Source: Gammaproteobacteria bacterium (lineage in GTDB: Bacteria; Pseudomonadota; Gammaproteobacteria; Thiohalospirales; Thiohalospiraceae). From it: a stretch of DNA of 44,218 nucleotides. Shown one piece after another: positions 1 to 44,218 of this stretch; position 1 is the first letter of the stretch, and each line of letters starts with the position of its first letter. The translations under genes were made by a program, and so were the position numbers. Under the pieces are notes generated by a model. That model did not search any database. It worked only from the letters and a program-made list of their open reading frames with translations, and had not been told where the DNA came from. Location of the stretch: positions 1 through 44,218 of the forward strand of contig WFVH01000083.1 in the NCBI GenBank assembly GCA_015491735.1, in the 5' to 3' direction.

Positions 1-150
1 AACTATTCAGCTCACCCCTGAAATCCGCCATTTCTGCGTTGAAAAATGGTCATTTACACGCGTAAACTCCCATTTTTCGCCTTGAACTGACGAATTTCAG
101 GGGCAATCTGAACAGTTACCGGCTTGTTTCATACTATGCTGAATAGTTAC
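1..150 (+). mobile_element. MITE copy A (IS66-like ends), left 2 nt cut by window edge
   Basis: The sequence starts at the third base of the terminal repeat GTAACTATTCAGC and ends with its inverse GCTGAATAGTTAC. Inside is an imperfect palindrome with outer arms CCCCTGAAAT / ATTTCAGGGG and inner arms around GAAAAATGG / CCATTTTTC, then an inner end copy CTGAACAGTTAC at about 109-120. It differs from the copy at 32567-32718 by one base over the shared length. It stops immediately before the yicC Shine-Dalgarno GAGGAG. No coding capacity is evident. Assignment to IS66 rests on the GTAA end and the 8-bp duplications at other copies. Confidence 0.85.
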
Positions 151-167
151 CGAGGAGCTTGAATTCG

Positions 168-2268
<2,101 letters not shown>

Positions 2269-4683
2269 CTAAAACAGCTCTGAAAGCCCCTTCGAGTCAT
2301 TTTCACTGCTCTCCCAATAGGTTTCGGGTTGCGCCTCCGGAACATGCCCGGCCCGGAAGACCTCAAACAGGGCATTGGGTGTATGCGCATTGGCCAACAG
2401 CCCGTTTTTTGGATCGATGCGGACCGTTACCAGATTGGGTGGCTGTTTCAGCGGTTTTTCCGGGACGCCATCCAGTGCCGTGCGCATGAAATCTATCCAG
2501 ATGGGCAGGGCCGCGCGTCCACCCGTTTCGTTGTTACCCATCGGTTGCGGCGAGTCGAACCCTGTCCAGACCGTTGTTACGATGCCTTGGTTGAAGCCGG
2601 AGAACCAGGCGTCAAACTGATCATTGGTCGTTCCGGTTTTTCCGGCCAGATCGTCCCTGTTCAGCACCATTGCGCGGCGGCCGGTGCCGAAACGGATGAC
2701 ATCACGCATCATTGAAGTCATCAAATAGCTGTTCTGGGCGCTGATTACCCGTGGGGCCAGGGGGTATGGGGGAGCGGGTGACAAGGGGTCTTCACACTGG
2801 GCGCAGACCCGGGCCGGTTCGGCCTGCCAGAGGATATCGCCTTCGCCATTTTCGATGCGCTGAATGAAATAGGGCGATATGAGATAGCCGCCATTGGCGA
2901 ATACAGCGTACCCGGTAGCCAGCTCCAGCGGCGTGACGCTGCCGCTGCCGAGCGCAAGCGACAGATCCCGCGGCAGGTTGGAAGACTTGAATCCAAAGCG
3001 CGTGGCGTACTTTGCCGCATAGCCGACACCAATGGCGCGCAACAGACGAATGGAGACCAGGTTACGGGATTTCGTCAGCGCCACGCGGAGACGGGTCGGG
3101 CCGAAAAACCGGCCGCTGTAGTTTCGTGGCTTCCAGGCTTCGTCGAGATTGCCATCCTCCATGACCACCGGGGCATCGTTGATGACGCTGGCCGCCGTAT
3201 ACCCTTTCTCCAGCGCGGCTGAATAGATAAAGGGCTTGAAGGCGGAACCTGGCTGGCGTTTGGCCTGGACTGCGCGGTTGTATTTGCTCTTGAAAAAATC
3301 GAACCCGCCGCTCAAAGCCTGAATGGCGCCGCTTTGAGGGTCGAGTGAAACAACTGCTCCCTCCGTCGGGGGAATGCCGGCCAGCTCCCAGCCGCCATCA
3401 CCCAACCAGCGGACACGGATGATATCGCCTGTTTTGAGAACGTCGGTTATCCGTGTAGTGCTTTTTTCTTTTGGGCCGAACACCCAGGAAAAGGCGGGTG
3501 GTGTCAAGGTGACCAGCTGCTGATCCGCCAGCAGAGCGGTGATGCTGTCCGTATCGGCCTCTACGATGAGCGCTGGCAGCAATCCTCCCAATACCGCTGT
3601 TTTCTTTAGCTCGTTCCGGGCGGCGGTGATTGCTGCGGGTGGCTTGCCGGAGACGCCGTTCTGCTGCCGCAGCCACTGATTCAGCTCTACCGGAGGCAGT
3701 TCGATATGTTTCTCCGGCCCCGGGTATCCGTTGCGGTGGAGATAACCGATCAGCCCGTTGCGTAATGCCCGGTTAGCAGCGGTTTGCAACCGGCTGTCTA
3801 CGGTTGTAAAAACCTTGTAGCCTGCGGTGTAGGCCTCCTTTCCAAAACGGTTCACCATATGGCGCCGCACCATCTCCCCGACATAGGGCGCTTCCAGATC
3901 CGAGCGCGGTTTGTGGCGGCGGGCGTCATCCGGTTCGGCCAGTGCTTGCTGGTAGGTGCTGGCATTGATATAACCGAGAGAGTACATTCGCGCCAGCGCA
4001 TAATTACGGCGTTGCATGGCCCGCTCCGGATTGGCGATCGGGTTGTAGATGGAGGGCGCCTTGGGCAACCCCGCAATCATTGCCATCTGCGCGATGCTTA
4101 ATCTGTCAAGGCTCTTGCCGTAGTACGCTTTGGCGGCGGATCCTACTCCGTAGGCCCGGTTCCCGAAATAGATTTTGTTGAGATAGAGTTCGAGAATCTG
4201 CCGTTTACTCAGCTCTTTTTCGATTTTGAGGGCGAGCAGAATTTCGTTGATTTTGCGCAGATAGGTTTTCTCCCTGCTGAGAAAGAAGTTGCGCGCTACC
4301 TGCATGGTGATGGTGCTGCCACCCTGGCTCTTTTCTCCGGTGCGCACCAGTGTAACTACAGCGCGCAGAATCCCTCTGATATCGACACCGGGATGTTCGA
4401 AAAACCGGTCATCTTCGGCTGCCAGCACCGCTTTCACCATCATGGGTGGTAGCTCCTCGTAACGCAACGGAATCCGGCGCTGTTCACCGTATTCTGCAAT
4501 CAATTTCCCGTCTGCGCTGTAGACGCGCAGCGGTGTTTGCAACCGGATCTCCTTGAGATCGTCGATGGGGGGGAGTCTGGGCGTGAGATAGAACCACAGG
4601 CTTGCGGCGGTCAGCAGCCCGGCAAGGATGATAATCAGCATCAGAAGGGCGCTGAGCAGACCTATTTTTCGTCGGGATAGCAT
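2269..4683 (-). CDS. mrcA: Penicillin-binding protein 1A (bifunctional transglycosylase/transpeptidase)
   Basis: Class A PBP that polymerises and cross-links peptidoglycan on the periplasmic side of the inner membrane. From ATG 4683 it has 804 residues. A membrane anchor lies at about 6-32. The glycosyltransferase domain has AAEDDRFFEH (catalytic Glu90) and GGSTITMQ at 121-128. The transpeptidase domain has the nucleophile in SAFK at 480-483, SRN at 539-541 and KTG at 682-684. The region between about 280 and 440 carries the extra domain typical of gammaproteobacterial PBP1A. Starts at 4737 and 4806 are open in frame, but would put 18 to 41 residues before a typical short cytoplasmic head, and a TATACT-like -10 sits at 4722-4727. 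A Cys-x-x-Cys (627, 630) lies late in the transpeptidase domain. Confidence 0.95.
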   Translation of the reverse strand: MLSRRKIGLLSALLMLIIILAGLLTAASLWFYLTPRLPPIDDLKEIRLQTPLRVYSADGKLIAEYGEQRRIPLRYEELPPMMVKAVLAAEDDRFFEHPGVDIRGILRAVVTLVRTGEKSQGGSTITMQVARNFFLSREKTYLRKINEILLALKIEKELSKRQILELYLNKIYFGNRAYGVGSAAKAYYGKSLDRLSIAQMAMIAGLPKAPSIYNPIANPERAMQRRNYALARMYSLGYINASTYQQALAEPDDARRHKPRSDLEAPYVGEMVRRHMVNRFGKEAYTAGYKVFTTVDSRLQTAANRALRNGLIGYLHRNGYPGPEKHIELPPVELNQWLRQQNGVSGKPPAAITAARNELKKTAVLGGLLPALIVEADTDSITALLADQQLVTLTPPAFSWVFGPKEKSTTRITDVLKTGDIIRVRWLGDGGWELAGIPPTEGAVVSLDPQSGAIQALSGGFDFFKSKYNRAVQAKRQPGSAFKPFIYSAALEKGYTAASVINDAPVVMEDGNLDEAWKPRNYSGRFFGPTRLRVALTKSRNLVSIRLLRAIGVGYAAKYATRFGFKSSNLPRDLSLALGSGSVTPLELATGYAVFANGGYLISPYFIQRIENGEGDILWQAEPARVCAQCEDPLSPAPPYPLAPRVISAQNSYLMTSMMRDVIRFGTGRRAMVLNRDDLAGKTGTTNDQFDAWFSGFNQGIVTTVWTGFDSPQPMGNNETGGRAALPIWIDFMRTALDGVPEKPLKQPPNLVTVRIDPKNGLLANAHTPNALFEVFRAGHVPEAQPETYWESSENDSKGLSELF

Positions 4684-4928
4684 AAAAGCAGTATTTTTCA
4701 AAGGGCAGCGATCAAACGGATAGTATAAATGGTTCATCCGCCGGGCGAAATATGCCGGTATAACTCTTTCAGGGCGAGGGCAGGGCTGGAGCATGTTTTG
4801 CTCCATGGATTGCCCGCTTCGACGGATTTCTTCAGTATATCGGGGAAAGTGGGCTTATCTTGAAGGGTCTCCGCGGGTTTTTCACGAAGATACCCCTTTT
4901 TGAACAAGCCGCTGTAGCAGCGGCCGGG
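4684..4928. other. Intergenic region upstream of mrcA
   Basis: About 245 bases with no convincing gene. The minus strand remains open for part of this stretch in frame with mrcA, but lacks a ribosome binding site. A TATACT hexamer (minus strand, 4727-4722) is placed correctly for a promoter of mrcA; no good -35 partner is visible. Confidence 0.3.
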
Positions 4929-4957
4929 TTCAGGGTGCTCCTGCGGAGCACCCTGAA
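4929..4957 (-). terminator. Perfect 12-bp hairpin after the 304-residue gene
   Basis: TTCAGGGTGCTC pairs with GAGCACCCTGAA around a 5-nt loop, beginning 10 bases past the stop codon at 4967 on the minus strand. There is no T-tract on either strand, so it may stabilise the mRNA 3' end or terminate weakly. Confidence 0.5.
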
Positions 4958-4966
4958 TGAGGCGTT

Positions 4967-5881
4967 CTAGAATACGTGAACGTGGGGTACGCATAGATAG
5001 TTTGCGCTACCGGTGGCGAAGTCGTTTTTGGCGTATGAGCCACCACCACGCGCATAGGCGTACAGGCCAATACTGCAGCGGATAAAAGCCCAGTCACCCC
5101 CGGCGAGGAGATAACTGCTCTGGGTATGCTGATCGATATCCACTCTGTGGTTGATATTGATATTGGCGCCTCGCTCGTTGTGTAGCGTAACCGAGTGCCA
5201 CCCTTTCCAGTTGTACTGGTAGACATTGATCCGGGCAGTTACTTTTATCTCGGCCCATTTCGAGGTGAACACACCATCGTTCGCCTTGACGATTACATAG
5301 CCGCGGAGGCGGAACAGGGGCCGGACATTGTAGTAACGGGTTGCATTGGGTTTGAACCAAAAACCAAAATCGATCCAGGACTGGATCTTTCCGGCACCTG
5401 TTCCCCACAGCCCGGAACCCTTCCCCTTCGCCCAGTTGAAATAATTCTTGCAGGCGCCGCCGCCGATGATTGTTTGAGGGGTAATCGTGGTTGCTTCCGT
5501 CAGCGGATCCTGGGCTTTGTCATCCGAAAAGGCGGCCAGCCAACCGGGTGTCAACTGTTTCGCGCCTTCTGGCAGCAATGCGCCTTCAATATCCAGCTCC
5601 GTCGTCGGCAAGGGCTGTTGGGACTGCTCATCCATTTGCGTTTCAATGGACAGCAACTCCTTGTCACTGGTGGCCGATAACTCCAGGTCGAGCGCTTCGA
5701 GGCTGGAGAGATTGAGTCCCACTCCATTGATGGTATCGATTCCCGTCCGGTACTGCGCTTGGGCGTTTTCCGCCAGGCGCCGTTTCTCCTCGATGAGTAC
5801 AGCCATCTCCTGGTTGCGTTCATCGATGATTTGCCGGGTTACCTGTTCGTAAAGCTCGTGCAGCGAGTTTCTGTTTTTCAT
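4967..5881 (-). CDS. Unrecognised 304-residue protein in operon with a trypsin-like protease
   Basis: I do not recognise this family. The first 60 or so residues are charged and probably helical (ELYEQVTRQIIDERNQEMAV). Residues about 60-135 look like a low-complexity linker. From about 140 to the end the sequence is rich in Gly, Asn, Trp and Tyr, with alternating patterns suggesting a beta-sandwich or lectin-like fold (for example SGLWGTGAGKIQSW and YAYARGGGSYAKND). There is no signal peptide or membrane segment. AAGAGG lies 9 bases before the ATG. The gene begins 26 bases after the protease stop on the same strand, so the two form one unit. It could be the protease's substrate, partner or regulated effector; that is inference. 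Confidence 0.7.
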   Translation of the reverse strand: MKNRNSLHELYEQVTRQIIDERNQEMAVLIEEKRRLAENAQAQYRTGIDTINGVGLNLSSLEALDLELSATSDKELLSIETQMDEQSQQPLPTTELDIEGALLPEGAKQLTPGWLAAFSDDKAQDPLTEATTITPQTIIGGGACKNYFNWAKGKGSGLWGTGAGKIQSWIDFGFWFKPNATRYYNVRPLFRLRGYVIVKANDGVFTSKWAEIKVTARINVYQYNWKGWHSVTLHNERGANININHRVDIDQHTQSSYLLAGGDWAFIRCSIGLYAYARGGGSYAKNDFATGSANYLCVPHVHVF

Positions 5882-5907
5882 AATGATTAACCTCTTTGGT
5901 TCGTTGT

Positions 5908-6834
5908 TCAGGCGGTGATGAGTTCAACGCCAAGTGCTGTCAAAACGTTACTGATATTGTTGTGTACCGTCACCTTGCTGGAACCGGCAAACAGCAGGCC
6001 GGTAGCCTTGCGGTTCGATCGATCCATCAACAGAGAGCCGGAGTCTCCCCCTGCAGACATGTTGGTCGTCAGGATTTGATTGCGGAAGTAGGCGGTACCG
6101 GTGCCGAAACCGACGGCAATGGTGGCATCGAGTCCGGTCACTGTTCCACTGGTAACGCCGGTGGTGCGCCCGCTTTTGATCACCTGCATGCCCAGTGTCG
6201 CTTCCACCGTGCCCCGGGGGATTCCCAGACCTGCGATCGGTGCAACCACATTGCGTAGATCTCTGGGTTTTGCCAGTGCGGCATCCACCAGGTTGTAGCG
6301 GTTCCGGTTGAAGAGGATGGGAATGAAACGCTTCAGATGGGCGATAGTGTCGGCGGGATAGGTGCCTCCGTCATGTTTCCCCGGCTGTAGAATGGGGTCT
6401 CCCTTGGTTGCGGCATTTGAGTTGGCCAGTACATGGTTGTTACTGAGAATATAGGTTTCACATGGCCGGCAGGCATCCCTGACCAGGCAGCCGAAGGTCC
6501 CCGCGGTGATTTTATAGTGTCCAATGCTGTAACCGGGTTTTGCCGGCCTGATGCGGGTGGTGAATGCTAGCGCTTCGATGGAGCCGACCTCTTGGACATC
6601 TGTCTTGATATTGTCTATGGCCGGGGGAACCAGATCGCCAGGCGCCAGCGCTTTCTTGGCCACCTTTTTCTCCACGTAGACCTGAATACATAAGGTGTCG
6701 TTTTGTTTTCCCCGTACCTCCTTGAGTCCGACGCCTATGCCAACCACATTCGGCCGTTTGAACAGATCATCTTCACATCTGCTTTTTATCTCTTGTATTG
6801 CGGATATTTCAATACCGCCTTCTTCGGTATCCAT
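5908..6834 (-). CDS. Trypsin-like serine protease (S1-like fold), no signal peptide
   Basis: A 308-residue protein. The N-terminal 90 residues hold the segment NVVGIGVGLKEVRGKQND, seen before the protease domain in a family of bacterial trypsin-like proteins. The catalytic triad is visible: His134 in LSNNHVLA, Asp184 in VDAALA and Ser265 in AGGDSGSLL. No signal peptide is seen, unusual for trypsin-like enzymes, so a cytoplasmic role is likely. The start at 6834 has a strong AGGAGAG six bases upstream; the frame stays open to a GTG at 6933 with a weaker case. The gene at 4967-5881 follows by 26 bases. Candidate roles include processing of that neighbour; the substrate is unknown. Confidence 0.85.
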   Translation of the reverse strand: MDTEEGGIEISAIQEIKSRCEDDLFKRPNVVGIGVGLKEVRGKQNDTLCIQVYVEKKVAKKALAPGDLVPPAIDNIKTDVQEVGSIEALAFTTRIRPAKPGYSIGHYKITAGTFGCLVRDACRPCETYILSNNHVLANSNAATKGDPILQPGKHDGGTYPADTIAHLKRFIPILFNRNRYNLVDAALAKPRDLRNVVAPIAGLGIPRGTVEATLGMQVIKSGRTTGVTSGTVTGLDATIAVGFGTGTAYFRNQILTTNMSAGGDSGSLLMDRSNRKATGLLFAGSSKVTVHNNISNVLTALGVELITA

Positions 6835-7201
6835 CAATTCTCTCCTGTATCTATGGGATAGTTGGTATCTGCCAGGCTTCTCACGTAAAAAGCGGCGCAG
6901 ATCCGTCGTATTTGTCAAGGTGCGCTCCTGCACCTGAAATCAAGCAATCCGTAGGATGAGAACTGTATGTTTTTTCGGGTGGGTTTTATGTGGCTTTTTT
7001 GTTTTTTCCCGGGTGATTATTCACTGTTCGAGTGGGCCAATGGCTATCTCTATCCATACTATTTCGCTTCAAAAAAACAGGGGAAGAGAGAGTGGACCAG
7101 GGATCGGAGATGTGGCGGGCGGCTGATCATCGCCCCCCAGTGGCTTGCTGCTGTCCGTGGATGAAGGCGCAGACAATCAGGGCGTTTTTGCTGCCGGGTT
7201 A
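6835..7201. other. Intergenic region without a supported gene
   Basis: This stretch lies upstream of the protease gene. A TTGACA hexamer occurs on the minus strand near 6912-6917, but no -10 follows at the right distance. A short forward frame (6967-7164, 65 codons, Phe-rich start) has no clear ribosome binding site and no recognisable content, so I do not call it. T-runs near 6967-7010 are notable but unexplained. Confidence 0.3.
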
Positions 7202-7205
7202 ATAA
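7194..7205 (-). repeat. Short motif HTATTRACCCGG, copy 1
   Basis: Reads TTATTAACCCGG on the minus strand. It overlaps the outer end of the decayed MITE at 7202-7312, on the 3' side of ubiT. Confidence 0.5.
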
Positions 7206-7312
7206 CTATTCAGCAAGCCGCAAATTTTTATGGTAGCTGCCCGGTTTCCGCATTGAGTAAATGATCAATTACACGCGGAAATGGTGGATTTCAGGGGCCG
7301 TCCGAGTAGTCT
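7202..7312 (-). mobile_element. Decayed MITE copy E
   Basis: It begins ATAACTATTCAG, matching 11 of 12 bases of the family end. About 19 bases later comes a degraded inner end (GTAGCTGCCCGG), then GTAAATGATC and GAAATGGTGGATTTCAGGGG, which match the right part of the element at 41924-42076. The left half of the central palindrome is missing and the right end (CCGAGTAGTCTG) is degenerate. No target duplication is recognisable. It is in the reverse orientation relative to the copy at 1-150. Confidence 0.7.
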
Positions 7313-7318
7313 GGGGAT

Positions 7319-7345
7319 AAAAAAAGCAGCACATCCATGTGCCGC
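7319..7345 (-). terminator. Rho-independent terminator of ubiT
   Basis: On the minus strand GCGGCACA pairs with TGTGCTGC around a 4-nt loop, with one G-U pair, followed by seven T residues. It lies about 60 bases past the ubiT stop codon in the right orientation. Confidence 0.8.
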
Positions 7346-7407
7346 AATAGCAGGAGAACTGCCAGGAAATCACCTTGAAATATCAGTAAAACTTCCGCCG
7401 TTTGCCG

Positions 7408-7905
7408 TTAGACAGGCAGGGTGCCTCGTGAGCGTCTCAGCAACGGGTTGTGCTCGATCATCTTGCGCAGATGCGGGGCCAATCGATCCCCCGCCACCGC
7501 TTGCAGATGTTGATCGAGATCGAACTCTACCGCATCCAGCAGGTTCTTTATATATAGCGCTGCGTCTGTATCACCTTCCAGCTCCAGCTTCCGGTTGAAG
7601 AACAGCGTATCTGGATCCTCTTGCCGGTTCGCCAGTCGCCAGAAAGCGCTCAGATCACCCCTGATACGAACGTCCCAGGGGAGATGAGCAGAGCACCTGC
7701 GCAATCGCTGCTGGGTGACGCGGAAATGGAGCGTCACCCCGGTATCGGGTATCGACAGGCAGATATGCTTTCCTTCCAGATAGCCAAGCTGATGCTCAAT
7801 CACCTGACCACGGATCAACTGGTTGGCCACGCAAGCCACCATCTCCGTATGGATAGCGTCGGGAAGCAGTTTAAGCATTGCAGTGATCGGCAGGTACCGG
7901 TTCAT
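7408..7905 (-). CDS. ubiT: Anaerobic ubiquinone biosynthesis accessory factor UbiT (SCP2 domain)
   Basis: A 165-residue SCP2-like lipid-binding protein. The stretch at residues 94-125 (RQEDPDTLFFNRKLELEG, then DTDAALYIKNLLDAVE) closely resembles E. coli YhbT/UbiT. UbiT works with UbiU and UbiV in oxygen-independent ubiquinone synthesis, probably by binding isoprenoid intermediates. UbiU and UbiV are not beside it here. A perfect FNR half-site pair lies about 70 bases upstream (7971-7984), consistent with anaerobic induction, and a rho-independent terminator follows at 7319-7345, so it is probably monocistronic. Start ATG at 7905. Confidence 0.88.
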   Translation of the reverse strand: MNRYLPITAMLKLLPDAIHTEMVACVANQLIRGQVIEHQLGYLEGKHICLSIPDTGVTLHFRVTQQRLRRCSAHLPWDVRIRGDLSAFWRLANRQEDPDTLFFNRKLELEGDTDAALYIKNLLDAVEFDLDQHLQAVAGDRLAPHLRKMIEHNPLLRRSRGTLPV

Positions 7906-7970
7906 TCTAATTCAGTAAATCCCTACTAACAATTGCGGTTATATAATTTCAGACTTGCGGACAAAGTGCA

Positions 7971-7984
7971 TTGATCCATATCAA
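7971..7984 (-). promoter_or_regulatory. FNR/ANR-type box upstream of ubiT
   Basis: TTGATCCATATCAA is an exact match to the FNR consensus TTGAT-N4-ATCAA. Its centre (7977.5) is about 72 bases from the ubiT ATG. On the minus strand an AT-rich stretch (rc of 7941-7950) stands near where a -10 would be if the box lay close to -41.5. It fits the known FNR control of anaerobic ubiquinone genes in E. coli. The divergent chemoreceptor gene is about 300 bases away, and control of that gene is less likely. Confidence 0.8.
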
Positions 7985-8222
7985 CGAATTGATGGTTCGG
8001 CTCCTTTGGTGCCCCGCTTCATCCTTATTAATTATTATTTAATATATTCAATTGGTTATAACCCGGGGCTGGCATGATTTGGTTGCTTGCCCGATATGAA
8101 TGGCCTGTTTTCCTGCCATTTCTTTGGCTAATCGTCACCGGCTCCGGTTTGTATGATTTGAGAATTATAATATAATAAATAGGATAACAACAATTGATTG
8201 CCCGTGAAAGTTCGTTTTCGTC

Positions 8223-8249
8223 TAAAGAAAGCCGCCGGTTGACCGTTAA
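8223..8249 (+). promoter_or_regulatory. Sigma-28 (FliA)-type promoter for the chemoreceptor gene
   Basis: TAAAGAAA, an 11-base spacer, then ACCGTTAA, against the consensus TAAAGTTT-N11-GCCGATAA: five of eight and six of eight positions, with the exact spacing. It ends 37 bases before the ATG at 8287. Chemoreceptor genes are classic members of the FliA regulon. Its position also argues against the longer TTG start at 8194. Confidence 0.6.
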
Positions 8250-8286
8250 TGCTGGATATCGAACGACTATCTTGTGGAGCGGAAGT

Positions 8287-9918
8287 ATGGCGACGGGTCT
8301 GGGTGAATATATCGAAAACTCATCCTTGCGGGCAAAAATACTTTTTTTGTCCGGATTGTTGATAATCGGTATCGTCAGTGTCGGGCTGTTGGGGGCGGGG
8401 TTTATTTACAGCCAGAACAAGGCTACGGAGATGGTGGTCAGCGAGAGTCAGGCGAGAGTGACTGCTGCGTCGCGCGCCCGGGTTTCCATTGTGGAGATGA
8501 ATGCTGCCATCAGTACGCTGCTGGCCGCCGATGAGCGCCTGGATATTCGCAAGGCAGCGATTGCCAGCATCCGCGCCTCTTCCCATCTCGATGAAGATAT
8601 CCAGCATCTGCAAAACGCCCTGCCGGAGAGCGATGAGGTCAAACGTCTTGCCAAATTGCTGGAGAAGCTCAAACCACAACAGCTCAGCATCATACGTGCC
8701 GGAAAGAAGAACAACGATGAGGCCGGATTGAGCAAGCTGAAGGAGATCGATGTGCTGCTGAAGGAGGTCGAAACGGTTTCCCAGCAGTTGGTTGATGGGG
8801 AAAGGGAAAAACTGAAAGCCAGCCTGGCCGATAGCAAACAGCAAGGTAAACGTATCATTCTGATGCTGGGTGGTTTCGTGCTGGCGAGTATATTGATGGG
8901 TATTCTGGTCAGTCTCTATGTTGCTGCAAAGATAACCCGCCCGTTGATGATGATAGAGAGGAGCATGGCGTCGGTGGCGGGCGGGGATTTGACGATTGCG
9001 CTGGAGGCGGGGGGACAGGACGAAATGGGGCGTACCGTCAATGCCATCTCCACGACGGTGCGGAAGCTGCAAGGGATAATACGTGGCATCATGAACAGTT
9101 CCACCATGCTTACCAAGGAGAGTGGTGAACTGACCGAAGCCGCGGGGATGATTCAGGATGCCACCTTGCATATCCACGGTAACGTCAAGCAAATTCAGGA
9201 GGAGTCCCATGCTGCCTTGTCGGCTGCCAATGAAGTGATGGAGCAGCTTGACGGCGCCGCAGCCGAATGCCGCAATGCGTCGGACACGGCGACCGCCTCC
9301 GCAGCCGAAATCGTATCTGCCGTCAATGACTTTCAGCGCTTTCAGGCGGATATGGAGCAGACTGTCAGTGTTACCCAGGAGCTGGCCGATGCGGCAGGAA
9401 AGATTACCCAAATCACCAACACCATTCGTGGTATTTCCGAACAGACCAATCTGCTGGCGTTAAATGCTGCTATCGAAGCTGCACGTGCTGGCGAGCAGGG
9501 GAGAGGATTTGCTGTGGTAGCCGATGAGGTGAGGGAGCTTGCAAAGCGCACCAGCGAAGCGACGGATCAAATCTCCAGACTGATAGAGATCATGTCGAGC
9601 AGCGTCAATGTTACCGTGGCCTCTCTGGAGGGGACAGTCGGTGATTCACGCACCAATATCGAACGCCTGCAGCAGGCGGCCCAGTATATTTCCAGGAACA
9701 GTGAGCAGGCCCAGCAGCTGTATGAAGGCATGAAGCAGGTAGTTACCATCATGGCGCCTCAAAAAGAGGCCATGGGGCAGATTACTCATGCTGTTTGTTC
9801 GCTTTCCGAAATGGCGGAGGAGTCCAGCAGGCAGGTTGTCAAGCTGAATGAGCTATCCGGTGAACTCAGTGGAGAGGCGTTCAAGATGCAGGGGATGATC
9901 AAACAGTTCAATGTCTAG
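8287..9918 (+). CDS. Methyl-accepting chemotaxis protein
   Basis: A membrane chemoreceptor of 543 residues that signals to CheA/CheW. TM1 is at about 18-41, a helical periplasmic sensor region (about 42-188) follows, TM2 is at about 190-214 and a HAMP domain runs from about 215 to 270. The cytoplasmic signalling hairpin has its conserved tip ([17 protein letters not shown] and on through [13 protein letters not shown]) at residues 383-419. No PAS or Cache motif is evident; the small helical sensor resembles four-helix-bundle types. No C-terminal CheR pentapeptide is present. ATG 8287 has GGAGCGGAAG upstream and a sigma-28-like promoter; an in-frame TTG at 8194 would add an unlikely polar head. 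The ligand cannot be read from the sequence. Confidence 0.93.
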
Positions 9919-10084
9919 GAGCTTGTCGGATTCAGGAACAATCCACCGCTCTCCCACCCTGCTCGCTACGACTACCCAAGACAAGCGGTATCAGGGCTGC
10001 ATGTGGTGTTTTGTCTGTGGGGAGCGTTGCTGTTTACGGCATATGTTTTCGTATATTAACCAAAAAAACAAGAGGGTACATCTG

Positions 10085-11152
10085 ATGAAATATTGTGGTG
10101 ACAGGTTGGTCCGTGGTTTGTTGTTGGCCTCTTTGGTGACGTTGGGAGCGTGTGCCACGGCCCCTCAGACTGGTGAAGAGAAAACAGCGCTCAAAGCGGG
10201 TGATCCGAGCCTTCAGCACTGGCTGTTGCCGGATACACCCCCTTATCCTGAAGACAACAAGCCAACCGCCGAGCGGGTGGCGTTGGGGAAACAGCTGTTT
10301 TTCGATCCACGCCTGAGCCGTCACGGTAACATGTCCTGTGCTTCCTGCCACAGCCCGATGTTCGGCTGGTCCGATGGGTTGCCCACGGCGAGAGGGCATA
10401 ACGGGATGTTGTTGGGAAGAGCGTCTCCCACTGTCATCAATACCGCCTACAACTCGATTCAGATGTGGGATGGCCGGAAAAAAGATCTGGAAGATCAGGC
10501 CATCGGGCCGATGGAGGCCAGCGTCGAAATGAACTCCGATTTCGACCGGATGTTCGCTTTTTTGAGCACCAACAAGGGGTACAGGGACGCCTTCGAAAAA
10601 GCCTATCCGGACGAAGGTGTCAGCAAAGAGACCATCGCCAAGGCGATAGCCAGCTACGAACGCACCATCATCAGCAACGACTCACCTTTCGACCGCTGGG
10701 TAAAGGGTGATGAAAAGGCAATGAGTGAGCAGCAGGTGCGGGGATTCAAGATTTTCATCGATCCGGCCAAGGGAAATTGCGCCATCTGCCACAGTGCGCC
10801 GAATTTCACCGATGATGGTTTCCATAACCTGGGGCTGGCTTCGTCCGCCGGCGAGGATGCGGATCCAGGCCGTTTTGCCCATAAACCAATCAGGATTCTA
10901 AAAGGTGCATTCAAGACACCGACATTGCGTGATGTCGCCCTGACCGCCCCCTATTTCCATGATGGTTCGGCTGAAACCTTGATGGACGTGGTCGAGCATT
11001 ATGCCATTGGCGGCGTCGTAAAGGAGAATCTGTCTCCCAATATCAGAAAGCTGAACCTGACCCGGTCGGACAAGGAGGATCTGGTGGCTTTCATGGAGGC
11101 GCTGACGACGGAACATGAGCCTGTTGCACTGCCTGTACTGCCCTTGGAGTAG
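10085..11152 (+). CDS. Di-heme cytochrome c peroxidase/MauG family lipoprotein
   Basis: A 355-residue exported protein with two c-type heme sites, CASCH at 85-89 and CAICH at 232-236, and the family segment TAPYFHDGS near the C-terminus. This is the bacterial di-heme cytochrome c peroxidase/MauG architecture: peroxide reduction, or oxidation of another substrate, in the periplasm. The N-terminus has a hydrophobic stretch ending LGAC (Cys23), so it is probably a lipoprotein. ATG 10085 has AGAGGG upstream; the frame is open back to 9911 without a signal-like start. It is first in a unit with a cupredoxin and a di-heme cytochrome, its likely electron donors. Whether it is a true peroxidase or a MauG-like enzyme is not clear. 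Confidence 0.9.
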   Translation: MKYCGDRLVRGLLLASLVTLGACATAPQTGEEKTALKAGDPSLQHWLLPDTPPYPEDNKPTAERVALGKQLFFDPRLSRHGNMSCASCHSPMFGWSDGLPTARGHNGMLLGRASPTVINTAYNSIQMWDGRKKDLEDQAIGPMEASVEMNSDFDRMFAFLSTNKGYRDAFEKAYPDEGVSKETIAKAIASYERTIISNDSPFDRWVKGDEKAMSEQQVRGFKIFIDPAKGNCAICHSAPNFTDDGFHNLGLASSAGEDADPGRFAHKPIRILKGAFKTPTLRDVALTAPYFHDGSAETLMDVVEHYAIGGVVKENLSPNIRKLNLTRSDKEDLVAFMEALTTEHEPVALPVLPLE

Positions 11153-11173
11153 ACGTTTCGATTCATTCGTGGT

Positions 11174-11209
11174 TGCCGGTCACGAGCCATGGAGTCCATG
11201 TGGCCGGCA
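11174..11209 (+). other. Intercistronic hairpin
   Basis: TGCCGGTCAC pairs with GTGGCCGGCA, with one G-U pair, between the peroxidase gene and the cupredoxin gene. There is no T-tract. It could set different mRNA levels for the peroxidase and the small electron carriers. Confidence 0.45.
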
Positions 11210-11254
11210 GCTTGATACAGCCTGGAATACCGATTCAGTTACGAGGAGATAAAA

Positions 11255-11578
11255 ATGAACCATACCAAAACCATTTTGAGTACCGTTGCCGCTGTTTTTC
11301 TGTTTTCGGGCCTGGCAGGCGCTGCCGAATACGAGGTGACCCAGAAAAACAAGACATTTTCCGTGAAGGAGCTGACAATCAAGGTGGGGGATACGGTCAA
11401 ATTCACCAATGAAGATGACTTTTTCCACAATGTCTTCAGTCTTTCGGATCTCAAAACGTTTGATTTGGGATCCTATCCCAAGGGAGAGTTCAAGAGCGTC
11501 ACGTTCGACAAAGCCGGTGAGGTTGAAGTGGAGTGCGCCATTCATCCGAGCATGTTGATGACCATCAACATCAAGTAG
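11255..11578 (+). CDS. Periplasmic type I copper protein (plastocyanin-like cupredoxin)
   Basis: A 107-residue blue-copper protein. A signal peptide covers residues 1-23 (cleavage after AGA, giving AEYEV). Copper ligands are His58 in FFHN, Cys94 and His97 in ECAIHPSM, and a Met (100 or 102). This resembles the small plastocyanin-like proteins of methylamine-type clusters. It probably shuttles electrons in the periplasm. A clear GAGGAG lies just before the ATG. It sits between a di-heme peroxidase and a di-heme cytochrome c on the same strand, 102 bases after the first and 23 before the second, so it probably links the two. Confidence 0.9.
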   Translation: MNHTKTILSTVAAVFLFSGLAGAAEYEVTQKNKTFSVKELTIKVGDTVKFTNEDDFFHNVFSLSDLKTFDLGSYPKGEFKSVTFDKAGEVEVECAIHPSMLMTINIK

Positions 11579-11601
11579 TTTGCAGACAGGTGGTTATCAA
11601 A

Positions 11602-12297
11602 ATGAAGTTGATCATTATAGGGTGGGTGCTCCTCCTGGTTCTGGGCCAGGCGGCAGCGGCGGCGGCCACAGACAGGGAGAGTGAAGCCAAACCTTCGCTG
11701 GCGTATGGTGCCAAGATATACCAGGCGCGCTGTGTTCTGTGTCACGGAAGGGAGGGCTATGGCGATGGCATGTTGCCGATGTCACTGAAAAACTATCCCG
11801 ACACCAACCTCCATGAACCCAAGTTTGGCAAGGCGCTGGATGAGTTGAGACTGTCGGTGATCTACGGGGGAAGTTTGGGTACCATGAGCGCGGAGATGCC
11901 GCCTTGGGGTGACGAGTTGACCTATACCCAGGTCGAGTCCGTCACCCTCTTTACCAAGCTGCTTATTGATGAGCCAAAAAAGGCGATCGCCATGGTGGAC
12001 AAAACCCAGGCAGGAACCAGACCAACCGAACGGGTTGGCCGGGCAATCTTTAAAAACTACTGCTCTCTCTGTCACGGAGACAATGGAGAGGGGGACGGAA
12101 AAATGGCGAAGATCATCAAGAATCCTCCCCCTTTCAATTTGACCCTCAGCCGGGCGCCGGATCAGTATCTGATGCAAATTATCAGCAAGGGTGGCGCCGG
12201 CATGGGGCGTTCGCCGCGGATGCCACCTTGGGGTGAGCAGTTTTCAGAAACGGAAATAAAATCCATCATTCTGTTCCTCAAGACACTGCGGCGCTAG
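11602..12297 (+). CDS. Periplasmic di-heme cytochrome c
   Basis: A 231-residue protein with a signal peptide (1 to about 21, ending in an Ala-rich segment) and two similar cytochrome c domains. The heme sites are CVLCH at 44-48 and CSLCH at 154-158. Each is followed by a GxGDG turn and later by MPPWG (Met99, Met207), which supplies the likely sixth ligand; the two halves look like an internal duplication. AGGTGG precedes the ATG at 11602. The role is electron transfer, probably to the peroxidase encoded first in the unit. The stop codon is followed at once by the motif at 12298-12309, then by two strong hairpins. Confidence 0.92.
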   Translation: MKLIIIGWVLLLVLGQAAAAAATDRESEAKPSLAYGAKIYQARCVLCHGREGYGDGMLPMSLKNYPDTNLHEPKFGKALDELRLSVIYGGSLGTMSAEMPPWGDELTYTQVESVTLFTKLLIDEPKKAIAMVDKTQAGTRPTERVGRAIFKNYCSLCHGDNGEGDGKMAKIIKNPPPFNLTLSRAPDQYLMQIISKGGAGMGRSPRMPPWGEQFSETEIKSIILFLKTLRR

Positions 12298-12309
12298 TTA
12301 TTAACCCGG
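12298..12309 (+). repeat. Short motif HTATTRACCCGG, copy 2
   Basis: TTATTAACCCGG begins on the base after the stop codon of the di-heme cytochrome gene, in the sense direction. Confidence 0.5.
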
Positions 12310-12334
12310 CCACATAATATGCAGTAGTTCAGAC

Positions 12335-12378
12335 TTGATCTGACAGTTTCCGGTCTGTAGGAGTGACTGTCAGATCAA
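12335..12378. other. 13-bp perfect inverted repeat
   Basis: TTGATCTGACAGT and ACTGTCAGATCAA are separated by 18 bases. An A-run follows on the plus strand, so it is not a standard terminator for the cytochrome operon. The outer TTGATC/GATCAA is too widely spaced to be an FNR box. Confidence 0.5.
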
Positions 12379-12387
12379 AAAATCCTA

Positions 12388-12462
12388 GGGTGTTCAGAGT
12401 TCTGTGTCATTCCTTTAGACTGTCCAAAAACCAAGAGGAATGACACAGAGTTCTGAACACCC
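12388..12462 (+). terminator. Long hairpin with 27-bp arms, possible terminator or solo insertion-sequence end palindrome
   Basis: Arms 12388-12414 and 12436-12462 pair over 27 positions; the only two non-Watson-Crick positions become G-U pairs in RNA. The loop is 21 nt and TCTTTTGTTGT follows, so it can work as a terminator for the cytochrome unit. The arm sequence beginning GGGTGTTCAGAG reminds me of the ends of some insertion sequences (IS256-like), but no flanking 8-bp duplication is visible. Confidence 0.55.
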
Positions 12463-12685
12463 TCTTTTGTTGTAATGAACCGGGTCTTTTGCCCATACTT
12501 GAATACGTTACCGCATTGAAATTCAAGTTCCCTTTCACTAAGCAACTCTCTGCTCCTTATTTAGCCCTGATTGAAGAAAAAACCCCTGTCATATATGCGC
12601 ATGTTGCGGAAAGGATCCAAGCGAGTGGCTAAATATTTTGAACATAAGAAAATCCGTTAGGCTGGGTGACAAATGTTCTTTTTTA
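12463..12685. other. AT-rich intergenic stretch with a short orphan open frame
   Basis: After the long hairpin, one forward frame is open for about 50 codons (about 12475-12630) and reads NEPGLLPILEYVTALKFKF and on to a stop. It has no start codon or ribosome binding site and I recognise nothing in it. It may be a gene remnant. No other gene is visible. Confidence 0.25.
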
Positions 12686-12697
12686 CCGGGTTAATAG
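12686..12697 (-). repeat. Short motif HTATTRACCCGG, copy 3
   Basis: Reads CTATTAACCCGG on the minus strand; its internal TAA is the stop codon of the SpoU methyltransferase gene. Confidence 0.5.
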
Positions 12698-13269
12698 CAT
12701 AAAGACGAGGAATCCGGGTTTTGGTTCATGTTGGAAAGATTCATGGAAACCTTAAGAGCTTCATAAACAATAACACTGGCTGTCAATGACACATTCAAAG
12801 AGTTTGACATGCCATAAACCGGCAGGTGAACTACGATATCCGATATATCCAGAATTTCTTCAGACAAGCCATCATACTCCCTGCCAAAAACCAGGCACAA
12901 AGGAAACGAGTAATCAATCTTGTCGTAAGGTTTGCTTGAATCTGCGATTTCGGCTGAAACAATGGTTACACCATCTGTTTTCAGCTCTCGAATCGCATCA
13001 ATTGCACTGTCTCTGTATTCCCAGTTTATCCATTTTTCGGCTCCTCTTGATGAAGCTTTGATTTTTCGGTTTGGAGGGGTAAGGGTATTACCACATATAT
13101 AAATCTTTTTTACTAAGGCAGCATCCGATAGCCTGAGAATCGTCCCTATATTATGGGCGCATTTCAAGCTGTCCAGCACAACATAGATCTGGTTTCTTTC
13201 GATGCCCAAGAAATCACTCCTTGATTTTTTCGCTGATCTTAGCGCTTTCTTCGAGAGCTGTTTAGTCAT
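12691..13269 (-). CDS. SpoU/TrmH family RNA methyltransferase
   Basis: A 192-residue SPOUT-class methyltransferase that would 2'-O-methylate tRNA or rRNA using S-adenosylmethionine. All three family motifs are present: NIGTILRLSDA (40-50), LVFGREYDGLSEE (126-138) and LPVYGMSNSLNVSLTAS (149-165), where the deep trefoil knot binds the cofactor. A basic N-terminus (about 1-18) may bind RNA. The frame is open upstream to 13389, but that part overlaps fcl and does not look like the family. The codons are clearly richer in A and T than the surrounding genes, suggesting recent acquisition. The target base cannot be read from the sequence. Confidence 0.88.
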   Translation of the reverse strand: MTKQLSKKALRSAKKSRSDFLGIERNQIYVVLDSLKCAHNIGTILRLSDAALVKKIYICGNTLTPPNRKIKASSRGAEKWINWEYRDSAIDAIRELKTDGVTIVSAEIADSSKPYDKIDYSFPLCLVFGREYDGLSEEILDISDIVVHLPVYGMSNSLNVSLTASVIVYEALKVSMNLSNMNQNPDSSSLCY

Positions 13270-13352
13270 GACAGTGTCTTGGTTGTGTCCCCCTCTGTCA
13301 GGATGGATGTCGCCTCCCCGATGCGGGATTCTCACTGGCAAAAACTGCAATG

Positions 13353-13364
13353 CCGGGTTAATAG
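13353..13364 (-). repeat. Short motif HTATTRACCCGG, copy 4
   Basis: Reads CTATTAACCCGG on the minus strand; its internal TAA is the fcl stop codon. It lies in the loop of an imperfect inverted repeat spanning about 13318-13380 (GATGCGGGATTCTCACT / AGTGATTCCGCATC). Confidence 0.5.
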
Positions 13365-14344
13365 TGATTCCGCATCGATGCAGGCTCACTCAATGACCGG
13401 ACGTACCAACGATAGGTCATTTCAACCCCTTTCTGGAGAGAGACCGCTGCCTGCCAGCCGAGAGAGGATAATTTGGATACATCCAGCAGTTTTCTTGGTG
13501 TTCCATCCGGTTTGCTGGTATCAAATACCAGCTTGTGTTCATACCCGACGATTTCTTTCACGGTTTCCGCGAGTTCTTTAATCGTGATATCATCGCCGAC
13601 TCCCACATTGACTATCTGCTCTTCGGAGTAGTTCTCCATCAGGAAAACCGTGGCGTCTGCCATGTCATCGACATACAGGAACTCCCGCCGTGGATTGCCG
13701 GTACCCCATATCACTACCTCCTGTTTTCCCGAGACCTTGGCATCATGAAATTTTCTAATCAATGCCGGCAATACGTGGGAATTTTCCAGGTCGAAGTTAT
13801 CACCAGGACCATAGAGATTGGTTGGCATCAGGGAGATGGCATCGAAACCATATTGCCTGCGGTATGCCTGACACATTTTGATCCCCGCAATCTTGGCAAC
13901 AGCATACCACTCATTGGTCGGCTCCAGTGGGCCGGTTAGCAGATACTCCTCCTTTAGTGGCTGTGGCGCCATTTTGGGATAGATGCAGGTGGAGCCCAAA
14001 AAAACGAATTTCCTGCAGCCGGAACGCCAGGCGTTATCGATCAGGTTATTCTGTATAAACAGATTGTCCCGAATAAACTCTGCCGGGTATGCGTTGTTGG
14101 CATGAATGCCGCCAACCTTCGCTGCGGCGTCGATGACACAGTCCGGTTTGTTCTCGGCGAAAAACGCTTTGACCGCCTGGCAGTCGGCCAGGTCCAGTTG
14201 CTGCCGTGTGCGGGTCACGATGTTGTGGTAGCCGTGTTTTTGCAAACTGCGTACAACGGCGGAGCCAACCAGACCACCATGGCCAGCAACATAGATGCTT
14301 GCATCTTTGCCCGGCGGCGGTGAATCAACTGTTTTTGGTGCCAT
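13358..14344 (-). CDS. fcl: GDP-L-fucose synthase
   Basis: A 328-residue short-chain dehydrogenase-type epimerase/reductase that converts GDP-4-keto-6-deoxy-D-mannose to GDP-L-fucose with NADPH. The Rossmann motif GHGGLVGS is at 21-28; catalytic residues include Ser118 in GSTCIYP and Tyr147-x3-Lys151 in [11 protein letters not shown] polar 14-residue extension precedes the fold. AAGGGAA lies just before the ATG. It follows gmd on the same strand after a 254-base gap that holds a decayed MITE, so the pair forms the two-step GDP-fucose pathway feeding lipopolysaccharide or exopolysaccharide. Confidence 0.95.
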
Positions 14345-14388
14345 AACGTTCCCTTGTGAATCAGAATATCGTTAATAGGGGAGGGGGC

Positions 14389-14539
14389 ATAACTACCCGG
14401 TAAATTGCAAACTTCATGGTAACTGCCCAGACGGCCCCTGAAATCCGTCAGTTCAAGGCGAGAAATGCGAGTTTGGGCGTAAATGACCATTTTTTTCATC
14501 GCGGAAATTGCGGGCTTCAGGGGCAGTCCGGGTTCAAAA
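14389..14539 (-). mobile_element. Decayed MITE copy F, between gmd and fcl
   Basis: It aligns along its whole length with the element at 41924-42076. The outer end is ATAACTACCCGG, then 18 bases later an inner end GTAACTGCCCAG, then GCCCCTGAAATCCGTCAG, TTCAAGGCGAGAAATG, GTAAATGACCATTTTT and CTTCAGGGG. The right end is degenerate (CCGGGTTC) and no target duplication is seen. It is an old insertion in the gmd-fcl intercistronic gap. Confidence 0.75.
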
Positions 14540-14598
14540 TGCTGTCTCTTCTGGTTCAGAACAGAGAAAAGCAGCGGGAAAAACCGGTTTACCGGGAG

Positions 14599-15687
14599 TC
14601 ACTCGTTATAGTCAAAAACCCGGTAACCCGCACTTTTGCATAAGTGATCTCTCTCGGCAGTGACGAGGTCCTCCCGAACCATCTCTGAAACCATCTGTTC
14701 GAAGCTGGTACGCGGTTCCCAGCCAAGCTTCTGCTTGGCCTTCGCCGGATCGCCCAGCAGGGTCTCCACTTCTGTTGGCCGGAAATAGCGGGGATCGACG
14801 GCGACGATGCATTTGTTGGTCTTCTCGTCATACCCCTTCTCTTCGGAACCCTCTCCTTCCCAGCGAATGGTAATCCCAAGCTCGTTTGCGGCCGCGTTGA
14901 CGAAATCACGTACAGAGTACTGTTTCCCTGTTGCAATGACAAAATCATCAGGATACTCCTGCTGCAACATCAACCACTGCATCTCCACGTAGTCGCGGGC
15001 ATGACCCCAATCCCGTTTGGCATCCAGGTTGCCCAGATAAAGACAGTCCTGCAGATTGAGCTTTATGCGAGCCATGGCGCGAGTTATCTTGCGGGTGACA
15101 AAGGTCTCTCCCCGTAAGGGGGACTCATGATTGAACAGGATTCCGTTACACGCGTAGATGCCATAGGCTTCCCGATAGTTTACGGTAATCCAGTAGGCAT
15201 AGAGCTTGGCCACTGCATAGGGAGATCGGGGGTAGAACGGGGTTGTTTCCCTCTGCGGAATCTCCTGAACCTCACCATAGAGTTCTGATGTGGAGGCCTG
15301 ATAGAACCGGGTCTTTTCCTCGAGCCCCAAAATTCTGATTGCCTCCAGAATCCGAAGCGTACCCATGCCGTCGGCATCTGCCGTATATTCCGGGGATTCG
15401 AATGACACCTGGACATGGCTTTGTGCTGCAAGGTTATATATTTCATCCGGTTGTACCTGCTGAATGATACGGATGAGGTTGGTGGAGTCCGTCAGATCGC
15501 CATAGTGAAGAATGAAGTTCTGATTTTCGATATGTGGATCCTGATAGAGATGATCAATGCGATCCGTGTTGAAAGACGAGGCCCGCCGTTTTATTCCGTG
15601 AATAACGTAGCCCTTTTTCAGCAAAAACTCCGCCAGGTAGGCCCCATCCTGCCCGGTAATTCCTGTAATCAATGCAACTTTGTTCAC
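14599..15687 (-). CDS. gmd: GDP-mannose 4,6-dehydratase
   Basis: A 362-residue NADP-dependent enzyme converting GDP-D-mannose to GDP-4-keto-6-deoxy-D-mannose, the first step of GDP-fucose (and GDP-rhamnose or perosamine) synthesis. The nucleotide-binding motif [10 protein letters not shown] is at 9-18; the catalytic set is Thr133 and Glu135 in ASTSELYG and Tyr157-x3-Lys161 in SPYAVAK. The signature [16 protein letters not shown] is present. The start codon is GTG at 15687 with AGGAAG just upstream. It sits upstream of fcl in one transcription unit, separated by a decayed MITE. Confidence 0.96.
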
Positions 15688-18554
<2,867 letters not shown>

Positions 18555-18555
<1 letters not shown>

Positions 18556-19070
18556 TGGTAATGACCGGAACGCTGCGTTTCTCCCTGCTGATGACTGTCC
18601 TGTTTGTCGCCGGGTGCGGTTTCCATCTGCGGGGGGAGACCCCTCTGCCGACGTGGCTCAAGAGCGCTTATGTCGACAGCGATATCCGCTACAGTGAGGT
18701 TGCCGAGGAGTTGCGGCGTGCTCTCCGCCTTGCGGGTGTCTCCGTGGCCGACCGGCCGGAGCAGGCAACTGCAGTGATAAAAGTCGAGGGAGAGCAGAGC
18801 AACCGGCGTATTCTGTCGGTAGGTAGCGACGGGCGGCCGCGGGAGTATGAACTGAACTACCGGCTGAGCTACGGGGTATATGATGCTGCGGGAGAGGTGT
18901 TGCTGCCGACCCGGAGCGTAAGCCAGGCGCAGGCCTATACCTTCGACGAAGTGGATCTGCTGGGCAAGAGCACCGAGCGGGACGAGCTGTGGCGTGAACT
19001 GCGCCGCCGGTCGGTGGCGGCGGTGATAAACCGGTTGCGCTACGCCCGGCCGGCGCGGAAGCCGGAATGA
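18555..19070 (+). CDS. lptE: LPS-assembly lipoprotein LptE
   Basis: An outer-membrane lipoprotein that plugs LptD and helps insert lipopolysaccharide into the outer leaflet. It has 171 residues; the signal peptide ends in FVAGC with lipidated Cys21, followed by GFHLRG, the signature start of mature LptE. Its location between leuS and holA is the standard gammaproteobacterial order. ATG 18555 overlaps the leuS stop; ATG 18561 is also possible. Its stop overlaps the holA start (ATGA). Confidence 0.93.
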
Positions 19071-20098
19071 AGCTGCGGGGCGGACAGCTGACCAACCATC
19101 TGGCTGGCGAGCTGGCGCCGATTTACCTGATCAGCGGCGATGACCCGCTGCTCCTGAACGAGGCTTCCGACGCGGTGCGCAGTGCGGCCAGAGCGCGGGG
19201 TTTCGGTGGACGCGAGGTGTTGTGTGTTGAAAGGGGATTCGACTGGAGCGGATTCACGGCAGCCGCCAGCGAACTGACGCTGTTTGCCGAGCAGCGGTTG
19301 ATCGAACTGCGACTGCCGGGTGGCAAGCCTGGCGATGCCGGCGGCAAAGCGCTGCGTGCCTGGGCCAGGAATCCGCCGGATGACTGCCTGTTGTTGATTG
19401 TCAGCGCAAAGATCGATGCATCCGCCCAGCGGAGTAAATGGTACCAGGCGCTGGAGCAGGCGGGTGTGGTGGTGCAGTTGTGGCCGCCCAGGCCGGGTGA
19501 ACTGCCTGGCTGGATCCGCCAGCGCATGCAGGCCAGGGGGATGCAGGCCGGCCCGGAGGCGGTTGCCCTGCTGGCCGAGCGGGTCGAGGGCAATCTGCTG
19601 GCGGCGGCGCAGGAGATTGATAAACTGCACCTGCTTTATGGAGAGAAGCCGCTGGAGTTGCCGGATGTTGTTGCCACCGTGGCGGACAGCGCCCGTTTCA
19701 ATATCTATGAACTGGTGGATAGCGCCCTTGCCGGAGATCTGCCCCGCACCGTGCGCACCCTGCGTGGCCTGCGGGGGGAGGGAACCGAACCGGTACTGGT
19801 GTTGTGGGTGCTGGTTCGGGAGATCCGTCTGCTGGAGGGGATGGCGCTGGAGTTGGAACGCGGTGCTTCACTGGACCAGGTGCTGCGCCAGCAGCGGGTA
19901 TGGCAGCAGCGCAAGCCGATAGTGCGCCAGGGGTTGCAGCGGCACAACCGCCTGCGCTGGCAGCAGATGCTGCGCCGTGCGGCGCGCATCGATCGCCTTG
20001 TCAAGGGGGTGGATAAGGGTAATCCCTGGGATGAGTTGCTACAATTGGTGTTAATAATGGCGGGAGTTCGCCTGTTCCATGGTGCCGCTACTGCCTGA
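19067..20098 (+). CDS. holA: DNA polymerase III subunit delta
   Basis: The clamp-loader subunit that opens the beta clamp. It has 343 residues, as in E. coli. Recognisable segments are [14 protein letters not shown] near the N-terminus, [12 protein letters not shown] around 85-95 and the [17 protein letters not shown] stretch near 175-195. It starts at ATG 19067 inside the end of lptE and is followed by proA after 11 bases. Confidence 0.95.
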
Positions 20099-20109
20099 TT
20101 GAGGGTGAC

Positions 20110-21372
20110 ATGACAGTTGATATAAAAGCATATATGAGCCAGCTCGGCCGGCAGGCCCGCACCGCCAGCCGGTGCGTTGCCCGTGCCGGGACCGGCATCC
20201 GTAACAGGGCCCTGCTGGCCACCGCGGAGGTGATTGAGCGAAGTCTGTCCCGGTTGCTGGAGGCGAACCGGAAAGATATGGAGGCCGGGGCGGCGAAGGG
20301 GCTGGATGCGGCGCTGCTGGATCGGCTGGAGTTGAATGATGCGCGGGTGGCGGCAATGGCCGAAGGGCTGCGGCAGGTTGCGGCCCTGCCGGATCCGGTG
20401 GGGGAGATCACCGATCTGAAATACCGCCCTACCGGGATCCAGGTTGGTAAAATGCGGGTGCCGCTGGGGGTGATCGGTATTATCTACGAATCGCGCCCCA
20501 ATGTGACCGCCGATGCGGCGGCGCTCTGCCTCAAATCCGGCAATGCCGCCATTCTGCGCGGCGGTTCCGAGGCGATTCACTCCAACCGGGCGATCGCTGC
20601 CTGCATCCATGCCGGTCTGGAGCAGGCGGATCTGCCACTGGAGGTGGTGCAGGTGGTGGATAGTACCGATCGGGCGGCAGTCGGGGAGCTGATAACCCTG
20701 CGGGATTACATCGATGTCATCGTACCGCGGGGTGGCAAGGGGTTGATCGAACGGGTCAGCCGCGAGGCGCGGGTGCCGGTGATCAAGCATCTGCACGGGG
20801 TGTGTCACGTCTATATCGATGAGGCGGCGGAACGCGGCAAGGCGATCCGGGTGGCGTTCAATGCCAAGACCCAGCGCTACGGCACCTGTAACACCATGGA
20901 AACCCTGCTGGTGGCACAGGGGATCGCTGCCGATCTGTTGCCGGAGCTGGGCCGGATGTATCTGGATGAGGGGGTGGAACTGCGCGGCTGTGAGACCACC
21001 CGCCAGTTGTTGCCCGGTATTGCGGCAGCGACGGAGCAGGACTGGGAGACCGAGTACCTGGCGCCCATCCTCTCCATCCGTGTCGTGCCCGATCTGGATA
21101 CCGCCATGGAGCATATTCACCGTTACGGCTCCAACCATACCGAGTCCATTGTCACCGAGGATTTCAGCCGTGCGCGGCGGTTTTTAAGTGAGGTGGATGC
21201 CAGTTCGGTGATGGTGAACGCCTCAACCCGCTTTGCCGACGGTTTCGAGTATGGGCTGGGTGCCGAGATTGGCATCAGTACCGACAAGATTCACGTGCGC
21301 GGGCCGGTAGGGCTGGAGGGGCTTACTTCACAGAAGTATATCGTCATCGGTGACGGGCATATCCGCACGTGA
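20110..21372 (+). CDS. proA: Glutamate-5-semialdehyde dehydrogenase (gamma-glutamyl phosphate reductase)
   Basis: Reduces gamma-glutamyl phosphate to glutamate semialdehyde with NADPH, the second step of proline synthesis. It has 420 residues of the aldehyde dehydrogenase fold, with catalytic Cys260 in [14 protein letters not shown] and the family segments [18 protein letters not shown] and [21 protein letters not shown] precedes the ATG. proB is not in the window. Its stop overlaps the nadD start. Confidence 0.97.
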
Positions 21373-22010
21373 TCGGAATATTCGGCGGCACCTTCGATCC
21401 GATCCACTTTGGCCACCTGCGCCCGGCGCTGGAACTGTTCGAGATCCTGCAGCTGGATGAGTTGCGCCTGATCCCGGCGGGGGTTCCGCCTCATCGCCGT
21501 GCGCCGTGCGCCAGCACCGGGCAGCGGTTGCTGATGCTGCGCAAGGCGATTGCCGGTCAGCCGGGTTTTGTGCTGGATGAGCGCGAAACAGAGCGCAGCG
21601 GCCCGTCCTACATGGTGGACACCCTGAGCGAACTGCGCGCCGAGCTGGGAGACCGGCGTTCCATCTGCCTGCTGCTGGGAATGGACGCCTTTCTCGGTCT
21701 GAACAGTTGGCACCGTTGGCGGGAGATTCCCAGGCTGGCCCACCTGGTGGTGTCGCACCGCCCTGGCTGGTTGCCCGAACACCTCGACGATCACGGTGGC
21801 CCGCTGGCGGAACTGGCAGACAGCAGCCTGGTGGCCGATCCCCTTGAATTGGGCCGCAAACCGGCCGGCCTGTTCTTCATGCATCCGGTAACCCAGCTCG
21901 ATATCTCCTCTACCCGGATCCGTGCCTTGATCAGGGAAGGGCGCAATCCCCGTTACCTGCTACCCGATGAAATATGGATGTATATCCAGGAGCAACAGCT
22001 ATACCGATGA
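21369..22010 (+). CDS. nadD: Nicotinate-nucleotide adenylyltransferase
   Basis: Transfers AMP from ATP to nicotinate mononucleotide to make deamido-NAD. It has 213 residues with the nucleotidyl-transferase motif [11 protein letters not shown] at 6-16 and ISSTRIR at 179-185. The start codon is GTG, overlapping the proA stop; the stop overlaps the rsfS start (ATGA), so translation is coupled on both sides. The nadD-rsfS-rlmH order is widely conserved. Confidence 0.96.
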
Positions 22011-22357
22011 AACCGAAAAAAGCAATGAGCGCCCGGCAGCTATGTGAACTTGTCGTTGAGGCCCTGGAAGATCTCAAGGCCAAAGATATCAAGGTGCTGG
22101 ATGTGCGCGGCAAGAGCAGTATTACCGACATGATGGTGGTGGCCAGTGGCGCCTCGGATCGCCAGGTCAGGGCGCTCGCTGACAGTGTCGTCGAGAAGGC
22201 CAGGCAGAGCGGTGTCCAACCCCTGGGAGTGGAAGGCCAGCAGGCCGGTGAGTGGATTGTGGTGGATCTGGTGGATGTGGTGGTGCATATCATGCTGCCG
22301 CAGGTGCGGGATTTCTATAATCTGGAAAAACTGTGGGATACCAATGCTCCGGAATAG
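22007..22357 (+). CDS. rsfS: Ribosomal silencing factor RsfS
   Basis: A 116-residue RsfS/Iojap protein that binds ribosomal protein L14 and blocks subunit joining when nutrients run out. Family segments are [20 protein letters not shown] and the end [22 protein letters not shown] 22007 overlaps the nadD stop. It is normally followed closely by rlmH; here a 206-bp MITE separates the two. Confidence 0.95.
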
Positions 22358-22359
22358 CG

Positions 22360-22371
22360 ATATTGACCCGG
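22360..22371 (+). repeat. Short motif HTATTRACCCGG, copy 5
   Basis: ATATTGACCCGG lies two bases after the rsfS stop codon, in the sense direction. Confidence 0.5.
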
Positions 22372-22398
22372 CCCCTGTAGTTGTATTAATAAAAAACA

Positions 22399-22470
22399 AT
22401 GGTAACTATTCAGCTCCCCCCCGAAATCCGCCATTTCTGCGTTGAAAAATGGTCATTTACACGCGCGTAA
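22399..22470 (+). other. Decoy 23-codon frame opened by the duplicated rlmH start codon
   Basis: The left copy of the target duplication AAACAATG keeps the original ATG. It now reads into the MITE for 23 codons (MVTIQLPPEIRHF and on) to a TAA. If the old rlmH translation signal still works, this short peptide would be made instead of RlmH from that site. There is no evidence that it is functional. Confidence 0.3.
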
Positions 22471-22607
22471 ACTCCCATTTTTCGCCTTGAACTGACGAAT
22501 TTCAGGGGCAATCTGAACAGTTGCCGGCTTGTTTCATACGATGCTGAATAGTTACTGCAGATGAAGCCCAATGTCGCTGATCGTTGTGGAATGGGCTGAA
22601 TAGTTAC
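22402..22607 (+). mobile_element. MITE copy B, extended form (206 bp) with 8-bp target duplication
   Basis: It starts GTAACTATTCAGC and has three right-end-like sequences: CTGAACAGTTGC (inner, about 22513-22524), GCTGAATAGTTAC ending at 22555, and a further GCTGAATAGTTAC at 22595-22607. The 8-bp AAACAATG occurs directly before the left end (22394-22401) and directly after the last right end (22608-22615), so the whole 206-bp unit moved as one. The extra 52 bases (22556-22607) are not in the other copies. It inserted at the rlmH start codon. Confidence 0.9.
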
Positions 22608-22612
22608 AAACA

Positions 22613-23080
22613 ATGAAGATCCATCTTTTGGCTGTTGGAACCCGCATGCCGGAGTGGGTGCGGCATGGATTTGACGAATATGCCGGTCGACTGCCGCCGG
22701 AGTGCCGGTTGCAACTGGTGGAGATTCCCGCGGGCAGGCGGGGAAAAGGGGCGGATCTGTCCCGCCTGGTAAAACAGGAGGGAGAGCGTATCTGTGCAGC
22801 GATTCCCAAGGGGGCGATGGTCATCGCACTGGAACTGCACGGGCAGGCATGGGATACCCCGCAACTGGCAAAAAAGCTGAAAGGGTGGTTGCAGGGTGGA
22901 CGGGATGTGGCGCTGCTGGTTGGGGGGCCGGAAGGGTTGGCCGCGGAGTGCCTCGCCCGCGCCGACATCACCTGGTCGTTATCCCCCCTTACGCTGCCGC
23001 ACCCGCTGGTGCGCATTGTGGTGGCCGAGCAGCTGTACCGCAGTTGGTCGATCCTCCAGCGCCACCCCTACCATCGTTGA
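22613..23080 (+). CDS. rlmH: 23S rRNA (pseudouridine1915-N3)-methyltransferase RlmH
   Basis: A SPOUT methyltransferase of 155 residues, the exact family length, that methylates pseudouridine 1915 in helix 69 of 23S rRNA. Family segments are [16 protein letters not shown] at the start, LLVGGPEGL (cofactor site) and the end [14 protein letters not shown]. The ATG at 22613-22615 is the last three bases of a MITE target duplication, so all sequence further than five bases upstream is now transposon. No good ribosome binding site is visible there. The frame itself is intact. Confidence 0.95.
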
Positions 23081-23111
23081 CAACGAATCGACCAGACAGG
23101 GAAACAACACT

Positions 23112-24581
23112 ATGCGTGAAGAGCTGTTGATTAACGTAACCCCCCGGGAAACCCGCGTAGCGGTGGTGGAGAACGGGGTGCTGCAGGAGATCTATATCGA
23201 ACGCGCCAGCCGCCGCGGTCTGGTCGGCAATATCTACAAAGGCCGGGTATGTCGGGTGTTGCCGGGCATGCAGGCAGCCTTTCTTGAAGTTGGTCTGGAG
23301 CGTACCGCCTTTCTGCACGAGCGGGATATCTACCTTGGAGAGAGCGGCGAGAGCCAGGATGACGCCGAAGTGAACGGCTCCATCAGTGAACTGCTGCGTG
23401 AAGGGCAGAGCGTGCTGGTGCAGGTGATCAAGGATCCGCTGGGAAGCAAGGGTGCGCGCCTCAGTACCAGTATCTCCATACCGGCACGCAATCTTGTCTA
23501 TATGCCGGGCAACACTCATGTCGGTATTTCACAGAAAATCACTGACGAGGGTGAACGGGAGCGGTTGAAAGAGCTGGTGCAAGATTGCGCCCAGGAGTTC
23601 GGGCCGGGGGGATACATCGTGCGGACGGTGGCCGAAGGCGTTGGGGAGGAGGAGATCCGTGCCGACATGGCCTTTTTGCACAAGCTGTGGGATGCCATCC
23701 AGGAGCGTAACGAGAATGAACCAGCCGGCGTGCTGATCCATGAAGATATGCCCCTCGCCATGCGGATCATGCGGGATCTGGCGGGCGTGGAGCTGGAAAA
23801 AATACGCATCGACTCGCGCGAAACCTATCAGAAGGTAACCAGATTTGCCGCCAAATTCATCCCCGAGCTGACGCCACGTATCGAATACTATCCCGGCGAG
23901 CGGCCGATTTTCGATCTCTACGGTGTCGAGGACGAGATTCAGCGGGCGCTGGAGCGAAAGGTGGAACTCAAGTCGGGCGGCTATTTGATTATCGATCAGA
24001 CCGAGGCAATGACCACGATTGATGTCAATACCGGCGCATTCGTCGGTCATCGCAATCTGGAGGAGACCATCTTCAAAACCAATCTGGAGGCGACCCAGAC
24101 CATCTCCCGTCAACTGCGCCTGCGCAACCTGGGTGGTATCATCATTATCGATTTTATCGACATGGATAGTCCGGAGCACCGCAGCCAGGTGTTGCAGGCG
24201 CTGGAGAAAGCGCTCGACCGTGACCATGCCAGAACCAGCGTTACCGAGGTATCCGATCTGGGCCTGGTGGAGATGACGCGCAAGCGGACCCGGGAGAGTC
24301 TGGAGCATGTGCTCTGCGAGGAGTGTCCGGCCTGTAACGGCCGTGGATCGCTGAAAACGGCGGAAACGGTCTGCTACGAGATTTTCCGCGAGATTATGCG
24401 TGAAGCGCGTCAGTTCGATGCCCAGCGTTTCCTGGTGCTGGCCTCCCAGGAGGTGGTTGATCTGCTGCTGGATGAGGAGTCCACCAGCGTGGCGGATCTC
24501 GAATCCTTTATCGGCAAACCGGTGGTGTTTCAGGTAGAGTCGCTCTATAGTCAAGAGCAGTTCGATGTTGTTTTGACCTGA
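23112..24581 (+). CDS. rng: Ribonuclease G
   Basis: An endoribonuclease of the RNase E/G family, 489 residues as in E. coli, involved in 16S rRNA 5' maturation and mRNA decay. It starts MREELLINVTPRETRVAVVE, then an S1 domain (about 35-125), the catalytic region with TIDVNTGAFVG and IIIDFIDMD, and the zinc-link Cys pair CEECPACNGRG. The frame is open upstream to 22896, but that part overlaps rlmH. The maf gene often found between rlmH and rng is absent here. Confidence 0.96.
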   Translation: MREELLINVTPRETRVAVVENGVLQEIYIERASRRGLVGNIYKGRVCRVLPGMQAAFLEVGLERTAFLHERDIYLGESGESQDDAEVNGSISELLREGQSVLVQVIKDPLGSKGARLSTSISIPARNLVYMPGNTHVGISQKITDEGERERLKELVQDCAQEFGPGGYIVRTVAEGVGEEEIRADMAFLHKLWDAIQERNENEPAGVLIHEDMPLAMRIMRDLAGVELEKIRIDSRETYQKVTRFAAKFIPELTPRIEYYPGERPIFDLYGVEDEIQRALERKVELKSGGYLIIDQTEAMTTIDVNTGAFVGHRNLEETIFKTNLEATQTISRQLRLRNLGGIIIIDFIDMDSPEHRSQVLQALEKALDRDHARTSVTEVSDLGLVEMTRKRTRESLEHVLCEECPACNGRGSLKTAETVCYEIFREIMREARQFDAQRFLVLASQEVVDLLLDEESTSVADLESFIGKPVVFQVESLYSQEQFDVVLT

Positions 24582-24625
24582 TCCGGTTTCTGCCGTTTGG
24601 ATTTGCCGTTGATGAAGTTTCCAGG

Positions 24626-27600
24626 TTGGTTCCGGCAGTGAGTCTGTCACCGGCTTTGCTCAAGCGTCTTTTCGCCCTGTTCTGGGCTGGCTTTGCCCTG
24701 TTGATCATTGTTGGAGCCGTGTCACTGACGGTGGCCAGGGTGGTGCTCTCCAGTGCAGAAGAGTATCGGGAGCAGGTTACCTCCTGGTTGAGCAGCCAGC
24801 TCCAGCAACCGGTCGATGTACGGTTTCTGGATGCCAGGATGCAGGGTCTGCAGCCGACACTCCTGCTCGGAGATGTGCGGCTGCTGGATCAGCAGGGAGA
24901 GTATCCGCTACTGCAGTTCAAGGAGCTTAGGGTCGGCATCGACCTGTGGAGTTCGCTGTGGCAGGGCAAGGTCATCTTGGGGCTGTTGACCGTGGCTGGC
25001 GCCAACTTCTCGATTCAACGGAGCCAGGATGGCTTGATTAGCGTTAAAGGATTGCTGCTGTCCCGGTTCAGGGATGACTCCGAGCCGATCGATACAGCGG
25101 CGGTGGGAGAGTGGATCTTTTCCCAGCCGCGTCTCGTTATTCGTGACAGCACCATTTACTGGCAGGATCGGCTGCATGATGAGTATCCGCTGCGTTTTGA
25201 TATCACCAGGCTCGAACTGAACAACCGGGGCGAGCAGCATCAATTTGATGGCGTTGTCTCTTTGCCGCAAGGTCTGGGTGAAACGGTTCTTGTCGGCGCG
25301 GATTTTTCCGGCCCCGCGCAAGCCGTTCATGAATGGGAGGGAAGATTCTATCTCAACGGGCTGGGAGTGGAGCTTGCGCCACTATTCGAGCGGTTTCAGT
25401 TCAAACCGGTTGACCGGGGTTCAGGACAGCTCGATGTCGAGCTGTGGGGGCGCTGGAGTAACGGAGTTCTGGTTGATATGCAGGGCGAGATCGGCCTCCG
25501 CGAACTGACGCTGCAGCCAACCGGGGGCGGGAGGCCATTTCGGCTTGATCGGGCCAATGGCGAATTCTATTGGGAGATGGGTGCCGGGGGGTGGTCGCTG
25601 GATATTGCCCGCTTGCGCGTCATCCGGGGCGAAAGCTGGCCCGACATGCGGTTGCGTGTAGCCGCCAATACACAAGCGGGCGCCTCACCGGACTATGATA
25701 TTCAACTGAACGCCCTGTCAATCAGCGAGATGGCCGGACTGTTGCCATTCATCGACTCTCTGCCTGCCAGGCTGAACAGTGCGCTTTACGAGATGCAGCC
25801 AGAGGGGAGGGTGTCCGACCTGCGGGTTGTCTACCGGCCCGGGGTGTCTTCTTCCCAACGGTTTTCCCTCGCCGGCCGAATAGATGATCTGCACCTGAAA
25901 CCGTGGAAAAAACTGCCGGGTGTAAAGGGGGTGACGGGGATTGTGTGGCTGGATGCGGAATCGGGAGCCATCCGTCTGGAGAGTCATCGGGGGGAGGTTG
26001 AATTTCCCTATCTGGCCCGCGATTCCTGGACCTTCGAGCGGCTGAAGGGGGTTATCAACTGGCGTAAGGCTGCCGGCTCCTGGTTTGTTTCCGGCCGGGA
26101 TTTGGTGCTGGACAACAGGGATATTCAGGCGGTGGCTGAACTCGGTCTGGTGATATCGCCCGAGACCCCTCCGCATATCGATCTCCAGGTTGCATTCAGA
26201 GGTGGAGATGCTGCACATGCCTCTCGCTACTACCCCGTTGCCATCATGCCGGAAAAACTGGTTCGCTGGCTGGACCGCTCCCTGATTGCCGGCAAGATAA
26301 CCGAAGGCAAAATGGTTTTGCATGGCAGGCTGAAAAAGGGGGTGTTTCCCTATCGAAAGGGAGAAGGGGTGTTTGAGGTGGGCTTCGATGCCCGGGAGGT
26401 GGGGCTGGACTATCTCGAGGGCTGGCCAGGCGTTCGTTCATTGGCGGCGGAAGTGGTGTTTCGTGGGCAGGGGATGTCCATCAAGGCCCGCTCAGGCCGG
26501 ATTATGGAAACCCGCATCGATGGCACCTATGCCGGTATCACCGATTACAGGGACAAAAAACTGACGGTGTTGGGGCGCGCAAACGGGGATAGCAGACGGA
26601 TGTTGCAGTTTTTGCGCAGCATTCCGGTCACAGCAGGAGCCGGGCCTGCGCTGGCGAGGATGAGTACAGAGGGCAAGGCAGTCCTGGGGTTGTATCTTGC
26701 TGTTCCATTTAGTGGCCATCCGGTGGATTACCGGGGTACGGTGACGCTGGCAGACAACAGTTTCCGGTACCGGCTGGGGGCCGGGCATCTGGAAGCGGCC
26801 AATATCAATGGCAGGGTACACTTCGATCGGCAGGGGTACCGGGCCGAAGGGATCAAAGCCTCTGTTTTCGGTCACCCCGCAAAAATTGATGTGGTTACAC
26901 AGCAGCGCGAGGATCAGGTTACGACACGCCTCTTGATGACGGGCCGGGTATGGCCGGACTCTCTGGCACGGCAGCTTCAATTTCCCCTGCTCGAAAAGCT
27001 CGATGGAGAGAGTGATTTCATGGCGGAGCTGGAACTGATCCATCGACGCCGTTACCCCGGTTTGGCCATGAAACTGCGCATTGACTCTTCGATGCAAGGT
27101 ATTACCTCACGGCTTCCCGCACCGCTTGGCAAACTGGAGATGTCTGCCCGGCCGTTGCATGTCGATTGGCAGGAGAACAGCAACCAGCTCCTGTTCAGTT
27201 ACGGCGATGTGTTCAACGGGATCGCCGAACTGGGAAAAACCGCTGCCGCCGGCCAGTTGAAGCGGGCGCATATTCATTTTGGTCCGGACAAGGCTCGTCT
27301 CCCCGGATCACCGGTACTGCGGATTACCGGGGAACTGGAGGCGTTCTCTCTCAGGGAGTGGATGCGCGAGTTGGACGACGGGTTGAAGGGGTTTGAACAG
27401 GCTGCACCGTTCCGGTTGCCTGTTGAACTGAAGTTGGCCCGTCTGCACCTGCTGCCTGGTGAGAATGAGGCCTCGGAGAACGCGGGCCTGTCCCGGCTAG
27501 ACCCCCGAAATTTTCCACCGCTTGCCGTTGATATCCGGCAATTGGGATTCCGGCAGCTTGAACTTGGCCGTTTGGCGTTCAGCACCGAAGCAACTACGCG

Positions 27601-28324
27601 GGGAGTGGTGGTACGGCGGCTGGTTCTGGCCGCTCCCCCCATGACGCTGCAGGGAAAGGTGGAGTGGTTGGCGGCAGGGGCGGGGGAGGTTCGTGCCGAG
27701 CTCACGTTAACCGCACCGCAAACCCACGAGATGCTCGAAGCCTTGGGACTCTCCACCATGCTGCATGGTGAGAATCTGCGGGCGGAAGGGCGGTTGAGCT
27801 GGCCCGGCTCTCCTCTGGATTTCCGGCTGCAGACATTGGAAGGTGATGTGAAGCTGCACATTGGCAGCGGCTTGATCGAGCATGTGGAACCCGGTGCGGG
27901 ACGCCTTTTTGGCCTGTTCAGCCTGCAGGCATTGCCGCGGCGGCTGATGCTCGATTTTCGGGATCTGTTTGGAAAAGGGTTCCGGTTCGATTCAATTGAG
28001 GGTGACATTCATCTGGGTGACGGGAGTGCGAAGACGCGTCATCTGCTGCTTGAAGGACCCACCGCCCGGATAGCCGTCAGCGGCCGTACCGGTTATGTGG
28101 CGCGGGATTACGATCAGCATATCCTGGTGATTCCGGGTGATGGTTCCAACCTGTTTGTTGCCGGTGCGCTGGCCTGGGGGCCCCAGGCGGGTGCGTTGAT
28201 ATGGATGGCTGAGAAACTGCTTCGGCTGGACAAGGTGGCGCAGTATGTTTATCACGTTACCGGCAGTTGGGATAACCCGGTCATTACCCGCGGCAGGGAA
28301 AAAAATCGCAATGCTCCCCCTTGA
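24626..28324 (+). CDS. yhdP: YhdP family AsmA-like envelope protein
   Basis: A very large (1232-residue) inner-membrane-anchored periplasmic protein. One membrane segment lies at about 14-38, then a long beta-rich AsmA/DUF3971-type body and C-terminal AsmA-like repeat domain. In E. coli, YhdP with TamB and YdbH supports phospholipid transport to the outer membrane. Position between rng and tldD is the usual gammaproteobacterial order and supports the call. The start is uncertain: the frame opens with TTG at 24626, and GTG at 24638 is an alternative; neither has a strong ribosome binding site. ATG is not used near the conserved start. Confidence 0.92.
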   Translation: MVPAVSLSPALLKRLFALFWAGFALLIIVGAVSLTVARVVLSSAEEYREQVTSWLSSQLQQPVDVRFLDARMQGLQPTLLLGDVRLLDQQGEYPLLQFKELRVGIDLWSSLWQGKVILGLLTVAGANFSIQRSQDGLISVKGLLLSRFRDDSEPIDTAAVGEWIFSQPRLVIRDSTIYWQDRLHDEYPLRFDITRLELNNRGEQHQFDGVVSLPQGLGETVLVGADFSGPAQAVHEWEGRFYLNGLGVELAPLFERFQFKPVDRGSGQLDVELWGRWSNGVLVDMQGEIGLRELTLQPTGGGRPFRLDRANGEFYWEMGAGGWSLDIARLRVIRGESWPDMRLRVAANTQAGASPDYDIQLNALSISEMAGLLPFIDSLPARLNSALYEMQPEGRVSDLRVVYRPGVSSSQRFSLAGRIDDLHLKPWKKLPGVKGVTGIVWLDAESGAIRLESHRGEVEFPYLARDSWTFERLKGVINWRKAAGSWFVSGRDLVLDNRDIQAVAELGLVISPETPPHIDLQVAFRGGDAAHASRYYPVAIMPEKLVRWLDRSLIAGKITEGKMVLHGRLKKGVFPYRKGEGVFEVGFDAREVGLDYLEGWPGVRSLAAEVVFRGQGMSIKARSGRIMETRIDGTYAGITDYRDKKLTVLGRANGDSRRMLQFLRSIPVTAGAGPALARMSTEGKAVLGLYLAVPFSGHPVDYRGTVTLADNSFRYRLGAGHLEAANINGRVHFDRQGYRAEGIKASVFGHPAKIDVVTQQREDQVTTRLLMTGRVWPDSLARQLQFPLLEKLDGESDFMAELELIHRRRYPGLAMKLRIDSSMQGITSRLPAPLGKLEMSARPLHVDWQENSNQLLFSYGDVFNGIAELGKTAAAGQLKRAHIHFGPDKARLPGSPVLRITGELEAFSLREWMRELDDGLKGFEQAAPFRLPVELKLARLHLLPGENEASENAGLSRLDPRNFPPLAVDIRQLGFRQLELGRLAFSTEATTRGVVVRRLVLAAPPMTLQGKVEWLAAGAGEVRAELTLTAPQTHEMLEALGLSTMLHGENLRAEGRLSWPGSPLDFRLQTLEGDVKLHIGSGLIEHVEPGAGRLFGLFSLQALPRRLMLDFRDLFGKGFRFDSIEGDIHLGDGSAKTRHLLLEGPTARIAVSGRTGYVARDYDQHILVIPGDGSNLFVAGALAWGPQAGALIWMAEKLLRLDKVAQYVYHVTGSWDNPVITRGREKNRNAPP

Positions 28325-28420
28325 AAGGAGTGATGTGATACCCTGACGCAGCACAACTCAACTGCTTGTTGCCGACAACTGACTCCTTTTGAAAACTGAA
28401 ACGGACTGGTCGATTCGACA

Positions 28421-29233
28421 ATGAATAAAATTGCAGCAATCCAAATGGCCTCCGGCCCCAACGTGAGCGCCAACCTCATCGAGGCAGGCCGCCTGATAGC
28501 ACTGGCAGCGGAGGCTGGTGCGCAGCTGGTCGTCCTGCCGGAAAATTTCGCCCTGATGGGAATGACCGAGCGGGACAAGGTCGGGCTTCGGGAGCGTGAG
28601 GGCGAGGGACCGATTCAGGAGTTTCTTTCCCGGCAGGCCCTCCGGCATCAGTTGTGGATCGTGGGTGGAACCGTTCCCGTCGAGGCGTCGGCGCCCGACA
28701 AGATTCGTGCCGCCTGTCTGGTGTATGACACCCGTGGTAAACAGGTGGCCCGCTATGACAAGATTCACCTGTTCGACGTGGCGCTCAAGGAGAGTGGAGA
28801 GGAGTACAATGAATCGGCCACCATTGAGCCGGGTGAAGCGCCGGTGGTGCTGGATACCCCTTTCGGCCGGCTGGGTCTGGCGGTCTGTTACGATCTGCGA
28901 TTTCCCGAGCTGTTTCGCACGCTGGCCGGGCAGGGGGCTGAACTGATAGCGCTGCCCGCCGCTTTTACCGCAATCACCGGCAAGGCCCACTGGGAGGTTC
29001 TGGTGCGGGCGCGGGCTATCGAAAATCTCAGCTATCTGATCGCATCGGCCCAGGGCGGCTACCATCTCAACGGCCGGCACACGCACGGCGACAGTATGAT
29101 TGTCGATCCCTGGGGCAGGGTGCTGGATCGTTTGCCCAGCGGTTCCGGCATCGTGGTGGCGGATATTGACAGCGGGCAGTTGCAGAACCGGCGCCGCACC
29201 TTTCCCGTCCTCGATCACCGGCGGCTGGCATGA
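28421..29233 (+). CDS. Carbon-nitrogen hydrolase, Nit1-like (probable deaminated glutathione amidase)
   Basis: A nitrilase-superfamily enzyme of 270 residues with the Glu41-Lys114-Cys156 triad in [14 protein letters not shown] and [10 protein letters not shown]. The pattern best fits the Nit1/YbeM-type amidases that repair deaminated glutathione. It is cytoplasmic. It lies between yhdP and tldD, a common place for this gene, and its stop overlaps the tldD start by ATGA, so the two are translationally coupled. Substrate assignment is from family resemblance. Confidence 0.92.
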
Positions 29234-30672
29234 GCAGCGCGCTTGCCACTGCGCAACGTTTGCTGCTGGATCCTGGCGGCATCGGAGAGAACGAACTGCA
29301 GCGGGTATTTGACCGGATCATGGCCCGCAGCGTGGACAGCGCTGATCTCTATTTCCAGTCCAGCCGTCAGGAGTCCTGGGTGCTGGAGGACGGTATCGTC
29401 AAGGAGGGAAACTACAATATCGAGCAGGGTGTCGGGGTTCGGGCTGTGACCGGGGAGAAGACCGGTTTCGCCTATTCCGATGAGATTGTTCTGCCCGCGC
29501 TGGAGCAAACCGCGACCGCGGCCAGGGCGATTGCCCGTGCCGGCGGCTCGGGACAGATGCAGGCGTGGCGCAAGACTTCCGGGCACCGGCTCTATGCCCC
29601 GAGGGATCCATTGGCTACCCTCTCCTCCCGGGAAAAGGTGGATCTGCTGTGCCGGCTGGATGCCGAGGCGCGCAGTCAGGATCCCCGGATTACACAGGTG
29701 ATAGTCAGTCTGGCGGCAGAGCATGAAGTCGTTCTGATTGCAGCCAGCGATGGCACCCTGGCTGCTGATATCCGGCCGTTGGTGCGGCTCAACGTCAATG
29801 TGATCGCCGAACAGAACGGCCGCCGGGAGCAGGGAACGGCGGGCGGTGGCGGCCGGATGGGGTATGACTTTTTTCTGGAAAAGGATCGGGGACTGGAATA
29901 TGTCCACAAGGCGGTGCAGCAAGCACTGGTAAATCTGCGGGCGGAAGAGGCTCCGGCCGGCACCATGCAGGTGGTGTTGGGACCCGGCTGGCCGGGGGTG
30001 CTGCTGCATGAAGCGGTTGGGCACGGTCTGGAGGGGGATTTCAACCGCAAGGGCAGCTCCGCCTTTTCCGGACGCGTGGGTGAACGGGTGGCCTCCAGCC
30101 TGTGTACCGTGGTGGATGATGGCACGCTGGCGCAGCGGCGTGGCTCGCTTAATGTCGACGACGAGGGCACCCCCACGCAGCAAACCGTATTGATTGAGCA
30201 GGGTATTCTCAAAGGTTATCTGCAGGACAAGCTCAATGCCCGGCTGATGGGGGTGGCGCCGACCGGCAACGGGCGCCGTGAATCATTTGCCCACCTGCCG
30301 TTGCCCCGGATGACCAATACCTACATGCTACCCGGCAGTCATGAGCCGGAGGAGATCATCGCTTCGGTGAAGCGTGGACTCTATGCGGTCAATTTCGGTG
30401 GTGGCCAGGTGGATATTACCTCTGGCAAGTTCGTATTCTCCGCCAGCGAGGCTTATCTGATCGAAAACGGCAGGATCGGCCGGCCGGTAAAGGGGGCGAC
30501 ACTGATTGGCAACGGTCCGGATGTACTTACCCGGGTCAGTATGGTAGGCAACGATCTCGAACTGGATGATGGTGTGGGGGTCTGCGGCAAGGAGGGTCAG
30601 AGCGTACCGGTCAGCGTGGGTCAACCCACCCTGTGTATTGACGGCCTCACTGTGGGTGGCACCGGCGTTTAG
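29230..30672 (+). CDS. tldD: Metalloprotease TldD
   Basis: The catalytic subunit of the TldD/TldE (PmbA) protease that cleaves small, partly unfolded peptides. It has 480 residues, with the zinc motif HEAVGH at 260-265 followed by GLEGD, and a conserved C-terminal Cys-containing segment. tldE is not in the window, so the partner must be elsewhere. The start overlaps the stop of the Nit-like gene. Confidence 0.96.
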
Positions 30673-30755
30673 CCCGGTCCAGTCAGGCCCGGCACCCTGA
30701 ACTGTCACCGGCCGGGGCGGATCCGGAGCTGACAGGAGACGGAAACAGCTCTCTC

Positions 30756-32558
30756 ATGAACGAACACCTTATGCTGCTGCTGGCCGGTATCGGCCTGATC
30801 GCCATTGTCTGCCAGTGGTTTGCCTGGTGGGTGAAACTGCCCGCCATTCTGTTTTTGCTGCTGGCCGGTATCGTGGCCGGACCTGTTACCGGCTGGCTGG
30901 ATCCGGATGCCCTGTTCGGTGATCTGCTGTTTCCCTTCGTGTCGCTGTCGGTCGCGGTCATTCTCTTTGAAGGCGGGTTGACACTCAGGTTCCAGGAGAT
31001 TCAAGGGCTGGAGCGGGTGGTGCGCAATCTGGTTTCGATCGGCATGCTGGTAACCTGGTTGATCGTTGCCCTGGCGACCCATCTGCTGCTCGGTTTTGGC
31101 TGGGAACTCTCCTTTCTGTTTGGTGCGGTCATGGTAGTGACCGGCCCCACTGTGATCATTCCCCTGTTACGTACCGTTCGTCCCAACGCCAGCATTGCCA
31201 ACCTGTTGCGTTGGGAGGGGATTGTTATCGATCCGATCGGCGCCTTGCTGGCGGTGCTGGTATTCGAGTTCGTCATTTCCGGTCAGGAAGGGAACGCCCT
31301 GACCCATACGTTGATGACTTTCGGTGCCGTTGTGGTGATTGGGTTTGCGTTGGGGGCGGCAGCCGGATACCTGTTGGGCCTGGTGCTGCGCCACCACCTG
31401 CTGCCCGAATATCTGCACAATGTCGCCACCCTCACCGTGGTATTTGGGGTCTATGCCTACTCCAATGCCATTGTCGAGGAGTCGGGGCTGCTGACCGTCA
31501 CGGTGATGGGGATCTGGCTGGCCAATATGAGACAGGTGCCGATGAGGGATATTCTCCACTTCAAGGAGAGTCTCAGTGTGCTGTTGATCTCCGGGCTGTT
31601 CATCATTCTTGCCGCACGCATCGAGCTGGAGCAGTTCGTGCAGCTCGGCTGGGGCGCCATCGCCCTGTTCATCACCATCCAGTTCATCGCCCGCCCGGCC
31701 AAGGTGTTCGTCTCCACGCTCGGCTCCAGCCTCACCTGGCAGGAACGCATCCTGATGGCCTGGATAGGTCCACGCGGTATCGTCGCCGCGGCCATCACGG
31801 CGCTGTTTGCCATCCGACTGCAGCAGCAGGGTTACGAGGGAGCGGATCTGCTGGTGCCGCTGGCCTTTACCATCATCATTGGCACCGTGGTGCTGCAAAG
31901 CTCGACAGCGGGGATACTGGCCCGTCTGCTCGGGGTGGCCGAGCCGGAACCCAAAGGGTTTCTGATTATCGGCGCCAACTCGTTTGCGCGGGCCATTGGC
32001 CGGGTACTGAAAAAACACGGTTTCCGCGCCGTATTGACCGATACCAACTGGAAACACATCAAGGACGCAAGGGTCAAGGACGGGCTGGAAACCTTCTATG
32101 GCAATCCCGTTTCCGATTATGCCGACCGGCATCTTACGCTGGTGGGTATTGGCCGGATGCTGGGACTTTCCCGGCAGAGTGATCTGAACACGTTGGCCAG
32201 TCTGAAATACCGTACTGAATTTGGCCGCAAGGGGATATACACGCTGCAATCGAGCGCGGACGTCAACCGATCGGAAAAGCTGACCGTCTCCGGCGAGCAT
32301 CGGGGTTATGTCCTGTTTGGAGAGGATGTTACCTTTTCAAAGCTGGCCAGCCTGATGAGCAAAGGGGCGGAGATCCGCAGTACCCTGTTGACCGAAGAGT
32401 TCAATTTCGATGCCTACCGGAAAAAATATGGCAGCCGTGCGATTCCCCTGTTCGCGCTTACCCCGAAGGGAAAGCTGGAGTGCTTTGTAGCTGGAGGAAA
32501 GTTGAAACCCCAGCCGGGGTGGATCGTGATTGGTTTGATCAAGCCGGCGGAAAACTAA
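30756..32558 (+). CDS. Cation:proton antiporter (CPA1 type) with C-terminal nucleotide-binding regulatory domain
   Basis: A 600-residue membrane protein with about 12 hydrophobic segments up to residue about 395. Conserved segments are ILFEGGLTL, VMVVTGPTVIIPLLR and RWEGIVIDPIGALLAV, with an intramembrane Asp (ID) as expected for CPA1 Na+/H+ exchangers. From about 401 a soluble RCK/TrkA-N-like domain begins (FLIIGANSFARAIGRVL). It probably exports Na+ or K+ in exchange for protons. A MITE begins 9 bases past the stop codon and may provide the 3' end of the transcript. Confidence 0.9.
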   Translation: MNEHLMLLLAGIGLIAIVCQWFAWWVKLPAILFLLLAGIVAGPVTGWLDPDALFGDLLFPFVSLSVAVILFEGGLTLRFQEIQGLERVVRNLVSIGMLVTWLIVALATHLLLGFGWELSFLFGAVMVVTGPTVIIPLLRTVRPNASIANLLRWEGIVIDPIGALLAVLVFEFVISGQEGNALTHTLMTFGAVVVIGFALGAAAGYLLGLVLRHHLLPEYLHNVATLTVVFGVYAYSNAIVEESGLLTVTVMGIWLANMRQVPMRDILHFKESLSVLLISGLFIILAARIELEQFVQLGWGAIALFITIQFIARPAKVFVSTLGSSLTWQERILMAWIGPRGIVAAAITALFAIRLQQQGYEGADLLVPLAFTIIIGTVVLQSSTAGILARLLGVAEPEPKGFLIIGANSFARAIGRVLKKHGFRAVLTDTNWKHIKDARVKDGLETFYGNPVSDYADRHLTLVGIGRMLGLSRQSDLNTLASLKYRTEFGRKGIYTLQSSADVNRSEKLTVSGEHRGYVLFGEDVTFSKLASLMSKGAEIRSTLLTEEFNFDAYRKKYGSRAIPLFALTPKGKLECFVAGGKLKPQPGWIVIGLIKPAEN

Positions 32559-32566
32559 TCGGGGGC

Positions 32567-32718
32567 GTAACTATTCAGCTCACCCCTGAAATCCGCCATT
32601 TCTGCGTTGAAAAATGGTCATTTACAGGCGTAAACTCCCATTTTTCGCCTTGAACTGACGAATTTCAGGGGCAATCTGAACAGTTACCGGCTTGTTTCAT
32701 ACTATGCTGAATAGTTAC
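32567..32718 (+). mobile_element. MITE copy C (152 bp, complete)
   Basis: Perfect 13-bp terminal inverted repeats GTAACTATTCAGC / GCTGAATAGTTAC (the right one from 32706), central imperfect palindrome and inner end CTGAACAGTTAC at 32678-32689. It lies between two convergent genes, 8 bases from one stop codon and 21 from the other. No target duplication is visible (flanks TCGGGGGC and ATATATTG differ), so it may have arisen by recombination or lost one flank. Confidence 0.9.
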
Positions 32719-32739
32719 ATATATTGTTGCCGGGTTGTA

Positions 32740-35139
32740 TCAGAATTTGAACAACTCTCCGGCTTTTTTCTTCAACTCCTCTTCCAGTTGCTGTTTGGCC
32801 TTGGCTTTCTCCTCGTCCAGTTTTGCTTTGGCCTTGGCTTTTTCGGCTTTCAGTTTTTCATCGACTTCGGCTTTCTTTTTGTCGATCTCTGCCTGGGTCC
32901 GGGCTTTTAGTGCCGAGGTGAGATCTTCCCTGATTTTCGGATTGGCAAAGGTGCCGGTGATGCGCACCGGTATGGTCAGGCCCTTGAGTTCGTCCAGATT
33001 CTGGCCTCCCTGTCCGGCAACCGTTCCCACAACGGATGTGCTGATGCGGTAGTCAATTTTCTCGGTAACGAGATCTACCGTACCCTCACCCTGGATACGC
33101 AGGGCGGGCGCCTTGGCGCTGAGATCCTTGTTGGTGACCATGCCGTTGACGATGCTAAAGGTGCCGCCCAGTTCGCTGAAGTCGGTCTTGACCGGCTCGT
33201 CTTCCTTCGGCAGTTTCTGATTGGTCAGTGCCGCGTACCCCTTGCGCAGCATCTGACCCAGGTTGATCCCCTTGACGGCGCCGTCCTGGAATGAGAAAGC
33301 AGCCTTGCCATTCATGGTTTTGCGCAGTTGCAGGAAGGTGGCGCCCTGAGCACGCACATCGAGGTCGATGTCCGTTTTCCCGGAGATATAGTCCTCTCCG
33401 GCGAGATCCTTGAGCAGTGAACCCGCCTGCAGACCGCTGAGGCGGGTCTTCAGCCCTATTTTTGCCTGTTCCTGGCGGGCATCCAGCGTCAAACCGGTAT
33501 TGAGTTTCCCCCCGTAGAGCGTGGTACTCAGGGGGTCAAGCGCCAACTGCCCCTGATTGGCCTTGACGGCCAGCAGGATGTCCGCTGCGTGCAGGCCGCT
33601 TATTTTGAGTTTCCCCAGCCGCAGTTTGCCTTGCAGATTGAGATCGCGCAGTGGTTCCAGCGGCAGCTCGAAATCGGGTAGCAGCAGCTCCTTTCTGGTT
33701 TCCGGTTGCGGGGATGGTTTTGGTGCCTCGTCTGGAGGAGGCAGGTAGCGATCCGCGTCGATACCGTCAATCGCGAGATCGAAACGGATAGCCGGTTTGC
33801 TGAAACTGTTCACCCCGGCGGTGCCGGTGAGCGTGGTGTCGTCCAGCGTTATATCGAGTTTCCGGATTCCGGCGTTTTCAGTCGTTGCGGTAAAGTCGAG
33901 ATTCATGGCCACCCCTTGCAGTACCGCCGGATCAGCCGTGACGGGAAGCTCGACGGCCAGCTTTTCCAGTAACTGGCGCAAGTTCAGCCGTTCGAGGCTC
34001 AGGGTGCCGTTGAACTGTGGTTTGTCGACAATCTGCTGGCCGGTTACCGCCGCTTTGAGTTCTGTTTCCAGCATCTGCAGCTTCAAATCACCCATTTTGA
34101 GTTGCTGGGTACCCAGATCGGCATTGAATGTCGTTGTCAGCCGGCTATCCTGCAGCGCTTCCAGTTTGACGGGAGGTGGCTCCTGGCCAAGAAACTGCTG
34201 CAACTGTTCCGGCTTTTCCAGCACCAGCTTGATGGCGCCATCAATAGACTGTTTATCCAGCAGCTGATTGATCTCAGCCTGCCCGGTGAGCCGCGCGCCG
34301 GCGGCATACAGGTTCAGTCCTTTCAGTTGAGCAAGCTGTTGTTTCAGATTGGCGCTGATGCTGCTGGCATCGAAGGTCAGATCGATGTCCCCGCCGGGAA
34401 TAATACCGCCTTTGGCATTCAGCATGATGCGGGGGGTATCCAGGAGATAGTTTTCCCGTTCCGGATCGAAGGTGATGTGACTGGTAAATTTCAGATGAGC
34501 ATTCAGCGCTGGCTGGTTGGCTTCGGCATCCATCTCCAGCTCAAGGGGAAAGGGTTGGCCGGGCAACAGTGCACCGGTTTCCAGATTCAGATTTCGCACT
34601 GCGTAGCGAACGCCGTTTTGCTGGTCGTCCCAACTCAGGCGGGCATTGCGGATCTCGACTCCGCTGATCTCCAGGTTGTCCAGGGTGGCGGATGACTTCT
34701 CTTCAGCCGGCTCGGGCGGGGTCTCTTCCGGTTGGGAAGAGACCAGATCGTCCCAATTGGTTTTACCGGATTTGTCCCGTGCGAGGTTGACGTTCAGCCC
34801 ATGCAGAACAACGGTTTTTATCTCGACCCGTTTGCGCAGCAGCGGCAACAGCTTGATTTTCAGATCGGCCCTTTCGATGCCGGCAAAGGCCCCGGTTCCA
34901 AATCCGGGTGCGTTGCTGAGTTCCATTGCACCCAGCTCCATTCCCAGCCAGGGGAAGACGGAAAAACCGAGTTCACCATCGATCTGTAGCTTGCGGCCGG
35001 TTTGTTCCTCTACAAGGGAGGATATCTCGTCACGGAAGTCGTTGGGGTCAATCAGCAGAGGCAGTGCAATCGCTGCGACAACCAGCAGTAAAATGAACGC
35101 AGCCAGCAAGGAAGCGGCTATCTTGAATATTTTTCCCAT
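32740..35139 (-). CDS. AsmA family protein
   Basis: A 799-residue envelope protein: one N-terminal membrane anchor (about 8-28), the AsmA signature PNDFRDEISSLVEEQTGRKL with GELGFSVFPWLG, a long beta-rich periplasmic body, and AsmA C-terminal repeats. The last 60 residues form a Lys/Glu/Ala-rich helix (KKKAEVDEKLKAEKAKAKAK and on). AsmA proteins are linked to outer-membrane assembly and lipid transport. ATG 35139 with ACAGG upstream is preferred over a TTG at 35163. It ends 21 bases from a MITE and its stop is followed by ACAACCCGGC, weakly like the short repeated motif. Confidence 0.9.
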   Translation of the reverse strand: MGKIFKIAASLLAAFILLLVVAAIALPLLIDPNDFRDEISSLVEEQTGRKLQIDGELGFSVFPWLGMELGAMELSNAPGFGTGAFAGIERADLKIKLLPLLRKRVEIKTVVLHGLNVNLARDKSGKTNWDDLVSSQPEETPPEPAEEKSSATLDNLEISGVEIRNARLSWDDQQNGVRYAVRNLNLETGALLPGQPFPLELEMDAEANQPALNAHLKFTSHITFDPERENYLLDTPRIMLNAKGGIIPGGDIDLTFDASSISANLKQQLAQLKGLNLYAAGARLTGQAEINQLLDKQSIDGAIKLVLEKPEQLQQFLGQEPPPVKLEALQDSRLTTTFNADLGTQQLKMGDLKLQMLETELKAAVTGQQIVDKPQFNGTLSLERLNLRQLLEKLAVELPVTADPAVLQGVAMNLDFTATTENAGIRKLDITLDDTTLTGTAGVNSFSKPAIRFDLAIDGIDADRYLPPPDEAPKPSPQPETRKELLLPDFELPLEPLRDLNLQGKLRLGKLKISGLHAADILLAVKANQGQLALDPLSTTLYGGKLNTGLTLDARQEQAKIGLKTRLSGLQAGSLLKDLAGEDYISGKTDIDLDVRAQGATFLQLRKTMNGKAAFSFQDGAVKGINLGQMLRKGYAALTNQKLPKEDEPVKTDFSELGGTFSIVNGMVTNKDLSAKAPALRIQGEGTVDLVTEKIDYRISTSVVGTVAGQGGQNLDELKGLTIPVRITGTFANPKIREDLTSALKARTQAEIDKKKAEVDEKLKAEKAKAKAKLDEEKAKAKQQLEEELKKKAGELFKF

Positions 35140-35304
35140 AACAAAAACCTGTCTACCCTTCAAAAACAGTTGGCGTTATCAGCCCGGCCCGGTGTTGCGG
35201 CTTTTGACGCGGGAGCTGTCACCGCCTGCGAGCCACGCCTTGACGCGTGACTGTTCTTGCAGCCCTTGATATCGGCGAACCGGTGTTCGTAGTCTGTGGG
35301 GCGG

Positions 35305-35316
35305 CCGGGTCAATAA
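35305..35316 (-). repeat. Short motif HTATTRACCCGG, copy 6
   Basis: TTATTGACCCGG on the minus strand, 16 bases after the stop of the permease gene at 35333, in the sense direction. Confidence 0.5.
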
Positions 35317-35332
35317 GTGTACGACGTATCGG

Positions 35333-37102
35333 TCAAAACGGCCAGACCAGTGGCACCAAAAGTGTGGTGAGCAGTCCGGCCAGAACGGTCAGCGGGATGC
35401 CGATGCGCATATAGTCGGCAAAGCGGTAGCCGCCGGCGCCGAACACCATCAGATTGGTCTGGTAGCCGATGGGGGTGGCAAAGCTGGCCGAGGCGGCGAT
35501 CATGATGGTAATGGCAAAGGGCAGGACGCTGACATCAAGGTGCTCGGCGGTCAACAGGGCGATGGGGAACATCAGTACCGCTGCTGCATTATTGGTTGCC
35601 AGGGCGCTGAACAGGGCCGTGGCGATGAATACCAGCGCCAGCGCCAGCCAGGGAATGCCGTTGGCGAGCGAGATGAGTGCGTCGGCGACGGCAGCAGCGG
35701 CGCCGGTCGTATGCAGCGCGGTGCCGATTCCGAACGAGGCGGCTATCACCAGCAGTACCTGCCAGTCTACCGCATTGCGGGCGATCGAGGCGTTGGTGCA
35801 GCGTGTGGCGATCATGGCTCCGGCTGCCAGCAGCGCCGCCTCGAGGATACTCAGCCAGCCAGACACCACGCTGATGACCATGAAACCGAGTATGGCTGCC
35901 GCGATGGTTGCCCGTTCATGGCGTGGTGGCCGCGAGTCATCCAGCCGGCTGACCAGGAAAAAGTCACGGGAGTTGCGCTGCTGCTCCACGAAACGGGGGT
36001 GAGAGACCAGCAGCAGGGTATCGCCGGGATGCAGTACGATGTCGCCAATCTTCTCGCGGATTTTCTCGCCGTTGCGGGCGACAGCGATGATCGCAGCGTT
36101 GTAATGGGTACGGAACCGGCCCTCCCGCACACTTTTGCCAGCCAGCGGCGAGCTGTCGGACAGCACTGCTTCCACCAGGGTGCGCTCCTCGTCCGGTGAG
36201 TCGAGCTTGAATACCTGGTTGGTGGCCGGCTTGAGACCGCGGATCTTCTGCAGATCGATCACGGAGTCGACGATGCCGGCAAATACCAGCCGGTCGTTGT
36301 CTTGCAGCCGCTCATGGGGGGAGACGGCGGTGATGGGCTGTTCGTTGCGCTCGATCTCCACCAGATAGAGGCCGGGCAGCTGGCGCAAGCCGGCATCCTC
36401 GACGCTCTTTCCTGCCAGCGGGCTGTTGTCCTCGACAAGCATCTCTACTGTATATTCACGAACATCCGCGAACTGGCCGATGACCGGTACCCGCTCTTTC
36501 AACAGCCATTTGCTGGTCAACATGACGAACAGAATGACCAGCGCCACCAGCGGCAGTCCAATCCAGCTGAGTTCGAACATCCCCAGGCCGGGCAAACGGG
36601 TCTGTTCGATGAGCAGACCGTTGACCACCAGGTTGGTGCTGGTGCCGATCAGCGTGCAGGTGCCACCGGCTATGGCGGCGTAGCTGAGCGGAATCATCAG
36701 TTTGGAAACCGACAGCCGGTTTCTCTTTGCCCAGTCCCGGATGGCGGGGATGAAAATGGCGACTACCGGTGTATTGTTGAGGAAGGCGCTCAAGGTGGCG
36801 ACCGGCGCCATTACTTTCAGTTGAGCCTGCGGCAGTGTCCGGGGGCGGCCAAGCAGGTGTTGGGCAATCCAGGCGATACTGCCTGTTTCCCGCAGTCCGC
36901 TGACGACAACGTAAAGCACACCCACCGTTACCATCCCTTCATTGGCAAGACCTGCCAACGCCTGTCGTGGCGTAAGGACGCCGCTGACCAGCAGCGCCGT
37001 CAGTGCGGCGAGCAGAATGACATCGGGCGCATGGCTCTTGTATGCCAGCAGTCCGAATGAGAACAGTACGACAGCAAGGGTGAACCAGGCTTCCCAGGCC
37101 AT
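35333..37102 (-). CDS. SLC13/DASS family permease with two TrkA-C domains
   Basis: A 589-residue inner-membrane transporter. Two hydrophobic halves each carry a family signature: TLIGTSTNLVVNGLL around 155-170 and ATPIGYQTNLMVFGAGGY near the C-terminus. Between them, residues about 205-385 hold two RCK-C (TrkA-C) domains, each with a SPLAGKSV segment, probably ligand-sensing. Relatives transport sodium-coupled dicarboxylates or inorganic anions such as sulfate; the substrate cannot be told here. The start is 2 bases after the DHH gene stop, so the two are probably co-transcribed. Confidence 0.9.
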   Translation of the reverse strand: MAWEAWFTLAVVLFSFGLLAYKSHAPDVILLAALTALLVSGVLTPRQALAGLANEGMVTVGVLYVVVSGLRETGSIAWIAQHLLGRPRTLPQAQLKVMAPVATLSAFLNNTPVVAIFIPAIRDWAKRNRLSVSKLMIPLSYAAIAGGTCTLIGTSTNLVVNGLLIEQTRLPGLGMFELSWIGLPLVALVILFVMLTSKWLLKERVPVIGQFADVREYTVEMLVEDNSPLAGKSVEDAGLRQLPGLYLVEIERNEQPITAVSPHERLQDNDRLVFAGIVDSVIDLQKIRGLKPATNQVFKLDSPDEERTLVEAVLSDSSPLAGKSVREGRFRTHYNAAIIAVARNGEKIREKIGDIVLHPGDTLLLVSHPRFVEQQRNSRDFFLVSRLDDSRPPRHERATIAAAILGFMVISVVSGWLSILEAALLAAGAMIATRCTNASIARNAVDWQVLLVIAASFGIGTALHTTGAAAAVADALISLANGIPWLALALVFIATALFSALATNNAAAVLMFPIALLTAEHLDVSVLPFAITIMIAASASFATPIGYQTNLMVFGAGGYRFADYMRIGIPLTVLAGLLTTLLVPLVWPF

Positions 37103-37104
37103 AG

Positions 37105-38061
37105 TCAGCCGTACGACTCCCTGAAACGAGCGATAAAAGCATCAACCTCCCGGTCTGGCAGGTGGTTTATTCCGGCCGCCGCCTTGCGGCCGCCACCGGT
37201 GGGGAACTGGCGGCACAAGGTATCGGCTCCCTCCCGGGTTGCAAGGGGTGCGCGCACGCTGACCACATAGCCGCCATCCGGCAGCCGGGTGAGCAGTGCA
37301 TGGGCGCGTCGCGGCGCCTCGCGGGCAAGCTGGTTGCCCAGTACGCCGCTGATCCGGCGCGCCCAGGGTTCGGCCGGCAGCCGGTAGACGGCATACTGGT
37401 TCGTCTCGGCCTCCGGTTGCAACCGGCGGCCCTTCTCCATGTCGGCTTCATAACCCTGTTTCAGGCGGGTGAAAACATCGCTCTCCTGTATAAATGCGAG
37501 CGGATCGGCGTAGGGATGCAGATTGATGAACAGTTGATCCGGCGGAAAATGGAGATCTTCCACTGTGGCGCCGTAGCCGTTGTAGTTAAGATAGATACCG
37601 AGCCGGCGCAGTTGATCCAGTTGTGGTTCGGTGAGATTGAGAGCCGCAGCCGCCTTGCGGGCACTGATGTCAAGATTGTCGCCGAAAGCGCCCACCACCG
37701 CCCAGGCAGAAAACCGCTGCTGCAGATGGTTGTTGACCAGCAGGCTGGTGCAGGTTGCCGCACTGGTATCGATGGTTGCTGTGAGCCGTGTATGATGGGG
37801 AATTTCACCCGCGTAATGATGATCGAAATAGTGAATGTCGGCGCCCGCCTCCAGCAGGCGGCACAGATCGCTGCGGTTTTTGTCCAGCGAGATGTCGAGT
37901 ACCGTGATCCGGTCACCGGATCCGGCCGATACCCGCTTGAGCAGGTTGATCTCCCGTTTGATGCCGGTAATCAGTCTGCTTTCGAGCGGCTGGTGCAGGC
38001 GCAGCTGTTGCAAGGCACAGATCCCGTCGGCATCACCGTTGAAAACGTCAATATTGGTCAT
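37105..38061 (-). CDS. DHH family phosphoesterase
   Basis: A 318-residue cytoplasmic phosphoesterase. The metal-binding motifs of the DHH family are visible: NGDADGIC (8-15), DISLDKN (56-62) and YFDHH (78-82). A C-terminal DHHA1-like GGGRKAAAG lies at 289-297. Relatives cleave small oligonucleotides, cyclic dinucleotides or phosphoanhydrides; this one is shorter than RecJ and has no helicase-like extension. It leads a two-gene unit with the permease gene at 35333. Confidence 0.87.
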   Translation of the reverse strand: MTNIDVFNGDADGICALQQLRLHQPLESRLITGIKREINLLKRVSAGSGDRITVLDISLDKNRSDLCRLLEAGADIHYFDHHYAGEIPHHTRLTATIDTSAATCTSLLVNNHLQQRFSAWAVVGAFGDNLDISARKAAAALNLTEPQLDQLRRLGIYLNYNGYGATVEDLHFPPDQLFINLHPYADPLAFIQESDVFTRLKQGYEADMEKGRRLQPEAETNQYAVYRLPAEPWARRISGVLGNQLAREAPRRAHALLTRLPDGGYVVSVRAPLATREGADTLCRQFPTGGGRKAAAGINHLPDREVDAFIARFRESYG

Positions 38062-38151
38062 CTATTCTGATTCCCCCACAACTGGATTGTGACAATACTC
38101 ACCCCAACGGCAAAACGGGCATCCCGGACAGTACGAAAACAAGGGAAAAGC

Positions 38152-38225
38152 TGGAGCGGGTGATGGGAATCGAACCCACGTCATCAGCTTGGGAAGCTGA
38201 GGTTCTACCATTGAACTACACCCGC
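38152..38225 (-). tRNA. tRNA-Gly (anticodon CCC)
   Basis: A 74-nt cloverleaf with encoded CCA. The acceptor GCGGGTG pairs with CACCCGC and the discriminator is T. The anticodon stem TCAGC/GCTGA encloses loop TTCCCAA, so the anticodon is CCC (reads GGG). The T-arm has GGTTCGATTCC. It lies between the DHH gene and thiS, opposite in strand to thiS. Confidence 0.95.
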
Positions 38226-38297
38226 GCGGTAGAATATTCCTTACTGCCTGCTGAGCAGTTACTATTCTTTCAGTTACCGGATGCCAGTTTACCCATT

Positions 38298-38498
38298 ATG
38301 AAAATCATACTCAATGGCGAACCCCGCGATATTGAACCGGATCTGACCGTCAGCCAGCTGATTGAACAGCTGGGAATGACCGGGAAGCGTCTGGCAATCG
38401 AGATCGACCGGGAGATCGTACCCCGCAGCCGTTATGCGCAGACCCGCCTGCACGAAGGGGTCCGGCTGGAAATCGTGCATGCGATTGGTGGTGGCTGA
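38298..38498 (+). CDS. thiS: Sulfur carrier protein ThiS
   Basis: A 66-residue ubiquitin-like protein that carries sulfur as a C-terminal thiocarboxylate for thiazole synthesis. It begins MKIILNGEPRDI and ends in the required Gly-Gly (HAIGGG). The start at 38298 is chosen because it gives the standard ThiS length; the open frame upstream crosses the tRNA. thiG follows after 63 bases. Confidence 0.94.
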   Translation: MKIILNGEPRDIEPDLTVSQLIEQLGMTGKRLAIEIDREIVPRSRYAQTRLHEGVRLEIVHAIGGG

Positions 38499-38561
38499 AT
38501 CTGCCGCTGATGGGTATAGTGTTGCAGCAGTCCATTACCACCAACTAGCAGGAAATACCGA

Positions 38562-39368
38562 ATGATGTCGAATACACCGCATGTTCCCGAGGATAAGACC
38601 CTGATTATCGCCGGGGTAGAGTACCGCTCCCGCTTGCTGGTAGGGACGGGCAAATACCGGAATCTGGAGGAGACCCGTCTGGCTACCGAGGCCAGTGGCG
38701 CCGAGATTGTCACCGTAGCCATTCGCCGCTCCAATATCGGGCAGAATCCGGACGAACCCAGCCTGCTGGAGGTGATTCCCCCGGATAGATACACCATTTT
38801 GCCCAACACCGCCGGCTGCTATACCGTCGAAGATGCGGTGCGAACCTGCCGCCTGGCCCGGGAGTTGCTCGATGGCCATGATCTGGTAAAACTGGAGGTG
38901 CTGGGGGACGAGAAAACTCTGTTTCCCGATGTATTGCAGACCCTCGAGGCGGCGGAGATCCTGATCAAGGAGGGCTTCAAGGTGATGGTCTACACCAATG
39001 ACGATCTGATTGCCGCCAAGCGCTTTGAAGAGCTGGGGTGCGTTGCGGTGATGCCGCTGGCCGCGCCAATCGGTTCGGGGCTGGGGATTCGCAACCCCTA
39101 CAATATTCTCTCCATCGTCGAGGAGCTGAAGGTTCCGGTGCTGGTGGATGCGGGCGTGGGTACCGCATCCGATGCTGCCGTGGCGATGGAGCTGGGCTGT
39201 GACGGGGTGCTGATGAATACCGCCATTGCCGGGGCGCAGCAGCCGGTGTTGATGGCTTCCGCAATGAGAAAGGCGGTGGAGGCCGGCCGGGAAGCGTGGC
39301 TGGCGGGGCGTATTCCCCGCAAGCGGTTCGCCAGCGCATCCTCTCCGCTGGGTGGAACCTTCTTTTGA
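38562..39368 (+). CDS. thiG: Thiazole synthase
   Basis: A TIM-barrel enzyme that forms the thiazole phosphate of thiamine from deoxyxylulose phosphate, dehydroglycine and ThiS thiocarboxylate. It has 268 residues, with the Schiff-base Lys110 in [17 protein letters not shown] and the segments [12 protein letters not shown] and [16 protein letters not shown] lies before the double ATG (38562 or 38565). It follows thiS, and its stop overlaps the trmB start, a common gammaproteobacterial order. Confidence 0.97.
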
Positions 39369-40069
39369 TGACAGTGAGTCTGCCGGACAGAACACCGTCC
39401 CACCGCCCGATCCGCAGCTTCGTGCGGCGGGAGGGGCGTATCACTCCCTCCCAGCAACGGGCGCTGGCCTCCCTGTGGCCCCGGTACGGCCTGGATACCG
39501 GTGCCGGGCTGTTCGATTTTACGGAAATTTTTTGCCGAACGGCCCCGCGCGTACTGGAGATTGGTTTTGGTGACGGGGTTTCTCTGCTGCAGCAGGCACA
39601 GACCCGCCCGGAGAGTGACTATCTGGGCGTTGAGGTGCACCGCCCCGGCGCCGGCCGGCTGCTGCATGCGCTGGAGATGGCCGGGTTGACCAATGTGCGC
39701 GTGGTTTGCGATGATGCCGTGGCGGTTCTGCGGCAGAATATCCCCGGTCGCTCTCTGGATACCGTACAGCTGTTCTTTCCCGATCCGTGGCCGAAGAAAC
39801 GGCATCACAAGCGGCGCATCGTGCAGCCGGACTTTGTGCAGCTGGTACGGGCGAAGCTGCGCAGCGGCGGGCGTTTCCATCTGGCGACCGATTGGGAGGA
39901 TTATGCGTGGCATATGATGGACCTATTGAGTAATGCTCCCGGTTTCCGCAACGTTGCCGGTTCCGGGCGTTTTCTCCCGCGGCCGGATACCCGGCCATTG
40001 ACCAAGTTCGAACGGCGCGGACAGCGGCTCGGGCACGGGGTCTGGGACTTGATCTTCGAGTGCCGGTAA
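39368..40069 (+). CDS. trmB: tRNA (guanine46-N7)-methyltransferase
   Basis: Adds N7-methyl to G46 in the tRNA variable loop. It has 233 residues with a class I methyltransferase core: [15 protein letters not shown] (cofactor loop), then [15 protein letters not shown], the TrmB signature, and the C-terminal [18 protein letters not shown]. The ATG overlaps the thiG stop by one base, and its own stop overlaps the next gene by one base, so three genes are coupled. Confidence 0.96.
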
Positions 40070-40545
40070 TGTTGGAACCTGTCGCTGCTCAGATACTCTT
40101 TTTTTCTGCCGGAGCGTTAACGGCGATTCTCTCCATGTGGCTGGGTAGCCTGGTGTTTTTCCGTTTGCTGGAGCGGCGTGAACGACGGCGGCTGTTGCAA
40201 ACGCAACTTGCGGAACTGGTCTCCCATGCCTATGAGGTGGATCAATGGCTGCGCCGTTTGCGCTCTGCCGAGCTGATGAACGGCCCACCACAGGATCAGC
40301 CCTCACCCATGAAGCAGGTCAATATGATCGCCAGCCTGTTTGTGCCCGATATGCGTGCCGAGGTAAAGCGGCTCAACACGGCTGCAGTGGCCTTTGAGAC
40401 CTGGGTGCAGCAGGGGGTGGCGGACAAACGGGACAATCGCAGCGTCAGCCAGGCAACGCTGGAGCAGTATCCCGCGATTCACCGTGCCGTGCTGGATAGC
40501 ATCTCGGATATTGCCAACAAGGCAGAGATTCTGGTGAGGAGGTAG
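40069..40545 (+). CDS. Small membrane-anchored hypothetical protein
   Basis: A 158-residue protein I do not recognise. One membrane segment lies at about 9-31 (ILFFSAGALTAILSMWLGS), followed by a basic stop-transfer stretch (RRERRRLL) and a mainly helical cytoplasmic domain. ATG 40069 overlaps the trmB stop; a GTG at 40060 is also in frame. Coupling to trmB suggests steady low expression. A short hairpin (GCCGTGAG/CTCACGGC) follows at about 40570-40599. Confidence 0.7.
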   Translation: MLEPVAAQILFFSAGALTAILSMWLGSLVFFRLLERRERRRLLQTQLAELVSHAYEVDQWLRRLRSAELMNGPPQDQPSPMKQVNMIASLFVPDMRAEVKRLNTAAVAFETWVQQGVADKRDNRSVSQATLEQYPAIHRAVLDSISDIANKAEILVRR

Positions 40546-40673
40546 CCCGTTGGGGAGACTGCCTGCAAGCCGTGAGTGTTGCCGCTTTTCTCACGGCTCC
40601 GGCCATTGAGAGAGGAAGAATGAGAAGAATGAGCAGACACCGTGCGGGCAGGTTGAAGCTTCGGTTCCGTTAA

Positions 40674-40925
40674 ATGTATTGTGCTATCTATCGCTGCGGA
40701 AAAAAAGCGGAGACCTATCTGTATGTGCCGCTCTTCGAGGATGAGGCCGATTTTTCGCAGGTTCCCGATGCGCTGCTTGCCACGCTGGGCAGGCGGAAGC
40801 ATGTCATGAATCTGGAGCTGGCTCCGGGGCGGATCCTCGCCCGGGTTGAACGGGAAGAGGTGGTAAAGGCGCTTGCAGAACAGGGTTTTTTCCTGCAGAT
40901 GCCGCCGCCTGTACCGCAGATATAG
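40674..40925 (+). CDS. ycgL: YcgL domain-containing protein
   Basis: An 83-residue protein of the YcgL family, with the family start MYCAIYRCGKKAETYLYV. YcgL is a small cytoplasmic protein of gammaproteobacteria with no settled biochemical role; it is often found near the RNase D gene, which is not present here. No clear ribosome binding site precedes ATG 40674. The next gene, prkB, begins after about 125 bases. Confidence 0.9.
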   Translation: MYCAIYRCGKKAETYLYVPLFEDEADFSQVPDALLATLGRRKHVMNLELAPGRILARVEREEVVKALAEQGFFLQMPPPVPQI

Positions 40926-41051
40926 CCGTAGCGACCGTTTTTCCGCGACTTGTAACGCCTGTTTCTATAGAATATGTCAATCGAGTATTGGGTTGTACCC
41001 GGGACGACACGGTTCGGGTACAGATGATAATCAACCGGGAGAGTTTGTATT

Positions 41052-41927
41052 ATGTCCGTAGAACATCCAGTTGTCGCTGTGACCGGTTCCTCCGGCGCGG
41101 GTACCACCACCGTAAAAAATGCCTTTGAGCATATTTTCCATCGCGAGGGAATTACTCCCCTGGTAATGGAAGGTGACAGTTTTCACAAGTATGATCGCGC
41201 CGAGATGAAACGGGCCATCAAGGAGTATGCGGCAAAGGGCAAGACCATCAGCCATTTTGGTCCGGAAGCCAATCTGTTCGGAAAGCTGGAAGAGACATTC
41301 AAAACCTACGCTGAAACGGGAGGTTGCAAGCGCCGCTTCTATCTGCACAGCGACGAAGAGGCGGAACCTTATGGCCAGAAACCGGGTGAGTTCACCCCGT
41401 GGGAGGCGATCGAGCCCGGTACTTCCGATCTGCTGTTCTACGAAGGTTTGCATGGCGGGGTGGTCGCTGGCGATGTGGATGTCAGCAAACATGTGGATCT
41501 GCTGGTGGGAGTGGTGCCCATCGTCAACCTGGAGTGGATCCAGAAGATCTTCCGGGATCATGGGCAGCGCGGTTATGCGCCGGAAGTCATCGTGGAGACC
41601 ATTTTGCGGCGGATGCCCGATTATGTGAACTACATTACTCCGCAGTTCTCCCGCACCCACATCAATTTCCAGCGCGTGCCAACGGTTGATACCTCCAATC
41701 CGTTCATTGCGCGGGACATTCCCACCCCTGATGAAAGCTTCGTCGTGATCCGCTTCCGTTATCCCAAGGGGGTGGATTTTCCCTATCTGCTTAACATGAT
41801 CGACGGCTCTTTTATGTCGCGGCCGAATACTATCGTTGTGCCCGGCGGTAAAATGGGGTTCGCCATGGAGGTGGTGTTGACGCCTGTTATCCACGAGTTG
41901 ATTGAAAAAAAGAAAAAGAGTGGGTAA
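41052..41927 (+). CDS. prkB: Phosphoribulokinase
   Basis: Makes ribulose 1,5-bisphosphate from ribulose 5-phosphate and ATP, the step that commits to the Calvin cycle. It has 291 residues of the proteobacterial class I type. The P-loop is GSSGAGTTT at 12-20; EGDSFHKYDR and the FYEGLHGG region (walker B-like) follow. GGGAGAG precedes the ATG. The stop codon TAA is supplied by the first bases of a MITE; the pre-insertion codons were GGA TAG, so the protein is unchanged. No other Calvin-cycle gene lies in the window. Confidence 0.96.
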   Translation: MSVEHPVVAVTGSSGAGTTTVKNAFEHIFHREGITPLVMEGDSFHKYDRAEMKRAIKEYAAKGKTISHFGPEANLFGKLEETFKTYAETGGCKRRFYLHSDEEAEPYGQKPGEFTPWEAIEPGTSDLLFYEGLHGGVVAGDVDVSKHVDLLVGVVPIVNLEWIQKIFRDHGQRGYAPEVIVETILRRMPDYVNYITPQFSRTHINFQRVPTVDTSNPFIARDIPTPDESFVVIRFRYPKGVDFPYLLNMIDGSFMSRPNTIVVPGGKMGFAMEVVLTPVIHELIEKKKKSG

Positions 41928-42076
41928 CTATTCAGCCATAGTATGAAACAAGCCGGTAACTGTTCAGATTGCCCCTGAAATTCGTCAGTTCAAGGCGAAA
42001 AATGGGAGTTTACGTGTGTAAATGACCATTTTTCAACGCAGAAATGGCGGATTTCAGGGGTGAGCTGAATAGTTAC
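41924..42076 (-). mobile_element. MITE copy D (153 bp, complete) with 8-bp target duplication
   Basis: Inverse orientation of the copy at 32567-32718, near-identical, with intact GTAACTATTCAGC ends. AAGAGTGG occurs exactly on both sides (41916-41923 and 42077-42084). The left terminus GTAA gives the in-frame stop of the phosphoribulokinase gene. There is one extra G beside the outer end relative to copy C, and CGTGTGTAAAT-type changes at the palindrome loop. Confidence 0.92.
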
Positions 42077-42175
42077 AAGAGTGGATAGAAGGCGGCCGGG
42101 CAGGGTGAAACGCCGGCGTGCGCCGGCATTTCCGGCAAGAAATTCTGGAAAAGAGACATTCAGGGGATTTGAACA

Positions 42176-43372
42176 ATGAAAACAGACTTTCTGGTTATCG
42201 GGGCAAGTGTTACCGGCATCAATGTTGCCCGTGAGTTAAAGCAGCGCTTCCCCGACAACACGGTAGCGGTGATCGACAAGGAGAACGGTTGCGCAAGACA
42301 CTCCAGTGGCCGAAACAGTGGCATGCTGGATGCCGGATTTTCCTGGCCGGCCGACAGTTTGAAAGCCCGTTTCAGCCGGCTGGGTAATCAGCAATTGACG
42401 CAGTATTGCGAAAGCAACCGGATTCCCGTTAACAAGTGCGGCGAACTGGTGATTGCCAGAGACGAGGATGAACTGTCCGTGCTCGATGATCTGCAGCGTC
42501 GCGCCGAGGGTAACGGTGTCAAGATGGAACAGGCTGATCCCCGGTCGGCGCGGGAGATTGAGCCGCGAGCCAGAGTCTGCGAGCAGGCGCTCTTTTCCCC
42601 TGCCAGCGCGGCAGTCGACCCCGTTGCCGTAATGCGGCAGATGGAACAGGATGCGCGTGACGCGGGAGTAAGGTTCTACTACGCAACCAGTTACTTGCGC
42701 AAGGCGGGGGATGAATATATTACGACGCTGGGAACGGTACAGGCAGGTTATGTCGTTAACTGCGCCGGTCTCTATGCCGACCGGATTGCGCAGGAGTTCG
42801 GTTTTGCCGCCAATTTCCGCTTGCTGCCTCTCAAACACAGCTATCTGGAGTCCAGTGACGTGCCGGGAGCGTTCCGCACCCATATTTCAGCCGCGGCGGA
42901 TCTGTCCGGCTCCTATCCTGGCGTGCATATTGCCCTGAGCGTGGATGGCAAGGCCCGGCTGGGGCCGGCGGTGAAACCGGCATTGTGGCGGGAACAGTAT
43001 CACGGTGCCGAGGGTTTCCAGCCTTTTGAAATGTCCCGGGTCGTCGGCGTTGGTCTTGGCCAGATGTTTCAGGGAGGGAAGGAGATATGCAAGGCCTGTT
43101 TGCAGCGCTTTACCGGCAGCGCCCACTCCCGGTTGCTCAGTGCCGGCAACCGGCTTGCCAGGGAGATCAGGGCAGGGGACTACCGTGACTGGGCGCGCCC
43201 TGAAATCCAGCCGCAACTGGTCAATACCGAGACTCACCGCATGGTTTCGGATTTTGTCATAGAAGGGGACTCCAAATCGATGCATGTGCTGAATACGGTG
43301 TCTCCGGTGTTTACCTGCAGTATGCCCCTGGCGCAACATGTGTGTGATCAAATCGCTGCGGTTGGCAGATAA
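42176..43372 (+). CDS. FAD-dependent oxidoreductase of the LhgO/DAO family
   Basis: A 398-residue flavoprotein with a dinucleotide-binding start VIGASVTGINVARELKQ. It resembles L-2-hydroxyglutarate oxidase: the segment HSSGRNSGMLDAG (42-54) matches the HxTGxNSGVIHxG motif of that family, except that Asp replaces the second His. A later CAGLYADRIAQEFG stretch also matches. AGGGGA precedes the ATG. It abuts a CDP-glucose 4,6-dehydratase gene (2-base gap), so it may act in a sugar pathway rather than on hydroxyglutarate. The substrate is not assignable. Confidence 0.82.
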   Translation: MKTDFLVIGASVTGINVARELKQRFPDNTVAVIDKENGCARHSSGRNSGMLDAGFSWPADSLKARFSRLGNQQLTQYCESNRIPVNKCGELVIARDEDELSVLDDLQRRAEGNGVKMEQADPRSAREIEPRARVCEQALFSPASAAVDPVAVMRQMEQDARDAGVRFYYATSYLRKAGDEYITTLGTVQAGYVVNCAGLYADRIAQEFGFAANFRLLPLKHSYLESSDVPGAFRTHISAAADLSGSYPGVHIALSVDGKARLGPAVKPALWREQYHGAEGFQPFEMSRVVGVGLGQMFQGGKEICKACLQRFTGSAHSRLLSAGNRLAREIRAGDYRDWARPEIQPQLVNTETHRMVSDFVIEGDSKSMHVLNTVSPVFTCSMPLAQHVCDQIAAVGR

Positions 43373-43374
43373 TC

Positions 43375-44218
43375 GTGGCCCAGGGTGTAGATAAAACCTT
43401 CTGGGCCGGGAAAAGGGTTCTCGTTACCGGGCATACCGGATTCAAGGGGAGCTGGTTGTCGCTATGGCTGCAACGGCTCGGCGCCGATGTGGTGGGTTAC
43501 TCGCTGCCACCGCCCACTGAACCCGGTTTGTTCGATGTGGCAAGTGTGGCGGACGGAATGGTTTCCCTCACGGGGGATATTCGTGACTTTTCAGCTGTCA
43601 GTGATCTGTTCGCCCGTCATCAGCCAGAAATCGTATTCCACCTGGCCGCCCAGGCGCTGGTGAGACCCTCTTACCGGGATCCTGTCGAAACTTACGGCAG
43701 CAATGTCATGGGTACTGTCAATGTGCTGGAGGCGATCCGGCAGTCCGGTGGCGCAAGGGCGGTGGTCAATGTGACCAGTGACAAATGTTACCAGAACAAG
43801 GAGTGGGTATGGGGTTACCGGGAAAATGAGCGGTTGGGTGGTCATGATCCCTATTCCAACAGCAAGGCGTGCGCCGAACTGGTGACCTCGGCTTTCCGTG
43901 ACTCCTATTTTCCTGCTGAACGGGTTGCAGAACACGGAATAGCCCTGGCGACGGCCCGGGCCGGGAATGTGATTGGTGGCGGTGACTGGGCCGAAGATCG
44001 GCTTATTCCTGATATTATGCGCGCTATCATTGCCAGGCGACCGGTACAGATTCGCAACCCCGGCGCCATCCGGCCCTGGCAGCATGTGCTGGAGCCGCTG
44101 TCCGGCTATCTCGTTTTGGCGCAACGCCTTTGGAGCGAAGGGCAACCGTTCGCCGAGGCATGGAATTTTGGTCCTGAAGAGTCCAGTGCGCGCCCGGTAT
44201 CATGGATCGTTGATTGCC
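43375..44218 (+). CDS. rfbG: CDP-glucose 4,6-dehydratase (3' end beyond window)
   Basis: The first 281 codons of an extended short-chain dehydrogenase that makes CDP-4-keto-6-deoxyglucose, precursor of 3,6-dideoxyhexoses in O-antigen. GHTGFKGSWLSLWL (19-32) is characteristic of the family; catalytic Thr134 with TSDKCYQNKEWVWGY and Tyr160-x3-Lys164 follow. The start is GTG, 2 bases after the oxidoreductase stop, with only a weak ribosome binding site, so translation is probably coupled. The frame is open to the window edge. Confidence 0.92.
   Translation, partial: MAQGVDKTFWAGKRVLVTGHTGFKGSWLSLWLQRLGADVVGYSLPPPTEPGLFDVASVADGMVSLTGDIRDFSAVSDLFARHQPEIVFHLAAQALVRPSYRDPVETYGSNVMGTVNVLEAIRQSGGARAVVNVTSDKCYQNKEWVWGYRENERLGGHDPYSNSKACAELVTSAFRDSYFPAERVAEHGIALATARAGNVIGGGDWAEDRLIPDIMRAIIARRPVQIRNPGAIRPWQHVLEPLSGYLVLAQRLWSEGQPFAEAWNFGPEESSARPVSWIVDC

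Follow-up and report, generated by a model that had tools for sequence, protein, structure and literature searches.

We refer to the whole 44,218-nt stretch of DNA analysed here as the window. A BLAST search with the family consensus located four good and two decayed copies of a MITE in it. The good copies lie at 1–150 (copy A), 22402–22607, 32567–32718 (copy C) and 41924–42076 (copy D), exactly where a first-pass annotation of the sequence had placed them, with BLAST identities of 96.1–100%. The decayed copies, at 14418–14523 (minus strand, 83% identity over 108 bp) and at about 7203–7297 (heavily decayed, with partial matches to the core and a near-exact copy of the 13-bp end at 7202), complete the six that the annotation had counted in 44 kb. 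The 13-bp end, GTAACTATTCAGC, had 16 matches in the window with up to two mismatches against 0.40 expected, and none of 100 shuffled sequences reached this number. Copy A (plus strand, 152-bp type) shows 100% identity to the genome consensus along its 150 bases; the contig starts inside the repeat, so that two bases are missing from the start of the copy, and for this position it was kept out of the target-duplication comparison. No Rfam family was matched by any of the MITE copies in the window. The sole RNA family match in the window was a tRNA-Gly (CCC) gene on the minus strand at 38152–38225.

The element at 22402–22607 (plus strand) had been flagged as a MITE copy, which holds for its first 154 bp (22402–22555; 96.1% identity to the consensus by BLAST) but not for its last 52 bp. 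This tail (22556–22607, minus strand) shares homology with the right end of IS66 elements of the ISBst12 group. It is identical to such right ends at 44 of 52 positions in a sister genome (G002) and at 39 of 52 in a full-length element (L201, see below), and past the 13-bp end the similarity exceeds that of all 500 shuffled sequences. The 13-bp ends stand at the outer borders of the 206 bp, and the 8-bp target duplication AAACAATG lies outside them, at 22394–22401 and at 22608–22615, where its ATG serves as the rlmH start codon. The MITE part has no matching duplication at its own right border. Because the duplication encloses all 206 bp, the MITE left end and the IS66 right end must have been used together, in one transposition. 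The chimera is the strongest sequence evidence presented here that a single kind of transposase handles both ends, and forms a natural record of the two kinds of end working together. When the full 93-bp junction was used as a query, the window copy was the only match in eight genomes of the genus.

Copies C (plus strand, 152 bp) and D (minus strand, 153 bp) show 99.3% and 98.7% identity to the consensus, respectively (BLAST). Copy C contains an imperfect palindromic (hairpin) core at 32583–32671 (plus strand), followed at 32675–32687 (minus strand) by the inner right end GTAACTGTTCAGA, which forms the border of a 121-bp form of the element; no target duplication was found in its flanks, TCGGGGGC and ATATATTG. 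Copy D is flanked by exact copies of AAGAGTGG at 41916–41923 and 42077–42084. It and the chimera are the two copies for which exact 8-bp duplications had been reported, and both duplications are indeed exact. Copy D also supplies a new TAA stop to the phosphoribulokinase-family gene at 41052–41927, leaving the end of the encoded protein unchanged.

In the whole genome (2.43 Mb), the exact 13-mer occurred 348 times (172 + 176), while its reversed control did not occur at all. An independent pattern for the central palindrome of the element, with one mismatch allowed, gave 174 occurrences, half the number of ends, which puts the family at ~174 copies and ~1% of the genome. The standard unit is 152 bp long with perfect 13-bp inverted ends and consists of the left end, an imperfect palindrome of ~90 bp, the inner right end (position 121) and, after a tail of 31 bp, the outer right end. 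The anatomy first described from the window (perfect ends, central imperfect palindrome, inner end copy) was therefore confirmed in the 152-bp unit, which, as had been noted, carries no gene and is too short for a transposase gene. Many contig starts and ends, including window positions 1–150, coincide with MITE copies, indicating that this repeat interrupts the draft assembly.

Copy statistics were obtained from sampled stretches around copies rather than from the whole genome. Among 49 sampled units of 150–156 bp, 38 were flanked by exact 8-bp target duplications and 42 by duplications with at most one mismatch. Two of the remaining seven are inner borders of larger, duplication-flanked units, namely the 206-bp unit of the window and a unit of 176 bp in which three ends are stacked. 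The median divergence from the consensus was only 2 bases in the 41 copies of exactly 152 bp. This means a recent burst and upholds the earlier suggestion of recent activity. The duplications revealed no clear target motif, only a mild A+T preference (55% versus 43% in the window). Insertion sites fell in open frames of at least 500 nt in 17 of 39 cases, compared with 59 of 78 for control positions at a distance of 350 bp.

The element also occurs in other sizes. Deletion forms of 100 bp and 62 bp are both flanked by exact duplications, as is, in another genome (L239), a 121-bp unit bounded by the inner end. The sequences of the 206-bp chimera, this 121-bp unit and the stacked 176-bp form suggest that the element changes size through the use of successive neighbouring ends. 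On Fusicatenibacter sp. contigs (L089 and L042), a different MITE family sharing the 13-bp end has an extra inner GTAACTATTCA-type end near one border, an instance of stacked ends from another phylum.

To compare insertion sites with those of relatives, the insertion was removed in silico and the resulting junction was aligned. The rsfS–rlmH junction without the insertion aligned unbroken in five sister species (G001, G002, G003, G004 and G006), and the end of the phosphoribulokinase-family gene was element-free in the several relatives aligned. Empty sites were thus present at both window insertions compared. The annotation had named beforehand a lack of empty sites, a lack of a matching full-length insertion sequence and confinement of the copies to conserved loci as observations against mobility; the loci are empty elsewhere, so the copies are not so confined, and full-length elements exist, as described below. 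The search for the end in relatives, which it had also proposed, detected the MITE family in all seven sister species and in a genome from another family of the same class (G020). More distant gammaproteobacteria carry the family with variant ends such as GTAACTACTCAGC, which an IS66 element (L202) likewise has at its left end. A 42-base stretch of the core had no match in viral contigs. Being short and gene-less, with inverted ends, target duplications, near-identical copies and empty sites, the repeats represent a new MITE family that is well supported and of a known kind.

The genome of the window contained a single IS66 transposase match, on contig C39, and this gene is broken. The fossil carries DUF6444 and DDE_Tnp_IS66 (PF03050) domains, and its transposase begins 276 bp inward of a left end that matches GTAACTATTCAGC exactly. 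The IS66 part ends after ~245 codons, where sequence with a Y1 transposase gene begins. Repeats of CACATGGGGTCAGGTCTTG lie ahead of this Y1 (RAYT-like) gene (L009:1857–2699), by which the genome's one IS66 transposase is interrupted. Within the draft genome, no intact IS66 transposase was detected; as the assembly breaks at repeats, an intact partner may be missing from the draft.

The search for a full IS66 element with the same ends had been proposed as a further check. Full elements with the same or nearly the same ends were found in other gammaproteobacteria, and only the broken copy, with the same left end, in the genome itself. The full element L203 spans 1722 bp; it has a 484-aa frame, ends in GTAACCATTCAGC on the left and right, and is flanked on each side by AATTTTTT. 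L201, which is 81% identical to the C39 fossil, is 1727 bp long with a 487-aa frame and the ends GTAACTATTCAGC and GTAACCATTCAGC. An Oceanisphaera plasmid carries L200, which measures 1570 bp and has GTAACTATTCAGC at both ends and a shorter open frame. No matching duplication was found in the examined flanks of L201 and L200. Since the full elements carry one gene, encoding an IS66 DDE transposase, and L203 combines GTAA-type ends with an 8-bp duplication, the partner belongs to the ISBst12 group and not to the tnpA/tnpB/tnpC type; consistently, TnpB_IS66 (PF05717) had no match in the window's genome. The original IS66 reading is therefore sustained by the same or nearly the same ends and the 8-bp duplications, but the three-gene type that it envisaged gives way to single-gene ISBst12. 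Past the ends, the interior of the MITE showed no similarity to known partner interiors, the single exception being the 52-bp tail of the chimera.

Several other IS66 matches were considered. The PF03050 matches in the sister genomes G004 and G006 (L119, L120, L122, L187 and L188) were rejected as partners because they lack these ends, and L188 looks like another IS66 type. An IS66 transposase region at 2402–3229 of L199 (Halomonas plasmid NZ_CP040453.1) shows 55% identity to the C39 fossil; there is no annotated gene under the match, and its left end is GTAACTATTCAGG.

Taken together, the window very probably carries members of a ~174-copy, 152-bp gene-less MITE family that was spread in trans by an ISBst12-type IS66 transposase and whose ends are reused as borders. 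In this mechanism, which we infer from the sequences, the IS66-type DDE transposase of an autonomous ISBst12-type element would have recognised the ends and inserted copies with an 8-bp duplication, so that mobilisation in trans is attributed to the transposase of a same-ended element. The family multiplied recently to ~174 copies. Any correctly oriented end beside a copy could serve as a new border, giving the 121-, 152-, 176- and 206-bp forms, and at 22402–22607 a MITE left end was paired with an IS66 right end. As only a broken transposase gene is left, the family may now be stalled, unless an intact partner is hidden by the draft assembly.

The palindromic core is strongly structured. When copy C was folded whole as single-stranded DNA, the z score was −6.4 and none of 200 shuffled sequences was as stable. 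Across the family, both sides had changed with pairing kept at 18 of 33 stem pairs, compared with 6.0 ± 1.9 in shuffles and at most 11 in slid controls. Either selection or quasi-palindrome correction during replication could keep the stem paired. The centre of the palindrome, AAAAATGNTCATTTAC-N4-GTAAACTCACATTTTTCGCC (family alignment columns 45–87; window 32609–32647 in copy C), is well conserved across families, including an asymmetric stem mismatch, and may be a protein-binding site.

We then scanned ~85,000 genomes for exact ends at 100–130 bp spacing. Among the matches listed, 82 elements were extracted; by record titles, these matches came from Gammaproteobacteria, Deltaproteobacteria, Bacteroidetes, Lachnospiraceae, Clostridia, Spirochaetia, Nitrospirota and Anammoxibacter. 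Of these 82 elements, 61 were flanked by an 8-bp duplication containing no more than one mismatch. Together with the window's own family, they fell into at least 24 groups, between which no similarity of the cores was detectable. After removal of the ends, 20 of 25 core representatives (one group being represented twice) had z scores below −3; the corresponding numbers were 3 of 49 for flanks and 1 of 75 for random stretches. MITEs that form stem-loops are commonly known (PMC10969869), whereas one fixed end around so many unrelated palindromes is apparently undescribed, within the literature searched.

Two other origins were weighed against transposition by an ISBst12-type enzyme, and both are highly improbable. 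The first would make the copies REP/REPIN-type palindromes spread by the genome's Y1 (RAYT-like) transposase. A Y1_Tnp gene is present, inside the IS66 fossil itself, and the element has a strong palindromic core; against this, the 13-bp terminal repeats of the units are shared with IS66 elements, and the target duplications seen in 42 of 49 units also exclude membership of the REP/REPIN class with a RAYT. Y1/HUH transposition is not known to produce target duplications or to use long inverted terminal repeats. Conserved regulatory or terminator hairpins, held at fixed sites by selection rather than mobile, would fit the bias of the sites away from long frames and the conserved hairpin pairing. 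This account, which we regard as hardly tenable, is contradicted for the origin of the copies by the empty loci in relatives, the target duplications and the near-identical copies at unrelated loci. Single copies may nevertheless have acquired a regulatory role later.

A further proposal adds to the preferred reading, that of a MITE spread by an ISBst12-type transposase, instead of replacing it: the hairpin core would be a required part, for example by holding the ends together or shielding neighbouring genes from read-through, and unrelated palindromes would have been repeatedly recruited between ISBst12-type ends. The occurrence of the same end with 24 unrelated core groups in several phyla, the excess of stable cores over flanks and random stretches, and the paired stem changes all favour this addition. 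However, MITEs that are palindromic and give stem-loop transcripts are generally widespread (PMC10969869), quasi-palindrome correction during replication can keep the arms complementary without selection, and the 62-bp and 100-bp derivatives, in which the core is mostly or partly deleted, still have exact duplications. We consider such recruitment rather doubtful. The broader hypothesis, that the end GTAACTATTCAGC independently gained unrelated palindromic cores in several phyla, that the hairpin is needed for or favours the spread of 130–155-bp elements, and that sizes shift via neighbouring ends including those of the parent IS, is likewise only tentative. The unrelated hairpin cores behind one 13-bp end in several phyla make the role of the core in MITE success directly testable.

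The exact 13-mer was absent from the open-access literature searched, and no description of an IS66-family MITE was found there, subscription papers being outside the search. Thiomargarita MITEs were considered as a possible match, but the elements in that paper differ. For the ISBst12 group itself, transposition has been observed with ISDge4 of Deinococcus, which encodes a 449-aa transposase, generates an 8-bp duplication and has ends, GTGACTACTCAGCA and GTAACTGCTCAGCA, that closely resemble those described here (PMC12898284, 2026). The window family shares with this group ends of the form GTAACTRYTCAGC and the 8-bp target duplication, but has no gene and is 152 bp long, as opposed to about 1.6–1.7 kb. 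The ISBst12-type partners found here encode a single transposase of ~485 aa, with DUF6444 and DDE_Tnp_IS66 domains in the C39 fossil.

Among miniature elements, MITECca01 of Cardinium resembles the window family as a short, gene-less IS derivative with ~170 copies in one genome, mostly intergenic; unlike it, MITECca01 is derived from IS982, and its genome keeps intact parental copies (PMC9769881). The Chunjie MITE of Geobacter uraniireducens is likewise short and mostly intergenic, with terminal and direct repeats and one copy in an operon, but measures 178–235 bp; the likeness concerns the features given in the review's description, IS66 kinship aside (PMC10969869). The TIMEs belong to the Tn3 family, in contrast to the elements described here, and are similarly miniature elements reported to make mosaic non-autonomous transposons (PMC4133298).

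Follow-up and report, generated by a model that had tools for sequence, protein, structure and literature searches.

In Coxiella, the element QMITE2 is about 190 bp long, is flanked by 7-9-bp repeats, has a strong hairpin, occurs in full and short forms and is found mostly in 3' untranslated regions (PMC5896051). It overlaps the 3' ends of kdgK, ogt, recN, ruvB and a gene of the Fic family by 1-10 bp, and one gene has gained 33 codons (PMC5896051). The element MITEAba12 carries stops in all six frames, and one gene, fused at its 3' end to the element, takes its stop codon from it (PMC6382973). Other small mobile repeats, i.e., RU-1/ERIC, RPE of Rickettsia and Correia, change the ends of genes or lie inside them (PMC2759123, PMC2229807). 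With ISPsp10, a stop codon is created at the junction of element and target (PMC4133298).

The element described here, found in the last codon of the gene prkB of a gammaproteobacterium, resembles QMITE2 in size, repeats, hairpin, full and short forms and overlaps with gene 3' ends; the likeness is one of features and does not imply relatedness. The QMITE2 overlaps are, however, reported without a reading-frame analysis or a claim of an unchanged protein in the sections of that study that describe them (PMC5896051). The gene fused to MITEAba12 lost 398 amino acids and is called a pseudogene in the account of that fusion (PMC6382973). RU-1/ERIC, RPE and Correia, as characterized in the relevant parts of those reports, add an in-frame peptide and can remove the normal stop (PMC2759123, PMC2229807), whereas the MITE at prkB ends the protein at once. 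In the ISPsp10 case, as outlined in the source, the transposase of the element takes its stop from the target (PMC4133298), while at prkB the host gene takes its stop from the element. MITEs that overlap or truncate gene 3' ends are already known, and the new part is the proposed filter on reading frame; a search of the literature, covering excerpts of the sources, found no report of a frame bias, a frame count or a protein-neutral stop replacement by a MITE, which is not proof of absence.

A stop codon supplied by the element

The window, i.e., the whole stretch of 44,218 nucleotides that was analysed, is contig C83 (WFVH01000083.1) of a genome of 2,428,777 bases in 101 contigs (GCA_015491735.1). 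The gene prkB was called as an open reading frame on the + strand (positions 41,052-41,927) and encodes a product of 291 amino acids, which matches NF011997 at 496.7 bits (cut-off 362), i.e., phosphoribulokinase; prkB is thus a gene of carbon fixation. Its 3' end runs into a 153-bp copy of the element, GTAACTATTCAGC...GCTGAATAGTTAC (41,924-42,076, + strand), which holds no coding gene; the list of open reading frames contains none of at least 40 amino acids wholly within these positions. Read directly, the junction is ...AAA AAG AGT GG/GTAACTATTCAG...GCTGAATAGTTAC/AAGAGTGG A TAG AAGG, where slashes mark the ends of the element. The target-site duplication AAGAGTGG is found at 41,916-41,923 and again at 42,077-42,084 (both + strand, 8/8 match), and because an exact 8-bp repeat is the rule of the family, the copy in the last prkB codon is a genuine insertion. 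The present stop is the TAA within the GTAA terminus (41,925-41,927, + strand), and the displaced ancestral TAG lies at 42,086-42,088 (+ strand). When the flanks are joined without the element the gene ends AGT GGA TAG, and with the element it ends AGT GGG TAA, which is Ser-Gly-stop either way. An earlier note on this DNA had proposed that a MITE end replaces the prkB stop without changing the protein, within a span (41,910-42,090) that includes the element, and both the sequence and the 8-bp duplication agree with that proposal base for base. The same note considered insertion into a last codon to be neutral. This description fits prkB, where the protein sequence is unchanged, but it is too broad as a general statement, because a last codon completed to xxG is not always synonymous; judged from the nucleotides, the neutrality of the prkB insertion would apply at the level of the protein sequence only.

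In relatives, 80 prkB loci were found and the ends of 37 were compared. The nearest element-free relative (L153, 93% identity) has a prkB of equal length, 291 amino acids, which ends AAA GGT GGT TAG, i.e., with TAG at the same residue, and the 37 orthologues span 286-298 amino acids with variable, unconserved tails. These ends indicate that the present prkB stop is at the ancestral residue. A longer ancestral prkB with residues conserved in element-free relatives, the outcome that the earlier note had set against its own proposal, is ruled out by the end of L153.

The outer inverted repeats of the prkB copy, GTAACTATTCAGC and GCTGAATAGTTAC, are perfect over 13 nt, and the fold predicted for the whole copy has an energy of -69.6 kcal/mol (z -10.1). 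An inner left end, GTAACTGTTCAG, lies 121 nt from the right end and delimits a palindromic core (41,956-42,076, + strand) with 36-nt arms that are 81% complementary, giving one long, near-perfect hairpin; one locus (L106) has a form of 121 bp whose flanking repeat matches 8/8. The commonest length of the family is 152 bp (80 of the 108 repeat-flanked copies), and the prkB copy differs by one extra C, owing to which a left-end pattern built on it matched that copy alone. A second copy in the window, of the commonest length and without an adjoining duplication (32,567-32,718, - strand), was used as the search query. With 152-153 bp, no coding capacity, terminal inverted repeats, many copies and target-site duplications, the family has the properties by which bacterial MITEs are recognized. 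An Rfam search of the window assigned no family to the element, the sole match being a tRNA. No terminator-like sites were found in or near the prkB copy, and a role of the MITE as intrinsic terminator of prkB is ruled out for that reason. Elsewhere in the window (22,402-22,607, - strand) a variant of 206 bp, compared with the usual 152 bp, is flanked by the exact 8-bp repeat CATTGTTT and is possibly a nested or rearranged copy.

Distribution, target sites and relation to IS66

A search with the right-terminus pattern (at most three mismatches) identified 118 + 113 = 231 sites in the genome, and 0 with the reversed control. Among 37 genomes, own included, the element family is present in nine, i.e., its own, all seven others of the genus and one more of the same class (G020); in this set it is absent from all four other genomes of the taxonomic family, and 72,556 plasmid records gave no match. 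Both flanks could be read for 179 copies, and the target repeats matched 8/8 in 91, 7/8 in 15 and 0-2/8 in 53, many of the last sitting at contig edges or having the inner left end alone found. The bases adjoining the repeat are A or T in 93% of cases at -2 and 93% at +9 (symmetrised, 107 copies). Many contigs start or end inside a copy (C20:1, C21:1, C42:1, C51:1, C53:1, C54:1, and the first 151 bases of the window, 1-151), and the repeat is therefore probably what broke the assembly into contigs.

In the IS66 family, target repeats are 8 bp long and the termini, of 20-30 bp, start with GTAAGCG, according to the part of the source on these ends (PMC11946415). The MITE ends likewise begin GTAA and are accompanied by an 8-bp target duplication, but the MITE is without a transposase and its end reads GTAACTATTC rather than GTAAGCG. 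The genome holds a relic of an IS66 transposase gene (PF03050 at 36.7 bits, and DUF6444), which is truncated and is the single match to an IS66 transposase in the genome. About 270 nt before the open reading frame of this relic (L262:754; frame from 1024) is found GTAACTATTCAGCT, which is identical to the right terminus of the MITE in 14 of 14 positions and then diverges, a pattern from which we take it to be the end of an IS and not a copy of the MITE. The other end of the relic was not found, nor was any complete or intact IS66 parent element in the genome. An IS66 parentage of the MITE ends is likely rather than proven, since GTAA is common to both but the next letters differ; we infer that the MITE is moved by an IS66-type transposase. 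The sequence at L262:1749-2699 (G000:C39), which resembles what we take to be a REP-associated tyrosine transposase gene, cuts off the IS66 relic and adjoins repeats reading CACACATGGGGTCAGGTCTTG.

Reading frame of insertions at gene ends

Both ends of the element, read inwards, begin GTAA. Where an insertion leaves two bases of a last codon, the G of the element would complete the codon (xxG) and the TAA would follow as the stop, a clean gene end to which nothing foreign is added. In either of the remaining frames the element would encode a tail; read directly from the commonest ends, its length is about 5-7 residues in one frame and at least 17 in the second. It is probable, in our assessment, that purifying selection filters random insertions and that, owing to the built-in stop, insertion in one of the three frames is tolerated. 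In this scheme, a non-autonomous element with IS66-like ends would insert by 8-bp staggered cuts at A/T-flanked targets (WW-N8-WW), with insertion assumed to be blind to frame; selection would remove most of the gene-end insertions that add tails, those with a clean stop would drift, and prkB would be one survivor, with zero protein change. The name "portable stop codon" in the earlier note is apt in that GTAA does read as a stop at gene ends, but only in one frame of three.

A census covered every copy whose repeat matched in at least 7/8 positions within the stretches fetched from the genus set and G020. It gave 204 distinct insertions, 105 in the own genome and 99 in relatives; of the 204, 185 are intergenic and 19 lie within a gene. 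Gene calling relied on a home-made hexamer caller run on the flanks joined without the element, which makes the calls independent of the frame of the element. The distance d is defined as the number of coding bases beyond the junction, stop included, such that GTAA is read as the stop where d = 1 mod 3. In the first set, 13 insertions fall at d 1-40 (d = 2, 4, 4, 4, 4, 4, 5, 7, 12, 25, 25, 34, 37). The genomes G020 and G004 contributed 16 further insertions (21 of 30 loci with a repeat, five of them already counted), which added one case at d = 13 and brought the totals to 220 repeat-flanked insertions, 14 of which fall within the final 40 nt of a gene. One copy that appears under two locus numbers (L026 and L043) was counted once. 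The locus L257 was excluded from the 14; its d is 1 if one of its repeat copies is the ancestral one and 841 if the other is, with the stop frame both ways. An all-ends phase count with 7/10 in the stop frame was set aside, as its filters missed prkB and others.

The count of stops made by GTAA, which the earlier note had suggested as a check, came out at 11 of the 14 gene-end insertions in the fetched copies (P = 6.9e-4 against 1/3; P = 1.5e-3 against a motif-weighted 0.361), a limit of 40 nt having been chosen after the data had been seen and n being 14. Leaving out prkB, the case that raised the question, gives 10/13 (P = 1.6e-3 and 3.3e-3, respectively). In the control region, 0-60 nt downstream of stops, the d mod 3 classes 0/1/2 hold 29/21/27 insertions, i.e., 21/77 in the stop frame, and the difference between the 14 gene-end and the 77 downstream insertions has P = 4.3e-4 (Fisher; 9.7e-4 without prkB). 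More than 40 nt deep in genes, 1/5 are in the stop frame. With other limits, all without the case at d = 13, the stop frame has 6/9 if d is capped at 12 (P = 0.04 for 1/3, 0.06 for 0.361), 10/14 if it is capped at 100 (P 0.004-0.008) and 11/18 if every insertion inside a gene is taken (P 0.014-0.027).

Coincidence would mean that, among hundreds of copies, some strike a stop in a lucky frame with no filter beyond a general avoidance of genes. Four protein-neutral cases out of 204 are not many, stop codons are as rich in A/T as the sites that the element prefers, and the frame test is weak at d 1-12 alone (P 0.04-0.06); yet the 11/14 stands against 1/3 and a motif-weighted expectation of 0.30-0.36, the downstream control is unbiased, and the positions d = 3 and d = 8, whose motif weight is near or above that of d = 4, have 0 insertions. 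We therefore regard coincidence as unlikely.

Less likely still is a bias that arises at insertion, with a transposase that prefers a sequence or state at stop codons (e.g., X/TAG). Five insertions are at exactly d = 4, where the motif share is 0.14 (5/8 at d 1-12, P = 0.002, a position picked after the data had been seen), and four of these five are at TAG, which accounts for 116/408 stops. When the insertions at d 1-12 are scaled by motif weight to those at d -12..0, two are out of frame against 10.4 expected (P = 0.002) and six in frame against 4.4, which reads as a pure filter. Scaling to d -60..0 gives two out of frame against 5.8 expected (P = 0.07) and six in frame against 2.4; this reference allows some excess at stops and, with its weaker out-of-frame deficit and its in-frame excess, is compatible with some contribution from targeting. 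The motif weights are heavy-tailed, and d = -9 stands out. The frame is, however, also kept by the insertions at d = 7, 13, 25, 25, 34 and 37, away from the stop, where a preference for a DNA target is blind to frame.

Positive selection, i.e., retention of copies as a hairpin after the stop that stabilises the 3' end of the mRNA or acts as an insulator, is highly improbable: the hairpin is very strong (z -10.1) and, of the 3' ends of adjacent genes, 75/166 are no more than 50 nt from the insertion, compared with 33/159 of the 5' ends, but promoter avoidance alone yields a 3' excess and the prkB copy has 0 terminator-like sites in or near it.

The sequences, the duplications, the target motif and the frame bias are direct observations, and we infer that the bias was made by selection rather than by targeting; the filter by purifying selection is favoured because a stop-codon target leaves unexplained the insertions that keep the frame at d = 7 to 37. 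The terminal letters of an element can thereby decide which insertions survive, and at gene ends an insertion in one of the three frames would do almost no harm, since the element brings the protein to a clean end. For any element end that reads as a stop this gives a simple, testable rule, i.e., that gene-end insertions be counted by frame. It also advises caution in annotation, as C-terminal ends and stop codons that adjoin repeats may be derived from elements. A further suggestion, which we consider doubtful, is that the GTAA terminus was itself selected as a built-in stop; lineages of IS66-type elements and their MITEs in which both ends read as stops in one frame would then be less harmful at gene ends, reach higher copy numbers and shape C-termini genus-wide.

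Effects on other proteins

The interpretation of the prkB swap holds and extends to other genes, a modest but clean result with small n. The protein is kept at four genes, i.e., prkB, apbC/mrp (L143), a gene that by eye we take to encode an ion channel (L352) and, as read now, ntrB (L041); NCBIfam confirms ApbC and the nitrogen regulation protein NR(II). At apbC/mrp, AAA-TAG became AAG-TAA with the protein the same. Among seven relatives, apbC ends IVVEK-TAG at the same Lys codon in three and at the same position with Arg in one, and runs 1-5 residues further in three. In L352, from the relative G006, AGA-TAG became AGG-TAA, again with the same protein. The gene ntrB ends GGG-TAA today. Its two repeat copies differ, and in G003, G004 and G006 the ntrB stop is preceded by GAT GAG, so that GAG may have stood there both before the insertion and just after it; perhaps GAG-TAG became GAG-TAA, followed by one later substitution to GGG.

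Other insertions changed the protein. Two genes were shortened by one residue, L299 (presumably modC-like; TAT became TAG) and L043 (presumably an aminotransferase, both named by eye), and five have a net loss of 3-11 residues (L412, L057, L268, L251 and L325). Three were lengthened: L052, by eye presumably asnB-like, with 19 residues added, L065 with one lost and seven added, and L078, a weakly scored gene, with three lost and 17 added. The 19 residues added in L052 and the seven in L065 show that tails can survive. Over 538 gene ends (open reading frames of at least 200 codons), conversion of the last codon to xxG would be synonymous at 428, while at 19 it would turn that codon itself into a stop, as happened in L299.

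A few of these loci have features of their own. The copy in L052 (L052:3299-3475, G000:C27) is 176 bp long, has a tandemly repeated terminus (GTAACTATTCAGGTAACTATTCAG...) and lies in the asnB-like stop codon in the wrong frame. At L257 (G004:C100), the repeat is not identical on the two sides (TATTTCTG / TGTTTCTG), and with the d = 1 reading the insertion cuts a TAA stop and the element's own TAA serves as a back-up stop. The insertions L299:1371 (G006:C58) and L043:1354 (G000:C19) are found where convergent genes apparently overlap at their 3' ends, and in the L299 pair one gene keeps its own stop while the other loses one residue.
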